Assembly: GCA_902525735.1 (NCBI GenBank)
Contig: CABZIF010000007.1
Coordinates: forward strand, 1 to 64,000
Reading direction: 5' to 3'
DNA length: 64,000 bases
Source: an uncultured SAR86 cluster bacterium
GTDB taxonomy: Bacteria > Pseudomonadota > Gammaproteobacteria > Magnimaribacterales > AG-339-G14
Shown here: positions 1 through 64,000 of the stretch, one piece after another
Position numbering within the stretch: position 1 is the first letter of the stretch
How the letters are laid out: the number at the start of each line of letters is the position of its first letter
Program-made: the position numbers and the translations under genes
The notes under the pieces: model-generated
What the model was told of the DNA's origin: nothing
Databases searched by the model: none
Seen by the model: the letters and a program-made list of their open reading frames with translations, nothing else

Positions 1-2
1 AT

Positions 3-1193
3 TACGATTTTCCCGATAAAGATGGAAGATTTGGAGAGTTTGGAGGTAAATATGTTTCTGAAACTCTTATTTCCGCATTAGATGAGCTCGAATCTACTTA
101 TGATGAGGTAAAAAAAGATAAATCTTTCCTTGCGGAAGTAAAAAATGATCTTGAAACTTTTGTGGGCAGACCTTCGCCACTTTATTTTGCACAAAGATGG
201 ACAGAAAACTTAGGAGGAGCAAAGATTTTTTTGAAACGAGAAGACTTAAATCATACCGGAGCTCATAAAATTAATAATACTGTTGGGCAAGTTCTTTTAG
301 CAAAAAAAATGGGCAAGAAAAGAATTATTGCTGAAACGGGAGCTGGCCAGCATGGTGTTGCAACAGCAGCTGTTGCTGCAAGGCATGGTCTTGAGTGCAT
401 TATTTTTATGGGAGAGGAAGATATAGAAAGACAGTCTCCAAATGTTTACAGGATGAAACTGCTAGGAGCAACTGTTTGCGCGGTTAATTCAGGGACAAAA
501 ACTCTTAAAGATGCAATGAATGAAGCAATGAGAGACTGGGTAACGAATGTAGACGATACACATTACATTATTGGAAGTGTTGCTGGCCCTCATCCATACC
601 CCCAAATAGTTAGAGATTTTAATTCAATAGTTGGAATCGAATTAAAGGATCAGTCTAGGGATCTTTTTGGAAGATATCCCGACAAAATTATTGCTTGTGT
701 TGGAGGGGGTTCAAACGCTATAGGAATTTTTTATCCATTCCTGAAGGATAATTCTGTTGATTTAATTGGCGTAGAAGCTGGAGGCTCAGGAGTAGATTCG
801 GGCATGCATGCTGCACCATTGAGTGATGGAAGTATTGGAGTTCTGCATGGAATGAAAACATATTTGATGCAAGATCAAGAAGGTCAAATTTTATCTACAC
901 ATTCTGTTTCAGCAGGTTTGGACTATCCAGGAGTGGGACCCGAACATTCTTATTTAAGGGATTCTGGAAGAGTTGTTTACGAAGCTGCCACAGATGAAGA
1001 AGCGCTGGATAGTTTTCATGATTTAACAAAAACAGAAGGGATTATGCCGGCTCTCGAAACTGCACACGCTCTAGCATATGCTAAAAAAATTGCACCTGAT
1101 TTAGATAAAGAAGTAATTTTAGTTGTAAATTTATCAGGAAGAGGGGATAAGGATATGGCTAATGTCGCGAAAGTTGAAGGTCTTACTTTGTGA
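3..1193 (+). CDS. trpB: Tryptophan synthase beta subunit (5' end cut by window)
   Basis: The beta subunit condenses indole with L-serine to make tryptophan, using PLP, in an alpha2-beta2 complex with TrpA. The reading frame is open from base 3, so only a few N-terminal residues are missing; 396 residues are visible against 397 in the E. coli protein. The PLP lysine lies in HTGAHKINN (about visible residue 89), and the phosphate-binding glycine loop is GGGSNAIG. The stop TGA overlaps the GTG start of trpA by 4 bases (GTGA), the usual coupling of the two subunits. An internal GTG at 162 is not the real start, because the conserved FGEFGGKYV segment lies upstream of it. Confidence 0.97.
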
Positions 1194-1990
1194 GCAATAT
1201 TGAAAAAGTATTTCAAAACTTAAAAAAAGATAACAAAAAAGCCTTGATTACTTACTCAGTTGCAGGCGATCCTGATCTTGAGTCCTCAGAAAAAATAATC
1301 AGAAATTTTATTTCGGAAGGCGTGGATATAATTGAAGTGGGAGTTCCTTTTTCTGATCCAATGGCTGAAGGTCCATCAATTCAACTGGGACACGAAAGAG
1401 CACTGAAAAATAAGATTTCTCTTTTGGATATCATGCAAATGTGTCTAAAAATTAAAAGCGATTATCCTAATACACCTATGGTTTTAATGGGCTATATGAA
1501 TAACTTTTTGTCATTGAAAGAAAACCTTTTTGATGAATTAAAAAAAAATAAAATCGACGGCTTGATTATTGTTGATTTGCCCTATGTTGAAAGCAATGAA
1601 TTCTTAAAAAAATTAAATGATAAAGATATTGATTTAATTAGATTGATATCTCCAACTACAACAAAGGAGAGAATAGATAAAATTCTTGCCTCTTCATCTG
1701 GCTATCTTTACTACATATCCTTAAAAGGAGTAACTGGCTCAGACCTGAAAATATCAGATGAATTAGAAAACAGAATATTAGAAATAAAAAAACAAACAAA
1801 ACTTCCGGTCGTTGTTGGTTTTGGAATTAAAGATGCTAAGACTGCAAAAAGAATGTCTCTTTGCTCTGACGGCGTTGTTGTTGGAAGCAAGTTAGTTGAT
1901 GAGATAGGATCATTTAACCCAAATAAAGAAAACATATTAAATCAAAACTTAACGTCTATAATTAGCGAATTGAAAGAGGGGATATCATAG
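1190..1990 (+). CDS. trpA: Tryptophan synthase alpha subunit
   Basis: This subunit cleaves indole-3-glycerol phosphate and channels indole to TrpB. It is 266 residues long, normal for the family, and starts at a GTG overlapping the trpB stop. The catalytic glutamate is Glu49 ([11 protein letters not shown]). The second catalytic acid, Asp60 in the enteric enzyme, is Glu60 here (PMAEGPSIQ), a conservative change that may occur in other proteobacterial TrpA proteins. The phosphate-binding C-terminal glycines (VVGFGI, VVGSK) are present. accD follows after 2 bases, so the whole group is probably one transcript, as in many gammaproteobacteria. Confidence 0.97.
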
Positions 1991-1992
1991 AT

Positions 1993-2853
1993 ATGGCTAA
2001 AGGTTGGTTTAATAAAATTTTGCCTTCATTTGTAAGAAGAGATAGCTCAAATGAAAAGAAGAGCCCTGTGCCTCAAGGTTTGTGGCAGAGCTGTCCGAAC
2101 TGCAAGGAAATAATTTATGGGCCAGATTTGGAATTTAATTTATTCGTTTGTCCAAACTGTGATCATCATATTCGAATAGGCGCAAGACATAGACTTAGTT
2201 ACTTATTTGATGAAGATTCTTATGAAGAAATTTCTTCCAAATTAGAAGCTAAAGATTGGCTTTCGTTTAAAGATTCAAAAAAATACAAAGACAGACTTTC
2301 CGAAGCTCAGTCAAATATTGATGAAAAGGAAGCAATGATTTCAGCGTTTGGAAAAATCAATGGTAAAGAGGTTGTGGTTTCTGCTTTTGAATTCAGATTT
2401 ATGGGCGGTTCAATGGGCTCTGTTGTCGGTCAAAAATTTATTGATGCTGCAAATAAAGCTATCGAAATGAAATGTCCATTTATTTGTTTCTCTACTTCAG
2501 GAGGAGCAAGAATGCAGGAATCACTTTTTTCTTTGTTCCAGATGGCAAGAACAAGTGCAGTTCTGAATACTCTAAAAGAAAATAAACTGCCATATATATC
2601 TGTTTTAACTGATCCAATTTTTGGAGGAGTTGCGGCAAGTTTAGCTATGTTAGGTGATATAAATATTGCTGAACCAAAAGCACAAGTAGGATTTGCTGGT
2701 CCGAGAGTTATTGAAGATACTGTTAGAGTTAAGCTGCCAGAGGGTTTTCAAAGAAGCGAATTTTTATTAAATCACGGTATGATTGATATGATCGTTCATA
2801 GATCAGAGCTTAAAGACAAGTTATCTGGATTAATTAGTAAACTTCATAAATAG
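1993..2853 (+). CDS. accD: Acetyl-CoA carboxylase carboxyltransferase subunit beta
   Basis: AccD forms, with AccA, the carboxyltransferase that makes malonyl-CoA for fatty-acid synthesis. The protein has 286 residues, a little shorter than the 304 of E. coli. An N-terminal zinc ribbon is visible with Cys34, Cys37, Cys53 and Cys56. The crotonase-like core contains STSGGARMQES and the GGVAASLAMLGD stretch of carboxyltransferases. It starts at an ATG 2 bases after trpA and precedes folC by 6 bases, the usual accD-folC order. Confidence 0.97.
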   Translation: MAKGWFNKILPSFVRRDSSNEKKSPVPQGLWQSCPNCKEIIYGPDLEFNLFVCPNCDHHIRIGARHRLSYLFDEDSYEEISSKLEAKDWLSFKDSKKYKDRLSEAQSNIDEKEAMISAFGKINGKEVVVSAFEFRFMGGSMGSVVGQKFIDAANKAIEMKCPFICFSTSGGARMQESLFSLFQMARTSAVLNTLKENKLPYISVLTDPIFGGVAASLAMLGDINIAEPKAQVGFAGPRVIEDTVRVKLPEGFQRSEFLLNHGMIDMIVHRSELKDKLSGLISKLHK

Positions 2854-2859
2854 ATTATT

Positions 2860-4035
2860 TTGTCAGTTAATAATTGGCTCAATAGAAAAGTTGATGAATA
2901 TGATCAAGAAAAAATAGATCTTTCAATTCTTAAAGATTTAATTTTAGATCTAGAAATCTCTATTCCAAAAAAAATTATCTCAATTGTAGGAACAAATGGA
3001 AAAGGCTCAACGGCTAATTTGATCAGTAAAATTTTGAAAGATAATTTCTATTCTGTAGGCCTCTATACATCGCCTCATTTAATAAATTACAACGAAAGAA
3101 TAGGCATAAATGGAATAAATATTGATGATGAAGCTTTAAAAAAATATTTTTTAAAAATTGAAAAAAAAATAAACAACAGAAAATTAAACTTTTATCAAAT
3201 GTTATCTTTAACAGCATTTAAATATTTTTCAGATAATAAATTAGATATTTGGGTCTTAGAGGCAGGTTTGGGAGGAAGACTTGATCCTATCAATTGTTTT
3301 GATGCAGATTTATCAATCATTACAAATATCTCTTTGGATCATCAGGAAATTTTAGGTAACGACATAGATTCTATTGGAAAGGAGAAATCAGGAATCTTGA
3401 GATATAATCAAAAACTTATTTTTGGTGCTAAAAAAATTCCTGAATCAATTATCAAGGTGGTAGATTCTTTGAATGTTGATCTCCATAAAATAGATAATCA
3501 ATATTTAGAAGAAGGTTTTAATACAAATAAAAATTCGGTAAAGATTGCAAAAAAAGCAATTGAACTAATTGATCCTGGGATTCCAGAAAAAAATATATTC
3601 AATTCAATTAGAAATACTAAAATTTTAGGAAGATGCGATTTAATCAATAATGAGTTCCTAGTTGATGTGGCTCACAATGAAGATGCAATTAAAAATTTAA
3701 AAAGTTTTATCAAATCTAGAAGCTTGGATGAAGATGGCATTGCAGCAATATTTCATTGTTCAAAATCAAAAAATCCAATAGCTTTAATTTCACCATTAAA
3801 TAAATTTTTTTCAGAATTAAGAATTCCAAGAATTAATAATTTTAGATTGCTAGATGAAGAATATATTGAAGAAAGTTTAAACAATCATTTTGAAATAAAA
3901 GTATCTATTGATGAGACAATTGAAAAAAGCATTAAAGAGATAAAATTATTAAAACCCGAATCTTTGATCTTAATTTTTGGTTCTTTTTACCTAGCTGGAG
4001 AGTTTTATAAACTTCCGCTTAGTAAAAATGTATAA
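2860..4035 (+). CDS. folC: Bifunctional dihydrofolate/folylpolyglutamate synthase
   Basis: FolC adds glutamate to dihydropteroate and to folates, using ATP, in the cytoplasm. The 391-residue protein has the Mur-ligase-like P-loop IVGTNGKGST near residues 42-51, and the family segments VLEAGLGGRLDP and SLDHQEILG. The chosen start is a TTG six bases after the accD stop; no ATG nearby keeps the conserved N-terminus. Codons are very A-rich, like the neighbours. The stop codon begins a perfect 22-bp palindrome that reaches into the cvpA start codon. Confidence 0.93.
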   Translation: MSVNNWLNRKVDEYDQEKIDLSILKDLILDLEISIPKKIISIVGTNGKGSTANLISKILKDNFYSVGLYTSPHLINYNERIGINGINIDDEALKKYFLKIEKKINNRKLNFYQMLSLTAFKYFSDNKLDIWVLEAGLGGRLDPINCFDADLSIITNISLDHQEILGNDIDSIGKEKSGILRYNQKLIFGAKKIPESIIKVVDSLNVDLHKIDNQYLEEGFNTNKNSVKIAKKAIELIDPGIPEKNIFNSIRNTKILGRCDLINNEFLVDVAHNEDAIKNLKSFIKSRSLDEDGIAAIFHCSKSKNPIALISPLNKFFSELRIPRINNFRLLDEEYIEESLNNHFEIKVSIDETIEKSIKEIKLLKPESLILIFGSFYLAGEFYKLPLSKNV

Positions 4036-4056
4036 TTAATACTTTAAAGTATTAAT
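4035..4056. repeat. 22-bp perfect palindrome between folC and cvpA
   Basis: The left half ATTAATACTTT is followed directly by its exact reverse complement. It runs from the last base of the folC stop codon to the second base of the cvpA start codon, filling the whole gap. As RNA it can form about a 9-bp hairpin with a TTAA loop that hides the cvpA start; as DNA it could be an operator for a dimeric protein. Function unknown. Confidence 0.75.
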
Positions 4057-4591
4057 GGACTTCATCCTTTATTTCAATTCTTTTGACTTCGTAATTTCTC
4101 TTTTCCTTGCTACCTTTTCAATACTAGGAACTGTTAAAGGTTTTTATCAAGAATTTATTTCAATTGGTATTTGGATTATTTCTATTATCGTAGCTTGGAT
4201 CTTTAGATATTTTCCTCAAGAGTTTATTGAGGGAATAATTTCAGATAGAGAGATGCAAGAAATATTTTCTTTTCTTCTTATTTTTATAATTGTATTTATT
4301 TTTTTTAGGATAATAGGTAAAGCAATAATTAAGGGTATCAATTCAATGCAAAAAAGCGCAATGGATCGTATTCTTGGAAGCTTCATTGGTTTTTCAAAAG
4401 GATTTTTACTTGCAATAACTATTTTTTTGCTCAGTGACGAATATATAATGTCCAAGAGTTGGTGGAAGTCTAGCTACTTAGCGGATAACATCTATGAATC
4501 AGCAGAGATAATAGGCAGTTTCGTTGGTAAAGTTCCCTATAAGGAAATTAAAGAAATACAAGTTGATGAAAAATTATTGGAGAGTAATTAA
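4055..4591 (+). CDS. cvpA: CvpA family membrane protein
   Basis: CvpA is an inner-membrane protein linked to colicin V export and to envelope stress and bile tolerance in enterics; its molecular role is unclear. The protein has 178 residues and about four hydrophobic segments (roughly 12-32, 35-50, 68-88, 108-126). It carries the family pattern of a glycine-lysine-glycine turn (TVKGFYQEF) after the first helix and GSFIGFSKGF later. It sits directly before purF, 2 bases apart, as in E. coli, where the two are co-transcribed under PurR. No PurR gene lies in this window. The start codon is buried in a palindrome. Confidence 0.9.
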   Translation: MDFILYFNSFDFVISLFLATFSILGTVKGFYQEFISIGIWIISIIVAWIFRYFPQEFIEGIISDREMQEIFSFLLIFIIVFIFFRIIGKAIIKGINSMQKSAMDRILGSFIGFSKGFLLAITIFLLSDEYIMSKSWWKSSYLADNIYESAEIIGSFVGKVPYKEIKEIQVDEKLLESN

Positions 4592-4593
4592 AT

Positions 4594-6063
4594 ATGTGCG
4601 GTGTTGTTGGATTGGTATCTAAGAACGAAGTTTCACCATCGTTGTATGAGGCGTTAACGGTTATTCAACATAGAGGTCAGGATGCTGCTGGAATATCAAC
4701 CTTAGAAGAAGGTAGGCTCCATACGAGAAAACAAATAGGTTTGGTGAGGGATGTTTTTAGAGAAAAGCATATAGATGAATTAAAAGGGCAAATCGGAATT
4801 GGCCATGTAAGATATCCGACAGCTGGAGGAGCAAGCAGAGAATACTCTCAGCCACTTTATGTAAATTCTCCTTATGGCATAAGCATTAGCCATAATGGAA
4901 ATTTAGTAAATACTGAAGAACTTGCCAAAGAATTATACAAAGACAATTATAGACATTTAAATACTTCATCTGATTCTGAAGTGATTTTAAATGTTTTCGC
5001 TCATGAACTTCAGAAAGCGGGATCTTTTAACCCAAGTCCAGAGCAAATTTTTACAGCAGTTGAGAAAACTCATCTTAGGCTGAAAGGAGCGTATTCAGTT
5101 TTATTCATGATAAGCGGAGTGGGTTTAGTTGCTATCAGAGATCCGAAAGGAATAAGGCCATTAATTTTAGGTAAAAAAGACAATGATTTGATTGGAGCCG
5201 ATTATATGATCGCATCTGAAAGTCCAGCACTAAACGCCTTAGAATTTGAGATTGAGGGAGACTTGAAACCTGGAGAGGCTGTTTTCATAACCCCAGAAGG
5301 AGAATTACACAGAAAAATTTGTCACAGCAAACCTTCAAAAAATCCATGTATTTTTGAGTATGTCTATTTAGCAAGACCAGACGCAGTCATAGATGGAATT
5401 TCAGTAATGAGATCTAGACTAAGAATGGGACAAAAGCTTGGAAAAAAGATTCTAGAAGCTTATCCTAATCATGATATTGATGCAGTAATACCTATTCCAG
5501 AAAGCAGTACCTCCTCAGCAATAGAAGTAGCTAAAACCTTAAATGTTAATTACAGAGAAGGTTTCGTGAAAAATAGATACATAGGTAGAACTTTTATTAT
5601 GCCAAAGCAAGAATTAAGAAAAAAATCTGTAAGAAGAAAGCTAAATCCAATACCTTTTGAGTTTAAAGATAAAAATGTTCTTTTAGTTGATGATTCAATA
5701 GTACGAGGAACAACAAGCAGAGAGATTGTTGAGATGGCTAGAAGTGTTGGAGCTAAAAAAGTTTATTTTGCTTCAGCTGCGCCTCCTATTAGATTTCAAA
5801 ACGTGTATGGAATTGATATGGCGGCTACTGCTGAATTAATAGCCCATCAAAGATCAGAAGAACAAATTGCAGAATTCATTGGTGCCGATTGGTTGATTTA
5901 TCAAAATTTGGAAGATTTGATAGAATCCGCTCAAGCAGGAAATCCCGAGATAGAAAAATTTGAGACTTCTGTTTTTGATGGAAAATATATTTGCGGTTCA
6001 GTTACAAAAGATTACTTAACTAACTTAGAAAAAGATAGAAAAGACAGCAGCAAAAAAGTCTAA
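4594..6063 (+). CDS. purF: Amidophosphoribosyltransferase
   Basis: PurF makes 5-phosphoribosylamine from PRPP and glutamine, the first committed purine step. The protein has 489 residues (E. coli 505). The N-terminal nucleophile is Cys2, exposed after loss of Met (MCGVVGL), followed by the glutaminase motif HRGQDAAG. The PRPP-binding loop VLLVDDSIVRGTTSRE lies near residues 363-378. The gene ends in CTAA, where its TAA interlocks with the TAG stop of acnB on the other strand, leaving no room for a terminator hairpin. Confidence 0.98.
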   Translation: MCGVVGLVSKNEVSPSLYEALTVIQHRGQDAAGISTLEEGRLHTRKQIGLVRDVFREKHIDELKGQIGIGHVRYPTAGGASREYSQPLYVNSPYGISISHNGNLVNTEELAKELYKDNYRHLNTSSDSEVILNVFAHELQKAGSFNPSPEQIFTAVEKTHLRLKGAYSVLFMISGVGLVAIRDPKGIRPLILGKKDNDLIGADYMIASESPALNALEFEIEGDLKPGEAVFITPEGELHRKICHSKPSKNPCIFEYVYLARPDAVIDGISVMRSRLRMGQKLGKKILEAYPNHDIDAVIPIPESSTSSAIEVAKTLNVNYREGFVKNRYIGRTFIMPKQELRKKSVRRKLNPIPFEFKDKNVLLVDDSIVRGTTSREIVEMARSVGAKKVYFASAAPPIRFQNVYGIDMAATAELIAHQRSEEQIAEFIGADWLIYQNLEDLIESAQAGNPEIEKFETSVFDGKYICGSVTKDYLTNLEKDRKDSSKKV

Positions 6064-8639
6064 TTGGTTTCTATTGTTACAGTTGGTAAAGAAGCATTTT
6101 CAGCAGCTTCTCTATAAGAAGATATTTGATCAAAATTCATATATTTAAAAATATCTTCCGACATTGTGTTTATGTCTTTCATAAAGGATTGATACTCATC
6201 GGGAGAGGGTAGTTTTCCAAGAATTGAAGCAATTGCAGCCAATTCGGCTGAAGAGAGATAGACATTTGCACCGTCTCCTAATCTGTTTGGAAAGTTTCTT
6301 GTAGAAGTAGAGACTACCGTCGAATTAGGCTCAACTCTTGCTTGGTTTCCCATGCAAAGTGAGCAACCTGGAATTTCGGTTCTTACTCCAGCATTTTCAT
6401 AAATTTTGTAAAAACCTTCTTCCTCTAATTGAAATTTATCCATTCTAGTTGGAGGCGAAATCCATAATCTAGTTGGAAGCTTAGTAGTATTTTCTAATAA
6501 TTTACCAGCAGCTCTAAAATGTCCTATGTTAGTCATGCAGGAACCTATAAAAACTTCATCAATTTTTTCTTCTCCAATTTCGCTTAATGTTTTTATGTCA
6601 TCAGGATCATTGGGACAAGCCAAAAGGGGCTCAGTAATTTCATCCAAGTTTATTTCAATGACTTCAGCATATTTTGCATCTTTATCAGGTTTTAAAAGAA
6701 CAGGACTTTTAATCCATTCTTCCATCTTCTGAGCTCTTCTTTCTAGAGTTCTTGCATCTCCATAGCCCTCAGAAATTAGCCATCTTAGCAAAACTATATT
6801 TGAACTTAAGTATTCAATAATAGGAGCTTCATCCAATAAAATAGTACAGCCAGATGCAGATCTCTCGGCAGAAGCATCAGATAATTCAAAAGCTTGTTCT
6901 ATTTTAAGATCAGAAAGTCCTTCAATTTCTAGACATCTTCCGGAGAAAATATTTTTTTTACCTTCTTTTGCAACTGTGAGTAGGCCTCTTTGAATTGCAG
7001 CGTAAGGAATAGCATTTACCAAATCTCTAAGTGTAATTCCTGGCTGCATTTTTCCAGAAAATCTAACGAGAACAGACTCAGGCATATCGAGCGGAATTAC
7101 TCCCAAAGCGGCACCAAAAGCAACGAGTCCAGATCCAGCAGGAAAACTTATTCCAATTGGAAAGCGAGTATGTGAGTCTCCACCAGTGCCCACAGTATCA
7201 GGCAATAACATTCTATTAAGCCAGGAATGAATAATTCCATCACCGGGCTTTAGAGCTACTCCTCCTCTTGTTTTAATAAATTCAGGCAAAGTATGTTGAG
7301 TTTCTATATCTACCGGTTTTGGATAAGCAGCAGTATGACAAAAAGACTGCATCACAAGATCCGATGAAAACCCTAAACAAGCTAATTCTTTAAGTTCATC
7401 TCTTGTCATTGGACCAGTAGTATCTTGAGAACCAACAGTCGACATAATAGGCTCACAGTAAACACCTGGCCTTATTCCATCTACTCCACAAGCCTTACCT
7501 ACAATTTTTTGGGCCAAGGTATAACCATAACAAGAGTCATCATCCATACCTGGACGGACAAATACATCCGAAGAAGCAAGACCTAAATATTCTCTAGATT
7601 TATCAGTGAGACTTCTTCCAATTATCAAAGGAATCCTGCCTCCAGCTCTAACTTCATCTAAGAAAGTTTCAGACTTCAGCTTAAAAGAACTTATAACTTT
7701 TGAATTCTCATTTTTTATAATTCCTTCATGAGGGTAAATGCTTATTAAATCACCTGTATTTAATTTATTTACATCAACCTCAAATACCAGGGTTCCAGCA
7801 TCTTCCATCGTATTAAAGAAAATTGGAGCAATCTTGCTTCCAATACAAATACCACCCGTTTTTTTATTCGGAATATAAGGAATATCTTCGCCCATGTGCC
7901 AAAGCACCGAATTGGTAGCAGATTTTCTAGAAGATCCTGTACCAACTACATCACCTGCTAAAGTTACCGGATATCCTGACTTCTTTAATTTTTCTATTTC
8001 TTCAAGAGGCTTTGCAGATAATCCTTTTCTTGGCATCTTATACATTGCTAAAGCATGCAACGGAATATCTGGTCTTGACCATGCATCTGGAGCAGGAGAT
8101 AGATCATCAGTATTTGTTTCTCCGGGAACTTTAAATATAACGGTATCAATTTTTTGGGGAACTTCAGGCTTTGCTGTAAACCATTCTGCATTAGCCCAAG
8201 AAGTTAAAACTTTAAGAGCATTTGTTGAAGTTTTAGAAAGTTCAGCAATATCATTGAACGCATCAAAAACTAAAAGTGTCTTTGACAATGCCTCTATTGC
8301 TGTTTCACTACATATTTCGTCGTCTATTAATGAAATTAAAGGTTCTACGTTATAGCCTCCAAGCATTGTTCCTAAATAGAAAGTTGCCTCCTTTGGAGTA
8401 AAAACCTTTGTTTCAATTTTTCTTTTGGCAACATCTGCCAGAAAAGCAGCTTTTATGTAAGCAGCATCATCAACTCCAGCGGGAACTCTCTCTGTTAGAA
8501 GATTTAATAATTCTTCATCTTTATCCTTGGCTTTCTTTATTAACTCAACTAATTGTGAAGTTTGTTCAGCATCTAGAGGTAGAGGAGGTATACCAAGATC
8601 AGCCCTTTCCTTGGCTGATTTGTAATAATTATCAAGCAT
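6060..8639 (-). CDS. acnB: Aconitate hydratase B
   Basis: AcnB isomerises citrate to isocitrate in the TCA cycle, and can also act on 2-methylcitrate-derived substrates. The length of 859 residues matches the E. coli enzyme (865). The order is the B-type one: N-terminal HEAT-like domain, then the swivel domain, then the iron-sulfur catalytic part. The three cluster cysteines are Cys701 (GSCMTNIGH), Cys759 and Cys762 (GCSLCMGN), with the same spacing as E. coli 710/769/772. It is transcribed alone, divergent from the DUF1289 gene across 31 bp, with a TATAAT on the minus strand at 8661-8666. Confidence 0.98.
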   Translation of the reverse strand: MLDNYYKSAKERADLGIPPLPLDAEQTSQLVELIKKAKDKDEELLNLLTERVPAGVDDAAYIKAAFLADVAKRKIETKVFTPKEATFYLGTMLGGYNVEPLISLIDDEICSETAIEALSKTLLVFDAFNDIAELSKTSTNALKVLTSWANAEWFTAKPEVPQKIDTVIFKVPGETNTDDLSPAPDAWSRPDIPLHALAMYKMPRKGLSAKPLEEIEKLKKSGYPVTLAGDVVGTGSSRKSATNSVLWHMGEDIPYIPNKKTGGICIGSKIAPIFFNTMEDAGTLVFEVDVNKLNTGDLISIYPHEGIIKNENSKVISSFKLKSETFLDEVRAGGRIPLIIGRSLTDKSREYLGLASSDVFVRPGMDDDSCYGYTLAQKIVGKACGVDGIRPGVYCEPIMSTVGSQDTTGPMTRDELKELACLGFSSDLVMQSFCHTAAYPKPVDIETQHTLPEFIKTRGGVALKPGDGIIHSWLNRMLLPDTVGTGGDSHTRFPIGISFPAGSGLVAFGAALGVIPLDMPESVLVRFSGKMQPGITLRDLVNAIPYAAIQRGLLTVAKEGKKNIFSGRCLEIEGLSDLKIEQAFELSDASAERSASGCTILLDEAPIIEYLSSNIVLLRWLISEGYGDARTLERRAQKMEEWIKSPVLLKPDKDAKYAEVIEINLDEITEPLLACPNDPDDIKTLSEIGEEKIDEVFIGSCMTNIGHFRAAGKLLENTTKLPTRLWISPPTRMDKFQLEEEGFYKIYENAGVRTEIPGCSLCMGNQARVEPNSTVVSTSTRNFPNRLGDGANVYLSSAELAAIASILGKLPSPDEYQSFMKDINTMSEDIFKYMNFDQISSYREAAENASLPTVTIETN

Positions 8640-8659
8640 AAATTTTTTTAAAAAAAATG

Positions 8660-8668
8660 TATTATAAA
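8660..8668. promoter_or_regulatory. Shared -10 region, acnB / DUF1289 gene
   Basis: In the 31-bp divergent gap, TATTAT (8660-8665, + strand) lies 5 nt before the DUF1289 ATG, and TATAAT (8661-8666, - strand) lies 21 nt before the acnB ATG. The two -10-like hexamers overlap. No convincing -35 was found for either. Confidence 0.45.
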
Positions 8669-8670
8669 CT

Positions 8671-9135
8671 ATGTCAATGTCTAAAAGAACTAGGACGCCT
8701 TGCGTAGGAATTTGCTCGACTACTTATGGAGACGATGTTTGCAGAGGCTGTAAGCGTTTTTCGAAAGAAATTATTAATTGGAATAGCTTCTCTCCAGATG
8801 AAAGAGAGGCCGTTTGGCAAAGACTAGAAAAACTTAAAACTCAGATTATGAAGTCTCGAATTAAAATTTTAAATTCTTCGAAACTAGCAGACGGCATTAC
8901 TGAATATCGATTAAGAATACATGAGGATTTGAATGATCTATGCAAAGCGTTTGAACTAGTCAAGCTTACAAGCAAAAGTTTTAAAGATTTAAGTCAATTT
9001 GGGATAAAGATAATCTCGCCTATAAAAGATTTAGAGATATTAAAAGAAGATATAGAAAAGGAACTTTATGAGCTTTCATTGGCGCATTACAATAGGTATT
9101 TTATTGAGCCAATAAACTATAGGGAGGTTAAATAA
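8671..9135 (+). CDS. DUF1289 domain protein with unknown C-terminal extension
   Basis: The first 50 residues match DUF1289, a small family with four conserved cysteines, here in CVGIC and CRGC, followed by the WNSFSPDEREAVWQRL signature. The domain may bind a metal or cluster; its role is unknown. Typical members have 60-90 residues, while this one has 154. The extra C-terminal 95 residues are helical-looking, charged and without a family I recognise. Either of two in-frame ATGs (8671, 8677) could be the start. The stop TAA overlaps the ATG of the next gene by one base (TAATG), with an AGGGAGGT ribosome site upstream, so the two are co-translated. Confidence 0.8.
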   Translation: MSMSKRTRTPCVGICSTTYGDDVCRGCKRFSKEIINWNSFSPDEREAVWQRLEKLKTQIMKSRIKILNSSKLADGITEYRLRIHEDLNDLCKAFELVKLTSKSFKDLSQFGIKIISPIKDLEILKEDIEKELYELSLAHYNRYFIEPINYREVK

Positions 9136-10445
9136 TGAATGATATTTTAGATTCAGAATTATCATTACCTTGCGGCAAAGTTTTAAAAAATAGAATCTGT
9201 AAATCTGCCCTCACTGAAAGAATTGCTGAAGGCGATAATTTGGTAAATCAAAAACATTTAAACCTTTATGAAAAATGGGCTGAAGGAAATGTGGGCACAG
9301 TTCTTACTGGAAACGTCCAAGTTGATAAAAGGTACCTAGAATCTGCAGGAAACGTAGCTATTGAAAAAAGCAATTACAAAGATCAATTAAGGTTATTAAA
9401 AAAATGGGCTGAAGTTGGAACAAAAAATAATACTAATTTATGGATGCAAATAAGTCATGCCGGAAGACAAACACCCGGAGACTTGAATATGAATCCTGTT
9501 GCACCTTCAAATATTGGACTTAAAATTCCTGGAAGAAAATATGGTACACCCAAACCTTTAAGCAATGATGAAATAGAAGACGTCATAGAAAGATTTATTT
9601 TTACTGCAAAGATAGCGCAAGATACTGGCTTTACGGGCATTCAAATTCATTCTGCTCATGGTTATTTAATGTCGGAATTTTTATCACCTGATATTAATAG
9701 AAGAGAAGATCAGTGGGGCGGGTCACTTGAAAATAGATCGAGGATTTTAATAAGAATTATTAATGGTTGCAGGAAAGAATTGGGAGAAAATTTTCCTATA
9801 TCAGTGAAATTAAACTCAGCTGATTTTCAAAAAGGAGGATTTAGTGCTGAAGATTCTTCAAAAGTAGCTGCCATGTTAAGTGATGTAAAAATTGATTTAT
9901 TAGAAATTTCTGGAGGTACTTATGAACAGCCTAGGTTACTTGGATTAGACAGTGTTAGCATTAACCCAAAAAGAAGTGAGGTGAGAAAGGAAAGCACTAT
10001 TGCTAGAGAAGCTTATTTTCTTGCTTATACGGAAGAAATTAAAAAAGTTATCGATATTCCCTTAATGGTAACTGGAGGCTTTCGATCCAGAGTAGCAATG
10101 GAAGACGCAATAAATAAAGGAGCATGCGAAATTATTGGCATTGGACGCCCTTTATGTTCTGACCCATTGTCTATAAAAAAATTACTTGATAAAGAAATTG
10201 ACGTGCTACCAATGTTTGAAAAGACTTTATCGATTGGACCTGGGTGGCTTTCTTCTAATAGTCCTTTTAGATTGATTCAAGCCATAAATGCTTTTGGCAT
10301 TCAGTCATGGTTTTATTCACAAATAAGAAGAATTTCAGAAGGACTGGATCCCGACTTATCATTGAATCCTTTAAAGGCATTTAGAAGTGATGGTAAAATA
10401 GATAAACAAACAGTTCAATCTTATAAGTCTTATAATAAACTCTGA
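9135..10445 (+). CDS. NADH:flavin oxidoreductase, Old Yellow Enzyme family
   Basis: This FMN TIM-barrel reductase acts on activated C=C bonds such as enones or 2,4-dienoyl-CoA. The 436-residue protein shows the family motifs WMQISHAGRQT, HSAHGYLMSEFLSPDINRR and GGSLENRSR, and the FMN phosphate-binding end (MVTGGFRS, IIGIGRPL). There is no C-terminal iron-sulfur and FAD/NAD half, so it is the short type, although about 60 residues follow the barrel. It is co-translated with the DUF1289 protein and followed 11 bases later by a fatty-acid-hydroxylase-like gene. Substrate unknown. Confidence 0.9.
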   Translation: MNDILDSELSLPCGKVLKNRICKSALTERIAEGDNLVNQKHLNLYEKWAEGNVGTVLTGNVQVDKRYLESAGNVAIEKSNYKDQLRLLKKWAEVGTKNNTNLWMQISHAGRQTPGDLNMNPVAPSNIGLKIPGRKYGTPKPLSNDEIEDVIERFIFTAKIAQDTGFTGIQIHSAHGYLMSEFLSPDINRREDQWGGSLENRSRILIRIINGCRKELGENFPISVKLNSADFQKGGFSAEDSSKVAAMLSDVKIDLLEISGGTYEQPRLLGLDSVSINPKRSEVRKESTIAREAYFLAYTEEIKKVIDIPLMVTGGFRSRVAMEDAINKGACEIIGIGRPLCSDPLSIKKLLDKEIDVLPMFEKTLSIGPGWLSSNSPFRLIQAINAFGIQSWFYSQIRRISEGLDPDLSLNPLKAFRSDGKIDKQTVQSYKSYNKL

Positions 10446-10456
10446 TCATTTACCTT

Positions 10457-11284
10457 ATGACAGCTGATTTAAATTCAATATATTTAATTGCTTTGCCAAT
10501 AGTTTTTGCCCTTATCGGTTTGGAAGCTATTATTTCAAGTTATTTAAATATGAATGTTTACAAAACTGGAGATACTCTTGGAACTATAGGTTTATTATCG
10601 GGAAATATATTAGTTTCTCTTTTAATAAAAGGATCGACACTGGCATTTCACTTTTTTTTATATCAATTTAAGTTAATAGATTTAGTTTCCGTTATTCCAA
10701 TATGGCTACACTGGGTTCTAGCTTTTATTTTTATTGATTTTATTTATTATTTTTATCACCGGATCTCTCATAGAAGTAGATTTCTATGGGCTGTACATAT
10801 GAGTCATCACTCAAGCGAAGAAATGAATTTTGCAGTTGCTTTTAGACAGGCTTGGCTGGGCCCTGTTTCAAAAATTCCTTTTTTTATGATTTTACCTTTA
10901 ATAGGGTTTGATCCAGTAATAGTAGCAGTAGCCGGAATTTTGAGTACTTTATGGGGAATTTTCGGTCATACACAAATAATAAGAAATTTAGGACCGCTCG
11001 AATGGATGTTTGTTACTCCCTCACATCACAGAGTTCATCATGGGGCTAATGAAGTTTATATCGATAAGAATTATGGAAATTTTCTTATAATTTGGGATAG
11101 ATTCTTTGGGACTTTTGAGGCTGAGAGAGAAAAAGTAAAGTTTGGTTTAGTAAATAATGTAAATACCTTCAATCCAATTAAAATTACTATTATGGGGTGG
11201 CAAGACATTTATAGAGATATAAAAAAATCTAAATCTTCCAAAGAAGCATTTGATCATTTTTTTGGCCCGCCTAAAACTTATTAA
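10457..11284 (+). CDS. Sterol desaturase / fatty acid hydroxylase family protein
   Basis: This is an integral-membrane non-heme di-iron oxygenase of the fatty acid hydroxylase superfamily. The 275-residue protein has several hydrophobic segments and the three histidine clusters: HRISH (His101, His105), HMSHH (His114, His117, His118), and HHRVHH (His190-195), plus His171. Relatives hydroxylate or desaturate sterols, carotenoids and lipids or cleave ether lipids; the substrate cannot be told from sequence. The start ATG lies 11 bases after the OYE gene, so the two probably form one transcript. Confidence 0.9.
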   Translation: MTADLNSIYLIALPIVFALIGLEAIISSYLNMNVYKTGDTLGTIGLLSGNILVSLLIKGSTLAFHFFLYQFKLIDLVSVIPIWLHWVLAFIFIDFIYYFYHRISHRSRFLWAVHMSHHSSEEMNFAVAFRQAWLGPVSKIPFFMILPLIGFDPVIVAVAGILSTLWGIFGHTQIIRNLGPLEWMFVTPSHHRVHHGANEVYIDKNYGNFLIIWDRFFGTFEAEREKVKFGLVNNVNTFNPIKITIMGWQDIYRDIKKSKSSKEAFDHFFGPPKTY

Positions 11285-11392
11285 GTTTAAAAATTTAATC
11301 TTTATCTTTCTTTAACAAAAGAAATGAACTTTCAGCAAATAAAAATGTAAAATTAGTATTATTACAAATTTGATCATTTCCTTTTATAAATT

Positions 11393-12577
11393 ATGGAAAA
11401 AGTAATACTTGCTTATTCTGGAGGTTTAGATACTTCTGTCATTTTAAAATGGCTTCAAGTAGAAAAAAATCTTGAAGTTGTTACATACACAGCAGATATG
11501 GGACAGGGAGACATTCCAGATGATTTAGAACAAAAAGCTAAAAGTTTTGGAGCCTCTAAAGTTATCATTGACGACTTATCAGAAGAGTTTGTGAAAGACT
11601 TCGTTTTTCCAATGTTGCGTTGCAATACCTTGTTTGAAGGCGAATATCTTCTTGGAACCGCCATTGCTAGACCACTCATCGTAAAAAAATTAGTTGAAGC
11701 AGGTTTGCAAGAAGGAACAAACATTATAAGTCATGGAGCAACTGGAAAGGGAAATGATCAAATTAGATTTGAAATAGGTGCTCATGCTCTTAATAAAAAT
11801 ATTAAGGTCATAGCTCCTTGGAGAGAATGGGATATGACGTCAAGATCAGATTTGATGGAGTACTGTAAAAAGCATCAAATTCCAATGCCAGCTTCAAAAG
11901 CTGAAGAGCCCCCATTTTCTATGGATGAAAATCTCTTGCACATTTCATATGAAGGAGGTGCGCTCGAAGATCCTTCATCTCCACCGCCTGATGATATGTG
12001 GCTAAACACAAAATCTATCGAAGAAGCTAGTGATCATGCAGAAGAAATTGAAATCGAATTTTGTAAAGGCGATCCAATTTCAATCAATAGAGAAAACTTT
12101 TCGTCATCAAAAATCTTAGGTAAATTGAATGAATTTGGTTCTAAGCATGGCATCGGAAGAGTAGATATTGTTGAGTCTAGGGCAACTGGCATGAAATCTA
12201 GAGGTTGTTATGAAACACCAGGTGGAACTATCCTAATTAAAGCGAGAAGGGCAATCGAATCATTATGTTTGACAGGTGAGACTATTAAAACTAAAGATTC
12301 TTTGATTCCAATTTATGCTTCATTAATATACGAAGGACTTTGGTGGAGCGATGAACGTTTGAGACTTCAAAACCTCATTGATGATTGTTCGAAAGTTGTA
12401 AACGGAGTTGTTAAAGTTAAGTTATTTAAAGGAAATGTTATTCACTTATCAAAAAAAAGTGAAAATTCTTTATATGATAAAGATAAAGCGAGCTTTGAGA
12501 AAGAAGGAGGCTTTAGTAACGAAGACATGAAAAAATATATAAAAAAAAATATTTTAAAATACACAGAGAACTTTTAA
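11393..12577 (+). CDS. argG: Argininosuccinate synthase
   Basis: ArgG joins citrulline and aspartate with ATP in arginine synthesis. The protein has 394 residues, of the short bacterial type. The PP-loop AYSGGLDTSV is at residues 8-17, and SHGATGKGNDQIRFE is the conserved citrulline/aspartate-binding stretch. It stands alone in a 108-bp upstream gap with no clear Shine-Dalgarno. Its TAA interlocks (TTAA) with the stop of a small membrane-protein gene on the minus strand. Confidence 0.97.
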   Translation: MEKVILAYSGGLDTSVILKWLQVEKNLEVVTYTADMGQGDIPDDLEQKAKSFGASKVIIDDLSEEFVKDFVFPMLRCNTLFEGEYLLGTAIARPLIVKKLVEAGLQEGTNIISHGATGKGNDQIRFEIGAHALNKNIKVIAPWREWDMTSRSDLMEYCKKHQIPMPASKAEEPPFSMDENLLHISYEGGALEDPSSPPPDDMWLNTKSIEEASDHAEEIEIEFCKGDPISINRENFSSSKILGKLNEFGSKHGIGRVDIVESRATGMKSRGCYETPGGTILIKARRAIESLCLTGETIKTKDSLIPIYASLIYEGLWWSDERLRLQNLIDDCSKVVNGVVKVKLFKGNVIHLSKKSENSLYDKDKASFEKEGGFSNEDMKKYIKKNILKYTENF

Positions 12578-12741
12578 ATTAAATTAGTATTTAGATAAAT
12601 CAGTCCCAACAATAAAAGTGTTATTAGAATCCAAATAAAATTAAAAAATTTAACATTTAAATCTTTGAAGAAATAGCGGACCAGCACGGTAAGACCATAA
12701 GCAATAACAATCGTTAAAAGAAGAAAAATTATTCTAATCAT
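12574..12741 (-). CDS. Small two-helix membrane protein (55 aa), unknown
   Basis: This 55-residue open frame starts with ATG four bases after the fabD stop and runs to a TAA that interlocks with argG. It reads as an N-terminal hydrophobic helix (about residues 3-20), a basic-aromatic link (VRYFFKDLNVKFF) and a second helix (about 35-50). The positive charge pattern and tight operon spacing argue for a real gene. I do not recognise a family. Without it, the gap between argG and fabD would be empty. Confidence 0.6.
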   Translation of the reverse strand: MIRIIFLLLTIVIAYGLTVLVRYFFKDLNVKFFNFIWILITLLLLGLIYLNTNLI

Positions 12742-12745
12742 TTTG

Positions 12746-13642
12746 TTAAATTTCTGTCAGGCTTATTTTTTCAACATCTTTTAATTTTCTAGCCATATTA
12801 ATTATTGTTTTTTCTGGACCAGAATCATAAATTTCTTTTATATTATTTTTTACTAAATATTCTAAGGTTTCCCTCCATCTTACTGTGCTACAAAGTTGCT
12901 TAATAAGAGCTTCTTTAATTTCGTTAGTATCAATGGTGGGCCGTGCTAAAACATTTGGTATCAAAGGGATTTTGGGTGAATTAAATACAACTTCATTTAA
13001 AAGTTTTCCCAATTCTGTTTGAGCACTTTCTAAAAGAGAACAATGGGAAGGCACCGACATTTGTATTAATTGAGTTTTTACACGCTTATAGTCTCCATTC
13101 TCAATATGTTTAATAGTCGCCTTAATTGCCGAATTTGTCCCAGCTAAAACAGAGACTCCTTCTGCATTATCTGTTGAAAAATCTATAACTTCTCCTGTGT
13201 CATTAATAGAAATTATCATTTCTCTTACTTCAGATAAGGGCATATTTAAAACTACCAACATTCCTGCTGTTCCTTCCGGTACAGCATTCTGCATAAGTTT
13301 TCCTCTAAAATTTACAAGTTTTATTGCATCATTAAAATCAATGCATCCTGCAAAGACTAAAGCTGAATATTCACCTAAAGAAAGTCCTGCAGTATAGGAA
13401 AAATCTAAATCGCTAGCTTTTTTTCTTGCAATTGCTACGCTAGTAGCAAGTATTGCTGGCTGAGCATATTCGGTAAGATTTAGTTTTTGTTCTGGGCCAG
13501 ATCTAACTAATTCAAATAAGTCAAAATCTAAAATATTAGATGTTTGAGTAAACAAACTTTTTATTTCCAAGTCTGATTCTAAAAGAAAATCCATCATCCC
13601 AACTTTTTGAACACCTTGTCCAGGGAATAAAAGCGCTTTCAT
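12746..13642 (-). CDS. fabD: Malonyl-CoA-ACP transacylase
   Basis: FabD loads malonate onto acyl carrier protein. The protein has 298 residues with the N-terminal FPGQGVQ and the nucleophile Ser88 in AGLSLGEYSA; the usual His before the Ser is Leu, a variant I recall in other bacterial FabDs. The catalytic His is in SVPSHCSLL. In most gammaproteobacteria fabD lies between fabH and fabG. Here it lies about 12 kb from fabG-acpP-fabF, in a minus-strand group behind a ferredoxin-NADP reductase-like gene (4-base gap). Confidence 0.93.
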   Translation of the reverse strand: MKALLFPGQGVQKVGMMDFLLESDLEIKSLFTQTSNILDFDLFELVRSGPEQKLNLTEYAQPAILATSVAIARKKASDLDFSYTAGLSLGEYSALVFAGCIDFNDAIKLVNFRGKLMQNAVPEGTAGMLVVLNMPLSEVREMIISINDTGEVIDFSTDNAEGVSVLAGTNSAIKATIKHIENGDYKRVKTQLIQMSVPSHCSLLESAQTELGKLLNEVVFNSPKIPLIPNVLARPTIDTNEIKEALIKQLCSTVRWRETLEYLVKNNIKEIYDSGPEKTIINMARKLKDVEKISLTEI

Positions 13643-13646
13643 TTTA

Positions 13647-14675
13647 TTACTTATTAACTTTTAACTTTTCTTGCAAACCCTTGTTTGAAGTTGTGTAGCC
13701 AAAGGGAACTCTTTCACCTGGGTTAATTCTTTTAAATGCTTCTTGAACTGCTAGAGTGGTTTCGTGAAAACCACAAAGAATTAAATCTAGTTTTCCTGGG
13801 TAGTGATTTATATCACCCACTGCAAATATACCTGGCTTATCTGTCTCAAAATTTTCTGTGTTTACTAGAATCTTATTATTCTCTAGTGCAACTCCCCAAT
13901 CATGTATTGGACCGAGTTGTTTATTTAAACCAAAAAAGAAAATAGATTCATCACATTCAATTGTTTCAATTTCTTTTGTTTCAAATTGTAATAAATCAAC
14001 GCCAGAAAAACTTTTGTCTCCTTTAATTTCTTTAATTACATAAGGCACCTTAAGAATAATATTTCCCTCTTTAACTAATTCTCTCATTTTCTTTTCAGTG
14101 TGCTGTGCACCTCTAAATTCGTCTCGTCTGTGTATAAGATAAATTTTCTTAGCAATTTTTGCTAATTCTACTGACCAATCAAGAGCACTATCTCCACCTC
14201 CAAAAATAGCTATTTCTTTATCTTTATAAATAGATTTATCTTTAACGGCATAATTGGTTCCCTTGCCTAAAAATTTATCTGGATCCATTACCGGAGGCTT
14301 TCTAGGTTCAAAAGAGCCGGCCCCAGCAGCTATAAAAATATTTTTTGTTTTGAACTCTTGCCCCTCACTTGTTTTTAATTTCCAAGAATCCTCAAACTCG
14401 GAAATTTCGTTAACTCTTTGGTTTAAATGTACCTCATAATCGAAAGGCTCTATTTGCTTCAATAGCGCATCTATGTGTTCTTTCCCTGTCTGGTTAGCAA
14501 CTCCGGGTATATCATAAATTGGTTTTTCAGGATAAAGCTCGATGCATTGACCACCTACTTTATCTAAGTTGTCTATTAGATGGCAATTAAGGCCTAATAA
14601 ACCAGCTTCGAAAACTGTAAACAAACCAACCGGTCCAGCTCCAATTATTACTATATCTGTTTCAATTAATTTCAT
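13647..14675 (-). CDS. Ferredoxin/flavodoxin--NADP+ reductase, thioredoxin-reductase-like type
   Basis: This FAD/NAD(P)H protein has 342 residues. The FAD-binding IIGAGPVGLF is at residues 10-19 and the NADPH-binding IFGGGDSALDW is near 152-162. The redox CxxC of thioredoxin reductase is absent, which together with KVGGQC and the C-terminal ending (YTTSNKGLQEKL) marks the YumC-like ferredoxin-NADP reductase family. It would exchange electrons between NADPH and ferredoxin or flavodoxin. It lies in the metG-fabD minus-strand group, 3 bases after the tRNA-binding protein gene. Confidence 0.87.
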   Translation of the reverse strand: MKLIETDIVIIGAGPVGLFTVFEAGLLGLNCHLIDNLDKVGGQCIELYPEKPIYDIPGVANQTGKEHIDALLKQIEPFDYEVHLNQRVNEISEFEDSWKLKTSEGQEFKTKNIFIAAGAGSFEPRKPPVMDPDKFLGKGTNYAVKDKSIYKDKEIAIFGGGDSALDWSVELAKIAKKIYLIHRRDEFRGAQHTEKKMRELVKEGNIILKVPYVIKEIKGDKSFSGVDLLQFETKEIETIECDESIFFFGLNKQLGPIHDWGVALENNKILVNTENFETDKPGIFAVGDINHYPGKLDLILCGFHETTLAVQEAFKRINPGERVPFGYTTSNKGLQEKLKVNK

Positions 14676-14678
14676 AGT

Positions 14679-15011
14679 TTAAGTAACCCTCATTCCAGGC
14701 AGTGACCCTTGGTCAGGAGAGACAATAAACACTCCAGACTCGTCATCACTTGCAGCTAAAATCATCCCTTCTGAGAGGCCAAATCTCATTTTTCTTGGTT
14801 TTAAATTTGCAACACAAATAACAAGTTTTCCTGTTAGGTTGGCAGGGTCATAATATTTTTTTATTCCTGCAAAAACTTGCCTCTTTCCTAAAGATCCCAA
14901 ATCTAAAAATAATTTAACTAATTTATCTGCATCTTCGACTGGTTCAGCACTTTCTACTTTAGCCACTCTTAAATTAATTTTTATAAAATCTTCAATTTCT
15001 ATTTCATCCAT
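14679..15011 (-). CDS. Stand-alone MetRS C-terminal tRNA-binding domain
   Basis: The 110-residue protein is an OB-fold of the Trbp111 type: [38 protein letters not shown] and [12 protein letters not shown] are all family segments. In E. coli this domain is the C-terminus of methionyl-tRNA synthetase and helps dimerise the enzyme and bind tRNA. Here it starts at its own ATG, overlapping the metG stop by 8 bases (ATGGATGA), in another frame. It is probably a translationally coupled separate subunit. A frameshift, natural or from sequencing, could also explain it. Confidence 0.85.
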
Positions 15012-16632
15012 TTTTGCTTATTTCCATTAATTTCCCAATTTCTGCATCTTCTATTCTTAATATTAAAGGATTGAAAGAATCTATTTCATGATTTTTCAAA
15101 TAAGAAAAAACATTTTCAACACTATCATTACATTTTAAATATTTTTTGATCTTTTCTGAAGTTTCTGGAATAACTGGCTCTAAGTATAGATTCAAAATTT
15201 TAAATAAATTTATTGCTGTAGAAGCAATTATTCGAACTTTTTCTCTATTGTTAGATTCTTTGTTTAGAATCCAAGGTTTATTAGAGTCGATGTATTGGTT
15301 TGCTTTATCAGCAAGAGTCATGATTTCTTTCAAGGCTTTAGAATAATTTCTATCTAGATAGTGATTAAAAATTTCGTTTTTCTTATTTGAGAATTCATCA
15401 ATAAGATCTTCATCTAAGTCATTGGAAAGTATATTATTAAACTCTTTTAAGAAACCTTGACTTCTACTGGCAATGTTCACAAATTTACCAACTAAATCTG
15501 TATTAACTTTTTTTTGAAAATCTAATAAATCTAAATCTAAATCATCGATACCGTTTGATAATTTGGTGGCCAAAAAATATCTCATGTAATCTGGGTTTAA
15601 GAGATTTAAATAATCATCAATCAAAAGAAAATTACCTTTTGATTTAGACATTTTTTTACCATTGAGTGTCATAAAACCATGGACAAAAACATTTGAAGGT
15701 TTTTTAAAATCAGAACCATCCAAAAGGGCTGGCCAAAATAAAGTATGAAAATTCATAATATCTTTCCCTATAAAATGATAAATTTCTGATTCATTCCACA
15801 ATTCTTCTGCTGAAACCGAGGAAGAATTTTCTGACAAAAAGTTATCTAAAATTGCAATATAACCAATCGGCGCATCAAGCCATACATAAAAATATTTTTT
15901 GGGAAAACCTGGAATAGAAAAACCAAAATATGGTTCGTCTCTACTTATGTCCCATGGCTTTAAACCTTCTTCAAACCATTCTTTTAATTTATTTTTAACT
16001 CCATCTTGAAGCTCAGTTTTATCAATCCATTTCAGTAATTTTTTTTCTTGTTTCGACAAATCAAAAAATAAATGTTCACTCTCTTTGATTGACGGAGTTT
16101 CACCACTGAATATTGATATTGGATCTATTAAATCAGTTGCTTCATATTTAGCACCACATTCTTCACAGTTATCTCCATATTGATGTTTTGCTCTGCATGA
16201 GGGACAAGTTCCCTGCACATATCTGTCTGCTAAGAATAGACCTTTTGATTCATCATAAAATTGCTCAATTGTTTCATTCTTAATCAAATTATTTTTCTTA
16301 GATCTTAAAAAGATTAATTCACTATATTTCTTATTTTCATTGCTGTGAGTGGTGTAATAATTATCGTGATTTATGTGGAATCCTCTGAGAGTCTTTTCAT
16401 GATCTTTAGTGAATTGTTTTACTAGATCTTCGGGTTTTATATTTTCCGATTCTGCTTTCATCATTATCGGAGTACCATGAGCATCGCTAGCACAAAGATA
16501 AATGCATTTTTCTTTCAAGAGTCTGTTTGTTCTTACCCAGATGTCTGTTTGAATGTGTTCTAATAAATGACCAAAGTGAAGAGGGCCATTAGCATATGGT
16601 AATGCAGAAGTTATTATTAGATGTTTAGACAT
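15004..16632 (-). CDS. metG: Methionine--tRNA ligase, catalytic part
   Basis: MetRS charges tRNA-Met. The 542-residue protein has the HIGH-type signature HFGH at residues 19-22, a zinc knuckle with CPSC and CEEC, and the KMSKS loop ([10 protein letters not shown]). It ends after the anticodon-binding helical domain, so it lacks the C-terminal tRNA-binding domain of the 677-residue E. coli enzyme. That domain is the next gene. The ATG start is 39 bases from the mlaA start on the other strand. Confidence 0.95.
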
Positions 16633-16640
16633 GTTATAAA
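16632..16640 (+). promoter_or_regulatory. Extended -10 element for mlaA
   Basis: TGTTATAAA gives a TGn extension plus TATAAA, overlapping the metG start codon on the other strand. The predicted transcript start near 16647 leaves a leader of about 25 nt before the mlaA ATG at 16672. Confidence 0.4.
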
Positions 16641-16671
16641 TGGTTATTGTAATAGAAAAAAAACAAATATT

Positions 16672-17367
16672 ATGTTTCGTTTATTTTTAATAATATTCTT
16701 AATCTTCTCTCAATTATCTCTTTCATCAGAGAAAGAGAATTCCGATCCTTTAGAAAGTTTTAACAGAAAGACCCATGCTTTTAATATGACTCTGGACGAC
16801 TGGGTTATTAGACCAATTGCAGAAACTTATGATTTTATAATTCCAGATTTTGTTCAAACTGGTTTTTCTAATTTATTTGATAATTTGGGCACACCACTAT
16901 CAGCCGCGAATAATTTAATACAGTTAAAGCCTTTAGGTTTCATATCTGAAACTTCTAGATTTATTTTAAATTCCTCTTTAGGTATCTTTGGACTTTTTGA
17001 CGTTGCATCAGGATTTGGAATTGAAGAAAGAAATGAGGATTTTGGTCAGTCTTTGGGTATTTTGGGTATTGAAAGCGGAGCTTATGTTGTCATTCCTCTC
17101 TTTGGACCTTCCTCGATTAGGGATGGCATTGGTCTAGTACCCAATTATTATTTAAGACCTGATTTAATTAGACTTGAAGATAATAAATCAGACTTAGCTC
17201 TTAATGGTTTGTCTCTTGTCAATCTGAGAGCTGGATTACTTAGTATTTCTGATCTCAGTGGAAATGACCAATATAGCTTTTATAGAGATGCATACCTACA
17301 AAGAAGGGAATATGAAATTAGTGACGGGAAACTTGATGAATCCCTATTCGATGATGATTTTGACTAA
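16672..17367 (+). CDS. mlaA: MlaA/VacJ family phospholipid-transport protein
   Basis: MlaA is an outer-membrane protein that removes misplaced phospholipids from the outer leaflet and passes them to MlaC. The frame is open from 16621, but the ATG at 16672 begins a clean signal peptide (FRLFLIIFLIFSQLSLSS), so I place the start there (231 residues). Family segments are visible: DPLESFNR, VRP-like VIRPIAETY, RFILNSSLG, EDFGQSLG and YFQR-like YLQRREYE. The usual lipobox cysteine is missing. It is convergent with a serine hydrolase gene, sharing CTAA. Confidence 0.9.
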   Translation: MFRLFLIIFLIFSQLSLSSEKENSDPLESFNRKTHAFNMTLDDWVIRPIAETYDFIIPDFVQTGFSNLFDNLGTPLSAANNLIQLKPLGFISETSRFILNSSLGIFGLFDVASGFGIEERNEDFGQSLGILGIESGAYVVIPLFGPSSIRDGIGLVPNYYLRPDLIRLEDNKSDLALNGLSLVNLRAGLLSISDLSGNDQYSFYRDAYLQRREYEISDGKLDESLFDDDFD

Positions 17368-18614
17368 TCAATAAATGCACCATATATCATTGTGGCCATC
17401 TGAGGTCGAAGAGGAAAAGCATCACTTGGAATAAATTGTGTCATAAATATTGCTAATAAATCTTCTTTAGGGTCAATCCAAAAATAAGTACTCGCCATTC
17501 CCCCCCAGTTATAGCTTCCTTTGCTTAAAGGACTTTGGCTTGCAGCTGGATCAGTTGTAACTGCCATACTTAGACCATATCCCATGCCATGATATCTAAC
17601 TTCACTAAAGCTTCCGCTGGAGCCCATATCAGCCATAGTTTGACCATCTGGCAAGTGATTTAAAGTCATTAATTCGATAGTTTTTCTTGATAGAATTCTT
17701 TCTCCTTCTAATTCACCCCCATTAAGGAGCATTTGCAGAAACCTATAATATTCTTTTGCATTACTAATCAAACCACTTCCCCCGCCATTAAAATCTCTCG
17801 GAGCAGAATATCTACTTTTTGCGTCACCAGGATCGTGTATGGTAATTTTTTTGTTTCCATTTCTGTGATAGCAGACTGCTAAATCTTTAAGATCTTTTTC
17901 TTGAACATAAAAGCTAGTCTTTTCCATTTTCAAAGGCTTAAAAATATGATCTTCAAAATACTGATCAATTTTTTTTCCAGAAATAACCTCAACCAATCTG
18001 GCACAAATATCTATCGAAACGCTGTAAAGCCATTGTTCACCCGGACTAAATTCCAAAGGAAGAGACGCAATACGCTTTGTAAATTCTTCCAAATCAATTT
18101 TCTCTTTAGACACTAAGGCCTTTGTTGGATCAGAAATTTTAAAGATTTTTCGATAAGCATCATCAACGTGAGACCTAAAATTTATACTATAACTTAGCCC
18201 AGAAGTATGAGTTAACAAATCACGAACAACCATAGGTCTTTTTACCGGCTCTGTCATAAAGAGGGGGTAAGATCCTGAAACATAAACTTCTTGATTATTA
18301 AATTCAGGAAGAAATTTTGATACAGGATCTGATAATTGAAAAAAACCTTTTTCAAAAAGTTGCATCAAGGCTACACCAGTGACAGGTTTGGTCATTGAAT
18401 AAATTCTAAAGAGAGTATTTTCATCTATAGGCAAATCATTTTCTAAATCTCTCCTTCCTTGCGAATGAAAATGAACAATCGATCCTTTTCTGGCAACTAG
18501 AGTCTGAGTGCCAGCTAATTTTTCAGGAACTACATATTTTTCCATGAGCATTTTATCGAAATCTTTTAATCTTTCTGATGAGAGACCAACTGACTCAGGT
18601 TTTTCTATTTTCAT
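17364..18614 (-). CDS. Serine hydrolase, beta-lactamase / class C-like family
   Basis: The 416-residue protein belongs to the beta-lactamase-related group that includes esterases and peptidases. The catalytic SxxK is SMTK (Ser73, Lys76), the second-motif tyrosine is in WLYSVS, and the fold's HTSGLSY segment is clear. A third motif of the KTG/HxG type may be WGG in the C-terminal part. No signal peptide is visible, so it may be cytoplasmic. The start is set at 18614, where GGGGGG lies just upstream; an earlier in-frame ATG at 18644 lacks this. It overlaps the terB-like gene by 20 bases. Substrate unknown. Confidence 0.85.
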   Translation of the reverse strand: MKIEKPESVGLSSERLKDFDKMLMEKYVVPEKLAGTQTLVARKGSIVHFHSQGRRDLENDLPIDENTLFRIYSMTKPVTGVALMQLFEKGFFQLSDPVSKFLPEFNNQEVYVSGSYPLFMTEPVKRPMVVRDLLTHTSGLSYSINFRSHVDDAYRKIFKISDPTKALVSKEKIDLEEFTKRIASLPLEFSPGEQWLYSVSIDICARLVEVISGKKIDQYFEDHIFKPLKMEKTSFYVQEKDLKDLAVCYHRNGNKKITIHDPGDAKSRYSAPRDFNGGGSGLISNAKEYYRFLQMLLNGGELEGERILSRKTIELMTLNHLPDGQTMADMGSSGSFSEVRYHGMGYGLSMAVTTDPAASQSPLSKGSYNWGGMASTYFWIDPKEDLLAIFMTQFIPSDAFPLRPQMATMIYGAFID

Positions 18615-19053
18615 ATTCCCCCCTTGCTTGTTGTTTAGATTCAATAAAATCTGGATGAGATATATAAATTAAATCTGAAACTTTTCTAATTACATATTCT
18701 TCATACTTATCAATGTTTCCATCAGCATAAGCAATTTTCCACATCGATAAAATCAAATTCTTTTTATCATCAAATTCGTATTCATCATTAATTTTTCTTG
18801 TAAATTCGTATAGAGAAGTTGAAGAGTTTTGATTTTTTTTAGCATCTGATATCAAATTTTCTAAATCAGTCTCTTCAACATCAAACTCTCCAAGTAAAAC
18901 GTTTTTTAAGGTTTCTAGTTCAGATACATCCATTATCTCATCAGCTAGACTGACTTCTATCATTAATGAAATTGCCGAAAGCAAAACTGAGTTATCTACA
19001 GCGGGCTCTTCTTTTTTTGGGTTGCTAAAAAACCCTTTAAAAAAATTTTTCAT
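18595..19053 (-). CDS. TerB-like tellurite-resistance family protein
   Basis: The 152-residue protein is an all-helical TerB-like domain: the pattern of two repeats each with a conserved acidic loop is seen in SLADEIMDVSELE and AYADGNIDKYEE. Such proteins (COG4103 type) are widespread in proteobacteria and seldom linked to tellurite; the function is unknown and may involve metal binding. The N-terminus is short and basic. ATG overlaps the dusA stop by 4 bases (ATGA on the minus strand), so it is co-translated with dusA. Confidence 0.8.
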   Translation of the reverse strand: MKNFFKGFFSNPKKEEPAVDNSVLLSAISLMIEVSLADEIMDVSELETLKNVLLGEFDVEETDLENLISDAKKNQNSSTSLYEFTRKINDEYEFDDKKNLILSMWKIAYADGNIDKYEEYVIRKVSDLIYISHPDFIESKQQARGEYENRKT

Positions 19054-20015
19054 GCTACATTTTCAAAATTGTCGTTTATAAGTTCAATGATCTCATCTTT
19101 TGCTGGCTTAAAGTAGCAAGAATTAGACAGGAGAACTCTTATTTTTTTTGCATTTTTAAGACCATTATATAACCCATGCATATGTATTAAGCCTCTCTTA
19201 ATATCATTTTGATTTTTTTGAGTTTCAAAATATTTGAACATATTTTTTGTAATATCTGACAGGGATGAATTAGTATCTTTTATCCCATAAAAATTTGAAT
19301 CAATATTTTCTAATTTTCTTGGATAGGAATATGCTTCTCTACCTATCATAATTCCATCTAAATCAGAAAACTCCTCTTTTTGATTGTAGTAATCAGTTAT
19401 TCCACCATTAATAATTATTTCTAAATTAGGAAAATCCTTTTTTAATTGCTTTACTCTAGAGTAATTTAATGGAGGTATTTCTCTATTATCTTTAGGACTC
19501 AATTTATCTAAAATTGCTTTTCTAGCATGTACATAAAAAACTTTAATACCTGTTTCTGCAAGCCGACCGATAAAATCGTCTAAACTTTTGTCAATGTCAT
19601 TGTCGTTTATTCCTAATCTTATTTTTACAGAAATAGTCTTTGTTGAGTTCTCTTGCATTGCAAGTAAACACTTTTGAACTATTTCAGGATGTTCCATAAG
19701 TGCTGCTCCAAAATTGCCACTTTTAACTTTTGGACTAGGGCAACCAAGATTTAAATTTATTTCGTCATAATTGTAATGTTCAGCCATTTTGCAGACTTTC
19801 GATAAAGATTCTGGATCATTTCCGCCTAATTGTAGGACTATTGGATTTTCCATTTCGAAGTAATCATCTAATTTATTTCTATTGCCAAACAAAATAGAGT
19901 TGGTATGAATCATCTCAGTGAAAAGAACAGATTTCAGAGTAAGTTGTCGAACTAGATATCTAAAATGTTTATCTGTTCTAGCCATCATAGGAGCTATGCA
20001 AAAAGATCTATCCAT
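19050..20015 (-). CDS. dusA: tRNA-dihydrouridine(20/20a) synthase
   Basis: DusA reduces uridine 20 and 20a in the tRNA D-loop using FMN and NADPH. The protein has 321 residues. The FMN-binding N-terminus is FCIAPMMARTD, the catalytic Cys92 is in NLGCPSPKVKSG, and the DusA-specific order continues with FYVHARKA and IINGGITD. It lies 3 bases after nhaB and overlaps the terB-like gene, forming one minus-strand operon. The N-terminus fits the ATG at 20015. Confidence 0.93.
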   Translation of the reverse strand: MDRSFCIAPMMARTDKHFRYLVRQLTLKSVLFTEMIHTNSILFGNRNKLDDYFEMENPIVLQLGGNDPESLSKVCKMAEHYNYDEINLNLGCPSPKVKSGNFGAALMEHPEIVQKCLLAMQENSTKTISVKIRLGINDNDIDKSLDDFIGRLAETGIKVFYVHARKAILDKLSPKDNREIPPLNYSRVKQLKKDFPNLEIIINGGITDYYNQKEEFSDLDGIMIGREAYSYPRKLENIDSNFYGIKDTNSSLSDITKNMFKYFETQKNQNDIKRGLIHMHGLYNGLKNAKKIRVLLSNSCYFKPAKDEIIELINDNFENVA

Positions 20016-20018
20016 AAA

Positions 20019-21470
20019 TTATAAAAAGTAAATTACTGAGAATAATCCAACTACAGTCAATACAATTGTGTAAGGTAAGGCCAATAGGACCATTCTTAAA
20101 TATGAGAGACCAATCAAAGGTGCAATTGATGAAGTTAATAAAAATAAAAAAGCAGCCTGACCGTTTGGTGTTGCAACGCTCGGAAGGTTGGTTCCAGTGT
20201 TTATAGCGATTGCTAACAAATCAAATTGCTCTCTGGAAATTAAACCAGTATCTAAGGCTTCTTTTACCTCACTAATATAAATTGTCGCTACAAAAACATT
20301 ATCACTTATCATTGAGAGTATTCCGTTAGCGAGAAAAAACATTGGAACTTGTAAGTCAAAATTCAAAGTCAGGACATATCCTATCACTGGAGAAAAAAGG
20401 TGTTGGTCATGAATTACAGCAACAATAACAAAAAAAACTACTAAAAGCGCTGTGAAAGGTAATGCTTCTTCAAAAGCTTTTCCTAGATCATGTTCTTTAA
20501 TTATTCCATTGAAGGCAGTTAAGAGAACAATGACCATTAATCCTATTAAGCCGACAGAAGCTACGTTGAAAGCTAATGATAAAATTAAAATAATTACTAC
20601 TGCAAATTGAGTAAGTAATTTTGTTTTATCATTTAAAGTTCTTTTTTTGTCTTCTTCCTCTCCAAAATTCTCAATAACTAATCTCAAATCATCTGAAAGT
20701 TCAGCACCGTAACCAAATAATTCAAACTTTTCTATAAAATAACAAGTCAAGATTCCAAAAATGAAAACCGGAAAAGAAATAGGAAGCATTTGAATAAAAA
20801 ATTCTAAAAAATTCCATCCTGCAATAGACCCAATCAATAAATTTTGGGGCTCACCGACGATAGTACTCACACCACCCAATGCAGTTCCAACAGCTCCATG
20901 CATTAGTAAATTTCTCAAGAATTCTTTGAACTGATCTAGATCAGATTCAGATTTTTTTGCTTCTTGAAAAACATAATAAAATCCAACAGCAACAGCGATT
21001 AAAACCGCAGTTACTGTAAGAGCATCTAAGAAAGCTGATAAAATCGCAGCACTAATCACAAATAAAACAGACAAAGTTCTTTTATTTCTGACATTGACTA
21101 AAAGTTTTGTGAAAATATACAGCAGAAAATCTTTCATAAAATATATTCCTGCAACCATAAATACGAGCAATAAAATAACTTTTAAATTCAACTCCACTTC
21201 ATGATAAATATTTTTTGTGTTGGTAAGACCCATCAATACTGATTGGATAGCTATCAACCCCCCAGGTTGTAGAGGATAGCAATTTAGTGCCATTGCAAGA
21301 GTCAAAATAAATTGAGCTAAAATAATCCAGCCCATAATGAAACCAGCATCTGAAATAATATTGCTTAAAAAGATGTATATTAACGGATTGGAAACTAAGA
21401 AAATAATTATTAAATTCTTATACCATTTGGGCGCTTCGCCGAGGAAATTATTATAAAAGTTTAAAAGCAT
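20019..21470 (-). CDS. nhaB: Na+/H+ antiporter NhaB
   Basis: NhaB exports sodium in exchange for protons across the inner membrane. The protein has 483 residues (E. coli 513) with about twelve hydrophobic segments. The N-terminal [12 protein letters not shown], the [15 protein letters not shown] loop and [11 protein letters not shown]-like segment [20 protein letters not shown] fit NhaB, as does [16 protein letters not shown]. It heads the operon nhaB-dusA-terB-like-serine hydrolase. Its ATG is only 12 bases from the nudC start on the opposite strand. Confidence 0.93.
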
Positions 21471-21482
21471 GGAAAAAATATT

Positions 21483-22304
21483 TTGTTAAATTTTAGACCT
21501 AGTAATTTTATTGAAAAAGAAAGCGAAGAGTCAAAATTCTTTGTGCTAGATAATGATTCTTTATTAATTTTTTCAAATGAACAATTCATAAGACCTATTT
21601 CAAGCAACGAGCTTAAATGGTCAGGATTAGATGTCAATGAAAAACATTTTCTTGGTTATATAAATGATGATCCTTGTTATGTTGTTTCTGTAAAAAAAGG
21701 AGGGTGTGTATTAGAAAACCACGAATTTTTAAACCTTAGAGCATTATTTGGTAGGGTTCCAGATGAGTTATTTGGAGCAATTTCAAGGGCATTACAAATT
21801 ATAAATTGGTCAAAAACAAATAAATATTGTGGAAAATGCGGCTCTCCTCTAGAAGAAGAAAGGAAAGAAAGAGCAATGGTTTGTAATAATTGCGATGTCG
21901 ATCCTTTATATCCTCGAATAACTCCTTGCGTAATAACTTTGATTCATAAGGGAAATAAAGTTTTATTAGCACATAATGTGAATTTTCCAGATAACTTTTA
22001 CAGTACGCTTGCTGGCTTTATTGAGCCGGGAGAATCAGTAGAAGAGGCTCTTAAAAGAGAAGTAATTGAAGAGGTCGGAGTTGAGGTCGGTAATATTAGT
22101 TATTTTGGAAGTCAGACTTGGCCGTTTCCAAGTCAACTAATGCTCGGATATTTTGCAGAGTATAAATCAGGAGAAATTGTTCCTGATAAAGTAGAGATAG
22201 ATGAAGCAGGTTGGTTCGATATAGATAATTTGCCTAATGTCCCACCATCTAGTATATCAATCTCAGGAAAACTGATAGAAGCATACAAAAATAAATTTAA
22301 CTAG
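21483..22304 (+). CDS. nudC: NAD(H) pyrophosphatase / NAD-RNA decapping hydrolase
   Basis: NudC splits NADH to NMNH and AMP and removes NAD caps from RNA 5' ends. The 273-residue protein has a zinc ribbon (CGKC, CNNC) and the Nudix box [22 protein letters not shown], followed by the NudC segment [14 protein letters not shown]. The start is a TTG at 21483, since the only upstream ATG soon meets a stop. A TATAAA at 21452-21457 lies inside the nhaB coding region and may be its -10. It is convergent with rne, overlapping by 8 bases, a notable pairing of two RNA-5'-end enzymes. Confidence 0.9.
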
Positions 22305-24369
22305 ACTTGTTTCTGGGATCATTTGATGCTCTCTCATTCGTTTTATGATTTTTATTTTTGAAGGATTCTTTTTTTTCTTCTGACTTTGTAGGATCATCCA
22401 TCTTTGGCCTGCTTAATTTTCTTGGTTTGACTATTTCTTTATTAGTTAGGTTTTTGCTTTCTTTTCTCTCATTCCTAATCGATTCTTTTTCGTTAATATT
22501 TTTAGTGCTATTAATAGCTTTTTCCTTTACCTCTTTTATAGGTCCTTTAAAATTTTTTTTATCTTTTATAGGCCTGCTCAATTTTTTTGGTTTTTGAGCT
22601 TCTTTAACTTCTTTTGTCTTAAACTTGATATCCTTTTTAGGTTGTTTACTTTGAAAATTTCTATTTTTATTATTTTGATTTCTATTTACTTTTTTTGGAT
22701 AATTTTTTTTATTATTCTTTCCTTTAAAGTTTTTTGGAGGTGTTTTAACTTTAATTTTTTTTGGTTGTTTTGAAGAGAAGATATCTACAATCTTTGAAAT
22801 TATTCCTTTTTTAGGTCTCACAGATGGTTTTATGTTGACCACAGCTTCTTCCTTTTTAAATGTTTTTTTTGTTCTTTTTTCAAATTGTTCCGCTGCTGAT
22901 AAAGATGACTTGCTCTTTTCAGGATCAACTACTTTTCCGTCTTTTATTCTAAGCACTTCAAATCTCGAGTCAGGTCTTGTGGCATCTGAGATCACAACAA
23001 CTTTAGTATTCGATCTGGCTTCAATATCATTTAATCGAATTCTTCTTTCATTAAGAAGCAAAGAAGACATATCTGGAGATACAATAGCCCTTACTTCGTT
23101 TGTATTTTGTTTACTAGTTTCTTCTTCTATTAGTCTTAATACCGAGGTAGACAGAGTATTTACATCCTGAGTCCATCTTTCAGAAAGAGATGACCTCATT
23201 CTTTGTCTTGATAATTCAAGCAAACCAAATCTAGAAATTCTTCCTACCTGAACTCTAGCTCTATCGTTAGATAAAGCTTTTCTCATCTCATCTTCTACAG
23301 CTCTCTTATTTTCTAGTCTCATCATATCTATAAAGTCAATAACTACTAACCCGCCGATATCTCTTAATTTAAACTGTCTGGCAATTTCTCTGCATGCCTC
23401 AAGATTTGTATTTGTTGCAGTTTCTTCAATATCTTTACCAGACGTTGCTTGAGATGAATTAATATCTATGGCAACAAGAGCTTCAGTATCATCTATAACA
23501 ATTGAGCCGCCTGATTCTAATTTAACTTCTCTTTGATAAGCCGTTTCTATTTGAGATTCGATTTGATATCTGGTGAAGAGGGGAAGTGTATTTTCATATC
23601 TATTCAACATTCTCAATTGTTCAGGCATTACCCTTTCTACAAATTCTTCTGCTTGATCAAATGCCTCTTTTGTATCTATCCATATTTCCTCAATATCTTC
23701 CTTTAAATAATCTCTTAAGGTTCTAATGATAATGTCATCTTCTTTATAAATTAGAAAAGGAGATTTTTTCAGTACATTAGCTTCCGTTATTGCATCCCAC
23801 ACTTTTAATAGATACTGTAAATCCCATTTTAGTTCATCAGGATCTTTCCCTTCACCAGCAGTTCTAACAATCACTCCCATTTCTTTTGGAGCGTTTAAAG
23901 CTTCTACTTTTGATTTTAATTTTTCCCTTTCTGAAGGATCGAGCCTTTTTGAAATTCCTGAAGCTCTGGAATTATTTGGCATTAAGACTAAAAATCTTCC
24001 AGCTAAACTTATAATTGTTGTTAACGCTGCTCCTTTGCTACCTCTTTCATCTTTCTCAACTTGAACGATGATCTCTTGATCTTTAGTAAGGCAGTCTTTT
24101 ATTGAAATACGTTCATTGTTTTTTTTATTTTTGGGTAAAAACTGAGGAGCAATCTCTTTAAAGGGTAAAAAACCATGTCTCTCTGCACCATAATCAACAA
24201 ATGCTGCACCTAAACTAGGCTCTATTCTGCTTACTCTTCCTTTATAAATATTGCCTTTTCTTCTAATCTCAGCAATATTTTCAATATCTAGATCAAAAAG
24301 TGTGTTACCTTCGGTAACTGCGATTCTTAGTTCTTCTGGCTGAGTAGCATTAATTAGCATCCTTTTCAT
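22297..24369 (-). CDS. rne: Ribonuclease E (short, without zinc-link)
   Basis: RNase E is the main mRNA-decay and rRNA/tRNA-processing endonuclease. The N-terminal MKRMLINATQ, the S1 domain (about 35-120), the 5'-sensor region and the catalytic aspartates Asp302 (VAIDINSS) and Asp345 (LVVIDFIDM) are present. After LSRQRMRSSLSERW the E. coli zinc-link motif CPxCxG and its flanks are missing; the chain goes straight to the small domain (LSTSVLRLIEEE). The tail (about 510-690) is lysine/asparagine-rich with two KLSRP repeats and no recognisable degradosome scaffold. Total length is 690 against 1061 in E. coli. The tail rules out RNase G. Confidence 0.95.
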   Translation of the reverse strand: MKRMLINATQPEELRIAVTEGNTLFDLDIENIAEIRRKGNIYKGRVSRIEPSLGAAFVDYGAERHGFLPFKEIAPQFLPKNKKNNERISIKDCLTKDQEIIVQVEKDERGSKGAALTTIISLAGRFLVLMPNNSRASGISKRLDPSEREKLKSKVEALNAPKEMGVIVRTAGEGKDPDELKWDLQYLLKVWDAITEANVLKKSPFLIYKEDDIIIRTLRDYLKEDIEEIWIDTKEAFDQAEEFVERVMPEQLRMLNRYENTLPLFTRYQIESQIETAYQREVKLESGGSIVIDDTEALVAIDINSSQATSGKDIEETATNTNLEACREIARQFKLRDIGGLVVIDFIDMMRLENKRAVEDEMRKALSNDRARVQVGRISRFGLLELSRQRMRSSLSERWTQDVNTLSTSVLRLIEEETSKQNTNEVRAIVSPDMSSLLLNERRIRLNDIEARSNTKVVVISDATRPDSRFEVLRIKDGKVVDPEKSKSSLSAAEQFEKRTKKTFKKEEAVVNIKPSVRPKKGIISKIVDIFSSKQPKKIKVKTPPKNFKGKNNKKNYPKKVNRNQNNKNRNFQSKQPKKDIKFKTKEVKEAQKPKKLSRPIKDKKNFKGPIKEVKEKAINSTKNINEKESIRNERKESKNLTNKEIVKPRKLSRPKMDDPTKSEEKKESFKNKNHKTNERASNDPRNKSS

Positions 24370-24602
24370 TGGATATCTCCGTAACGCTATAAATATTATT
24401 GTCAGAGCAGAACTCTGAAAGCAGTGTTTCCATCGGAGGTTTTACGCCTTTGCTACCTCAAACTTAGAAACTAAAAAAATTATATTTAAAGCTAATTAAT
24501 TTAAAATATCTAAAATAAATCTTTTACGTCTTACCTAATTTTGCGGTTTATTTTAGAAAAACTTATTTTATATGTCTTTAAGGTATAGAATCAAATTTTT
24601 TT
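24370..24602. promoter_or_regulatory. rne leader and divergent rne/rluC promoter region
   Basis: This is the longest gene-free stretch. On the rne (minus) side two hairpins can form: CAGAG/CTCTG arms at 24403-24407 and 24413-24417, and GAGGT/ACCTC arms at 24436-24440 and 24455-24459. A GGAG ribosome site precedes the rne ATG. A structured rne leader is known in E. coli, where RNase E cuts its own leader to limit its amount; a similar role is inferred here. The rluC side is very AT-rich, with TATAGA at 24584-24589 as a possible -10. Confidence 0.5.
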
Positions 24603-25547
24603 ATGAATACAAAATCTGATAAGGTACAAAAAATTATTGTTGATGATGATCATTCTGGTCAAAGATTGGACAATTTTCTTCTAAATATTCTTAAAGGCGT
24701 ACCAAAATCAAAAATATATTCAATAATCAGGAAAGGAGAAGTCAGGGTAAATAGCTTAAGAAAGAAAGCATCTTATAAGATAATTGAGAATGACTTGATA
24801 AGAATTCCGCCTTTGAATTTAGCATTTGCGTCAAAAAAAGTCCCTTCATCATCTTTTATTGAAGTTTTACAAAATAATATTATTTATGAAGATAGTAATT
24901 GCCTCGTCATTGATAAACCCTATGGTGTTGCTTCCCATGGCGGAAGTGGAATATCCATTGGTCTGATAGAGGCTATAAGAAATTTTGGAAGGGAATATAG
25001 AGATTGCAAATTAGTTCACAGATTGGACAAAAATACATCTGGATGTCAGTTAATATCAAAAAAACAAAAATTTCTAAGAAATTGTAATTTACTATTAAGA
25101 GAAAGAAAAATAAAAAAAAAGTATATCGCACTAATTCATGGGCAATGGCCCCATGACCTAAAACTAATTAAAAATAAACTAAAAAAAAATGTAACAATTT
25201 CAGGTGAAAAAATGGTTAAAGTTTCCAAAAACGGAAAGGATTCAATCACTGAATTTAAAATTATTGAAAAAAGTAAATTTTTTACAAAGTTATCTTGTAA
25301 TTTAATAACGGGTAGAACACATCAAATCAGAGTTCATACATCTTCAAAAAACTTTCCCATTGTTGGAGATTTAAAATATGGACAGAAAGAGAAAGATAAA
25401 AAATTCTTAGAAAACGACTTTAGGAGGATGTTTCTGCATTCTAGTCATTTAGAAATTAAAGATTTAAATTTAAAAGTATCTTGCAGAGAACCGAAAGAAT
25501 TTAAAAAAATAATAAAAATTAGTGAATCTAAGGCATTTTTAACCTAG
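24603..25547 (+). CDS. rluC: 23S rRNA pseudouridine synthase RluC
   Basis: RluC makes pseudouridines 955, 2504 and 2580 in 23S rRNA. The protein has 314 residues, an N-terminal S4 RNA-binding domain (about 15-75), and the catalytic Asp142 in HRLDKNTSG, then the family motif GRTHQIRVH. Position opposite rne and before rpmF is the usual gammaproteobacterial layout. RluD is the main alternative, but location favours RluC. Confidence 0.92.
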   Translation: MNTKSDKVQKIIVDDDHSGQRLDNFLLNILKGVPKSKIYSIIRKGEVRVNSLRKKASYKIIENDLIRIPPLNLAFASKKVPSSSFIEVLQNNIIYEDSNCLVIDKPYGVASHGGSGISIGLIEAIRNFGREYRDCKLVHRLDKNTSGCQLISKKQKFLRNCNLLLRERKIKKKYIALIHGQWPHDLKLIKNKLKKNVTISGEKMVKVSKNGKDSITEFKIIEKSKFFTKLSCNLITGRTHQIRVHTSSKNFPIVGDLKYGQKEKDKKFLENDFRRMFLHSSHLEIKDLNLKVSCREPKEFKKIIKISESKAFLT

Positions 25548-25565
25548 AATCCCTTTTTAATTATT

Positions 25566-25772
25566 ATGGCTGTACAAAAAAGTAAAGTATCAAGATCGAG
25601 AAGAGGGGCAAGAAGATCTCACAATGCTCTAAAATCTCCAACACTTTCAACCGATCAGACGACTGGAGAGAGACACTTGCGTCATCACATGACTGAAGAT
25701 GGTTTTTACAAAGGTAAAAAAGTAATGGAAGTTAAAGTGAAAGAGAAAGATTCAGAGGCACCTCCCGAATAA
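25566..25772 (+). CDS. rpmF: 50S ribosomal protein L32
   Basis: L32 is a small basic protein of the large ribosomal subunit. The 68-residue product begins [22 protein letters not shown], close to the family (E. coli 57 residues), and has a longer acidic-basic tail. No zinc cysteines, as in many proteobacteria. In related genomes rpmF is followed by plsX and fabH; here fabG starts one base after the rpmF stop codon. Confidence 0.95.
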
Positions 25773-25773
25773 A

Positions 25774-26508
25774 GTGTCCCAAAAAAAAGTTTTAGTTACA
25801 GGTTCTTCAAGAGGTATAGGTAACTCCATCCTTGAGTTCTTTTCAAATGAAGAATTTATTCCTATAGGGACAGCAACATCGTCAAGTGGAGCAGAAATTA
25901 TTAAAAAAAAGTTTAATGACAATAATATTGTTGGTCACGCTTTCGAATTGGATTTAAATGATACTGAGTCAATTGAAAACTTTTTTAAAATTATGAAAGA
26001 AGAAGATCTTAATCCAGATATTTTGGTAAATAATGCGGGTATCGCGAGAGATAATCTTATGTTGAGGATGTCTGAACAAGATTGGGCCGAAGTTTTGAAT
26101 GTTCATTTAACAGGCCAGTTTAAATTGATGAAAAATTTTTTAAGAGGTATGTTGAAAAATAAATGGGGAAGGATTATCAATATTTCGTCAGCTGCTGCAG
26201 CACTTGGAAATAAAGGACAAGCCAATTACGTAGCTGCCAAGGCGGGAATAGAGGCAATGTCAAAAACTCTAGCAAGAGAGGTTGGAAGTAAAAACATTAC
26301 GGTGAATTGTGTTGCGCCAGGATTTATTGAAACAGATATGTTGAAGGATTTAGATGAAGCCTATCTTGGTACCATCGCAAGTGAAATTCCTTTACAAAGA
26401 TTAGGAAAAACCGAAGAAATAGCAAGTCTAGTAAAGTTTTTGGCTTCTGATGAAGCAAATTATATTACTGGACAAACCGTACACATAAATGGTGGCCTAT
26501 TTATGTAA
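25774..26508 (+). CDS. fabG: 3-oxoacyl-ACP reductase
   Basis: FabG reduces 3-ketoacyl-ACP with NADPH in each elongation cycle. The 244-residue SDR protein has the cofactor loop TGSSRGIG (9-16), NNAG, and the catalytic Ser139, Tyr152 and Lys156 (YVAAKAG). The closing VHINGGLFM is typical of FabG. The start is a GTG, one base after rpmF, with no clear ribosome site of its own, suggesting coupling to rpmF. plsX, fabH and fabD are not between rpmF and this gene. Confidence 0.95.
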   Translation: MSQKKVLVTGSSRGIGNSILEFFSNEEFIPIGTATSSSGAEIIKKKFNDNNIVGHAFELDLNDTESIENFFKIMKEEDLNPDILVNNAGIARDNLMLRMSEQDWAEVLNVHLTGQFKLMKNFLRGMLKNKWGRIINISSAAAALGNKGQANYVAAKAGIEAMSKTLAREVGSKNITVNCVAPGFIETDMLKDLDEAYLGTIASEIPLQRLGKTEEIASLVKFLASDEANYITGQTVHINGGLFM

Positions 26509-26515
26509 AAAATTT

Positions 26516-26535
26516 CTAGAAAGATTTTTTTCTAG
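26516..26535 (+). repeat. Hairpin between fabG and acpP
   Basis: CTAGAAA (26516-26522) pairs with TTTCTAG (26529-26535) around a six-base loop. It could slow or partly stop transcripts coming from fabG, or protect a processed acpP 5' end. It is AT-rich and lacks a long trailing T-run, so it is a weak terminator at best. Confidence 0.4.
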
Positions 26536-26537
26536 TT

Positions 26538-26548
26538 TGGTATATAAT
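26538..26548 (+). promoter_or_regulatory. Likely own promoter of acpP
   Basis: TGGTATATAAT combines a TGn extension with TATATA and a perfect TATAAT at 26543-26548. It would give a short leader carrying the GGAGAGG ribosome site before the acpP ATG at 26575. acpP often has its own strong promoter. Confidence 0.5.
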
Positions 26549-26574
26549 TGCACAGATTTAATGGAGAGGTTCAT

Positions 26575-26808
26575 ATGAGCAGCACTGAAGATAGAGTAAA
26601 AAGAATTGTTTGCGAACAACTTGGAGTTGGAGAGGAAGAAGTAACCACCAGCGCATCATTTATTGATGATCTAGGAGCTGATTCTTTAGACACAGTAGAA
26701 CTTGTAATGGCTTTTGAAGAAGAATTCGAAATTGAAATCCCTGATGAAGAGGCTGAAAAAATTTCTACTGTTCAAGACGCAGTAGATTATATTGATTCAG
26801 CATCTTGA
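26575..26808 (+). CDS. acpP: Acyl carrier protein
   Basis: ACP carries growing acyl chains on a phosphopantetheine arm attached to Ser37 in [10 protein letters not shown]. The 77-residue, strongly acidic protein matches the family length. The frame is open upstream to a TTG at 26548, but the ATG at 26575 has the GGAGAGG ribosome site and the right N-terminus. It lies between fabG and fabF as usual. Confidence 0.96.
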
Positions 26809-26815
26809 TACCTAA

Positions 26816-28057
26816 ATGGATCGAAAAAGGCGAGTAGTTGTTACTGGCCTAGGACTAATTAGTCCTTTAGGAAATTCTGTAAAAACGTCATGGCAAAGCG
26901 CAACTGAGGGCAAGAGTGGTGCTACGTTAATTTCAAAATTTGATACCGAGAATTTCCTAACTAAATTTGGAGCCACAGTTAAAAACTTTGAAGCTCTAGA
27001 TTGTATTGATCCGAAAGAGGCTAGAAGAACTGATTTATTCATTCAATATGGGATAGCTGCTGCAATTGAGGCTATAAATGATTCTGGTTTTCTAGAGTCT
27101 TATCAATTGGAAGGTATCGGAGTATCGGTGAGTTCTGGTATCGGCGGACTTTCAACCATAGAAGAAAATGCTATTATTTTGAAAGAAAAGGGACCAAGAA
27201 GAATTTCCCCATTCTTTGTGCCAGGTTCAATTATTAACATGGCTTCTGGAAATATTGCCATCAAATACGGTTTTAAAGGACCAAATCTTTCAATGGTATC
27301 TGCTTGCTCTTCTGCAGGACATAGCATTGGCTATGCTGCTAGGACTATTTCATATGGAGACGCAGACGTTATGGTTACTGGTGGAGCTGAAGCAGCTATA
27401 TCGCCTCTCGGAATGGCCGGATTTAATGCCGCTAAAGCTTTATCAACTAGGAATGATTCACCTGAAGAGGCCAGTCGTCCCTGGGATAAAGAAAGAGACG
27501 GATTTGTTCTTGGAGAAGGAGCTGGTGTTTTAATTTTGGAAGAACTAGAAGCCGCCAAGAAAAGATCAGCAAAAATATATGCTGAAGTTACTGGGTTTGG
27601 TCAAAGTGATGACGCTTTCCATATTACTGCGCCTGCTGAAGATGGAGTTGGAGCCAAACTTGCGATGAAAAATGCTTTAGAGGATAGCAATCTTGATATT
27701 TCAGAAATCGAACACATCAATGCTCATGGTACATCTACGCCACTTGGTGATGTTGTGGAATCAATGGCAATAAAAGAAGTGTTTAAAAATAGTGCTGAAT
27801 CGATTTCAGTTAGCTCTACTAAATCGATGACTGGTCATTTATTAGGAGCCGCTGGAGCATTAGAATCTATATTTAGCATATGCTCTATCAATAACAATGT
27901 TGTTCCTCCAACAATAAATTTGATCAATCCAGACAATGAAGCGAATTTGAATTTAGTTGCCAATCAATCCGAAGAAAGAAATATAAAATCAGTAATGAAT
28001 AATACTTTTGGCTTTGGCGGTACGAATGTATCGCTTATTTTTAGTGAATATTCATAA
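26816..28057 (+). CDS. fabF: 3-oxoacyl-ACP synthase II
   Basis: FabF condenses malonyl-ACP with acyl-ACP, elongating fatty acids. The protein has 413 residues. The nucleophile is Cys164 (SACSSAGHSIG), with the two histidines in NAHGTSTPLGD and SMTGHLLGAAG, and the closing NTFGFGGTN. It starts 7 bases after acpP and abuts mltG. With fabH absent from this window, FabF or another condensing enzyme elsewhere must start the cycle. Confidence 0.96.
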   Translation: MDRKRRVVVTGLGLISPLGNSVKTSWQSATEGKSGATLISKFDTENFLTKFGATVKNFEALDCIDPKEARRTDLFIQYGIAAAIEAINDSGFLESYQLEGIGVSVSSGIGGLSTIEENAIILKEKGPRRISPFFVPGSIINMASGNIAIKYGFKGPNLSMVSACSSAGHSIGYAARTISYGDADVMVTGGAEAAISPLGMAGFNAAKALSTRNDSPEEASRPWDKERDGFVLGEGAGVLILEELEAAKKRSAKIYAEVTGFGQSDDAFHITAPAEDGVGAKLAMKNALEDSNLDISEIEHINAHGTSTPLGDVVESMAIKEVFKNSAESISVSSTKSMTGHLLGAAGALESIFSICSINNNVVPPTINLINPDNEANLNLVANQSEERNIKSVMNNTFGFGGTNVSLIFSEYS

Positions 28058-28978
28058 GTGCGCTCATTAATTCTTTTTTTTATTATTTACTTTCTTTCTG
28101 CTTTCCTTTTTTTAATAACCAAAAATTTTAATAGCTCTCAAGACCATATTTTTTTAATAAAAGAAGGACAATCACTTAATAAAATGAAGGAAAGGTTAGA
28201 AGATTTAAAGATTACTTTCCCATTTATTGTCGACCTATTTTTCTATATTTCAAGTACAGATAAATCTCTTAGAGAAGGCGAATATTTAATAGATAAAAAA
28301 TCCGATCTGTTTTCATTTTCTTTTGATTTAGCAAAAGGAAAAGTTTTTTATAGAACTTTTTATATACCCGAAGGATCTGTTGTAACGCAATTTTTATCAG
28401 ATAAAGAAAAAAAGTCTTTTTGTGACTATAAAGGCCTAGATGAATGTGAACTCGAAGGAATGTTCCATCCAAATACTTATTATTTTGAAGCAGGAGAGAA
28501 TATAAATGAATTGTTGAACGAAGCCTTTAATGCTCAATTGTTAATTGCAACAGAGCAGTTTGAAAAAATTAAAGAAAATAATACTATCAAAGATATTTAC
28601 GATCTAATTATAATTGCATCTATTTTAGAAAAAGAATCGTGCCCTAATGAGAGAAACTTAATATCAGGAATAATTTATAATAGACTTCAAAGAGGAATGA
28701 AATTACAAATAGACTCTACAGTTATTTACGGCATAGATAATTTTAACGGTAATTTAACTAAAAATGATCTAAAAAAAAATACACCTTTCAATAGTTATAC
28801 TAATTATGGATTACCACCTAAACCAATATCAACGCCATCTAAATCGTCTCTCATTGCAGCAGCTAATCCAATAGAAAGTGAATACCTTTATTTTGTAAGC
28901 AAAGGCAAATGTGCTCACCAATTTTCGAAAAGCTATTCTGAACACAAAAAAGCAATAAAAAAATATCAACTTAATTAA
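28058..28978 (+). CDS. mltG: Endolytic murein transglycosylase MltG
   Basis: MltG (YceG) cuts new glycan strands in the inner membrane, setting their length. The 306-residue protein has one N-terminal membrane segment (about 3-21), a LysM-like middle part (IKEGQSLNKMKERL), and the YceG catalytic region with ASILEKES, YNRLQRGMKLQIDSTV and YGLPPKPISTPS. It starts at GTG right after the fabF stop. Gene order fabF-mltG-tmk-holB is common, although pabC between fabF and mltG is missing. Confidence 0.93.
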   Translation: MRSLILFFIIYFLSAFLFLITKNFNSSQDHIFLIKEGQSLNKMKERLEDLKITFPFIVDLFFYISSTDKSLREGEYLIDKKSDLFSFSFDLAKGKVFYRTFYIPEGSVVTQFLSDKEKKSFCDYKGLDECELEGMFHPNTYYFEAGENINELLNEAFNAQLLIATEQFEKIKENNTIKDIYDLIIIASILEKESCPNERNLISGIIYNRLQRGMKLQIDSTVIYGIDNFNGNLTKNDLKKNTPFNSYTNYGLPPKPISTPSKSSLIAAANPIESEYLYFVSKGKCAHQFSKSYSEHKKAIKKYQLN

Positions 28979-28980
28979 TA

Positions 28981-29589
28981 ATGTTCATTACTATTGAAGG
29001 CATTGAAGGCTCAGGTAAGTCATCTTTAATAGCTAGATTGAAAAAATACTTTAAAAAAAGCAAGATTGAAACCTTTTTTTCCAAAGAGCCTGGTGGAACC
29101 GATTTAGGAAAAGAAATAAGAAAAATCTTATTGAATCCCAAGTCTTCTATTAGTCCCGAATCAGAATTATTATTACTCTTGGCTGATAGGGCAGAACATG
29201 TCCAAAAAAAAATATTACCAAATCTTTTAAAAAATAAAGTTATATTTTGTGACCGATACATAGATTCAACACTTGCTTATCAAGGAAGTGGTAGAAATCT
29301 AGGAAAAAAAACTATCAAAGAATTAATTAACGCATTTAACTTTCCAGTTCCAGACTTAACAATTTTATTGGATGTGCCGGTAAAAGTAGGATTACAAAGA
29401 GCTAGGAAACGAAATGAGCTAGATCGATTTGAGAAAGAAGACTTGAATTTCCATGAAAATATTCGAAGAGCCTATTTAGACCTAGCAAAAGATAATAATG
29501 AAAGAATAGTTTTATTTGATTCTTTAATTTCAGAAGATGAATTATTTGAAATGGCTATCAATTTAATAGAGAGCAGAATTAGTGAGTAA
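28981..29589 (+). CDS. tmk: Thymidylate kinase
   Basis: Tmk phosphorylates dTMP to dTDP. The 202-residue protein has the P-loop GIEGSGKS (residues 7-14), the DRY-type motif CDRYIDSTLAYQG and the LID arginines (QRARKRNELDRFE). It starts 2 bases after mltG and overlaps holB by 8 bases. Confidence 0.96.
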   Translation: MFITIEGIEGSGKSSLIARLKKYFKKSKIETFFSKEPGGTDLGKEIRKILLNPKSSISPESELLLLLADRAEHVQKKILPNLLKNKVIFCDRYIDSTLAYQGSGRNLGKKTIKELINAFNFPVPDLTILLDVPVKVGLQRARKRNELDRFEKEDLNFHENIRRAYLDLAKDNNERIVLFDSLISEDELFEMAINLIESRISE

Positions 29590-30559
29590 TATTAAATACC
29601 CTTGGCTAAAAAAATATTTGCATTATCTTGATGCTAATAAATTAGCACACGCTCAATTATTTTCTGGTAAATCAGGTATTGGAAAATATTATTTTTCTTA
29701 TGAATTATCAAAATCTCTTCTATGCCTAAATTCAACAAATCTCTTTGATTATTGTGGAAAATGCATATCTTGTAATTCTTTTAATTCAGGAATACATCCT
29801 GATTTTAAAACAATCCAATTAGAAGGCGAAAACAAGGTTATTAAAATCTCTCAATTGAGAGGAACAAAAAAAGATAATGGCGCTGAAGGTATACTTAATT
29901 TTTCACATGAGACGCCATTAATGAGCAAATCAAAAATAATTCATATTAGTTCTGCTGAAAGTATGAATACAGAATCCCAAAACCTTTTATTAAAAACCTT
30001 AGAAGAGCCTTCAAATAATACATATATTTTTTTGACTTCGTCTAAGCCTTATCTCCTAAAACCAACACTTTTGAGCAGACTTAACCATCTTTCACTTTCT
30101 TTTCCAAAAAAGAAAGAAATATTAGATTGGTTAAAATCTATAAACGTCGAAATAAATCATCAAGAACTAAATTTTTTAGAAGATGTAAATATTATTGATC
30201 TTAGTTCTAACTTAATTGAACAAGTAAGACAAGAAATTGATGACTTTTCATCAGACTTAGCAAAATGCAATTCATCAAAAAAAATAGAAAAAATAGCAGC
30301 TAAGTGGGACGACTCAAACTTATTAAAAAAGTTAAACTGGCTCTCAAAAATAATTCGAAACTCAATTTTTTTAAAAATAAACCAAAGCGATTTAAAAAGT
30401 CCCTTATTTGCAGAAAGTGTTTCTTATCTTGCGAACTCCAAGAGCCTTATTGATCTATTTGAATTGTCAAACGAACTTAATACTTTAATTGATGGGCTTG
30501 CTAAGGGTGTAAATTTGAATAATAAACTTCAAATTAAAGCACTTTTATCTTCTTATTAA
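29582..30559 (+). CDS. holB: DNA polymerase III subunit delta'
   Basis: Delta' is part of the clamp loader of the replicative polymerase. The 325-residue protein has a modified P-loop (SGKSGIGKYYF), a zinc module with CGKCISC and a preceding Cys, and the SRC-like motif in the AAA domain changed to LLSRLNHL. It starts at GTG inside the tmk end. It is the last gene of the rluC-to-holB + strand run; an AT-only hairpin follows. Confidence 0.92.
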   Translation: MSNIKYPWLKKYLHYLDANKLAHAQLFSGKSGIGKYYFSYELSKSLLCLNSTNLFDYCGKCISCNSFNSGIHPDFKTIQLEGENKVIKISQLRGTKKDNGAEGILNFSHETPLMSKSKIIHISSAESMNTESQNLLLKTLEEPSNNTYIFLTSSKPYLLKPTLLSRLNHLSLSFPKKKEILDWLKSINVEINHQELNFLEDVNIIDLSSNLIEQVRQEIDDFSSDLAKCNSSKKIEKIAAKWDDSNLLKKLNWLSKIIRNSIFLKINQSDLKSPLFAESVSYLANSKSLIDLFELSNELNTLIDGLAKGVNLNNKLQIKALLSSY

Positions 30560-30564
30560 ATTAA

Positions 30565-30589
30565 AAAATTTATATGTTTTATAAATTTT
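30565..30589. repeat. AT-only hairpin after holB
   Basis: A perfect 10-bp inverted repeat (AAAATTTATA and its complement) encloses a TGTTT loop in the 46-bp gap between holB and the next gene. It has no GC pair and no clear trailing T-run, so its use as a terminator is doubtful. Confidence 0.55.
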
Positions 30590-30593
30590 AAAT

Positions 30594-30599
30594 TAAAAT
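30594..30599 (+). promoter_or_regulatory. -10-like TAAAAT before sugar dehydrogenase gene
   Basis: TAAAAT ends 6 nt before the ATG at 30606, and no Shine-Dalgarno is present, which is the layout of a leaderless transcript. Confidence 0.35.
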
Positions 30600-30605
30600 G
30601 TTCAA

Positions 30606-31709
30606 ATGAATTTTTTAAAAATATTTTTTATCTCAATTTTAACTCTGTCATTAAATATTTTTAGTGAGAAAAATTATGATTTAGAAGTTCTTGTAGACGG
30701 ATTAGATCATCCTTGGAGTTTGGTCGAGCTTTCTAGTGGAGAATTTCTTTTAACAGAACTGCCTGGAAACTTAAAATTAATTTCAAAGAATGGTTCTAAG
30801 ATAACTGAAATTTCAAATGTGCCAAAAGTTTTGTTCAGAGGGCAAGGGGGCCTTTCTGATATTACCTTACATCCGGAATATAAAGAAAATGGTTGGATTT
30901 ATTTTTCATATTCAGCATATATAGATGAAAAAAAGAAACTAAATACTTTATTTGTAGATAGAGCTAAAATTGAAAATTTTGAATTAACCTCAATCGAAAA
31001 TATCTTTCAAGCAAAAGCTGAAAGGAACGCTCCTGCACACTTTGGAGCAAAACTTTTTTTTCTAGATGACGGGACTTTGATGATAACTAGCGGTGATGGA
31101 TTTGATTTTAGGGAATCTGCACAGTTTTTAGATAATCACTTTGGAAAAGTTCTAAGAATCAATGATGATGGATCTATTCCTGAGGATAATCCATTCGTAA
31201 ATGTGCCAGGTGCACTCCCTGAAATCTGGAGTTACGGAATTAGAAATCCTCAAGGTATTTTCCAAGATAAAGATGGTCTAGTTTACGAAAATGAACATGG
31301 TCCAAGAGGAGGAGATGAGTTAAATATTCTCAAACCCGGTCTTAATTATGGATGGCCTGCAATTACCCATGGTATCGATTATTCGGGCGCTTTAATTTCG
31401 CCTTTCAAAGAAAAAGAAGGAATGGAACAACCTATTTATTATTGGACACCTTCAATTGCACCATCTGGTATGACAATTTATGAAAAAGATCTTTTTCCAG
31501 AGTGGAAAGATAAAATTTTTATATCTAATCTAGTTTATCAAGATGTGAGGCTATTAGAGTTAAATGAAAATAAAGAAGTAATAAGTGAAGAAATTTTATT
31601 CAAAGAAATCGGTAAAAGGATAAGAAATATTATTACTTTATCCAATGGGGAACTAATGATAATAACTGACAGAAAAGATGGTCAGCTAATAAAAGTAAAA
31701 AGAATATAA
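30606..31709 (+). CDS. PQQ-dependent sugar dehydrogenase family protein
   Basis: The 367-residue protein is a six-bladed propeller of the soluble aldose/sorbosone dehydrogenase group (YliI-like, 371 residues in E. coli). A signal peptide is visible (about 1-20), so it acts in the periplasm. Family segments include GLDHPWSL, GGLSDITLHPEY, the acidic loop GDGFDFRE, NPQG and ENEHGPRGGDELN. It would oxidise sugars with PQQ as cofactor; no PQQ synthesis gene is in the window, so PQQ may be taken up or made elsewhere. Confidence 0.88.
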   Translation: MNFLKIFFISILTLSLNIFSEKNYDLEVLVDGLDHPWSLVELSSGEFLLTELPGNLKLISKNGSKITEISNVPKVLFRGQGGLSDITLHPEYKENGWIYFSYSAYIDEKKKLNTLFVDRAKIENFELTSIENIFQAKAERNAPAHFGAKLFFLDDGTLMITSGDGFDFRESAQFLDNHFGKVLRINDDGSIPEDNPFVNVPGALPEIWSYGIRNPQGIFQDKDGLVYENEHGPRGGDELNILKPGLNYGWPAITHGIDYSGALISPFKEKEGMEQPIYYWTPSIAPSGMTIYEKDLFPEWKDKIFISNLVYQDVRLLELNENKEVISEEILFKEIGKRIRNIITLSNGELMIITDRKDGQLIKVKRI

Positions 31710-31710
31710 T

Positions 31711-32157
31711 ATGAGACTTTTAAGAGTTACTTCCTTGTTGCTATTTGCTGCAATAATTACCTCTTTTTTAAGTGTACCTATAACTACCGCAAGTTATACA
31801 CTTTGGTTAAGTAGTATAGATATGCCTACGACCCTAAATTTATTTATTGCAAGCCTTATTCACGATTGGTTTAATTTAGGAGTAACACTCTTTTTGTTAT
31901 TTTTGGTAGGTTTTTTCATCGCATTTCTTATTACTTTTGCTATCCGAAAATATTTTGATGTCAAATTAATTTCAGAACCATTTTCGTATGCTATCGCCGG
32001 ATCTACTTGCATAGCTTTAATTTTAATTTTAACTGTAGCTCTTTTATTTGAGACACAAATAATCGCAGGGAACAGAACTTCAGTAGGGACTTTTCTGCAT
32101 GTTGTAGCAGGTTTTGCCGGGGGGTATTTTTTTGGTTATTTTTTAAAAAAAATGTAA
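31711..32157 (+). CDS. Four-helix membrane protein, unknown
   Basis: The 148-residue protein has four likely membrane segments (about 5-25, 45-69, 87-109, 124-146) and few charged residues. I do not recognise a family. It starts one base after the sugar dehydrogenase stop and ends 12 bases before an HD-domain gene, so it belongs to that operon. A role in the membrane near the periplasmic dehydrogenase is only a guess. Confidence 0.75.
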   Translation: MRLLRVTSLLLFAAIITSFLSVPITTASYTLWLSSIDMPTTLNLFIASLIHDWFNLGVTLFLLFLVGFFIAFLITFAIRKYFDVKLISEPFSYAIAGSTCIALILILTVALLFETQIIAGNRTSVGTFLHVVAGFAGGYFFGYFLKKM

Positions 32158-32169
32158 TAAAATATACTA

Positions 32170-32742
32170 ATGTCAAAAGTAGCAAAATTTAGAGAAATGA
32201 CCAAAGGAACTGCTGAAGATTATATTCCTATAGCCGAAGCTGCAATGGAACATGCGGTAAATCTTCCAGAAAGAATCATTCAGCACTTAGACATGCTTAA
32301 AGGTGATCATGGTGGATTTGCGGTTGATAGATATACCCATTGTCTTCAAACTGCCACAAGAGCTCTCAGAGATGGCCGAGATGAAGAATATGTTGTTTGT
32401 GCTCTTCTACATGATATTGGAGATATCTTAGCTCCAGCTAATCATGCAGACTTTGCTGCTACTTTATTAGAACCTTATATTTCTGAAAAAAACTTCTGGA
32501 TATTAAAACATCATGGAATTTTTCAAGGATACTATTTCTTCCACTTTCTAGGACTTGATAGGCATATGAGAGACAAATATAAGGATAGTGAACATTGGAA
32601 AGATTGTGTAGAGTTTTGTGCTCGGTACGATCAAAATTCTTTCGATCCTGATTATGATACCTTGCCGATTGAAACTTTCATGCCAATGTTAAAGAATGTT
32701 TTGTCACAGACAAAAAAATCTATCTACAAATCAGAAGTCTAA
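32170..32742 (+). CDS. HD-domain phosphohydrolase-like protein
   Basis: The 190-residue protein has an HD metal-binding core: His57 (THCLQTATRA), His81-Asp82 (LLHDIGD) and later His residues in NHADFAATLL and LKHHGIFQGYY. The arrangement resembles the HD enzymes related to PhnZ and myo-inositol oxygenase, which can be mixed-valent di-iron oxygenases; ordinary phosphohydrolase activity is the other choice. It has no signal peptide. Its stop interlocks with that of an SDR gene (CTAA). Confidence 0.8.
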   Translation: MSKVAKFREMTKGTAEDYIPIAEAAMEHAVNLPERIIQHLDMLKGDHGGFAVDRYTHCLQTATRALRDGRDEEYVVCALLHDIGDILAPANHADFAATLLEPYISEKNFWILKHHGIFQGYYFFHFLGLDRHMRDKYKDSEHWKDCVEFCARYDQNSFDPDYDTLPIETFMPMLKNVLSQTKKSIYKSEV

Positions 32743-33641
32743 CTAGGTTCTCCCTTTTTCTCTACTTGTTCGTCATGCATTTTTTTTGCAGCTACTAGAT
32801 CTGGCATAACCAAATTGAGTTTGTCTAAATCCCAAATATCATCACTCTTAATAGACTTAATCACTGCTGGTTGCTGCATAATTCCAACATTTCCTTGGGA
32901 TATATGAAAAATTTGATTGGTTATCTCATTAGCTTCTTCAGAACTAAGCCAAGCTATAACTGGGGCAATTTGTTGAGGGCCTTGTTTCCAATCATTTTCA
33001 TCAACTTCTCTGCCTGCTGCTTTCATTAAATCTATAGTCAGTCTAGTTGCGGCTCCAGGAGAAATTGTATTAACAGAACATTTATATTTAGCCATTTCCA
33101 TCGAAAGTGATCTTGAAAATCCAGCAATACCTGCTTTGGCCGCTCCATAATTAGTTTGACCAAAATTTCCTATTAATCCTGATACTGATGACATATTTAT
33201 AATTTTACAGTTCAGTCTATTTGTTTCTCTTATATAGCGTACAAAAGGTTGCGTGCAATTAAAGTGGCCCTTTAAATGAACAGCCATTATTGCGTCCCAA
33301 TCAGATTCATCCATGTTAAATAATGTTTTATCTCTTAAAATTCCGGCATTATTAACAAGAATATCTACAGCACCAAATTCGTTTAAAGCTGAGTCAAAGA
33401 TATTCTTACCTCCTTCGTAAGAATCTACACTTTCATAATTAGCTAAAGCTTCTCCCCCTAGAGAGGTTATTTCTTCAACAACTTCATCAGCTATTTTATC
33501 TTCACCGCTACCATCTGGATTTGCACCTAGATCATTTACTAAAACTTTTGCACCTTCTTTAGCCAAAAAAAGAGCAGTTTCTTTTCCTATACCTCTTCCA
33601 GCACCCGTGATTATTGCAACTTTATCCTTTAAACTAGACAT
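32739..33641 (-). CDS. SDR family 3-hydroxyacyl-CoA dehydrogenase-like protein
   Basis: This 300-residue short-chain dehydrogenase has TGAGRGIG (12-19), the longer acidic insertion VNDLGANPDGSGEDK, NNAG, and catalytic Ser (NMSSVSG), Tyr and Lys (NYGAAKAG). The insertion is typical of the dehydrogenase part of peroxisomal multifunctional enzyme 2, which acts in beta-oxidation of straight and 2-methyl-branched acyl-CoA. The C-terminal 60 residues are extra to the basic SDR fold. A GGGGGAG ribosome site precedes the ATG. It is divergent from a GPH transporter across 39 bp. Confidence 0.87.
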   Translation of the reverse strand: MSSLKDKVAIITGAGRGIGKETALFLAKEGAKVLVNDLGANPDGSGEDKIADEVVEEITSLGGEALANYESVDSYEGGKNIFDSALNEFGAVDILVNNAGILRDKTLFNMDESDWDAIMAVHLKGHFNCTQPFVRYIRETNRLNCKIINMSSVSGLIGNFGQTNYGAAKAGIAGFSRSLSMEMAKYKCSVNTISPGAATRLTIDLMKAAGREVDENDWKQGPQQIAPVIAWLSSEEANEITNQIFHISQGNVGIMQQPAVIKSIKSDDIWDLDKLNLVMPDLVAAKKMHDEQVEKKGEPS

Positions 33642-33666
33642 GTCAGCTCCCCCATAGAATATTTAA

Positions 33667-33674
33667 TTTATATT
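33667..33674. promoter_or_regulatory. Shared -10 region, SDR / GPH transporter genes
   Basis: TATAAA on the minus strand (33667-33672) faces the SDR gene; TATATT on the + strand (33669-33674) ends 6 nt before the transporter ATG. The two overlap by four bases. The + side would give a leaderless mRNA. Confidence 0.4.
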
Positions 33675-33680
33675 AGCTTA

Positions 33681-35135
33681 ATGAAAGATTCAATTGAAAA
33701 AGGTGTAAGCAATTTAAACTTAATACTGTATGCCTTTGGTTCAGGAACAGTAGGAATAAATTCTGTAATTTTTGGTGGGTGGATTTTATTTTATTACAAT
33801 CAAGTTTTGGGTCTCAGCGCTGTTCTCGCATCTACAGCATTAGGTATATCCTTAGTTTTCGATGCTGTTTCTGACCCTTTAGTTGGCGCTTGGTCAGATA
33901 GATTTAAATCAAAGTGGGGAAGAAGACATCCTTTTGTTTATTTGAGCATCATTCCTCTGGCATTGGGATTTTATTTTTTATTCTCTATTCCTTCATCAAC
34001 AGAACAAAATTTTCTTTTTTGGAAATTATTACTTTTAGTAATTTTAATAAGAGTTTCTTTAACTTTTTATGAAACACCAAGAGCGGCATTAGGACCAGAA
34101 TTAACAAAAGGGTATGACAGGAGAACATTTGTTACAGGTTGGTCATATGTAATGGGAGTCATGGGAGCAATAATTCTTAGTTATTTAATGTATGAATTTT
34201 TTCTTGTAGAAACAGAGGAATTTCAAAAAGATATGGCTTTTTTGAATCCAGTTTCTTATACGTATTTAGGGCTTTCATCAGCAATAATGATTATTTTTTT
34301 TGGTCTTATCTCTTGCTTAAGCACTCATAAATATATTCCAGAATTACACAAGCCAGAATCTATTAAAAATTTTTCATTCAATAAGCTTTTTCAAGAACTG
34401 CTTGAATGCTTTTCAAATAAATCCTGGTTGGCAATGTTAATTTCTGGGAGTTTTTTGGGATTACAAATTGGCATAAGTACAGGTGTCGGAGTCTATATAA
34501 ACAAATTCTTTTGGGAATGGACACCAGAAGTTTTGGCTCTTTTTCCGATTGTTTCAGGGATAGGTGCAATATTAGGAGCTATCTTGGCTGCTTCCATTGC
34601 AAATGGACAAGAAAAAAGGAACGTATGTATAACAGTTTTTGTTGTAACAATTCTTACTTCTCCTATTCCTTTAGCGCTCAGGTTATTAGATCCTTATACT
34701 TCAATTACTCTTTTTCCTGAAAACAATACAGATTTAATTTGGTGGATATTGATTCTTCACACAGGAATTGAAGATTTACTTAGAGCCATGGGTTTTACAT
34801 TAGTTATTTCTATGATTTACGATATTGTTGAGAATAGTCAAATAAATACTGGTAGAAGAGACGAAGGAATTTTTATGACTGGACCTGGTTTGATACAAAA
34901 AATTCTCTCTGGCTTAGGAATTTTTATATTAGGGCTTGTTTTGCAATACTTAAATTTCGATCCAAATATTGCAGCTAATGCTGAATCAAAACCTCCCATC
35001 AATGAATTAGTACTTTTCCAAATAACAGTTGGGCCCTTTTTAACTCTAATTGGAACATCATTCCTATTCCTCTACAACATTTCTAGAGATTCACACCATA
35101 AAGCTATTGGTTCATTGGGATACGAAGAAAAATAA
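33681..35135 (+). CDS. MFS transporter, glycoside-pentoside-hexuronide (GPH) type
   Basis: The 484-residue protein has about twelve hydrophobic segments and the GPH signature FDAVSDPLVGAWSDRFKSKWGRR near residues 65-88. GPH carriers take up sugars or other solutes with Na+ or H+; many marine members have unknown substrates. It starts a + strand operon with a rhomboid, a DUF3604 protein and a second GPH carrier. Its stop overlaps the rhomboid ATG by one base. No ribosome site lies before its ATG. Confidence 0.9.
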   Translation: MKDSIEKGVSNLNLILYAFGSGTVGINSVIFGGWILFYYNQVLGLSAVLASTALGISLVFDAVSDPLVGAWSDRFKSKWGRRHPFVYLSIIPLALGFYFLFSIPSSTEQNFLFWKLLLLVILIRVSLTFYETPRAALGPELTKGYDRRTFVTGWSYVMGVMGAIILSYLMYEFFLVETEEFQKDMAFLNPVSYTYLGLSSAIMIIFFGLISCLSTHKYIPELHKPESIKNFSFNKLFQELLECFSNKSWLAMLISGSFLGLQIGISTGVGVYINKFFWEWTPEVLALFPIVSGIGAILGAILAASIANGQEKRNVCITVFVVTILTSPIPLALRLLDPYTSITLFPENNTDLIWWILILHTGIEDLLRAMGFTLVISMIYDIVENSQINTGRRDEGIFMTGPGLIQKILSGLGIFILGLVLQYLNFDPNIAANAESKPPINELVLFQITVGPFLTLIGTSFLFLYNISRDSHHKAIGSLGYEEK

Positions 35136-35926
35136 TGTTTTTTCCAATTTCTGATGATAACCCTAGCAATACTTCTCCAGTTATTACTTACTCTTTAATT
35201 GGCCTTTGCTTGTTTGTCTTTTTTTTACAGATACTTTCAGAAATGAATCCTTCCATTTATTATAATTTTGGATTTATACCCTCAAATTTTTTTAATTCAA
35301 CCTCATTATTAGAAGCATTTTTTCCAGTGATAACGTCTATGTTTGTTCATGGGGGTTTCGCTCATATTATTGGAAATTTACTTTACCTCTGGATATTTGG
35401 CGATAACGTTGAAGACTCTATGGGCAAATTGAGATTTATTATTTTTTACATCCTTTGTGGAATCTCAGGAGCTCTTCTCCAGGGAATTTTTGATCCTACC
35501 TCAAACATACCGATGGTGGGCGCAAGTGGAGCTATTGCCGGAGTATTAGGAGCTTATTTATTATTATTTCCTAGAGCAAATGTTAGGTGTTTAATTTTCA
35601 TTATTATTTTTATTCAAATGATTAGAGTGCCAGCATTTATAGTTTTAGGTATATGGATTTTAGGTCAATTCTTCAGTCTTCCAGGTTCGCTTGATTCATC
35701 TGGTGGAACAGCTTATTTAGCTCACATTGGAGGATTTATAACAGGAATGATTTTGATACCATTTTTTAAAAAAACCAATGTAAGATTACTACAAGAAAAA
35801 AATAGTGTTGCATGGGTTGCTGAATCTGGTTTCAATTTTAGACAAGATAAAAACAAGATTAAAAATGATGATTTATTAAGTAAATTTATTGAAGAATCAG
35901 AAGAAGAGGTAAGAAGAAGAAAATGA
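35135..35926 (+). CDS. Rhomboid family intramembrane serine protease
   Basis: Rhomboids cut membrane proteins within the bilayer. The 263-residue protein has six or so membrane segments. The nucleophile Ser is in GASGAIAGVLG, the catalytic His in AHIGGFITG, and the HGGFAHIIGNLLYLW segment carries the conserved His/Asn of the second helix. A charged C-terminal tail follows. It overlaps the DUF3604 gene by four bases (ATGA), so the products are made together; DUF3604 or the carriers could be its substrates. Confidence 0.92.
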   Translation: MFFPISDDNPSNTSPVITYSLIGLCLFVFFLQILSEMNPSIYYNFGFIPSNFFNSTSLLEAFFPVITSMFVHGGFAHIIGNLLYLWIFGDNVEDSMGKLRFIIFYILCGISGALLQGIFDPTSNIPMVGASGAIAGVLGAYLLLFPRANVRCLIFIIIFIQMIRVPAFIVLGIWILGQFFSLPGSLDSSGGTAYLAHIGGFITGMILIPFFKKTNVRLLQEKNSVAWVAESGFNFRQDKNKIKNDDLLSKFIEESEEEVRRRK

Positions 35927-38166
35927 AGATATTTTTAAAATCTATTTTTTGGTTAGTAAGCTTTCTTTTAACGGTCTTAATTTTAATTTCTGCATACTAT
36001 TTTGCTTTTTTTTATAATTTTTTTGGATCCCTAGAAACAGCTGGAAAAAATTTAAATAAACCTTATCCAAGTTATCTTCTTCAATCAAAAATTCAGTCTC
36101 AGTTAAAACACACTAATACAGAAAAACAGATTGTATTTGGCGATACTCATGTTCATTCTACCTATTCAACAGATGCATTTTTATGGAGTCTTAAAAACTT
36201 TAATGGAGAGGGACCTCATTTAATGGCTGAAGCTTGCGATTATGCAAGATTTTGTTCCGCTATAGATTTTTGGGTAAATACTGATCATGCTGAAGCAAGC
36301 ACCCCGAGAAAGTGGGCTGAAACTATTAAAGCAGTCCAAAACTGTGAAGCCGTCAACAAGGGCGATAGAGCCAAAGATTTAATAAGTTTTGTTGGTTATG
36401 AATGGACCCAGATAAATCCTGAAAATAAAGATGACCATTACGGTCATAAGAATGTACTTTTTTTGGAAACAGATGAAGAATTGCTTCCAAAAGTTCCCTT
36501 TGGAGCTGCAGGATATACCTCGGCGGGATTTAGAGATCGTGAAGGACTAGTCAGCGCAAAGATAAATATGCTTTCCGCTTCTGTAGTCGATTTTTCAAAT
36601 AGAAATAGATACGCGGATTTCATAGCTTTTTATGAAGAAGTAGTAGCTAATCCAGATTGCGATCCTAATGATATGAATTATTCAGACTGTTATAAATCTG
36701 TCTTTACTCCTAAAGATTTATTTTCAATTTTAAAAACCGTTGATTCTGACTCAATAGTAATTCCACATGGAAATACTTGGGGTTATTACACCCCCACAGA
36801 ATCAAGCTGGGATAAACAACTACTAAACGACATGCATGATCCTTCGATGCAAATTTCAATAGAGGTTTTTTCAGGACATGGGAATTCTGAAGAGTTTAGA
36901 AATTGGACAGGGACTATTTCTCAAAACGGATTAAAAACTTGCCCTCGGCCAACAAAAGATTATTTACCTTCATGTTGGAGGGCAGGAGAGATAATTCAAG
37001 AGAGATGTTTAAATAATGGATCCAGTGAAGAAATTTGTTTAGCTAGGGCAGAATTAGCAAGACAGACTTACATAGATGGTGGCCAATATGGCCATTGGTC
37101 GGTAATGGGAGCTGAGCCAGCAGATTGGCTTGATTCTGGCCAATGTAAAGATTGTTTTGTGCCCGCTTTTAATATGAGACCGAATGCTTCCGTACAATAT
37201 GCATTAGCATTAAGAAAATTTGAAGGAGATAAAATTAATTCTTTTGATTTTGGTTTTATTGCATCAAGTGATAATCATAGAGCTAGACCTGGAACAGGTT
37301 ATAAGGCTATTGATAGACTTGTTACAACTGAAGCAAACGGCCCATCAAATGAATTTTTTTATAGCAATATTTATCCCAAAGAAGAAAAAACAGATATGCC
37401 ATGGGAAGTTATTCCAAGTGAAATTAATACTGCCTCCGAATTAACTATGTTTGAAGCTGAAAGACAATCTTCCTTTTTTACTACTGGAGGATTAGCAGCA
37501 GTACATGTATCGAAAAGAGATAGAGAAGGTATTTGGGAAGGCTTTAAAAATAAAGAAACTTATGCAACAAGTGGCCCAAGAATACTATTATGGTTTGACG
37601 TTATAAATTCAAAAAATGGTAGAAAGCCCATGGGATCAAAAATAAAAATGACTGAAAATCCAGTTTTTGAAGTTAAAGCAGTTGGTTCTTTTAAACAAAA
37701 ACCCGGATGTCCCGATTTAGGTTTGTCAAAAGCCGAAAACGAAAAAATCATGAAACTTTGCAAAAACGAATGTTTCAACCCATCTGACGAAAGAAGAGAA
37801 ATAACAAGAGTAGAAGTGATAAAAATTACTCCTCAAAATTATAACGATGAGCCAGTAGAAAATTTAATAAAAGACGTTTGGAAAGTTCATAAATGCAAGT
37901 CTAATTCTCAAGGAGAATGTAGATTTAGATTTTCAGATCCAGATTATTCCAAAAACGGAAGAGATAGCCTTTATTATGTTAGAGCGATTGAAGAGCCCTC
38001 TTTGAGAATTAACGGCGGTAATCTAAGATGTGATTATGACGAAAACGGAAATTGTAAAAAAGTTAATATTTGTCACGGTGGGTATCAGACTGATAGAGAT
38101 GATAATTGTACAATGTTATCTGAAGAAAGAGCTTGGTCTTCTCCGATATATATAAACAAAATTTAG
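35923..38166 (+). CDS. DUF3604 family protein (PHP-like hydrolase), membrane anchored
   Basis: The 747-residue protein has an N-terminal membrane anchor (about 5-30), placing the rest in the periplasm. At residues 74-85 it has DTHVHSTYSTDA, the first metal motif of PHP-type phosphoesterases; further metal ligands are likely in NTDHAEAS, VIPHGNTWG and SSDNHRARPG. DUF3604 proteins are related to PHP hydrolases and their substrates are largely unknown. At least 14 cysteines, many in pairs in the second half, suggest disulfides. It is co-translated with the rhomboid and flanked by two GPH carriers. Confidence 0.88.
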   Translation: MKIFLKSIFWLVSFLLTVLILISAYYFAFFYNFFGSLETAGKNLNKPYPSYLLQSKIQSQLKHTNTEKQIVFGDTHVHSTYSTDAFLWSLKNFNGEGPHLMAEACDYARFCSAIDFWVNTDHAEASTPRKWAETIKAVQNCEAVNKGDRAKDLISFVGYEWTQINPENKDDHYGHKNVLFLETDEELLPKVPFGAAGYTSAGFRDREGLVSAKINMLSASVVDFSNRNRYADFIAFYEEVVANPDCDPNDMNYSDCYKSVFTPKDLFSILKTVDSDSIVIPHGNTWGYYTPTESSWDKQLLNDMHDPSMQISIEVFSGHGNSEEFRNWTGTISQNGLKTCPRPTKDYLPSCWRAGEIIQERCLNNGSSEEICLARAELARQTYIDGGQYGHWSVMGAEPADWLDSGQCKDCFVPAFNMRPNASVQYALALRKFEGDKINSFDFGFIASSDNHRARPGTGYKAIDRLVTTEANGPSNEFFYSNIYPKEEKTDMPWEVIPSEINTASELTMFEAERQSSFFTTGGLAAVHVSKRDREGIWEGFKNKETYATSGPRILLWFDVINSKNGRKPMGSKIKMTENPVFEVKAVGSFKQKPGCPDLGLSKAENEKIMKLCKNECFNPSDERREITRVEVIKITPQNYNDEPVENLIKDVWKVHKCKSNSQGECRFRFSDPDYSKNGRDSLYYVRAIEEPSLRINGGNLRCDYDENGNCKKVNICHGGYQTDRDDNCTMLSEERAWSSPIYINKI

Positions 38167-38172
38167 TAACAA

Positions 38173-39597
38173 ATGACTACAAAAAAATTACCATTTCTAA
38201 CCAAATTTTTATACGGATTTGGATCGATGTCTTATGGAATTAAAGATAATGCTTTTGCGTATTTTTTGTTATTTGTTTACGTACAAATATTTGGCCTAGC
38301 TCCAGATTTAGCTGGGTTAGCGATTTTACTAATGCTAGTTTTTGATGCTTTCTCGGATCCCCTAGTTGGATATTTTTCAGATAGACACAGATCTTCTTGG
38401 GGAAGAAGACACCCATATATGTATTTTTCAGCGGTCCCAGTCAGTTTGTCTTTTTTTCTTCTATGGGATCCACCCGAAACATTGACTCAAATGCAACTTT
38501 TTTTCTACTTATTGGGCGTAGGTGTTTTTATTAGAACAGCAATTACTTTCTATGAAATACCTAGTACAGCTTTGGGCCCTGAACTATCTAAAGATTATGT
38601 AGAAAGAAGTTCTTTACTTTCTTTTAGATATTGGTTTGGTTGGTGGGGAGGACTTTTAGTTTGGAACTCACTATGGATATTCGTAGTTTATAGCAGCTAT
38701 ACAGGAACAACAGATGCAAGATATTTACCCGAAACATGGAAAATTTATGGATTGGTTTGTAGTGTTGTTATGTTTATAGCAATTATGGTCACAGCTTTAG
38801 GCACACACAAACACATTAAGGATTTACATTCCCCTGAAATAAGGAAAATTTCTTTAAAACGAACTTTAAACGAACTTTGGGAAACAATCACAATTAGTAG
38901 AGATTATTTAGTTTTATTTTTAGCTATGATTATTACTAGTATTGCATCAGGAATAGCAACAAATTTAACTTTATTTTTTTATAGTTATTTTTGGGAATTT
39001 ACTCCTTTAAATATTCTTACTATTGGCTTAACACTATTTTTAACACCCTTAGTGGGATTGAAAGTCTCACCATATCTAGCAGCAAAATTTGGAAAGAGAA
39101 CAACTATCCTGTATTTATTTATGTTTGCTTTCGTTGCTGAGAATCTGATTATTCTTTTGAGGATTTTAGATCTTATTCCAAGTAATGATTCAAACTTAAT
39201 TTTACCCTTGGTTTTAATTTTTCATTGGATTGCAGTTAGTGCTCAAATAATTTCCTATACAACTCTTGCTTCTATGGTTTTTGATACTGTTGAAGAAGTT
39301 GAAAAGAAAACTGGAAGAAGAATGGAGGGGACTTTACTTGCTGCAAGGTCTTTTGCAGCTAAATGTATGAGTGGTGCTGGTGCTTTTTTTGCTGGTCTTA
39401 TTCTTTCTTACTCATATTGGCCAAAAGGCGCAGTTGCGGGAGAAGTAGAATCCAGCATTTTAAATAACGTCGGTTTGCTAGCTATAGCAATCTCTGCTGT
39501 TCTTTGGATATCAGCAATTTTTGTTTTTTCTAAAGTAAGAATGACAAGATCGACTCACGAAGAAAATTTAGGAGAATTAAATTACTCTAATGATTAA
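38173..39597 (+). CDS. MFS transporter, GPH type (second copy)
   Basis: The 474-residue protein has about twelve membrane segments and the signature FDAFSDPLVGYFSDRHRSSWGRR near residues 56-78. It is a paralogue of the carrier at 33681-35135 but clearly diverged, so probably not a recent copy. It lies 6 bases after the DUF3604 gene and overlaps the bolA-like gene by 8 bases. Context suggests that it moves a DUF3604 substrate or product. Confidence 0.9.
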   Translation: MTTKKLPFLTKFLYGFGSMSYGIKDNAFAYFLLFVYVQIFGLAPDLAGLAILLMLVFDAFSDPLVGYFSDRHRSSWGRRHPYMYFSAVPVSLSFFLLWDPPETLTQMQLFFYLLGVGVFIRTAITFYEIPSTALGPELSKDYVERSSLLSFRYWFGWWGGLLVWNSLWIFVVYSSYTGTTDARYLPETWKIYGLVCSVVMFIAIMVTALGTHKHIKDLHSPEIRKISLKRTLNELWETITISRDYLVLFLAMIITSIASGIATNLTLFFYSYFWEFTPLNILTIGLTLFLTPLVGLKVSPYLAAKFGKRTTILYLFMFAFVAENLIILLRILDLIPSNDSNLILPLVLIFHWIAVSAQIISYTTLASMVFDTVEEVEKKTGRRMEGTLLAARSFAAKCMSGAGAFFAGLILSYSYWPKGAVAGEVESSILNNVGLLAIAISAVLWISAIFVFSKVRMTRSTHEENLGELNYSND

Positions 39598-39898
39598 AGA
39601 TGAAATTGAAAATAAGTTAAATGATGACTTAAATCCCTGGTTTCTAGAAGTTGTTAATGAGTCACCAAATCATAATGTGCCTGATGGAGCAGAATCACAT
39701 TTTAAAATAATTATTGTTTCAGAAAAATTTATTGATTTTAGGGCGGTAAAAAGACATCAATTAATTTATTCAATTTTAAATGAAGAAATGAAGAAGATTC
39801 ATGCAGTAGCCATACATCCTTTCACTCCAGAAGAATGGAAAGAAAAAACTGGAGAAAATTTAGATTCTCCCAAATGTCTTGGCGGAGGAAATGATTGA
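39590..39898 (+). CDS. BolA family protein
   Basis: BolA-like proteins work with monothiol glutaredoxins in iron-sulfur trafficking. The 102-residue protein has the class II KH-like fold pattern, with ESHFKIIIVSEKF, the helix-turn RAVKRHQLIYSIL and HAVAIHPFTPEEW. The conserved C-terminal His is in AIHPFTP. It starts inside the end of the GPH gene and overlaps trhO by 8 or more bases. Confidence 0.9.
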   Translation: MIKDEIENKLNDDLNPWFLEVVNESPNHNVPDGAESHFKIIIVSEKFIDFRAVKRHQLIYSILNEEMKKIHAVAIHPFTPEEWKEKTGENLDSPKCLGGGND

Positions 39899-40781
39899 TA
39901 AAAAAAGATCCCAAGGATTTTATACATATACATTTTATAGCTGTATAAAAATAAAAAATCCTTCTTTTCTAAGACAAATAATAAGAAAGCAAGCCAATAA
40001 TTTAAAAATCATTGGCACAATAATTCTTACCCAAGAAGGAATAAACTCTACCATTTCATCAAAATCAAAAAATAATCTTAATATGATGATTTCTCTATTA
40101 GAAAATCAATTTGGATCAATTAGATTTCGTGAATCTTTTTCAAAGAAAAAACCTTTTAAAAGACTAAAAGTTAAAGTTAGAGAAGAGATAGTTCCTTCTG
40201 GAACTAATATTTTAATTAAAAAAGATTTAAAAAATTATATAGACCCAGAAAATTGGAATGATTTTATTGAAGATGAATCTGTTTTAGTTATAGATGTAAG
40301 AAATAATTATGAAGTAGAAGTTGGGACTTTTATAAACTCCATTTCACCAGAAACAAACACATTTAAAGAATTCAACAATTTCATAGAAAAGTCAAAAAAA
40401 AATTTTAAAAATAAGAAATTAGGAATTTTCTGCACAGGTGGAATTAGATGTGAAAAAGCTTCTGCTCTTTTTAAAGAGAAAGGAATTGAGGATGTATATC
40501 AACTTGAAGGCGGTATATTGAATTATTTCAAAAACAATAAAAATAAAGATAATTTTGAAGGAGAATGTTTTGTTTTTGATGATAGGGTAACAGTAGATAA
40601 AAATCTAAATCCTGGTGGCTTCTTTCAATGTTTTGCTTGCAGAAGGCCCTTGTCCAAAGATGATTTGTCTAGGCCAGAATACACAGAAGGTATTTCTTGC
40701 CATAATTGTTTAAATGAAAAAACAGATGAAGATAGAGAAAGGTTTGCTGATCGACATAAGCAGAACTTATTAAAAAAGTAA
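39891..40781 (+). CDS. trhO: tRNA uridine(34) hydroxylase
   Basis: TrhO (YceA, UPF0176) hydroxylates wobble uridine 34 in tRNAs using oxygen and prephenate-independent chemistry. The protein is about 296 residues: an N-terminal acylphosphatase-like part (TILTQEGINSTIS), a rhodanese domain with the catalytic Cys in FCTGGIRCEKA, and a C-terminal cysteine cluster (CFACRRPL, CHNC). The open frame starts at a TTG (39879), but ATG at 39891 has GGAGG just before it, so I prefer that. It overlaps the bolA-like gene. Confidence 0.9.
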   Translation: MIDKKRSQGFYTYTFYSCIKIKNPSFLRQIIRKQANNLKIIGTIILTQEGINSTISSKSKNNLNMMISLLENQFGSIRFRESFSKKKPFKRLKVKVREEIVPSGTNILIKKDLKNYIDPENWNDFIEDESVLVIDVRNNYEVEVGTFINSISPETNTFKEFNNFIEKSKKNFKNKKLGIFCTGGIRCEKASALFKEKGIEDVYQLEGGILNYFKNNKNKDNFEGECFVFDDRVTVDKNLNPGGFFQCFACRRPLSKDDLSRPEYTEGISCHNCLNEKTDEDRERFADRHKQNLLKK

Positions 40782-40784
40782 ATT

Positions 40785-43232
40785 ATGTCCTTGATAAGCT
40801 TAATCTCTTCCAATCCAAAAAAAAATTTACTTTTATTATTTTTTTTGACCATTCTTCTAGGAACAGGCATTTCAAATTTTAAACTAGATGCTTCTTCAGA
40901 CACTCTTCTTTTAGAAAATGATCCCGATTTAAAACTTTTTAGAGAAAATTCAGAAAAGTATGGTTCAAATGATTTTTTAATTGTTACTTTTACTCCGAAA
41001 GATGAGCTTTTATCCGAGTCTTCGATCTTACTTATAAAAAAAATTATTAATGAGATTGCATCCTTCAATAGAGTTGAGAGTGTTTTATCTATACTAGATG
41101 TTCCATTATTAGAAAATAATCCAAACATATCTCTTAGTGATGTTGCAGAAAATGTTGAGACACTAAATTCCGAAAGTCCTAACTTAGAACTAGCAAAGAG
41201 AGTGTTTTCTTCAAATGATGTTTATCAAAACCTTTTAATAAGCGAAGATCTCAATACGACTGCTTTCCAGGTTACTTTAAAAAGAAACATAAATTATGAA
41301 AATTTAATAAATCAAAGATATGCAATTTACGACCTAACAACCCCAGATAAAGAGCAGAGACTTACAGATATCAATGAACTTATTGAGCAAGAAAAAAATA
41401 TGGTTTCGATAGAAGATGAAAAATTGGTGTCTTCTATGAGAAATCTTCTTGACACTTATCAAAATTTTGGTGAATTTTTCTTAGGAGGCGGCGCAATGAT
41501 TACTGTTGATACCATAAGATTTATTTCTCAAGATTTGACCGTCTTCGGAGTTTCAGTTCTTTTAATTTTTACATTTGTTCTATCTTTTATATTTAGAAAT
41601 TTAATATGGGTATTCATGCCACTTTTCACAGCATTAGTTACTTCAGCCATCTGTATGGGATTAGTAGGATGGTTTGGTTGGAAAGTTACAGTCGTCTCTG
41701 CAAACTTCATATCAATTCTTATGATAATCAGTATTTCGTTAATGGTTCACTTAATAGTTAGATATCAGGAATTAGGAATTTTAGATAAAGAAAGTGATCA
41801 AAAAAACATAATTAATACAACTTTAAGTCAAATGTTTTTACCTTGTCTTTACACTGCCCTGACTACAGTAGCTGCCTTCGCGTCTTTGGTTATAAGCGAT
41901 ATTAAGCCAATAATTGATTTTGGATTAATAATGGTCTTAGGAATTTTTATTACTTTTATTTTTGCATTTATTTTATTCGGTTCGTTTATGCCTTTGATAA
42001 AAAGAAAATCTTTAAATTTAGGTATTGACAAGTCAAAGGGAATAACTCTCTACATACATAGTTTTGTTGAAAAAAATCCAATTTCTATAATTTTTTTATC
42101 TTGCATGATTTTCGTTATTTCAATTTTTGGAATTTCTAAATTAACTGTAGAAAATAAGTTTATTGATTATTTCAAACCAACCACAGAAATTTATAAAGGT
42201 TTGTCCTTGATTGATCAAAAACTTGGTGGTACTGCCACACTTGACGTTATCATTGATGCACCTGAACTGTTAAAAGAAGATTCTTCAGATGGATTCGACG
42301 ATGAATTTGATGATGATTTTGGTGAATTCTTAAATGATGAAATTGATGAACAAGGTTATTGGTTTAATTCTGATAATCTGGCTTACTTGGAAACTATTCA
42401 TGATTATTTGGAAAATAGACCAGAAATAGGAAAAGTTCTTTCCGTATCAAGTGGAATTAAATTAGCTGAAATTGCAAATAATGGTGACAGATTAACCGAT
42501 CTTGAGCTAGCATTGCTGAGAAAACTACTTCCTGAAGATATTGAATCTCAACTGTTATCTGCTTACATCACAAACGGGGATAATCAAGTTCGGCTCTCAG
42601 CAAGAGTTATTGAGTCTTATGAGGGACTCAATAGAAAAGATTTAATCGATTCAGTTAAAAATGATTTAGAGACAAAATTTAATATATCTAGCGATAAATA
42701 CAAATTGACAGGTATTTCAGTTATTTACAATAATTTATTACAAAGTTTATTCGGCTCACTTATTGGCAGTATTGGTATCGTTTTTATATCAATTTTCATA
42801 ATGTTTCTGTTTCTTTTTAAATCAATAAAATTAGCCTGCATCGGTATGCTGCCAAATTTCTTAGCTGCTGGGGCAGTGATCGGAACCATAGGCTTAACAG
42901 GCATTCCTTTAGATGTAATGACAGTAACAGTAGCAGCAGTAAGTATTGGAATGGGTGTGGATAATACGATCCATTATATTTTTAGATTTAAAAAAGAATT
43001 CCTAAAAAGTAAAGATTATGTTTTGAGCACAAAAAAAACACACTCAACCATAGGTCGTGCTCTTTTTTATACTTCAATTACAATTATTTTAGGATTTTTG
43101 GTGCTAGCAACTTCAAACTTTAGCCCAACAATATTCTTTGGAATCTTCACTTCTTTGTCTATGATAATGGCTATTGTAGGATCTCTTTTTTTATTACCGG
43201 TCCTACTTACAAAATTAAGAGCTATGAATTGA
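40785..43232 (+). CDS. RND superfamily transporter, HAE3/MMPL type
   Basis: The 815-residue protein has two halves, each with a membrane helix, a large periplasmic loop and a group of five or so helices, as in HAE3/MMPL exporters for hydrophobic compounds such as hopanoids. Membrane-core motifs are ISISLMVHLIVRY in the first half and IGMGVDNTIHYIFRF in the second. The second periplasmic loop contains a very acidic stretch, about residues 499-522 (FDDEFDDDFGEFLNDE). It starts 3 bases after trhO and ends one base before the racemase gene, so export and acyl-CoA chemistry are physically linked. Confidence 0.9.
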   Translation: MSLISLISSNPKKNLLLLFFLTILLGTGISNFKLDASSDTLLLENDPDLKLFRENSEKYGSNDFLIVTFTPKDELLSESSILLIKKIINEIASFNRVESVLSILDVPLLENNPNISLSDVAENVETLNSESPNLELAKRVFSSNDVYQNLLISEDLNTTAFQVTLKRNINYENLINQRYAIYDLTTPDKEQRLTDINELIEQEKNMVSIEDEKLVSSMRNLLDTYQNFGEFFLGGGAMITVDTIRFISQDLTVFGVSVLLIFTFVLSFIFRNLIWVFMPLFTALVTSAICMGLVGWFGWKVTVVSANFISILMIISISLMVHLIVRYQELGILDKESDQKNIINTTLSQMFLPCLYTALTTVAAFASLVISDIKPIIDFGLIMVLGIFITFIFAFILFGSFMPLIKRKSLNLGIDKSKGITLYIHSFVEKNPISIIFLSCMIFVISIFGISKLTVENKFIDYFKPTTEIYKGLSLIDQKLGGTATLDVIIDAPELLKEDSSDGFDDEFDDDFGEFLNDEIDEQGYWFNSDNLAYLETIHDYLENRPEIGKVLSVSSGIKLAEIANNGDRLTDLELALLRKLLPEDIESQLLSAYITNGDNQVRLSARVIESYEGLNRKDLIDSVKNDLETKFNISSDKYKLTGISVIYNNLLQSLFGSLIGSIGIVFISIFIMFLFLFKSIKLACIGMLPNFLAAGAVIGTIGLTGIPLDVMTVTVAAVSIGMGVDNTIHYIFRFKKEFLKSKDYVLSTKKTHSTIGRALFYTSITIILGFLVLATSNFSPTIFFGIFTSLSMIMAIVGSLFLLPVLLTKLRAMN

Positions 43233-43233
43233 T

Positions 43234-44367
43234 ATGGGCCCTCTAAAAGGAATAAAAATTATAGAATTTTCTGCTTTGGGACCTGGACCTTTCTGTGGAA
43301 TGGTTTTAGCAGATTTAGGTGCTGAGGTTATCGTTATCGATAGATTAGAATCTGCCGGACAAAAATCTAAAACTGATATTGCAAGTAGAGGAAAAAAATC
43401 TATAGCAATTGATCTAAAAAAGAAAGAGTCAATAAATCTCATCAAGGATATCGTGAAAGACGCTGATGTTGTCATTGAAGGACTAAGACCTGGAAAAATG
43501 GAAAAACTAGAAATGGGACCTTCTGATTTTTTTAAAGTTAATCCAAAGCTAATTTACGGAAGAATGACTGGGTGGGGCCAATTTGGTCTTCATGCATCTG
43601 ACCCTGGACACGATATAAATTATATTGCTTTAACTGGAGCGCTTTCTTCAATAGGAATTAAAAATAGCCCCCCAACCCCTCCTTTAAATTTAGTTGGAGA
43701 TTTTGGCGGGGGAGGAATGCTCTTGGCAATGGGAATCTGCGCTGCATTGGTAGAAGTTGCTAAATCTGGGAAAGGTCAAGTAATTGATTCAGCAATGACC
43801 GACGGCTCTGCGCTGCTAATGTCTATGATGTATGGATTTTATTCGGCAGGAATATGGACAGATCACAGGGAGTCAAATCTACTTGATGGAGCTGCTCATT
43901 TTTATGGTTGTTATGAATGTAAAGATGGAAAATATGTATCTGTTGGTTCAATAGAGCCACAATTTTATGAAGAGTTGGTAAAAAGATTAGAACTTGATCG
44001 AGAAAAATTTAAAGATCAAATGGATAGATCTAGATGGAGTGAACTTAAGAAAATAATGGAAAAAAAGTTCATGGAAAGAACACGCGATGAATGGTGCAAG
44101 GTTATGGAAGGGGGAGATATTTGTTTTGCACCTGTCCTTTCTTTAGAAGAATCAATAAACTATAAACATAACAAAGAAAGAGAAACTTTCATTGATATTG
44201 ATGGTGTTATTCAACCTGCTCCTGCGCCTAGATTCTCTAATACCCCTGGAAAAATTCAACATTCACCGGTTGAAAAAGGCAAACATACAAGGGAAATTAT
44301 AAAAAGTATTGGAAAAGAAAACTTAATTGAAGAACTTTTAAAGTCAAAAATTATTGCTGAAGGTTAA
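43234..44367 (+). CDS. Alpha-methylacyl-CoA racemase (family III CoA-transferase fold)
   Basis: The 377-residue protein keeps both racemase catalytic residues at the standard numbers: His126 (DPGHDINYI) and Asp156 (LVGDFGGG). It would epimerise (R)- and (S)-2-methylacyl-CoA, needed for beta-oxidation of phytanyl, pristanyl or steroid side chains. A CoA-transferase role is less likely given these residues. It follows the RND transporter by one base and overlaps tatD, on the other strand, by 17 bases. Confidence 0.92.
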   Translation: MGPLKGIKIIEFSALGPGPFCGMVLADLGAEVIVIDRLESAGQKSKTDIASRGKKSIAIDLKKKESINLIKDIVKDADVVIEGLRPGKMEKLEMGPSDFFKVNPKLIYGRMTGWGQFGLHASDPGHDINYIALTGALSSIGIKNSPPTPPLNLVGDFGGGGMLLAMGICAALVEVAKSGKGQVIDSAMTDGSALLMSMMYGFYSAGIWTDHRESNLLDGAAHFYGCYECKDGKYVSVGSIEPQFYEELVKRLELDREKFKDQMDRSRWSELKKIMEKKFMERTRDEWCKVMEGGDICFAPVLSLEESINYKHNKERETFIDIDGVIQPAPAPRFSNTPGKIQHSPVEKGKHTREIIKSIGKENLIEELLKSKIIAEG

Positions 44368-45139
44368 AAAAAGACAAACTATTTTTTGAAAGCATTTCTG
44401 TAATTTTTTTTTCTGACTCTTTTCTTTCACTCATAACTTTTTTTAAAATCTCATTTAAGAAGGCTGGTTCATTTCTTTTGCCTTTAACTTTAAGATTTTT
44501 TGGTAAAAGATAAGGGCTATCTGTTTCAATAAGGAGTCTATTCAAAGGAATTAAAGGAATTAATTCTTCTAAATGAGACCCTCTTTTTGGATCACATATC
44601 CATCCAGTTAGCCCAATATAAAAGTCTCTATCCAAGTAGTTAAATAATTCTTTTTTTTCACCTGTAAAACAATGAACTACACACTTTGTTCTTGGAGTCT
44701 CTTTATTAAGACAATCTATAAAATCTTCATGAGCATCTCTTTGATGCAAAAACATCGGCAAATTAAGTGAATTAGCTAGTTTAATATGCGCAAGAAAAGA
44801 TTTAATCTGATTTTTTTTATCTGAATAATTTCTATTAAAATCAAGCCCAGTTTCTCCAATTGCTTTTACCAAAGAATCATTACAGATTTCTTGAATTTCT
44901 TTTTCAGATTTTTCACTAAAAGAATCAGCATAATGCGGATGAATACCACAAGTTGATATAAGATTATTAGGAAACTTTTTAGCTAGACTCAAAGCTCTTC
45001 GACTATCTGTTAAATCACACCCAGTGATACATATATTGCTTACTCCATTCAAAAAAGATCTTTTTATGACTTCTTCAAAATCATTTTCAAACGATTTGTG
45101 AGTTAAATTTGCTCCGATATCAAATAATTTAAATGGCAT
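44351..45139 (-). CDS. tatD: TatD family metal-dependent deoxyribonuclease
   Basis: TatD proteins are TIM-barrel hydrolases with 3'-5' DNase activity. The start is set at ATG 45139; the frame extends to a TTG at 45148. The product of 262 residues has FDIGANLTH, the metal and catalytic sequences GIHPHYAD, GETGLDFNRN, FLHQRDA, VHCFTGE and ETDSPYLLP. A -10-like TATATT lies 7 nt upstream on the minus strand. Confidence 0.93.
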   Translation of the reverse strand: MPFKLFDIGANLTHKSFENDFEEVIKRSFLNGVSNICITGCDLTDSRRALSLAKKFPNNLISTCGIHPHYADSFSEKSEKEIQEICNDSLVKAIGETGLDFNRNYSDKKNQIKSFLAHIKLANSLNLPMFLHQRDAHEDFIDCLNKETPRTKCVVHCFTGEKKELFNYLDRDFYIGLTGWICDPKRGSHLEELIPLIPLNRLLIETDSPYLLPKNLKVKGKRNEPAFLNEILKKVMSERKESEKKITEMLSKNSLSFFNLQQ

Positions 45140-45146
45140 AATGGAC

Positions 45147-45154
45147 AATATAAA
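45147..45154. promoter_or_regulatory. Shared -10 region, tatD / thioesterase genes
   Basis: TATATT (45147-45152, - strand) ends 7 nt before the tatD ATG; TATAAA (45149-45154, + strand) lies 16 nt before the thioesterase ATG. The elements overlap on opposite strands in a 31-bp gap. Confidence 0.4.
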
Positions 45155-45170
45155 CTAGCTTACACATTTA

Positions 45171-45980
45171 ATGAAAACCTCATTTGAAAACTTTGCAGAC
45201 GATATTTCATCAAGCGAAGAAGATAAAAATCTTTGGAAAGGAAATTTATCTGATAGGTGGAGTATTGGAAACACACCTAATGGCGGATATTCAATGGCTT
45301 TTGCTGCTAAAGCAATTTCAAACTCACTAGCGCACAAAGATCCTTTATCGATTTCTGCAAATTATTTAGAACGATTAGATTTTGGAGAGTCTTTTGTAAA
45401 AGTTTATCCAGTGAATGAAAGTAAAAGTATGAGTACTGCTAGAGCAGAATTGATCCAAGATAAAAAAGTTAAAGTAATATTTACAGGAACATTTACAAAT
45501 TTTTCTAAATCAAATGGATTGGATTTATCTATGCGAAAAGAACCAAAATTTGATTCATATGATGATTGTATACTTCAACCGTTCAAAGAGGGATTTAATC
45601 CAAAACTAGAAAAAAACTTAGAAAAAAAATATTGCAAAGATTCTATATGGTGGGAAAACAGTAAAAAAGAAAATGATGCAGTTTTAAATCTTTATATGTC
45701 ATGGCCAGAAAAAGAGACGGTAGATTTATTTACTTTGATTTTATTTCTAGACGCTACAACTCCACCCATTTTTAATAAATTAGGCTCAGTTGGTTGGGTT
45801 CCAACTATAACTTTAACGTCTCATATTAGAGGATTTCCCTCGTCGGGACCTTTGAAAGTGTCTGCAAAAACAGAATTTGTCACAAAAGGATTTATGGAAG
45901 AGGATAGAGAAATTTGGGATTCTAATGGAAAATTAGTAGGTCAATCTAAGCAAATGGCAAAGTTAAGAATGAAGAAATAA
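45171..45980 (+). CDS. Acyl-CoA thioesterase, TesB-like double hot-dog protein
   Basis: The 269-residue protein resembles acyl-CoA thioesterase II: TPNGGYSMAFAAKAI opens the first hot-dog domain and the second ends with the family pattern IWDSNGKLVGQSKQMA. It would release free acids from acyl-CoA. The short leader has a possible -10 at 45149-45154. It stands between tatD and the MoxR gene with no strict coupling to either (50-base gap after it). Confidence 0.85.
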   Translation: MKTSFENFADDISSSEEDKNLWKGNLSDRWSIGNTPNGGYSMAFAAKAISNSLAHKDPLSISANYLERLDFGESFVKVYPVNESKSMSTARAELIQDKKVKVIFTGTFTNFSKSNGLDLSMRKEPKFDSYDDCILQPFKEGFNPKLEKNLEKKYCKDSIWWENSKKENDAVLNLYMSWPEKETVDLFTLILFLDATTPPIFNKLGSVGWVPTITLTSHIRGFPSSGPLKVSAKTEFVTKGFMEEDREIWDSNGKLVGQSKQMAKLRMKK

Positions 45981-45991
45981 ACTCTTTCTTT

Positions 45992-46000
45992 TGTTAATAT
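45992..46000 (+). promoter_or_regulatory. Possible extended -10 for the MoxR gene
   Basis: TGTTAATAT (TGn plus TAATAT) lies 30 nt before the MoxR ATG at 46031, which has GAGG as ribosome site. No -35 seen. Confidence 0.3.
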
Positions 46001-46030
46001 ATCCTGCAAATCATTTAACTGAGGATCAAA

Positions 46031-46879
46031 ATGAAATTTAAAGGAACTAAATCATATATTTCTACAGAGGACTTAAGTCTTTCTGTAAATGCAGCGGTAG
46101 AACTGGAAAAGCCACTTTTAATAAAAGGTGAACCAGGAACAGGCAAGACAATGTTGGCCCAAGAAATAGCTGATTCATATAAAGTACCTTTAATTGAATG
46201 GAATATTAAGTCTACAACTAAAGCACAACAAGGACTTTATGAATATGATGCAGTAACTAGATTACGAGATTCTCAATTAGGTGATGAAAGAGTAAAAGAG
46301 ATTTCAAATTACATACAAAAAGGAAAACTATGGGAAGCTTTTGAAGCAGAAGAAAGAGTTGTCCTTCTGATTGATGAAATAGATAAGGCTGATATTGAGT
46401 TTCCAAATGATTTATTACAAGAAATAGATAGGATGGAATTTTATGTTTATGAAACTAAACAAACTATAAAAGCAAAAAAAAGACCTATTGTAATTATTAC
46501 AAGTAATAATGAAAAAGAACTTCCTGATGCTTTTCTTCGAAGATGTTTTTTTCACTATATTGCTTTTCCTGACAGAGACACTATGAGAAAAATTATTAAA
46601 GTCCATCATCCAAAGGTTAAAGAAAAATTAGTTAAAGAAGCATTAGAAATATTTTTTGATGTTAGAAAAGTGCCTGGTTTAAAGAAGAAGCCATCCACTT
46701 CAGAGTTAGTAGATTGGCTTAAGCTTCTAATGGCAGACGATCTTCCAGATGAAATATTAAAAAACAGAGATCCTTCTAAAGCGATTCCACCTCTTTATGG
46801 AGCTCTTGTTAAAAACGAACAAGACGTTCAACTTCTTGAAAGACTGGCATTTATGACTCGAAGAGAAGGAAATTCCTAA
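46031..46879 (+). CDS. MoxR family AAA+ ATPase
   Basis: MoxR ATPases act as chaperones that insert cofactors or mature protein complexes, usually with a VWA partner. The 282-residue protein has Walker A GEPGTGKT (residues 33-40), Walker B VVLLIDEIDKAD, sensor 1 ITSNNEKELPDAFLRRC and the C-terminal lid. It abuts the VWA gene (stop and ATG adjacent), the classic pair. GAGG precedes the ATG. Confidence 0.93.
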   Translation: MKFKGTKSYISTEDLSLSVNAAVELEKPLLIKGEPGTGKTMLAQEIADSYKVPLIEWNIKSTTKAQQGLYEYDAVTRLRDSQLGDERVKEISNYIQKGKLWEAFEAEERVVLLIDEIDKADIEFPNDLLQEIDRMEFYVYETKQTIKAKKRPIVIITSNNEKELPDAFLRRCFFHYIAFPDRDTMRKIIKVHHPKVKEKLVKEALEIFFDVRKVPGLKKKPSTSELVDWLKLLMADDLPDEILKNRDPSKAIPPLYGALVKNEQDVQLLERLAFMTRREGNS

Positions 46880-48055
46880 ATGCTTATTAATCTTTTTAAG
46901 ACCTTAAAAGAAACTGGAGTTCCTTGTACTTTAAGAGAATTGCTCGACTTAATTAAAGGATTAGAACATCAAATTGCTTTTGCAAATATTAATGATTTTT
47001 ATTATTTATCTAGATCTATTCTGGTTAAAGATGAGAAACATTACGATAAGTTTGATAGAGCTTTTGATATTTATTTCAAAGGTTTAGAAACTCTGGATGA
47101 TGTCATTCAAGCTATGATTCCTGACGAGTGGTTAAGAAAAGAATTCGAAAAGTTTTTGACTGAAGAAGAATTAAAAAATATTAAATCCATGGGTGGTCTA
47201 GAGAAACTCTTAGATGAATTTAAAAAAAGACTTGAAGAACAAAAAGGCAAACATGAAGGCGGAAACAAATGGGTTGGTACAGCCGGTACATCTCCTTATG
47301 GTAATGACGGTGTCAATCCAGAAGGAGTAAGAGTCGGAGGTGAAGGAAAGCAAAATAAAGCCGTAAAAGTTTGGCAACAAAGGGATTATCGTAATTTAGA
47401 TGATTCAATTGAATTAGGAACTAGAAATATCAAGATAGCTCTAAGAAGATTAAGAAAGTTTGTAAGAGAATCCAGAGAAGATGAATTTGATTTGGATGGA
47501 ACAATAAAGTCAACTGCAAAAAATGCTGGGCTTTTGGATATTAAAATGATTCCTGAGAAAACTAATGCAGTTAAAGTATTAGTATTGTTTGATGTCGGCG
47601 GTTCAATGGATCCACATGTAAAGATTTGTGAAGAACTATTTTCGGCTTGCAAAACAGAATTTAAAAATCTTGAATACTTTTACTTTCATAATTTTATTTA
47701 TGAGACCGTCTGGAAAGATAATAGAAGAAGACATAACGAAAGGATGGAGACCACAGATATTCTTCATAAATACTCATCAGATTACAAAATAATCTTTGTT
47801 GGTGACGCTACTATGGCTCCATATGAAATTACTAATGCTGGAGGTAGCATAGAACACTGGAATGAAGAACCAGGTTCTCTATGGATGAAGAAATTCTTTA
47901 ATAATTATGAACGTCTTATTTGGCTTAATCCTGTCCCAGAAGATCATTGGGATTATTCGGCATCTATAGATTTATCAAGATCTCTAATTGAAGACCAAAT
48001 GTTTCCTCTCACTCTGAAAGGGCTTGAAGAAGGAATGTCTTTTTTAACAAAATAA
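46880..48055 (+). CDS. VWA domain protein, CoxE-like
   Basis: The 391-residue protein is the VWA partner of the MoxR ATPase. The metal site is FDVGGSMD, a DxGxS variant of the usual DxSxS that is common in this CoxE-like family. The N-terminal part is helical and charged, and the middle has a glycine-rich linker (GTAGTSPYGNDG). No membrane segment or signal peptide, so it is cytoplasmic. The target of the MoxR/VWA pair is unknown; the next genes encode an ABC exporter one base downstream. Confidence 0.9.
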   Translation: MLINLFKTLKETGVPCTLRELLDLIKGLEHQIAFANINDFYYLSRSILVKDEKHYDKFDRAFDIYFKGLETLDDVIQAMIPDEWLRKEFEKFLTEEELKNIKSMGGLEKLLDEFKKRLEEQKGKHEGGNKWVGTAGTSPYGNDGVNPEGVRVGGEGKQNKAVKVWQQRDYRNLDDSIELGTRNIKIALRRLRKFVRESREDEFDLDGTIKSTAKNAGLLDIKMIPEKTNAVKVLVLFDVGGSMDPHVKICEELFSACKTEFKNLEYFYFHNFIYETVWKDNRRRHNERMETTDILHKYSSDYKIIFVGDATMAPYEITNAGGSIEHWNEEPGSLWMKKFFNNYERLIWLNPVPEDHWDYSASIDLSRSLIEDQMFPLTLKGLEEGMSFLTK

Positions 48056-48056
48056 C

Positions 48057-48974
48057 TTGTCTAATATTGCTTTAAACATAGAAGAGCTTTCTAAGACCTA
48101 TCCTGGTGGGATAGAGGCTCTAAAGAATATATCACTGAAAGTTGAATCTGGTGATTTTTATGCTCTATTAGGCCCAAATGGAGCTGGAAAATCTACCGCA
48201 ATTGGAATCATTAGTTCCCTCGTAACAAAAACTTCAGGATTAGTTGAAATTTTAGGAATAGACATAGATGAAAATCATTCCCTCGCAAAAAAAAAGTTAG
48301 GAGTTGTTGGTCAAGAAGTAAATTTCAATCAATTTGAAACGGTTTATCAAGTTTTGTCTCATCAAGCTGGTTATTACGGTTTATCCGCAAAAGAAGTTAT
48401 AGAAAATACCAACTACTATCTTAAAGCTTTGGGTCTTTGGGATAAAAAAAATGAACAAGGAAGAAACTTATCTGGGGGTATGAAAAGAAGATTGATGGTT
48501 GCGAAGGCCTTGGTCAACAACCCTGATCTTTTAATTTTAGATGAACCTTCTGCTGGAGTAGATATTGAATTAAGAAGGTCTCTTTGGGATTTTTTGAAAG
48601 AAATCAATGAAAAAGGAACCACAATAATATTAACAACTCATTATCTTGAAGAGGCAGAAAAGCTTTGTAAAAATATTTCAATTATTGATGAAGGTTCTAT
48701 CATTAAAACTTCTTCGATGAAATCTTTGCTTAACGAATTAGAAATTCAAAATTATTTATTTGATTTAAAGTGCGCAATACCAACCGATTTAGATTACTCG
48801 CACTTGAACATAAATTTAGTTAATGAACATCAAATTTTAGTAAATGTTGATGAAAATAATTCTTTAAATCAGATCATTAATTTTCTATCAGAAAATAAAA
48901 TAGAGATTGTTAATATGACAAATGAAACAAATAGACTTGAAGAATTATTCTTAAATTTAACAAATACAAAATGA
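48057..48974 (+). CDS. ABC transporter ATP-binding protein, YadG-like
   Basis: The 305-residue protein has Walker A GPNGAGKST (residues 39-47), signature LSGGMKRR, Walker B LLILDEPSAGVD and the switch His (TTHYLEEAE). Length and sequence resemble E. coli YadG and the NodI group of ABC-2 exporters. The start is TTG, one base after the VWA stop. It overlaps the permease gene by 4 bases (ATGA). Substrate unknown. Confidence 0.92.
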   Translation: MSNIALNIEELSKTYPGGIEALKNISLKVESGDFYALLGPNGAGKSTAIGIISSLVTKTSGLVEILGIDIDENHSLAKKKLGVVGQEVNFNQFETVYQVLSHQAGYYGLSAKEVIENTNYYLKALGLWDKKNEQGRNLSGGMKRRLMVAKALVNNPDLLILDEPSAGVDIELRRSLWDFLKEINEKGTTIILTTHYLEEAEKLCKNISIIDEGSIIKTSSMKSLLNELEIQNYLFDLKCAIPTDLDYSHLNINLVNEHQILVNVDENNSLNQIINFLSENKIEIVNMTNETNRLEELFLNLTNTK

Positions 48975-49744
48975 ATTATATTGAGCAATTGAGATCTCTG
49001 AAAACGCTTACTTACAGAGAAATTATACGTTTTTTTAGAATTTGGCAGCAGGCATTGATTCCGTCTGTTATTACTACGATGTTATATTTTGTAATTTTTG
49101 GAACTTTCATTGGAAGTAGAATTGGCCTTATGGGCGGCTTTGAATACATGCAATTTATGGCACCAGGCTTAATTATGCTTGCTGTGATTACAAATTCTTA
49201 TTCAAACGTCGTTTCTTCTTTTTATGGCAACAAATTTTCGAGAAGTTTGGAAGAATTATTAGTATCTCCAATGCCCACTTACTTAATTTTAATTGGATTT
49301 GTTGCAGGCGGTGTTGCAAGAGGAATTATTGTAGGAATGCTTGTTTTGATAACATCGTTATTTTTTACAGAAATTGTTGTTCAAAATATTTTCTTAACTT
49401 TGCTGGTAATAGTTTTAACGGCAATATTATTTTCTTTAGCTGGACTTTTAAATGCGGTTTTTGCAGATAGTTTTGATGATATAAATATTGTACCGACATT
49501 TATATTGACTCCTCTAATCTATTTAGGAGGAGTGTTTTATTCAATCACGCTCTTATCCGAAACATGGCAATTTATTTCTAAATTAAATCCTGTTTTGTAT
49601 ATGGTTAATGCTTTTAGATACGGCATGTTGGGTGTTTCTGATATTAATGTTAATTTCGCCATATTAATGATCTCTTTTTTTATTATAATTTTCTACACAG
49701 TTAGTTTATATATTTTAAAAAAAGGTATAGGTATTAGAGACTAA
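48971..49744 (+). CDS. ABC-2 type permease, YadH-like
   Basis: The 257-residue protein has six hydrophobic segments and the ABC-2 family pattern, with the PLIYLGGVFYS loop and LNPVLYMVNAFRYG near the C-terminus, as in YadH and NodJ. It pairs with the ATPase before it to export an unknown substrate across the inner membrane. tRNA-Ser follows 16 bases later. Confidence 0.92.
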   Translation: MNYIEQLRSLKTLTYREIIRFFRIWQQALIPSVITTMLYFVIFGTFIGSRIGLMGGFEYMQFMAPGLIMLAVITNSYSNVVSSFYGNKFSRSLEELLVSPMPTYLILIGFVAGGVARGIIVGMLVLITSLFFTEIVVQNIFLTLLVIVLTAILFSLAGLLNAVFADSFDDINIVPTFILTPLIYLGGVFYSITLLSETWQFISKLNPVLYMVNAFRYGMLGVSDINVNFAILMISFFIIIFYTVSLYILKKGIGIRD

Positions 49745-49760
49745 TATGTTTGTCATAATT

Positions 49761-49850
49761 GGAGAGATGGCAGAGTGGTCGAATGCGCTCGCTTGGAAAG
49801 CGGGTAAGGGGGAAACTCCTTCAAGGGTTCGAATCCCTTTCTCTCCGCCA
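49761..49850 (+). tRNA. tRNA-Ser(GGA)
   Basis: The 90-nt gene folds as a class II tRNA: acceptor stem GGAGAGA pairs with TCTCTCC, the anticodon loop TTGGAAA holds GGA at 49795-49797, a long variable arm follows, and the T-loop GGTTCGAATCC is standard. The CCA end is encoded. It reads UCC and UCU codons. Confidence 0.97.
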
Positions 49851-49858
49851 GTAAAAAT

Positions 49859-50722
49859 ATGGACTATATAGATTCAAAATATTTTAGTTACGCCGATCCA
49901 GAAGATCCAATATTAAAAAAAATATTAATCAGATCAATTGAATTTCTAACCGGTCAGCCAAAACTTTTTAAGCTTTATCGAAGATATCAAGAAAACCCTA
50001 ATCTTTGGAAAAGCTTTTGGGACGGCTGTATTGATTTACTCAAATTAAAAATAATTATCAGTAATTTTGATTTAGAAAAAATTCCATCAACAGGGCCAGC
50101 TATAGTTGTTGCCAATCATCCATTTGGTGTATTAGATGGATTAGTTTTAAGTTGGCTCGTAAGTCAAAAGCGTAATGATTTTAAACTATTGGTTCACTCT
50201 TTACTTTTAAGGGCTCCAGAAACCAAAGGAAATTTATTACCAATTGACTTTACAGGAGATAAAAAAGCACTGCTGACAAACTTAGAGACTAGAAAGAAAG
50301 CAAGAAAGCACATATCAGAAGGGGGCTGTATAATTATTTTTCCCTCCGGAACAGTATCTACAACACTTAAATTTTATCAAAAAAAAGCTAAAGCTTTTGA
50401 TTGCGAATGGAAAAAATTCACCTCAAGACTTATAAAACAAACAGATCCAAAAATAATCCCTATAAATTTTCCAGGTACTAATTCTTTAGCATTTCAGATA
50501 TTTAGTCACATTAGCTTAGTGCTTAGGTCCTCTTTATTATTCTTCGAAATCAAGCGAAGAATAAATACTGAGGTAGAAGTATTTGTTGGCGATAGTTTTA
50601 AATACTCTGAAATTGGTGAAGACCTCTCTAACGACGAACTTGCAGACATGTTGCGTACAAAAACCTACCTACTTGATAAAGAATATTCTTCTCCACCTCC
50701 ATATGGTTTGGATCCTGATTAA
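49859..50722 (+). CDS. Lysophospholipid acyltransferase-like protein
   Basis: The 287-residue protein has the acyltransferase motif NHPFGVLDG (His-x5-Asp spacing of the COG3176-like group), then FPSGTVS and PINFPGTNS as substrate-binding blocks. These enzymes acylate lysophospholipids or ornithine lipids. There is no signal peptide; the protein probably sits at the inner face of the membrane. It lies between tRNA-Ser and csrA, 8 bases after the tRNA. Confidence 0.87.
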   Translation: MDYIDSKYFSYADPEDPILKKILIRSIEFLTGQPKLFKLYRRYQENPNLWKSFWDGCIDLLKLKIIISNFDLEKIPSTGPAIVVANHPFGVLDGLVLSWLVSQKRNDFKLLVHSLLLRAPETKGNLLPIDFTGDKKALLTNLETRKKARKHISEGGCIIIFPSGTVSTTLKFYQKKAKAFDCEWKKFTSRLIKQTDPKIIPINFPGTNSLAFQIFSHISLVLRSSLLFFEIKRRINTEVEVFVGDSFKYSEIGEDLSNDELADMLRTKTYLLDKEYSSPPPYGLDPD

Positions 50723-50793
50723 TAGATAATATAGTATAAGAAAGTGTACTTCTTGTCGTATAGTTGATAAGTTATCCACAGGAGAGAAGAAAT

Positions 50794-50952
50794 TTGTTAG
50801 TTTTAAGCAGAAAACAACATCAGTCACTAGTTATAGGAGATGATATCAAAATAACTGTTCTTGAATTAAAGGGCAACCAAGTTAGATTAGGAATTGATGC
50901 GCCGGATTCGATCGTCGTACATAGAGAAGAAATTCATAAAAAAATAACTTAG
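50794..50952 (+). CDS. csrA: Carbon storage regulator (translation regulator) CsrA
   Basis: CsrA is a small RNA-binding dimer that controls translation and mRNA stability through GGA motifs. The protein is 52 residues, 9 fewer than E. coli, with the C-terminal tail removed; MLVLSRKQHQSLVIGDD and VHREEIHKK are conserved, including the RNA-binding VHREE arginine. The start is TTG at 50794 with GGAGAG at 50781-50786; the longer open frame from 50764 does not fit the family. Position beside tRNA-Ser and tRNA-Arg is typical for gammaproteobacteria. It is the only recognisable regulator in the window. Confidence 0.92.
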   Translation: MLVLSRKQHQSLVIGDDIKITVLELKGNQVRLGIDAPDSIVVHREEIHKKIT

Positions 50953-50973
50953 ATTCTGTAGAATAGTTCGAAA

Positions 50974-51050
50974 GCGCCCGTAGCTCAGTTGGATAGAGCA
51001 CGTGGCTACGAACTACGGTGTCGGAGGTTCGAATCCTTCCGGGCGCGCCA
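50974..51050 (+). tRNA. tRNA-Arg(ACG)
   Basis: The 77-nt gene has acceptor stem GCGCCCG paired with CGGGCGC, D-arm TAGCTCAGTTGGATAGAGCA, anticodon loop CTACGAA with ACG at 51008-51010, T-loop GGTTCGAATCC and an encoded CCA. The A34 would be changed to inosine to read CGU, CGC and CGA. The convergent stop codon is 2 bases away. Confidence 0.97.
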
Positions 51051-51052
51051 TT

Positions 51053-51859
51053 TTAAAACTTATAATTTCCATTCATTAAGATCTGATTTTTGTCGTTCGA
51101 AACTATCACTTCACCTTTATCTGCATAAATGTTTAAAGATTCATTTACAAAAGCGGGTGATATATTTTTGAATTTAAATTCTTTTAAATGTTGTTTTAAA
51201 TTATTTGATTGAATTAGATTCATAGCAAGACAGGCAATTAAAGGACCTTGAACAACTAAATTTGGATAACTTTCGTTTTCTGTTGCATAGTCCTTATCGT
51301 AGTGAATTCTATGAGAATTAAAAGTTACGGCAGAAAACCTAAATAACATTCTATTATCAGGAACAACTCTTTTAATAAATTTTTTATCATCAAGGGTATT
51401 TAAAGGACCATTATATTTATTAGAAGAAAAATTTTTATAGACAAGAGATTGGTTTTCTTCAATTAATAAAGTCTCTTTTTCGTAATACTCATGCTGAATT
51501 TCTAAAAAACATAGTTCACCTGATTTCTTACTATGTTTTGTCTCAATCTTTTTTATCTCTGAAACTCTTTCAATTTCATTTAAGGATGAAAGATTTTTAT
51601 AAAAGTTAATAGAACTTGATGCCCACATTCTTTGTTCTAAAAGAATTGGCGGCATAAAATTACCTTTTTTTATGTGTCCGTCTTCACTTAAATTAATATT
51701 TGATTCTATAGGTTGAGCTAGGCACCAATGGAGGCCTAATAAATTTGATATGTCCACGTCTGCCGATAAACAGGCTACAAATTTTTGAATCAAGGAATCC
51801 GTTATTAACTCTTTTGAAGACTCTTTTTTATTTAACCATTTTTCTAAATCGTTATTCAT
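51053..51859 (-). CDS. HTD2 / FAS1-like hot-dog dehydratase
   Basis: The 268-residue protein resembles mesaconyl-C4-CoA hydratase and mitochondrial 3-hydroxyacyl-thioester dehydratase 2. The N-terminal hot-dog has GLHWCLAQP and MPPILLEQRMWA; the C-terminal one has the hydratase-2-like FSAVTFNSHRIHYDKDYA with the catalytic Asp/His pair. It would add or remove water from an enoyl- or hydroxyacyl-thioester. It is co-translated with an alpha/beta hydrolase (ATGA overlap), and the pair may act on one substrate. Confidence 0.85.
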   Translation of the reverse strand: MNNDLEKWLNKKESSKELITDSLIQKFVACLSADVDISNLLGLHWCLAQPIESNINLSEDGHIKKGNFMPPILLEQRMWASSSINFYKNLSSLNEIERVSEIKKIETKHSKKSGELCFLEIQHEYYEKETLLIEENQSLVYKNFSSNKYNGPLNTLDDKKFIKRVVPDNRMLFRFSAVTFNSHRIHYDKDYATENESYPNLVVQGPLIACLAMNLIQSNNLKQHLKEFKFKNISPAFVNESLNIYADKGEVIVSNDKNQILMNGNYKF

Positions 51860-53139
51860 ATTTTTTCTAAATTACATTCCGAAATAAAATCATTAACTGC
51901 TGAGGCACAACCTTTAGGATTCTCAATTACATTGAAATGGGCTGAATCAGGTATTAAAGCAAAAAAACTCATTCTCGCGGTAGGCAAAAGAGTAACTTTT
52001 TTATAACCATTCTTGGAATCAATAAACTGATTTTGGATTTTATTGGGAACTTGATATTCACAGTCGGGATAAATATCTTCAATTTCATTTTTGAATAAAT
52101 TATATTTACCAAAGTAAGGTTGATCTGAAATTAACTTATTTTTAGAATTTAATTTAAATTCGTCTTCTCCTTGAAATTGCATAATTTTTATATTGTCAGG
52201 TAATCTTTTTCTATTGCTTATCTCTAATAACGAATCCGTTTGATACATGGTTTGTTTGAATTTTAATAAAAAACTCTTAGACGGCATATTAGTTTTGAAG
52301 GTTAAGTGTGTAAATCTATTTAAAAGCTCTGATCCTTTTTTTGCATTTTTACATTTATTTAAAAAACCTTCAGATCTTATTGCAAATGGAAATTCAAAAA
52401 ATGTTATCAAATTAAATAAAAGTTTTAATTGCCATGGCTTTGTCATAAATCTATGAGGTGGACCTACACAAATGGAAGGAGCTAATTCGGACCATTCATC
52501 TTCATAATAATCCCAAACTTGAGCGCCCCTTGAAAGGCTCAGAAATAAATCATTATTTCGAATTATTAAATGTTCAAATACAACTACGCCTCTGTCATGA
52601 CCTATAAAGTGGGCCTGAAAAATCTCAAGTTTTTTTAATATCTTCTCAACTACCTTGGATTGATTGCAGTGACTAAATTTTGGATCAACCTTAACATTTT
52701 CATTTGAGCTCTCTCTATTGAACGGAAGGTTTAAAGTATTAAATTTTGCAGTAGCATCCTTCAGCTCAATTTTTGAATAATTCTCATAAAAAGGTAAGTG
52801 TAAAATTAAAATTTTGAATGAAGAGTTCATTTTAATTATTTCTGATGCCATCCAAAACATTGATTCACTAGGGTCAGAAGGAATACCTCCCATCATAATC
52901 AATGTTTCGTTATTCTTAGCACTTAAATTTCCGCACAAGGTATATTGATGTTCGTAACCTTCAATAAGGACAGTCTTTTTTTTAAACTTTATCCCATCAA
53001 TAGTTATAGATTCTGAATCTTTTATATATTTTTTCTCTCTTAAAAATACCATCAAAGAAATAATCAGACCTGCCATTAATAAATATAAAAATACAATAAT
53101 CTTAAAAATACTTTCAAGGAATAATTTTATAAGTATCAT
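51856..53139 (-). CDS. Membrane-anchored alpha/beta hydrolase
   Basis: The 427-residue protein begins with a hydrophobic anchor (about 8-33). The alpha/beta-hydrolase core has an HGxP-like oxyanion part and the nucleophile elbow FIGHDRGVVV, where the nucleophile is Asp182, as in epoxide hydrolases and haloalkane dehalogenases rather than Ser esterases. The catalytic His is likely the one in PDSAHFNVIENP. A long cap region lies between. Epoxide or haloalkane hydrolysis are the family activities; the substrate is unknown. It is 55 bases from the divergent secreted-protein gene. Confidence 0.85.
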   Translation of the reverse strand: MILIKLFLESIFKIIVFLYLLMAGLIISLMVFLREKKYIKDSESITIDGIKFKKKTVLIEGYEHQYTLCGNLSAKNNETLIMMGGIPSDPSESMFWMASEIIKMNSSFKILILHLPFYENYSKIELKDATAKFNTLNLPFNRESSNENVKVDPKFSHCNQSKVVEKILKKLEIFQAHFIGHDRGVVVFEHLIIRNNDLFLSLSRGAQVWDYYEDEWSELAPSICVGPPHRFMTKPWQLKLLFNLITFFEFPFAIRSEGFLNKCKNAKKGSELLNRFTHLTFKTNMPSKSFLLKFKQTMYQTDSLLEISNRKRLPDNIKIMQFQGEDEFKLNSKNKLISDQPYFGKYNLFKNEIEDIYPDCEYQVPNKIQNQFIDSKNGYKKVTLLPTARMSFFALIPDSAHFNVIENPKGCASAVNDFISECNLEKI

Positions 53140-53197
53140 TTTTATAGGAATTTGATAGGCTAATTGTAAATTAATTTTTTACTTTAAGAGGCCAATG

Positions 53198-53641
53198 ATG
53201 AAAAAAATCTTATTAATAATCTTTTTTATTTCACCTTATTCATTTAGTGATATTGAAATTTGGAACTCAAAAGGCGATGAGTCAATCAAGTTTTACCTTG
53301 ATTTGAAGGTCATAACCAATGAACCTCAAAAAGTAGAAAAATTAATAGAAGAAATGGTGGTTTTTATAAAAAAAACAGAACCACGAACAAAGTTTTATGA
53401 ATATTATATTTCTAAGGATAAAAAGAAAATTTCTCTAACTGAATATTATAAAGACAGCGATGCGGCTGAAAAACATGTAGTAGACTTTTTAAAGGGCCCA
53501 TATCAAGAAACTTTTTTTAAATTAATGGAAATACAATCTTTTCAGGTAATGGGACCGGCATCAAAAAATTTAATAAAATCTCTAGATGGAATAACGGATG
53601 ATTTTAGAATTGAGGTCGATGGTTTTAAAAGAAATTTTTAG
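53198..53641 (+). CDS. Secreted ABM-like (dimeric alpha-beta barrel) protein
   Basis: The protein has a signal peptide (KKILLIIFFISPYSFS) and a ferredoxin-like fold resembling the antibiotic biosynthesis monooxygenase family (KFYEYYISKDKKKISLTEYYKDSDAAEKHV). ABM proteins have varied roles, often heme or quinone oxygenases. The ATG at 53198 has AAGAGG at a better distance than the ATG at 53195; about 147 residues. Its stop directly abuts the ferritin-like gene stop on the other strand. Confidence 0.75.
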   Translation: MKKILLIIFFISPYSFSDIEIWNSKGDESIKFYLDLKVITNEPQKVEKLIEEMVVFIKKTEPRTKFYEYYISKDKKKISLTEYYKDSDAAEKHVVDFLKGPYQETFFKLMEIQSFQVMGPASKNLIKSLDGITDDFRIEVDGFKRNF

Positions 53642-54082
53642 TTAACTAAAATCTTTTAACATTTTTCTCAATTCAAGTTGATGTTGCTCTTCTTCACCAA
53701 TTAAAGTCCTTGTATATTCTTCTAAATAAATAGAAGCATCAGCAACAATTTTCAATAATTTTTTATACAAGCTCAAAGCGAGTAGCTCATGCTCTAAGCT
53801 CTCCTCTAAAATATCTTTAATAGTGTGATTATTTGTCTCAACTATCTTTGCAATTTTTTGAGTAGGGTGACCGTCAAGTCCAGTTAAAAAATCTCCGGCC
53901 TTTTGAGCATGTAGGAGAGATTCATTTGCCTGTTCTTGAAGAAACTCAACTATGGGAATTCTGTGTGGCCCAGTTACCATGAGTGAAGAATGAGTATATC
54001 GAACTACACCTGCTAATTCGCATTCCATAATTTCGTTCAAGATATCACAAACTTTTTTTTCGTCTAATTTTTTTAATTCCAT
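53642..54082 (-). CDS. Ferritin-like / bacterioferritin family protein
   Basis: The 146-residue protein is a four-helix bundle of the ferritin superfamily. Candidate di-iron ligands are Glu20/Glu22 (MECELAGVVRY), Glu54 and His58 (NESLLHAQ), Glu in SLEHELLA and Glu/His in GEEEQHQLE. The Glu-x3-His spacing in the second helix differs from classic Bfr Glu-x2-His, so assignment to Bfr is not certain. It would store iron or protect from iron-driven damage. TATAAT at 54089-54094 (minus) lies 6 nt before the ATG, with no ribosome site. Confidence 0.82.
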   Translation of the reverse strand: MELKKLDEKKVCDILNEIMECELAGVVRYTHSSLMVTGPHRIPIVEFLQEQANESLLHAQKAGDFLTGLDGHPTQKIAKIVETNNHTIKDILEESLEHELLALSLYKKLLKIVADASIYLEEYTRTLIGEEEQHQLELRKMLKDFS

Positions 54083-54088
54083 GAGAAA

Positions 54089-54094
54089 ATTATA
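54089..54094 (-). promoter_or_regulatory. Perfect -10 TATAAT of the ferritin-like gene
   Basis: TATAAT ends 6 nt (TTTCTC) before the ATG at 54082. This places transcript start at the start codon, a leaderless arrangement. No good -35 found. Confidence 0.5.
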
Positions 54095-54138
54095 TGCTAA
54101 TTTTTTTCAAATACGTCCGATGAGAATTAAGATAACAA

Positions 54139-54153
54139 TGAGAATCGTTTTCA
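54139..54153. promoter_or_regulatory. Fur-box-like operator
   Basis: The inverted repeat TGAGAAT-C-GTTTTCA matches the Fur 7-1-7 consensus TGATAAT-N-ATTATCA at 11 of 14 half-site positions. It sits in the 129-bp divergent gap between the ferritin-like gene and the MAPEG genes, just upstream of the probable MAPEG -35. Confidence 0.5.
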
Positions 54154-54160
54154 TAAAATA

Positions 54161-54189
54161 CCGACAGAAAACTTTCTTTTATGTAAAAT
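54161..54189 (+). promoter_or_regulatory. Probable promoter of the MAPEG pair
   Basis: CCGACA (54161-54166) and TAAAAT (54184-54189) are separated by 17 bp, the best-spaced -35/-10 pair in the gap. A 22-nt leader carries an AGGAGAG ribosome site before the ATG at 54212. Confidence 0.4.
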
Positions 54190-54211
54190 ATTTTTTAAAA
54201 AGGAGAGATTT

Positions 54212-54640
54212 ATGAATACAGATATTTTTATACCTATATTTTACATGTTAGGCTTAACTTCTTTAGTTTTCTTATTCTATACGGTGATTCGTATAATGGA
54301 TGTTGCTATCTATAAACAACATAAAGCAGAAGATTTGATGAAAATTCCTACACCAGGATCTGCCAGTAATTTGATAAGACAATCTGAAAGAAATTTAGCC
54401 AATCTATTTGAATTTCCCGTTTTCTTTTATATAGCCTGTGTGGTTATTTATATAACTGGAAAAGTAGATGATTATTTTGTCTTGTTAGCCTATTGGTTTG
54501 TTGGTTTTAGAGTGATTCATTCTATCTATCATATTTTTTTAAATAACTTTATTTCTGTACTTCCTTTAAGAGCATTTTTTTTTGTTCCTAGTTGGATCGT
54601 CTTAGTATGGATTTGGGTTAGACTCGTAACATCTTTTTGA
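54212..54640 (+). CDS. MAPEG family membrane protein (copy 1)
   Basis: The 142-residue protein has four membrane segments and the MAPEG pattern: SERNLANLFEFPVFFY in the second helix region and FRVIHSIYH in the third. Eukaryotic members are membrane glutathione transferases and eicosanoid enzymes; bacterial roles are mostly unknown and may involve detoxification of lipid peroxides. It is followed 13 bases later by a paralogue. The Fur-box-like site upstream may link it to iron. Confidence 0.88.
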   Translation: MNTDIFIPIFYMLGLTSLVFLFYTVIRIMDVAIYKQHKAEDLMKIPTPGSASNLIRQSERNLANLFEFPVFFYIACVVIYITGKVDDYFVLLAYWFVGFRVIHSIYHIFLNNFISVLPLRAFFFVPSWIVLVWIWVRLVTSF

Positions 54641-54653
54641 TAAGGGGGAAATT

Positions 54654-55070
54654 ATGAATACAGATATTTTATTACCAATCTTTTATTTGGCTATTTTTAC
54701 TTTTTCAATCTTAATAGTTCAATCAGTCGTTAGAGGTCGCGCAGTAAGTAATAACGAACATACACAAGAAGAAATGTTTGGTATTCCTCTACCAAGCAAT
54801 TCGAGTGATTTTATTAAACGATTAGATAGAAACCATACTAATTTATTTGAATACACAGTACTTTTTTATGCTGCATGTATATCTATTTATATCACTGGTA
54901 AAGTTGATGGGTATTTTATTCTGTTAGCAAATTCTTATGTAGTTTTAAGAGTGATTCACTCTCTCTATCACATTTTATCGAATTCAAATTTTGGATTAAG
55001 AGCGCTTGTTTGGCTGGCTAGTAATATTGTTATGTTATGGATGTGGACAAGATTGGTTATGATGTTTTAG
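54654..55070 (+). CDS. MAPEG family membrane protein (copy 2)
   Basis: The 138-residue protein starts with the same MNTDI as copy 1 and shares the patterns DRNHTNLFEYTVLFY, IYITGKVDGYF and LRVIHSLYH. It is a diverged tandem duplicate, with a GGGGG ribosome site. The two products could form a hetero-oligomer, since MAPEG enzymes are trimers. Its end overlaps a convergent membrane-protein gene by 14 bases. Confidence 0.88.
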   Translation: MNTDILLPIFYLAIFTFSILIVQSVVRGRAVSNNEHTQEEMFGIPLPSNSSDFIKRLDRNHTNLFEYTVLFYAACISIYITGKVDGYFILLANSYVVLRVIHSLYHILSNSNFGLRALVWLASNIVMLWMWTRLVMMF

Positions 55071-55743
55071 AACTTTTATAGACAAACAGCAAAGGATAAC
55101 TTATTAAAACTAATTGAACGTATGATAAAAAGGCATTAGCAATGCTATTTGTAAAAAATAAATTTGTATTAGGTTCTGAACTCATTGCAAAAGCAGAAAT
55201 GATAGAAAGTGTAAAAAAAGTTATGAATATTAACGCTGCCCAATAATAAATTAAATATAAAATATAACTTCTTTGATTGGTTTTGGTAGTTTGCCAAGAT
55301 AAATCCAAAGATTCTAAAACGCCTTTTCCCTCTAATATCAAAAAATAGGGACTTAAAAGAAGGCGAGAAGCCAAATAAATTCCTGGAACGATAAAAAGCA
55401 ATAATCCTCCAATTATCACTAAACCGTTAATTAAAGTTAGTAACAAAACTCTTAACACAAGCTGAAAAGAAACAATGTAGTAACCAATTGATTCTTTCAA
55501 GCGATTTTCTCTAAGATCATTTACCATCAATATACAGAATGAAGTCACAAAAGGCGTTAAAAAAAGATTAGTAAAGACAAAAAGTAAAATTCCCCAAGTA
55601 AAAAACGTCTCGCTGTTTAAATATATATCTCCTGATGAGGCAAGCAATCCTAGCAAAATAAACAAAGGTAAAGTGGAAATCGTGAATTTACTAAAAGTAT
55701 CGAAGTAAGACTTGAATCCTTCTAAAAGTGGAGCTATGGTCAT
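55057..55743 (-). CDS. YciC-like (UPF0259) six-helix membrane protein
   Basis: The 228-residue protein has six hydrophobic segments and the family pattern GLLLFIVPGIYLASRLLLSP followed by GVLESLDLSWQTTK. YciC-type proteins have no firm function. TATAAT on the minus strand at 55751-55756 lies 7 nt before the ATG with no ribosome site, suggesting a leaderless mRNA. Confidence 0.8.
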   Translation of the reverse strand: MTIAPLLEGFKSYFDTFSKFTISTLPLFILLGLLASSGDIYLNSETFFTWGILLFVFTNLFLTPFVTSFCILMVNDLRENRLKESIGYYIVSFQLVLRVLLLTLINGLVIIGGLLLFIVPGIYLASRLLLSPYFLILEGKGVLESLDLSWQTTKTNQRSYILYLIYYWAALIFITFFTLSIISAFAMSSEPNTNLFFTNSIANAFLSYVQLVLISYPLLFVYKSSKTS

Positions 55744-55750
55744 ATCTAAT

Positions 55751-55758
55751 ATTATATT
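55751..55758. promoter_or_regulatory. Shared -10 region, YciC-like / glutaredoxin genes
   Basis: TATAAT on the minus strand (55751-55756) and TATATT on the + strand (55753-55758) overlap in the 33-bp divergent gap. The + side leaves room for the TAGGAGC ribosome site of the glutaredoxin gene. Confidence 0.4.
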
Positions 55759-55776
55759 TAATTATAGGAGCAAACA

Positions 55777-56004
55777 ATGATAGAAATCTGGTCAAAACCC
55801 AATTGTCCCTTTTGTGATAAAGCCGAAAATCTATGCGTACAAAAAAATTTAGATTTCAAGAAATATATGTTAGACGTAGACTTTACTAGAGAAGAATTAT
55901 TCGAAAAGTTTCCTTCTGCAAGAACGTTTCCTCAAATAACCATGGATGGAGTCCTAATAGGTGGTTATACAGAGTTTTCTGCAAAGATTCTTGAAGAAAG
56001 TTAA
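55777..56004 (+). CDS. Glutaredoxin
   Basis: The 75-residue thioredoxin-fold protein has the dithiol active site CPFC (Cys10, Cys13), the cis-proline region TFPQITMDG and the GGYTEF glutathione-binding turn. It reduces disulfides with glutathione. It starts after a clear TAGGAGC site and abuts the AGCS gene (3-base gap), an unusual partner. Confidence 0.93.
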   Translation: MIEIWSKPNCPFCDKAENLCVQKNLDFKKYMLDVDFTREELFEKFPSARTFPQITMDGVLIGGYTEFSAKILEES

Positions 56005-56007
56005 CAA

Positions 56008-57642
56008 GTGGATCAACTTAATAAATATATTTTACTTATAGATAGTTATTTTGGCAGCGCGCCATGGTTTCCGCTCACTTTATTAGCTACAGGAATTTTT
56101 TTCACATTTTATTTAGGATTTCCTCAGATAAGAAATTTTAGAAATGGATGGAGCATAATTTCCAAAGGAGGATTTTCTGGATCTGACGGTTATACGAGTC
56201 CGTTTCAAGCACTAAGCACAGCTCTTTCCGGTACTGTAGGTACTGGAAATATAGGTGGAGTTGCAATGGCTATTTTTATAGGTGGACCAGCAGCATTATT
56301 TTGGATGTGGGTTACAGCTTTTTTAGGAATGACTACCAAGTTTGTAGAAGTTACCTTGTCGCATAAATATAGAAAACTTGATAATTCTGGTTCAGTATCA
56401 GGTGGACCAATGATCTACATGGAAAATGGCCTCAATATGAAGTGGCTTGGCGTAGTTTTTTCTTTTTGCCTTTTGGTATCTACTTTTGGTTCTGGCAACA
56501 TGCCCCAAATAGATAATATATCGAGTACATTAAATTCAAGTTTTGGTTTGAACCCAATAATATCCTCTTTAGTAATTACAATTTTGGTTGGGCTAGTTAT
56601 TATTGGAGGCATAAATAGAATTGCAAGTTTTGCTGGATCTATTGTTCCAACAATGGCATTTATATATGTTGTTGGATCTTTGAGTGTCCTTATTTTCAAC
56701 TACTCAAATATATTGCCCTCATTTTACGTAATAATTCATGATGTATTTAATGGTAGTGCAATTGCGGGCGGATTTTTAGGCGCTTCATTTTCCACCGCAT
56801 TTACTTATGGAGTTGCAAGAGGATTATATTCCAATGAGGCTGGCCAGGGCTCTTCGCCAATCGCTCACGCGACATCTAATACAAAACATTCTGTAGAAGA
56901 GGGCTTTGTATCAATTTTAGAACCGTTTATTGATACTCTCATAATCTGTACATTAACTGGTCTTGTAATTCTCGCCTCTGGAGTATGGACTGAAAAGTAT
57001 GAAAATGACTTTGAGAGAACTTCGCTTTATTTTTTAGGGCAGTCTGAATCACAACAAGATATATCGAATCAAATTAATTCTTATATAGAGTGCAGAGACA
57101 ATGGAGGTGGTTGTTTTTCAGGAGAAATCTTAATTGAAAATGGCATTTCAAAAGAGTCAAACACAGTTTTTCACAATAGATCTATTGCAGAAAATGTCTT
57201 TTTCTTCAAAGATGAAGAATTATTCTCAGGGATTATAAAAATTGAGAATGGACTTTTGATCACACAAGGACTTAATGTGAAAGGGGAGTCCTTAGTAAAA
57301 TCTGCAGTTTTAACAAGCAAAGCTTTTAATAAAGGATTTTTTGGTAATTATGGTGAATTTATTGTTTCTATTGGTTTGCTGTTATTTGCTTTCTCCACAA
57401 TGATTACTTGGTCTTATTACGGTGACAGGTGTACTTTGTACTTATTTGGTGAACAAGCACTTATTTTTTATAGAATTTTATATTTATTTGCAATGTTTAT
57501 AGCTGGAAGTGGATTAATAGACACTGAGATTATTTGGAACTTTGCATTGATAACGGTTGCAGCTTCTACATTACCGAATTTATTAGGAATGTTTCTTTTA
57601 AGGAAAGAGATGAAATTTCTTTTAAAAGATTATTTAAAGTAA
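56008..57642 (+). CDS. Alanine or glycine:cation symporter (AGCS) family protein
   Basis: AGCS carriers take up alanine or glycine with Na+. The 544-residue protein has about ten membrane segments and the signatures SGTVGTGNIGGVA and the LYSNEAGQGSSPIAHA stretch. It is about 80-100 residues longer than usual because of an insertion of about 104 residues (near 328-431) between late helices, containing a CRDNGGGC cysteine pair. GTG start three bases after the glutaredoxin gene. Confidence 0.92.
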   Translation: MDQLNKYILLIDSYFGSAPWFPLTLLATGIFFTFYLGFPQIRNFRNGWSIISKGGFSGSDGYTSPFQALSTALSGTVGTGNIGGVAMAIFIGGPAALFWMWVTAFLGMTTKFVEVTLSHKYRKLDNSGSVSGGPMIYMENGLNMKWLGVVFSFCLLVSTFGSGNMPQIDNISSTLNSSFGLNPIISSLVITILVGLVIIGGINRIASFAGSIVPTMAFIYVVGSLSVLIFNYSNILPSFYVIIHDVFNGSAIAGGFLGASFSTAFTYGVARGLYSNEAGQGSSPIAHATSNTKHSVEEGFVSILEPFIDTLIICTLTGLVILASGVWTEKYENDFERTSLYFLGQSESQQDISNQINSYIECRDNGGGCFSGEILIENGISKESNTVFHNRSIAENVFFFKDEELFSGIIKIENGLLITQGLNVKGESLVKSAVLTSKAFNKGFFGNYGEFIVSIGLLLFAFSTMITWSYYGDRCTLYLFGEQALIFYRILYLFAMFIAGSGLIDTEIIWNFALITVAASTLPNLLGMFLLRKEMKFLLKDYLK

Positions 57643-57654
57643 ATTTTTTTAAAA

Positions 57655-59694
57655 TTATTTATCTAATAAATTCAGTAAAAAAGCGTCATCTAAAGAGCTT
57701 TCTTCCAGAGAGTTTAGCCTTCCGCTTTTACCCGAATGCCCGCCAATTAAATTCATTTTCAAAAGAATTGGATTATCAGAAGTGCTGTTTTCTCTTAATT
57801 TAGGAACATATTTAGCTGGTTCAAAATATTGGACCTGAGAATCATGCAGACTAGAAGTTACCAAAACAGAAGGGTATTTAGAGGGCTTTAAATTGTCATA
57901 GGGTGAATACTGTTTGATGTAATCATATTCTTTCTTATTATTTGGATTACCCCACTCTTTATATTCGAATGTTGTTAAAGGAATTGATTCATCCAACATA
58001 GTGGTAAGAACATCGACAAAAGGAACTGCTGAAATAATGCCCTTGTATAATTCTGGCTCCAAATTAATTATTGCGCCCATTAAAAGTCCTCCCGCACTTC
58101 CTCCTTTTGCAAATACTTTTTCTTTGTTTCCAAAGCCTAAATCTAAAAGCCCTTTAGTGACATCAATAAAGTCATAGAAAGTATTCATTTTTTTAAGCAT
58201 CTTGCCATCTTCATACCATTGGCGACCCATTTCAGAACCCCCTCTAATATGAGCTATTGCAAAAATAAATCCCCTGTCCAGTAAAGGAAGAATGGAGGAT
58301 TTGAAAGATGCATCTATGATTGCTCCGTACGACCCATATCCATACATTAAAAGAGGGGAGTCTTTTAGTTTGATACCTTTTTTGTATACAAATGAAACAG
58401 GCACTCTTTTACTGTCTCTGACTTTTATTTTAAGTCTTTCAGATTCATATAGAGAAGAATCAAAATTTTTTAAATTTTGTACCCAAACTTTTTCACGTTT
58501 TCCATTTTCATGATTTTCTTTAAAAACAGTACTTTGACAATTTGGACTTGAGTAACCATAAAAAACTTCGTCAGATGAATACTCACCCATACTCACTAGA
58601 TAAGAGCTATAGGCAGGATCATCAAATTTGATGTATTCAATAGAAAGGTCATCTTTCTTTATCTTCTTTATTTTTGGTAAGCCATCCTCTCTAGTTTCTA
58701 AATAAAAATATTCTTCAAATGTGTCTAATCCTTCAATATAAGATTTTTCTGAATGTTCAATTATGGTCTCCCATTTAGATAAATCGGAAGGAAGATTCAA
58801 GCCAGCTTTTATGAGTTTAAAATTTTTACAATCATCCATATTAGTAATTACGAAAAAACAATCATGATTTTCTGTGACACCATATAAATGATTTTCCTGT
58901 CTTTTTAAAAAACACATTGGTTTTGAATTTTTTTTTGCCAAATCTAAAATCCAGGTTTCAGATGATTCTGTTTTACTTATATTTATAAAAAGATATTTCT
59001 TCAGTCTAGATTTTGAAATACCAAGATTGAACTCAGGATCTTTTTCTTCATAAATCAACAAATCGTTTTCTTGTTTATCTCCTAATTTATGTTTGAAGAC
59101 TTTATTTGTTATAAGAGTTTTTGGATCTTTTTTAGTATAGAAGATGAATTTGCTGGAGTTATCCCAAACTACACTTCCTGAGCTATTAAATACGTTTTCA
59201 TCTATTATTTTATTTGAAGATAGGTCTTTTATCTTTAGATTGAATTCTCTTCTGCCGGATAAATCCTCTCCATACGCAACCAAAGTATGATCAGGGGAGG
59301 GTGAAATTCCGGATATAGAAAAATATTCTTTATCTTTTGACAAGACATTAAGGTCTAATAAAAGTTCCTTTTTGTCATTCTTTTGTTCTCTGTAGTATCG
59401 ACTATATTGCTCATTTGAAAATATTTCGGAAAAATAATAATAATTATCTTTTTTAACCTTTAATGAAATTTCTTTATTAGGAATTTTATTAACCATCTCA
59501 TTAAAAATTTCAGTTTTATAATCTTTTCTTTTAGAAAACCAATCTTCTGTATATTTATTTTCTTTTTCAAGATAAGAAATGACCTCTACATTTGCTCGCG
59601 AATCATCTCTCAACCAATAATAGTTGTCGATTCTTGTATCGCCATGAGACATCAATTCTTTTGGTATTTTTTTTGGAGTTGGAGCTTTACTCAT
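57655..59694 (-). CDS. ptrB: Oligopeptidase B (S9A)
   Basis: PtrB cleaves short peptides after Arg or Lys. The 679-residue protein (E. coli 686) has an N-terminal propeller and a C-terminal alpha/beta hydrolase domain: nucleophile Ser in GGSAGGLLMG, Asp in LHDSQVQYFEPAKY and His in GGHSGKSGR. The start MSKAPTPKKIPKEL fits the family. It is translationally coupled to a 66-residue membrane protein (ATGA overlap). Confidence 0.94.
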   Translation of the reverse strand: MSKAPTPKKIPKELMSHGDTRIDNYYWLRDDSRANVEVISYLEKENKYTEDWFSKRKDYKTEIFNEMVNKIPNKEISLKVKKDNYYYFSEIFSNEQYSRYYREQKNDKKELLLDLNVLSKDKEYFSISGISPSPDHTLVAYGEDLSGRREFNLKIKDLSSNKIIDENVFNSSGSVVWDNSSKFIFYTKKDPKTLITNKVFKHKLGDKQENDLLIYEEKDPEFNLGISKSRLKKYLFINISKTESSETWILDLAKKNSKPMCFLKRQENHLYGVTENHDCFFVITNMDDCKNFKLIKAGLNLPSDLSKWETIIEHSEKSYIEGLDTFEEYFYLETREDGLPKIKKIKKDDLSIEYIKFDDPAYSSYLVSMGEYSSDEVFYGYSSPNCQSTVFKENHENGKREKVWVQNLKNFDSSLYESERLKIKVRDSKRVPVSFVYKKGIKLKDSPLLMYGYGSYGAIIDASFKSSILPLLDRGFIFAIAHIRGGSEMGRQWYEDGKMLKKMNTFYDFIDVTKGLLDLGFGNKEKVFAKGGSAGGLLMGAIINLEPELYKGIISAVPFVDVLTTMLDESIPLTTFEYKEWGNPNNKKEYDYIKQYSPYDNLKPSKYPSVLVTSSLHDSQVQYFEPAKYVPKLRENSTSDNPILLKMNLIGGHSGKSGRLNSLEESSLDDAFLLNLLDK

Positions 59695-59891
59695 GAATTA
59701 AATATATATAAAAAAAAGGCTGAGGAAGATAAAGATAATACTGAAGTTAGAATTAAAGCAATAAATCCAAATGCCATATATAAGTTTTCGTCTTTAATTG
59801 AATTTAAGTACATATTCTTTAGTGAGATAAAAAATTTATAACTAGATATAAAAGTAAAAAAAAATATGACTGCCGAAAGAATATAAATCAT
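59691..59891 (-). CDS. Small two-helix membrane protein (66 aa), unknown
   Basis: The frame has an ATG and two hydrophobic segments (about 2-22 and 41-62) separated by a polar loop. The stop overlaps the ptrB start (ATGA), and a perfect TATAAT lies 8 nt upstream at 59900-59905 on the minus strand. It is therefore the probable first gene of a ptrB operon. No family recognised. Confidence 0.65.
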   Translation of the reverse strand: MIYILSAVIFFFTFISSYKFFISLKNMYLNSIKDENLYMAFGFIALILTSVLSLSSSAFFLYIFNS

Positions 59892-59899
59892 AATTAAAT

Positions 59900-59905
59900 A
59901 TTATA
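59900..59905 (-). promoter_or_regulatory. Perfect -10 TATAAT of the ptrB operon
   Basis: TATAAT on the minus strand ends 8 nt before the ATG of the 66-aa membrane-protein gene, with no Shine-Dalgarno in between. Confidence 0.45.
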
Positions 59906-59993
59906 TTAATAGGGGTAAATATATTTAAGCTTTGTCTTTAAAGAATAATCATATTATAAAAATTTAATTTAAATATTTTTAGAAATAATTTTT

Positions 59994-60983
59994 TTGAAGC
60001 TAACTTTCAACAATATGCTAAAAAACTATGCGCTTACAATTGCTGTTTCTTCGGTTTTAGCCTTTTTTCTATTTTATTTTCTATTTGCCTACTTAGGCAT
60101 CATGCTTTCCGTTGAGGAGGGCTATAAAATAGGTGAAAGTTCTAGATGGTGTGAAAGAATTAGTTCTGGATATTTTAGAGAACCATCAAACGCTTTAAGT
60201 AATATTGGTTTTATTCTGTGTGGAATTTTTATGGTTTGGATCCTTTCCAGAGAAGAAGTTACAGGCCAAAACTTTTTTATTGGGCTTACTTCTATTTCTA
60301 CACTTTATGCCTCTGCATCTATCTTTTTAGGCCCTGGTTCCTTGATGATGCATGGAACTCATACGGTTTGGGGAGCATGGATAGATAATGTCAGCATGGT
60401 TGCTTACATAATTATTCCTTGGCTTTTAAATTTCAAAATTTTAAATGGGTGGACAGAGAATCAATTTTTAAAAGCGTATTTTGTAATTTTATTTTTATTT
60501 TCTTTTTTTAGTTGGTTTTATGGTTCAGAACTTGGTATTGGTTTCAGTTTATTTGGAGTTTCAATTGGTTTATGGGTAATTTCTGAGTTTTTATATAATT
60601 TCTATTCAAATTCAATGAGATTTTATTCTGGATTTGTAGGCTATCTCGTTTTATGGATATTTGGTACTTCACCTTACGACGTGGCCTTAAATATTGAAGA
60701 ATTTTGGTGGACTCTTTTATTTTGGCTCCCAGGATTGATAGCAACTCAGAGACCCGAGAGCAAAAGAAAATATAATCCTTGGTTCTTTGCGGGTTGTTTT
60801 TTTTATATTTTGGCATTTACTATATGGCTGCAAGGAAATTTAATGATAAATCCCGATTCTGAATGGTGTTATCCAGATTCAATTATTCAACCCCATGCTC
60901 TTTGGCATATAATCTGCGCTTTGGCGACATTGTCTTTTTTCTTTTTCTACAGAACTGAAAAAAGATTGAAAGCTATTGAATAA
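59994..60983 (+). CDS. Ceramidase-like CREST superfamily membrane protein
   Basis: The 329-residue protein has about eight membrane segments and the alkaline ceramidase pattern: WCE (52-54), REPSNALSN (62-70), LMMHGTHTVWGAWIDNVSM and PHALWH near the end. The His, Asp and Ser set fits the zinc amidase of the CREST superfamily, which cleaves amide-linked lipids. The start may be TTG at 59994 or ATG at 60015; neither has a good ribosome site. It is followed by a small secreted protein and an outer-membrane-type DUF5916 protein. Confidence 0.85.
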   Translation: MKLTFNNMLKNYALTIAVSSVLAFFLFYFLFAYLGIMLSVEEGYKIGESSRWCERISSGYFREPSNALSNIGFILCGIFMVWILSREEVTGQNFFIGLTSISTLYASASIFLGPGSLMMHGTHTVWGAWIDNVSMVAYIIIPWLLNFKILNGWTENQFLKAYFVILFLFSFFSWFYGSELGIGFSLFGVSIGLWVISEFLYNFYSNSMRFYSGFVGYLVLWIFGTSPYDVALNIEEFWWTLLFWLPGLIATQRPESKRKYNPWFFAGCFFYILAFTIWLQGNLMINPDSEWCYPDSIIQPHALWHIICALATLSFFFFYRTEKRLKAIE

Positions 60984-60984
60984 T

Positions 60985-61230
60985 ATGAAGAGCATTATTT
61001 TTTTCTGTTTAATATTTTTTTCTTTATTTTGTATTTCTTCTGAAGAAAAAAAAATTATTATTACCTTTAAGGAATTATCAGATTTTCAAGCATGTTATGC
61101 ATTCATGATTGGATCTTATAGCAAAGAAGAGAAGTCCATGTTAAAAGATTGGATAACTATAAAAGATTTCAATTGTGATCAATATGCAGAGGTTATATAT
61201 AGAGCTAAAATTTTAGGATCCATTCAATAA
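60985..61230 (+). CDS. Small secreted protein, unknown
   Basis: About 81 residues from ATG 60985, one base after the ceramidase-like stop. It has a signal peptide (KSIIFFCLIFFSLFCISS); the mature part has two cysteines (QACYAF, NCDQYA) that could form a disulfide. No family recognised. Its place between the ceramidase-like and DUF5916 genes suggests a periplasmic helper. Confidence 0.7.
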   Translation: MKSIIFFCLIFFSLFCISSEEKKIIITFKELSDFQACYAFMIGSYSKEEKSMLKDWITIKDFNCDQYAEVIYRAKILGSIQ

Positions 61231-61243
61231 TTAAATCTTTATT

Positions 61244-63583
61244 ATGATTAGATTGATTAGTTTCTATTATTTCTTAATTGTATTTTTCTTTAACTCCTTC
61301 ATCTTTTCTATAACTATTGACGGAAAACTATCAGAACAAGAATGGCAAGATGCTGAAACGTTAAATAATTTTTTAACAGTTTTCCCAAATGATAAGTCAG
61401 ATCCAATATATAAAACAAAAATTCAATATTTTTCTAATCAAAACGGCTTGTATTTTGGCATAACTAATGAGCAACCCCTGGACACTCAAGTTTCTCAAAA
61501 ACATTCTAGAGATGCTTCTAATGTAGATTCGGATCGTATTTTTTTAATTATTGATTTTGATGCAAATGCCAATATTGGTTACGAATTTACTGTTAGCTTA
61601 GGAGATTCTTTAAGAGATGCAATATGGGTAAATGAAAATGATATTTCTGAAAATTGGGATGCTATTTGGGAAGCAAAAACATCTCAAGCACAAAATAACT
61701 GGTATGCAGAATATTTTATTCCCTGGGGCGTTGCACCAATGTCAAAAGTGAAAGAGAATTATCGAAAAATTAAAATATCCGTTGGCAGGCAACTTCAATC
61801 AGAATCAAAATATTTTAATATGCCCGGCTTATGGGCTGAGCTATCGCCTTTTTTATCAAGAATGCAAGAAATATCGATTGCAAATTATAAATACGACAAT
61901 CAATCTAAAGAAAATATAGATTTTTTTCCATATATAAGTGGTACTAATAATTTCATTCAAGATAATAGAAATTTTAATGTTGGGGGTGAAATATTCTGGG
62001 ATATCGATTCAGAATCAAAATTAGATATTTCTTTAAATCCTGACTTCGGTCAAGTTGAGAGCGATGACGTAATTATAAATTTTTCTGCAAATGAAACTTT
62101 TTATCCGGATAAAAGACCATTTTTTACCGAAAATCAAAGTCTTTTTGATATAACAGGTTGGGATTTAAGATTCATAAACACGAGAAGAATAGGGGGGGCG
62201 CCAGATAAATGTTCTGAATCCAACGAAGCTCATTTAGGAGAGTGTGATAGTTCAATTAGTGATACATCTGACATAAATTATGCTCTTAGATATACAAAAG
62301 AAGGGCAAATAAATAAATATGGTTTCTTTATGGCTAATGAAGACGATTCACTGTTTTCCGAAGGAAGAGATTATTTTGCTTTTAGATATAAAGCAAATCT
62401 GTCTAAAAATAGTGGAAAAGTAGGATATTTAACTACTTCTGTAAAAAGACCGTCTATCGATAGAAAAGCAATGGCTAATGTCATAGATTTTGATTTTAAA
62501 CCTTCATTTGCTTCAAGACTTTATGGTTGGGCAGGTGAGATAGATATCAAGGAAAAAGGGGTTCAGAAAAAGGGCTATGGTTTTAAAACAAATTATACAG
62601 TTCGAGTAACGCCAGAACTTTTCATTCTGTATTTTCTCAATTATAACGATGAAAATTTTGACATCAATGATATGGGATATGTCAAACAGTTTGATAATCT
62701 TTCAGTAGGAACGTACCTTCAATATTTAAAACCAAACAAAAATTTAGATTCTTCAATATCCCAAACAGAATTTAGTTTTAGGTTATTGCATCAACAATCA
62801 GTTGATGGCAATTATGGAAATGGAGTAGGTATGTATTTTGATTATAAATTTCAATATAGAGATAGCTCATCTCTTGGTTTCAAATGTTACTGTAATTTCA
62901 TTCGAGGAAAAGACTACGAAGAAACTAGAAAATATCAAGATGCTCCCTTTATAGAAGAATTATCTGGGGCTAAATTGATGGTTGAGTATTCAAGTCCTAG
63001 AACTAAAAAAATTCAATCAATATATAAGGCATCGTATGGAAGCTTTGGTTATCAAACACAAGAACAAAATTTAGATTTGAGGAATGAGAGTCATTCTTTT
63101 GGGTATTCTAATGTCTTTAAACCTTCTGGATTATTTCAGTTAAATATAGATTGGTTTGAATATCAAAAAAAATCAAACTGGAGTATTTGGAGAAAAGAAA
63201 ATCTATTTGGTTATTATGATAAAGAACAAATATCTTCGAGCTTAAGCATTGATTATTTTATTGGTTCAAATCAAGAATTTAGAATTAAAGGAAAAATATA
63301 CGGAATAAAAGCACAAAATCCTCGCTCTTATAGAGTAAATTCAAGCGGATACATGAACGCAGCTTCAGATAATATGAATGCATTTCAGTTATCAGAAACG
63401 GCTTTTCAAATAAGATATAAATATGAATTCTCTCCCTTGTCTAACTTATATGTCGTCTACTCTAGAGGAGGAAAGTTAACAAAAGCTTTTAATCAACAAG
63501 ATGATTTTCGAGACATATATTCAGATGCCTGGACTAATGAAACGCTAGATAAATTTATTATCAAATTAAGACTTAAATTCTAG
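61244..63583 (+). CDS. DUF5916 outer-membrane-type protein with CBM9-like domain
   Basis: The 779-residue protein has a signal peptide, an N-terminal carbohydrate-binding-9-like domain (ITIDGKLSEQEWQDAE, then WDAIWEAKTS and FIPWGVAPM), and a long C-terminal part rich in alternating aromatic residues that ends in LRLKF, as in outer-membrane beta-barrels. The segments LNPDFGQVESDD and PDKRPFFTENQ are DUF5916 hallmarks. Function unknown; it may bind or import glycans or glycolipids. It lies in the ceramidase-like operon. Confidence 0.87.
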   Translation: MIRLISFYYFLIVFFFNSFIFSITIDGKLSEQEWQDAETLNNFLTVFPNDKSDPIYKTKIQYFSNQNGLYFGITNEQPLDTQVSQKHSRDASNVDSDRIFLIIDFDANANIGYEFTVSLGDSLRDAIWVNENDISENWDAIWEAKTSQAQNNWYAEYFIPWGVAPMSKVKENYRKIKISVGRQLQSESKYFNMPGLWAELSPFLSRMQEISIANYKYDNQSKENIDFFPYISGTNNFIQDNRNFNVGGEIFWDIDSESKLDISLNPDFGQVESDDVIINFSANETFYPDKRPFFTENQSLFDITGWDLRFINTRRIGGAPDKCSESNEAHLGECDSSISDTSDINYALRYTKEGQINKYGFFMANEDDSLFSEGRDYFAFRYKANLSKNSGKVGYLTTSVKRPSIDRKAMANVIDFDFKPSFASRLYGWAGEIDIKEKGVQKKGYGFKTNYTVRVTPELFILYFLNYNDENFDINDMGYVKQFDNLSVGTYLQYLKPNKNLDSSISQTEFSFRLLHQQSVDGNYGNGVGMYFDYKFQYRDSSSLGFKCYCNFIRGKDYEETRKYQDAPFIEELSGAKLMVEYSSPRTKKIQSIYKASYGSFGYQTQEQNLDLRNESHSFGYSNVFKPSGLFQLNIDWFEYQKKSNWSIWRKENLFGYYDKEQISSSLSIDYFIGSNQEFRIKGKIYGIKAQNPRSYRVNSSGYMNAASDNMNAFQLSETAFQIRYKYEFSPLSNLYVVYSRGGKLTKAFNQQDDFRDIYSDAWTNETLDKFIIKLRLKF

Positions 63584-63610
63584 GTTCTTACTTCTGTAAT
63601 TCTCTTCTTC

Positions 63611-63619
63611 TGGTATATT
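63611..63619 (+). promoter_or_regulatory. Extended -10 for methyltransferase gene
   Basis: TGGTATATT (TGn plus TATATT) precedes a leader with an AAGGAG ribosome site before the ATG at 63646. Confidence 0.4.
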
Positions 63620-63645
63620 AAATTTTTATATTAAGGAGAAGATTA

Positions 63646-64000
63646 ATGAATACCGACACAAATATAGATCACGAGAAAGTAATGGCATTATTTGGAAATG
63701 TTTTCAATGATGTTGCAGGATCAATAGCAATTATGATGTCTTATATAGGAGATCAAACAGGAGTTTACAAAGCCATGGATAAATTAGGCTCAGCTTCAGT
63801 AACAGCTATTGCTAAAGAAGCAGATGTAGATGAGCGTTATTTAAAAGAATGGTTGGCATCAAATGCAGGAAGGGGTTATGTAAATTTTAATCCTGATTCT
63901 GAAGAATTTAGTTTATCTCCTGAACAAGCTGCAGTATTTGCAAGAGAAGGAGAGCCAACGTGTATTCAGGGCTTAGTTCAGGGAGTGGTAGGGCAATTTG
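63646..64000 (+). CDS. SAM-dependent methyltransferase, N-terminal part (cut by window)
   Basis: The visible 118 residues carry a helical dimerisation and winged-helix-like domain (VDERYLKEWLASNAGRGYV) typical of class I methyltransferases of the Rv2258c or O-methyltransferase type, whose catalytic domain would lie beyond base 64000. The start has AAGGAGAAGATTA before the ATG. Substrate unknown. Confidence 0.75.
   Translation, partial: MNTDTNIDHEKVMALFGNVFNDVAGSIAIMMSYIGDQTGVYKAMDKLGSASVTAIAKEADVDERYLKEWLASNAGRGYVNFNPDSEEFSLSPEQAAVFAREGEPTCIQGLVQGVVGQF

Follow-up and report, generated by a model that had tools for sequence, protein, structure and literature searches.

What might a conserved cluster of two carriers, a protease and a metalloprotein do in SAR86, an abundant uncultured lineage of the ocean whose carbon sources are poorly known? 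In a 64,000-nucleotide stretch of a SAR86 genome (contig CABZIF010000007.1; hereafter the window), two GPH-family carriers enclose a rhomboid intramembrane protease and a cysteine-rich DUF3604 protein. An earlier note on this DNA proposed that the four genes are made together and form an uptake module, in which the DUF3604 protein hydrolyses a substrate in the periplasm, the carriers import the products, and the rhomboid releases or controls a membrane component. Searches of the open-licence PMC literature found no comparable DUF3604-GPH-rhomboid system and no text combining DUF3604 with SAR86; in a Chlamydia transposon study, DUF3604 occurs in a gene table.

Gene order and spacing

Profile matches and coordinates confirmed the gene order on the forward strand: the GPH/MFS_2 carrier GPH1 (33681..35135; PF13347, 224 bits with a cut-off of 27), the rhomboid protease (35135..35926; PF01694, 120 bits with a cut-off of 22.6), the cysteine-rich DUF3604 protein, termed type A (35923..38166; PF12228, 98.2 bits with a cut-off of 20.4), and the second GPH/MFS_2 carrier GPH2 (38173..39597; PF13347, 252 bits with a cut-off of 27). 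GPH1 and the rhomboid gene overlap by 1 bp (TAATG), the rhomboid and DUF3604 genes overlap by 4 bp (ATGA), and a 6-bp gap precedes GPH2. On the left, a 190-aa HD-domain protein is encoded on the forward strand (32170..32742; PF01966, 29.6 bits) and an SDR oxidoreductase on the reverse strand (32739..33641; PF00106, 151 bits), the latter divergent from GPH1 with 39 bp between them. The tight run extends past position 39597 on the forward strand. GPH2 overlaps the gene for BolA (39590..39898; PF01722, 87.6 bits) by 8 bp, and BolA overlaps a TrhO-type rhodanese (tRNA uridine hydroxylase; 39879..40781; NF001133, 253 bits with a cut-off of 170) by 20 bp when the listed TTG start of TrhO is used. 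Gaps of 3 bp and 1 bp then lead to an MMPL/RND exporter (40785..43232; PF03176) and a family III CoA-transferase (43234..44367; PF02515, 279 bits), the final gene of the run.

Such spacing is ordinary in the window and thus weak evidence for a four-gene unit. Among its 58 ORFs (65 minus 7 nested or overlapping ones removed by hand), 26 of the 37 same-strand neighbour pairs lie within 10 bp of each other and 12 of the 37 overlap, and we rejected spacing as proof of the unit. The overlapping stops and starts described in the earlier note are real. General tightness also suits the view that functionally unrelated genes have stayed together because SAR86 genomes rearrange little, a tentative alternative that the comparison of relatives bears on below.

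The DUF3604 protein and the two carriers

The type-A protein comprises 747 aa with 20 cysteines and has a single N-terminal hydrophobic segment (residues 3-21). PF12228 matched it in two stretches, the best covering 317-590 of 591, and the genome search broke the match up into three pieces; judged by its sequence, it is a divergent, cysteine-rich, membrane-anchored relative of that family. The two canonical DUF3604 copies of the same genome are shorter (687 and 662 aa), are free of the cysteine-rich regions and score 671-714 bits against PF12228, compared to 98 bits for the cluster protein. Both the abundance of cysteines and the PHP-type motif reported earlier were borne out: the conserved PHP metal-ligand motifs (HxH / DH / E / H / DxH) were found in a 30-row alignment, and D74, H76, H78, D84, D121, H122, E160, H282, E314, D450 and H452, among others, were invariant in 30 of the 30 chosen rows.

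The predicted structure (pLDDT 89.4) consists of a PHP metallohydrolase domain and a C-terminal beta-sandwich. Foldseek aligned it with 3e38 at an E-value of 9.6e-5, and VIA-align 2, which re-ranks Foldseek hits and makes no search of its own, gave a Z-score of 17.1 over 239 residues at 3.6 A; a PDB sequence search with the protein returned no match up to E 1. The protein as modelled has the PHP fold, and it shares this fold, the HxH / DH / E / H / DxH residues and, in the model, the beta-sandwich that follows with 3e38 (BVU_3505), a two-domain protein predicted to be a PHP-like phosphoesterase. A PHP fold on its own is no proof of activity; the protein is probably a metal-dependent hydrolase. 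Against the CehA/McbA profile NF038032, the protein scored 23.4 bits, far under the curated threshold of 80, with weak similarity around the PHP motif at its N-terminus. Carbamates, the substrates of CehA, give no clue to the substrate of the cluster protein. The proposed anchor corresponds to the N-terminal segment, which is oriented N-in/C-out (K2, K6, residues 3-21) and would place the PHP domain in the periplasm.

Other DUF3604 genes point in two directions. Two of the five cysteine-rich copies outside SAR86 (L107, L108), as well as a canonical copy from this genome (L070), lie next to a SurA-like or PPIC-type gene and a HupE/UreJ_2 gene; the neighbours of the other three non-SAR86 copies were run through Pfam in part. 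HupE/UreJ proteins are putative metal transporters, and such company would suit a protein for maturation, binding or metal handling in the periplasm rather than a catabolic hydrolase. We regard this as quite improbable for the cluster protein, which has a complete set of invariant PHP-type residues, and copies of other types occur in catabolic surroundings: L065 beside an AMP-binding (CoA-ligase type) enzyme, L117 and L119 beside carboxylesterase-family genes, and further copies, as judged by eye, adjacent to crotonase-like genes. Several cysteine-rich PHP paralogues per genome were found in one SAR86 family.

The two carriers are diverged from each other, as the earlier note had stated, with 30% identity. 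Their nearest solved relatives are MFSD2A (lysophosphatidylcholine:Na+ symporter) and MelB (melibiose:cation symporter), with which they share PF13347 and an aligned Asp pair, although neither carrier reached the curated cut-off of 231.35 bits for the GPH:cation symporter profile TIGR00792 (129.2 bits for GPH1 and 165 bits for GPH2). The pair (D61/D65 in GPH1 numbering) was invariant in 14 of 14 rows and aligns in both carriers with the cation-site Asp pair of MelB. In the alignments, the sugar-site Asp19 of MelB stands opposite Gly and Asp124 opposite Glu in the cluster carriers. Family membership suggests that GPH1 and GPH2 act as importers.

On the left of the cluster, the HD-domain protein scored 34.8 bits against TIGR03276 (Phn-HD), far under its cut-off of 214.6, and 29.6 bits against the TmpB oxygenase profile, with a cut-off of 300, and it matched the PhnZ structure 4mlm at an E-value of 8.4e-6. 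These matches mark it as a distant relative of the PhnZ/TmpB HD oxygenases. The cassette would comprise a membrane-anchored periplasmic PHP-fold metallohydrolase flanked by two putatively cation-coupled GPH carriers, usually with the HD-oxygenase-like and SDR genes on its left. Most likely, the enzyme hydrolyses an organic compound on the periplasmic side, and its products enter through GPH1, GPH2 or both for oxidation inside the cell. The conserved neighbourhood, the PHP fold, the metal-type residues and the Asp pair support part of the proposal in the earlier note; hydrolysis and import are predictions from family.

Conservation of the cluster in SAR86

Two sister families of SAR86, f1 and f3, share the order GPH1-rhomboid-DUF3604-GPH2. 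The rhomboid gene lies directly upstream of DUF3604 in 31/31 f1 genomes with a rhomboid match (counted by hand) and, among the matches listed, in 21 of the 23 readable f3 genomes, that is, those in which the position adjoining DUF3604 could be assessed. Excluded from the f3 count were G148, G154 and G177, where the contig ends after the rhomboid gene, G157 and G165, where it starts at DUF3604, and G151, which is broken and has the rhomboid gene in opposite orientation. The earlier note had named random gene content around DUF3604 in relatives and missing metal ligands as grounds for abandoning the module; the neighbourhood is conserved and the metal-type residues are invariant, so neither applies.

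Nine of the 40 f1 genomes gave no rhomboid match. In G011, G014, G025, G029 and G030 a contig breaks off within the cluster or at its border, and in G003, G027, G034 and G038 the HD gene had no match and the RND exporter none or a weak one, so the region is unassembled or gone. Therefore, we conclude nothing on co-loss and rejected such a reading of these co-absences. In the f3 genus g17, an intact type-A DUF3604 gene stands away from the cluster among other genes (G152, G153). Linkage is thus not obligatory, and the hydrolase gene can become separated from those of the carriers; G152 retains the order HD-GH3-SDR-GPH1-rhomboid-GPH2 with no DUF3604 between. In G023, the rhomboid and DUF3604 genes are both interrupted and GPH1 is open.

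The HD gene adjoins the cluster in both families and forms the left edge of the block common to them. Left of it, gene order differs between f1 and f3, which gives the conserved stretch an edge at this gene; to the right, BolA, TrhO, the RND exporter, the CoA-transferase and TatD keep the same order. The SDR gene is present in f1 genera g1, g3 and g4 and in f3 loci, in the f1 g2 loci nothing matched in the interval from the HD gene to GPH1, and a GH3 gene lies beside the cluster in three of three type-A f3 loci checked. Synteny is generally high in these small genomes, and linkage may reflect inertia. Mere persistence of unrelated genes would account for the equally conserved housekeeping genes on the right and for the DUF3604 gene that is unlinked in g17 yet kept intact. 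It fits less well with the edge left of the HD gene, with an enzyme bracketed by two carriers of one family and with the GH3 gene added in f3, and we consider it possible but not probable.

Type-A DUF3604 proteins of f1 and f3 formed one clade (100/99), as did their RND exporters (98/97), so that a single origin of the cassette suffices; the rhomboid tree alone did not group f1 and f3 together. Among 369 genomes sampled across the class, cysteine-rich DUF3604 occurred in four non-SAR86 genomes (E <= 1e-60), and a GPH pair beside it was found only in the f1 and f3 clade. A scan of a contig collection yielded six loci, all from SAR86, and a search of a plasmid collection gave no match. The conserved carrier-hydrolase cluster looks like an uptake module, and a cysteine-rich PHP protein bracketed by two carriers offers a concrete lead to a SAR86 substrate.

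The rhomboid protease and its probably older neighbourhood

The Ser-His dyad of the rhomboid, S131 (GASG) and H197, was invariant in 14 of 14 alignment rows. The protein matches GlpG by sequence, with scores of 41.6 bits against the GlpG equivalog TIGR04239 (cut-off 250) and 31.5 bits against the rhombosortase profile TIGR03902 (cut-off 84). In SAR86 family f4, the order is rhomboid-BolA-RND with no DUF3604 or GPH gene, and the rhomboid gene overlaps BolA as GPH2 does here (3 of 16 rhomboid-bearing genomes read; loci including L128, L129 and L145). In genus g10 of family f2, BolA-RND follows downstream of the rhomboid gene, separated from it by one or several other genes (2 of 6 genomes read). 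BolA and the RND exporter are neighbours in loci read from each of the four SAR86 families, whether TrhO is present or not. Rhomboid orthologues were found in 79 non-SAR86 genomes of the class sample (E <= 1e-30); 28 of these 79 loci were read to at most 1.5 kb on each side, and all 28 lacked cassette neighbours. Conversely, none of 20 loci with other cysteine-rich DUF3604 copies had a rhomboid or GPH match.

We therefore favour, with a probability of about one half, a hydrolase-and-uptake cassette that an ancestor shared by f1 and f3 acquired around an already resident rhomboid-BolA-RND block, an order of events argued from parsimony only (one gain versus two losses). The rhomboid would thereby have become a reading-frame neighbour of the cassette and most likely retains a general role in membrane-protein quality control. 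A conserved, overlapping gene neighbourhood can thus mislead, the conspicuous protease being traceable to a seemingly older setting.

The alternative carried over from the earlier note is a rhomboid dedicated to the module, which would detach the DUF3604 protein from the membrane or exert control over GPH1 and GPH2. Its usual place directly upstream of DUF3604 in both families, its persistence between the carriers in G152, the joint interruption of both genes in G023, the intact dyad and a C-terminal tail specific to f1 and f3 all speak for such a role, as does a precedent: the Bacillus subtilis rhomboid YqgP cleaves the transporter MgtE (PMC7231995). Both cases combine a rhomboid with a membrane transporter; for YqgP the link is experimental, whereas here it is one of gene neighbourhood, and the BolA-RND setting of the rhomboid is seemingly older than the carriers. 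We rejected the DUF3604 anchor as a standard substrate, since its N-in/C-out orientation is opposite to the preference of rhomboids for periplasmic N-termini (PMC7232013); the argument bears on DUF3604 and leaves cleavage of the carriers outside its reach. With the cassette-free rhomboid-BolA-RND loci of f4, the wide occurrence of the rhomboid elsewhere and the 20 rhomboid-free DUF3604 loci, the dedicated role is possible but unsupported, and we think it unlikely.

A more specific and very unlikely version is that the resident f1/f3 rhomboid was recruited as a regulator, whose cytosolic C-terminal tail would recognise one or both GPH carriers and which would cleave them at an out-to-in helix when substrate supplied by the hydrolase is absent. 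The rhomboid gene between the carriers of G152, where DUF3604 is unlinked, fits this version, which, if true, would give the transport module its own regulation by intramembrane proteolysis. Aside from these readings, the special f1/f3 tail hints at some adaptation of the rhomboid to the cluster.

Gene order around DUF3604 in two SAR86 families

The four frames at 33681-39597 proved to be as the earlier note had them, and their family matches were confirmed: a GPH/MFS_2 carrier (GPH1), a rhomboid (RHO), a DUF3604 protein, and a second GPH/MFS_2 carrier (GPH2). The frames are thus real, but their overlapping stops and starts, which had been taken as the sign of a four-gene unit, are no special evidence for this set, because the tightly spaced run continues past 39597 through the BolA, TrhO, RND, and CoA-transferase genes up to 44367, and 26 of the 37 same-strand neighbor pairs in the window are separated by 10 bp or less. 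The frames lie in a SAR86 cluster genome: in a contig scan, close relatives occurred on six named contigs, all from SAR86; the source assembly comprises 16 contigs and 1.18 Mb.

The neighborhood survey proposed in the earlier note was performed and revealed not a random gene content but a conserved order in two SAR86 families, f1 and f3. In f1, RHO was matched in 31 of 40 genomes, and by coordinates it lies in all 31 directly upstream of a complete or partial DUF3604 gene of the Cys-rich cluster kind (type A); among the nine genomes without a RHO match, a contig end falls inside or at the cluster in five, and four were not judgeable. Among the matches listed for f3, 22 genomes have a DUF3604 match of 1059-1106 bits, and RHO is directly upstream by coordinates in 19 of them. 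Two others, G152 and G153, lack this arrangement, and the last of the 22 (G157) belongs to a set of six f3 genomes that were not judgeable. RHO also directly precedes the cut DUF3604 genes of G169 and G174 from f3. The block common to both families is HD protein-SDR-GPH1-RHO-DUF3604-GPH2-BolA-TrhO-RND, except that the loci of f1 genus g2 lack an SDR match in the HD-GPH1 interval. A GH3 glycosidase gene lies between HD and SDR at all three type-A f3 loci compared (e.g., L110 3233-5668), and the f3 locus L113 (4190-5548) has a Rieske oxygenase gene besides GH3 in this interval. None of 20 other Cys-rich DUF3604 loci (L065-L067, 12 further SAR86, and 5 non-SAR86 loci, some shortened by contig ends) contained an ORF best-matching GPH1, GPH2, or RHO. 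A conserved hydrolase-plus-carriers cassette of SAR86 is probably real.

The gene order is conserved, yet the putative hydrolase gene can be unlinked, since two genomes of f3 genus g17 carry it away from the cluster. The G152 cluster has the order HD-GH3-SDR-GPH1-RHO-GPH2-BolA-TrhO-RND; RHO and GPH2 are 62 bp apart, and DUF3604 is found on a different contig (loci L179 and L178). In G153, the type-A DUF3604 (L177) has non-cluster neighbors resembling those in G152, and no RHO match was found anywhere in the genome. Both DUF3604 genes are 750-aa open frames that group with three f3 type-A proteins (SH-aLRT 99). Separately, in the f1 genome G023 (L064 7164-10201), the GPH1 frame is open (483 aa) but RHO (a 229-aa frame) and DUF3604 (in pieces) are interrupted, which may reflect decay or an assembly error.

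Origin of the cassette and the place of the rhomboid

In family f4, RHO was matched in 16 genomes and, among the matches listed, a Cys-rich DUF3604 only in G201, on another contig; at the three f4 loci read, the RHO frame overlaps BolA by 8-11 bp and RND follows. In f2, RHO of genus g10 lies upstream of BolA-RND but is separated from it by a 156-aa gene (L144) or a longer insert (L127), another gene lies between RHO of g14 (L130) and the contig end, and BolA-RND occurs without RHO at four other loci (L131-L134). The class sample of 369 genomes gave RHO matches in 82 (E <= 1e-30), including three SAR86 genomes; none of the 28 non-SAR86 RHO loci read has a cluster gene, BolA included, within 1.5 kb, so the BolA neighborhood of RHO is seen only in SAR86. 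SAR86 rhomboids form one clade (100/99), and f1 groups with f3 in the RND tree (98/97).

The simplest history would be that the cassette arrived once, in the ancestor of f1 and f3, and settled around a rhomboid-BolA-RND block already resident there; two losses would be a possible alternative. The unlinked DUF3604 of genus g17 lowers our probability for the main explanation, a hydrolase-and-uptake cassette with this history, from 0.55 to 0.5. It also makes slightly more plausible than before, but still rather unlikely, the reading that genes unrelated in function were kept together by slow rearrangement of SAR86 genomes.

Most likely, the rhomboid simply neighbors the module and is not the functional part of it envisaged in the earlier note: it occurs without the cassette, and the DUF3604 anchor is the wrong way round. 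By the positive-inside rule, this anchor (segment 3-21 with K6, preceded by K2) is oriented opposite to the rhomboid preference for substrates with a periplasmic N-terminus (PMC7232013). Judged from its sequence, the rhomboid appears catalytically intact, and helices of the right direction for cleavage are present in the carriers; the rhomboid YqgP is described as cleaving the transporter MgtE (PMC7231995). A charged C-terminal tail of RHO (35779-35923) is common to the f1 and f3 copies compared and is missing or in another form in f2, f4, and outgroup rhomboids. Beyond this shared tail and the persistence of RHO between the carriers in G152, nothing points to a special rhomboid role, and these two features may reflect mere descent.

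The DUF3604 protein and the carriers

The window DUF3604 scores 98 bits against PF12228, versus 714 and 671 bits for two other copies in its own genome; it has 20 Cys and belongs to a Cys-rich clade present in at least 104 of 203 SAR86-order genomes (E <= 1e-20), with up to six matches per genome, pieces counted, among the matches listed. The clade was detected in 6 of 369 genomes of the class sample (E <= 1e-60), four of them non-SAR86, and in 1 of 398 of the phylum sample, the window's own. Type-A proteins form a single clade (100/99), to which f2 copies at another site are a weak sister (86/87). The earlier note had looked to conserved metal ligands, and metal-type residues indeed never vary in 30 hand-chosen alignment rows (12 type A, 11 other SAR86 types, 5 non-SAR86, 2 canonical): D74, H76, H78, D84, D121, H122, E160, H282, E314, D450, and H452 are invariant. 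In the AlphaFold2 model (pLDDT 89.4, pTM 0.90), a PHP domain lies between an N-terminal helix and a C-terminal beta-sandwich. A Foldseek search retrieved two chains at E <= 0.001, both from 3e38, a predicted PHP-like phosphoesterase. On structural re-alignment of the best 50 entries, 3e38 reached Z 17.1, the next thirteen, which we take to be PHP or PHP-containing proteins, Z 12.7 to 7.8, and the fifteenth Z 4.8.

GPH1 and GPH2 share 30% identity; among proteins of solved structure, those closest to them are MFSD2A, a symporter of lysophosphatidylcholine, and MelB, which carries melibiose. All 14 rows covering both carriers have an invariant Asp pair, D61/D65 in GPH1 numbering, which aligns with the cation-binding DxxxD of MelB. 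In the alignments, the carriers have Gly opposite Asp19 and Glu opposite Asp124 of the MelB sugar site and therefore do not point to a galactoside substrate. Both carriers score below the TIGR00792 cut-off.

Other loci with HD or DUF3604 relatives

The HD protein (32170-32742), a distant PhnZ/TmpB relative, has further relatives in f2. Those of genus g12 (L141 9778-10350, L146 10653-11225) adjoin a DUF3089 gene, an alpha/beta hydrolase, and a GPH carrier (Pfam on L141 only), and that of g8 (L143 9234-9791, tested) adjoins a gamma-butyrobetaine-dioxygenase-like gene, as does, by eye, L142 of g13 (8718-9275). One canonical and two Cys-rich DUF3604 copies adjoin a PPIC/SurA-like gene and HupE/UreJ_2 in what looks like a recurrent trio (L070 5476-9301, contig C8 of the window's own genome; L107 6521-10901; L108 8712-12911). 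A further Cys-rich copy lies between nusB/ribH-like and purA/hflCK-like genes, named by eye, in f2 and f3 (L112, L115, L116, L118, L120, L123); with L115 left out of the tree, the f2 and f3 copies at this site are separate.
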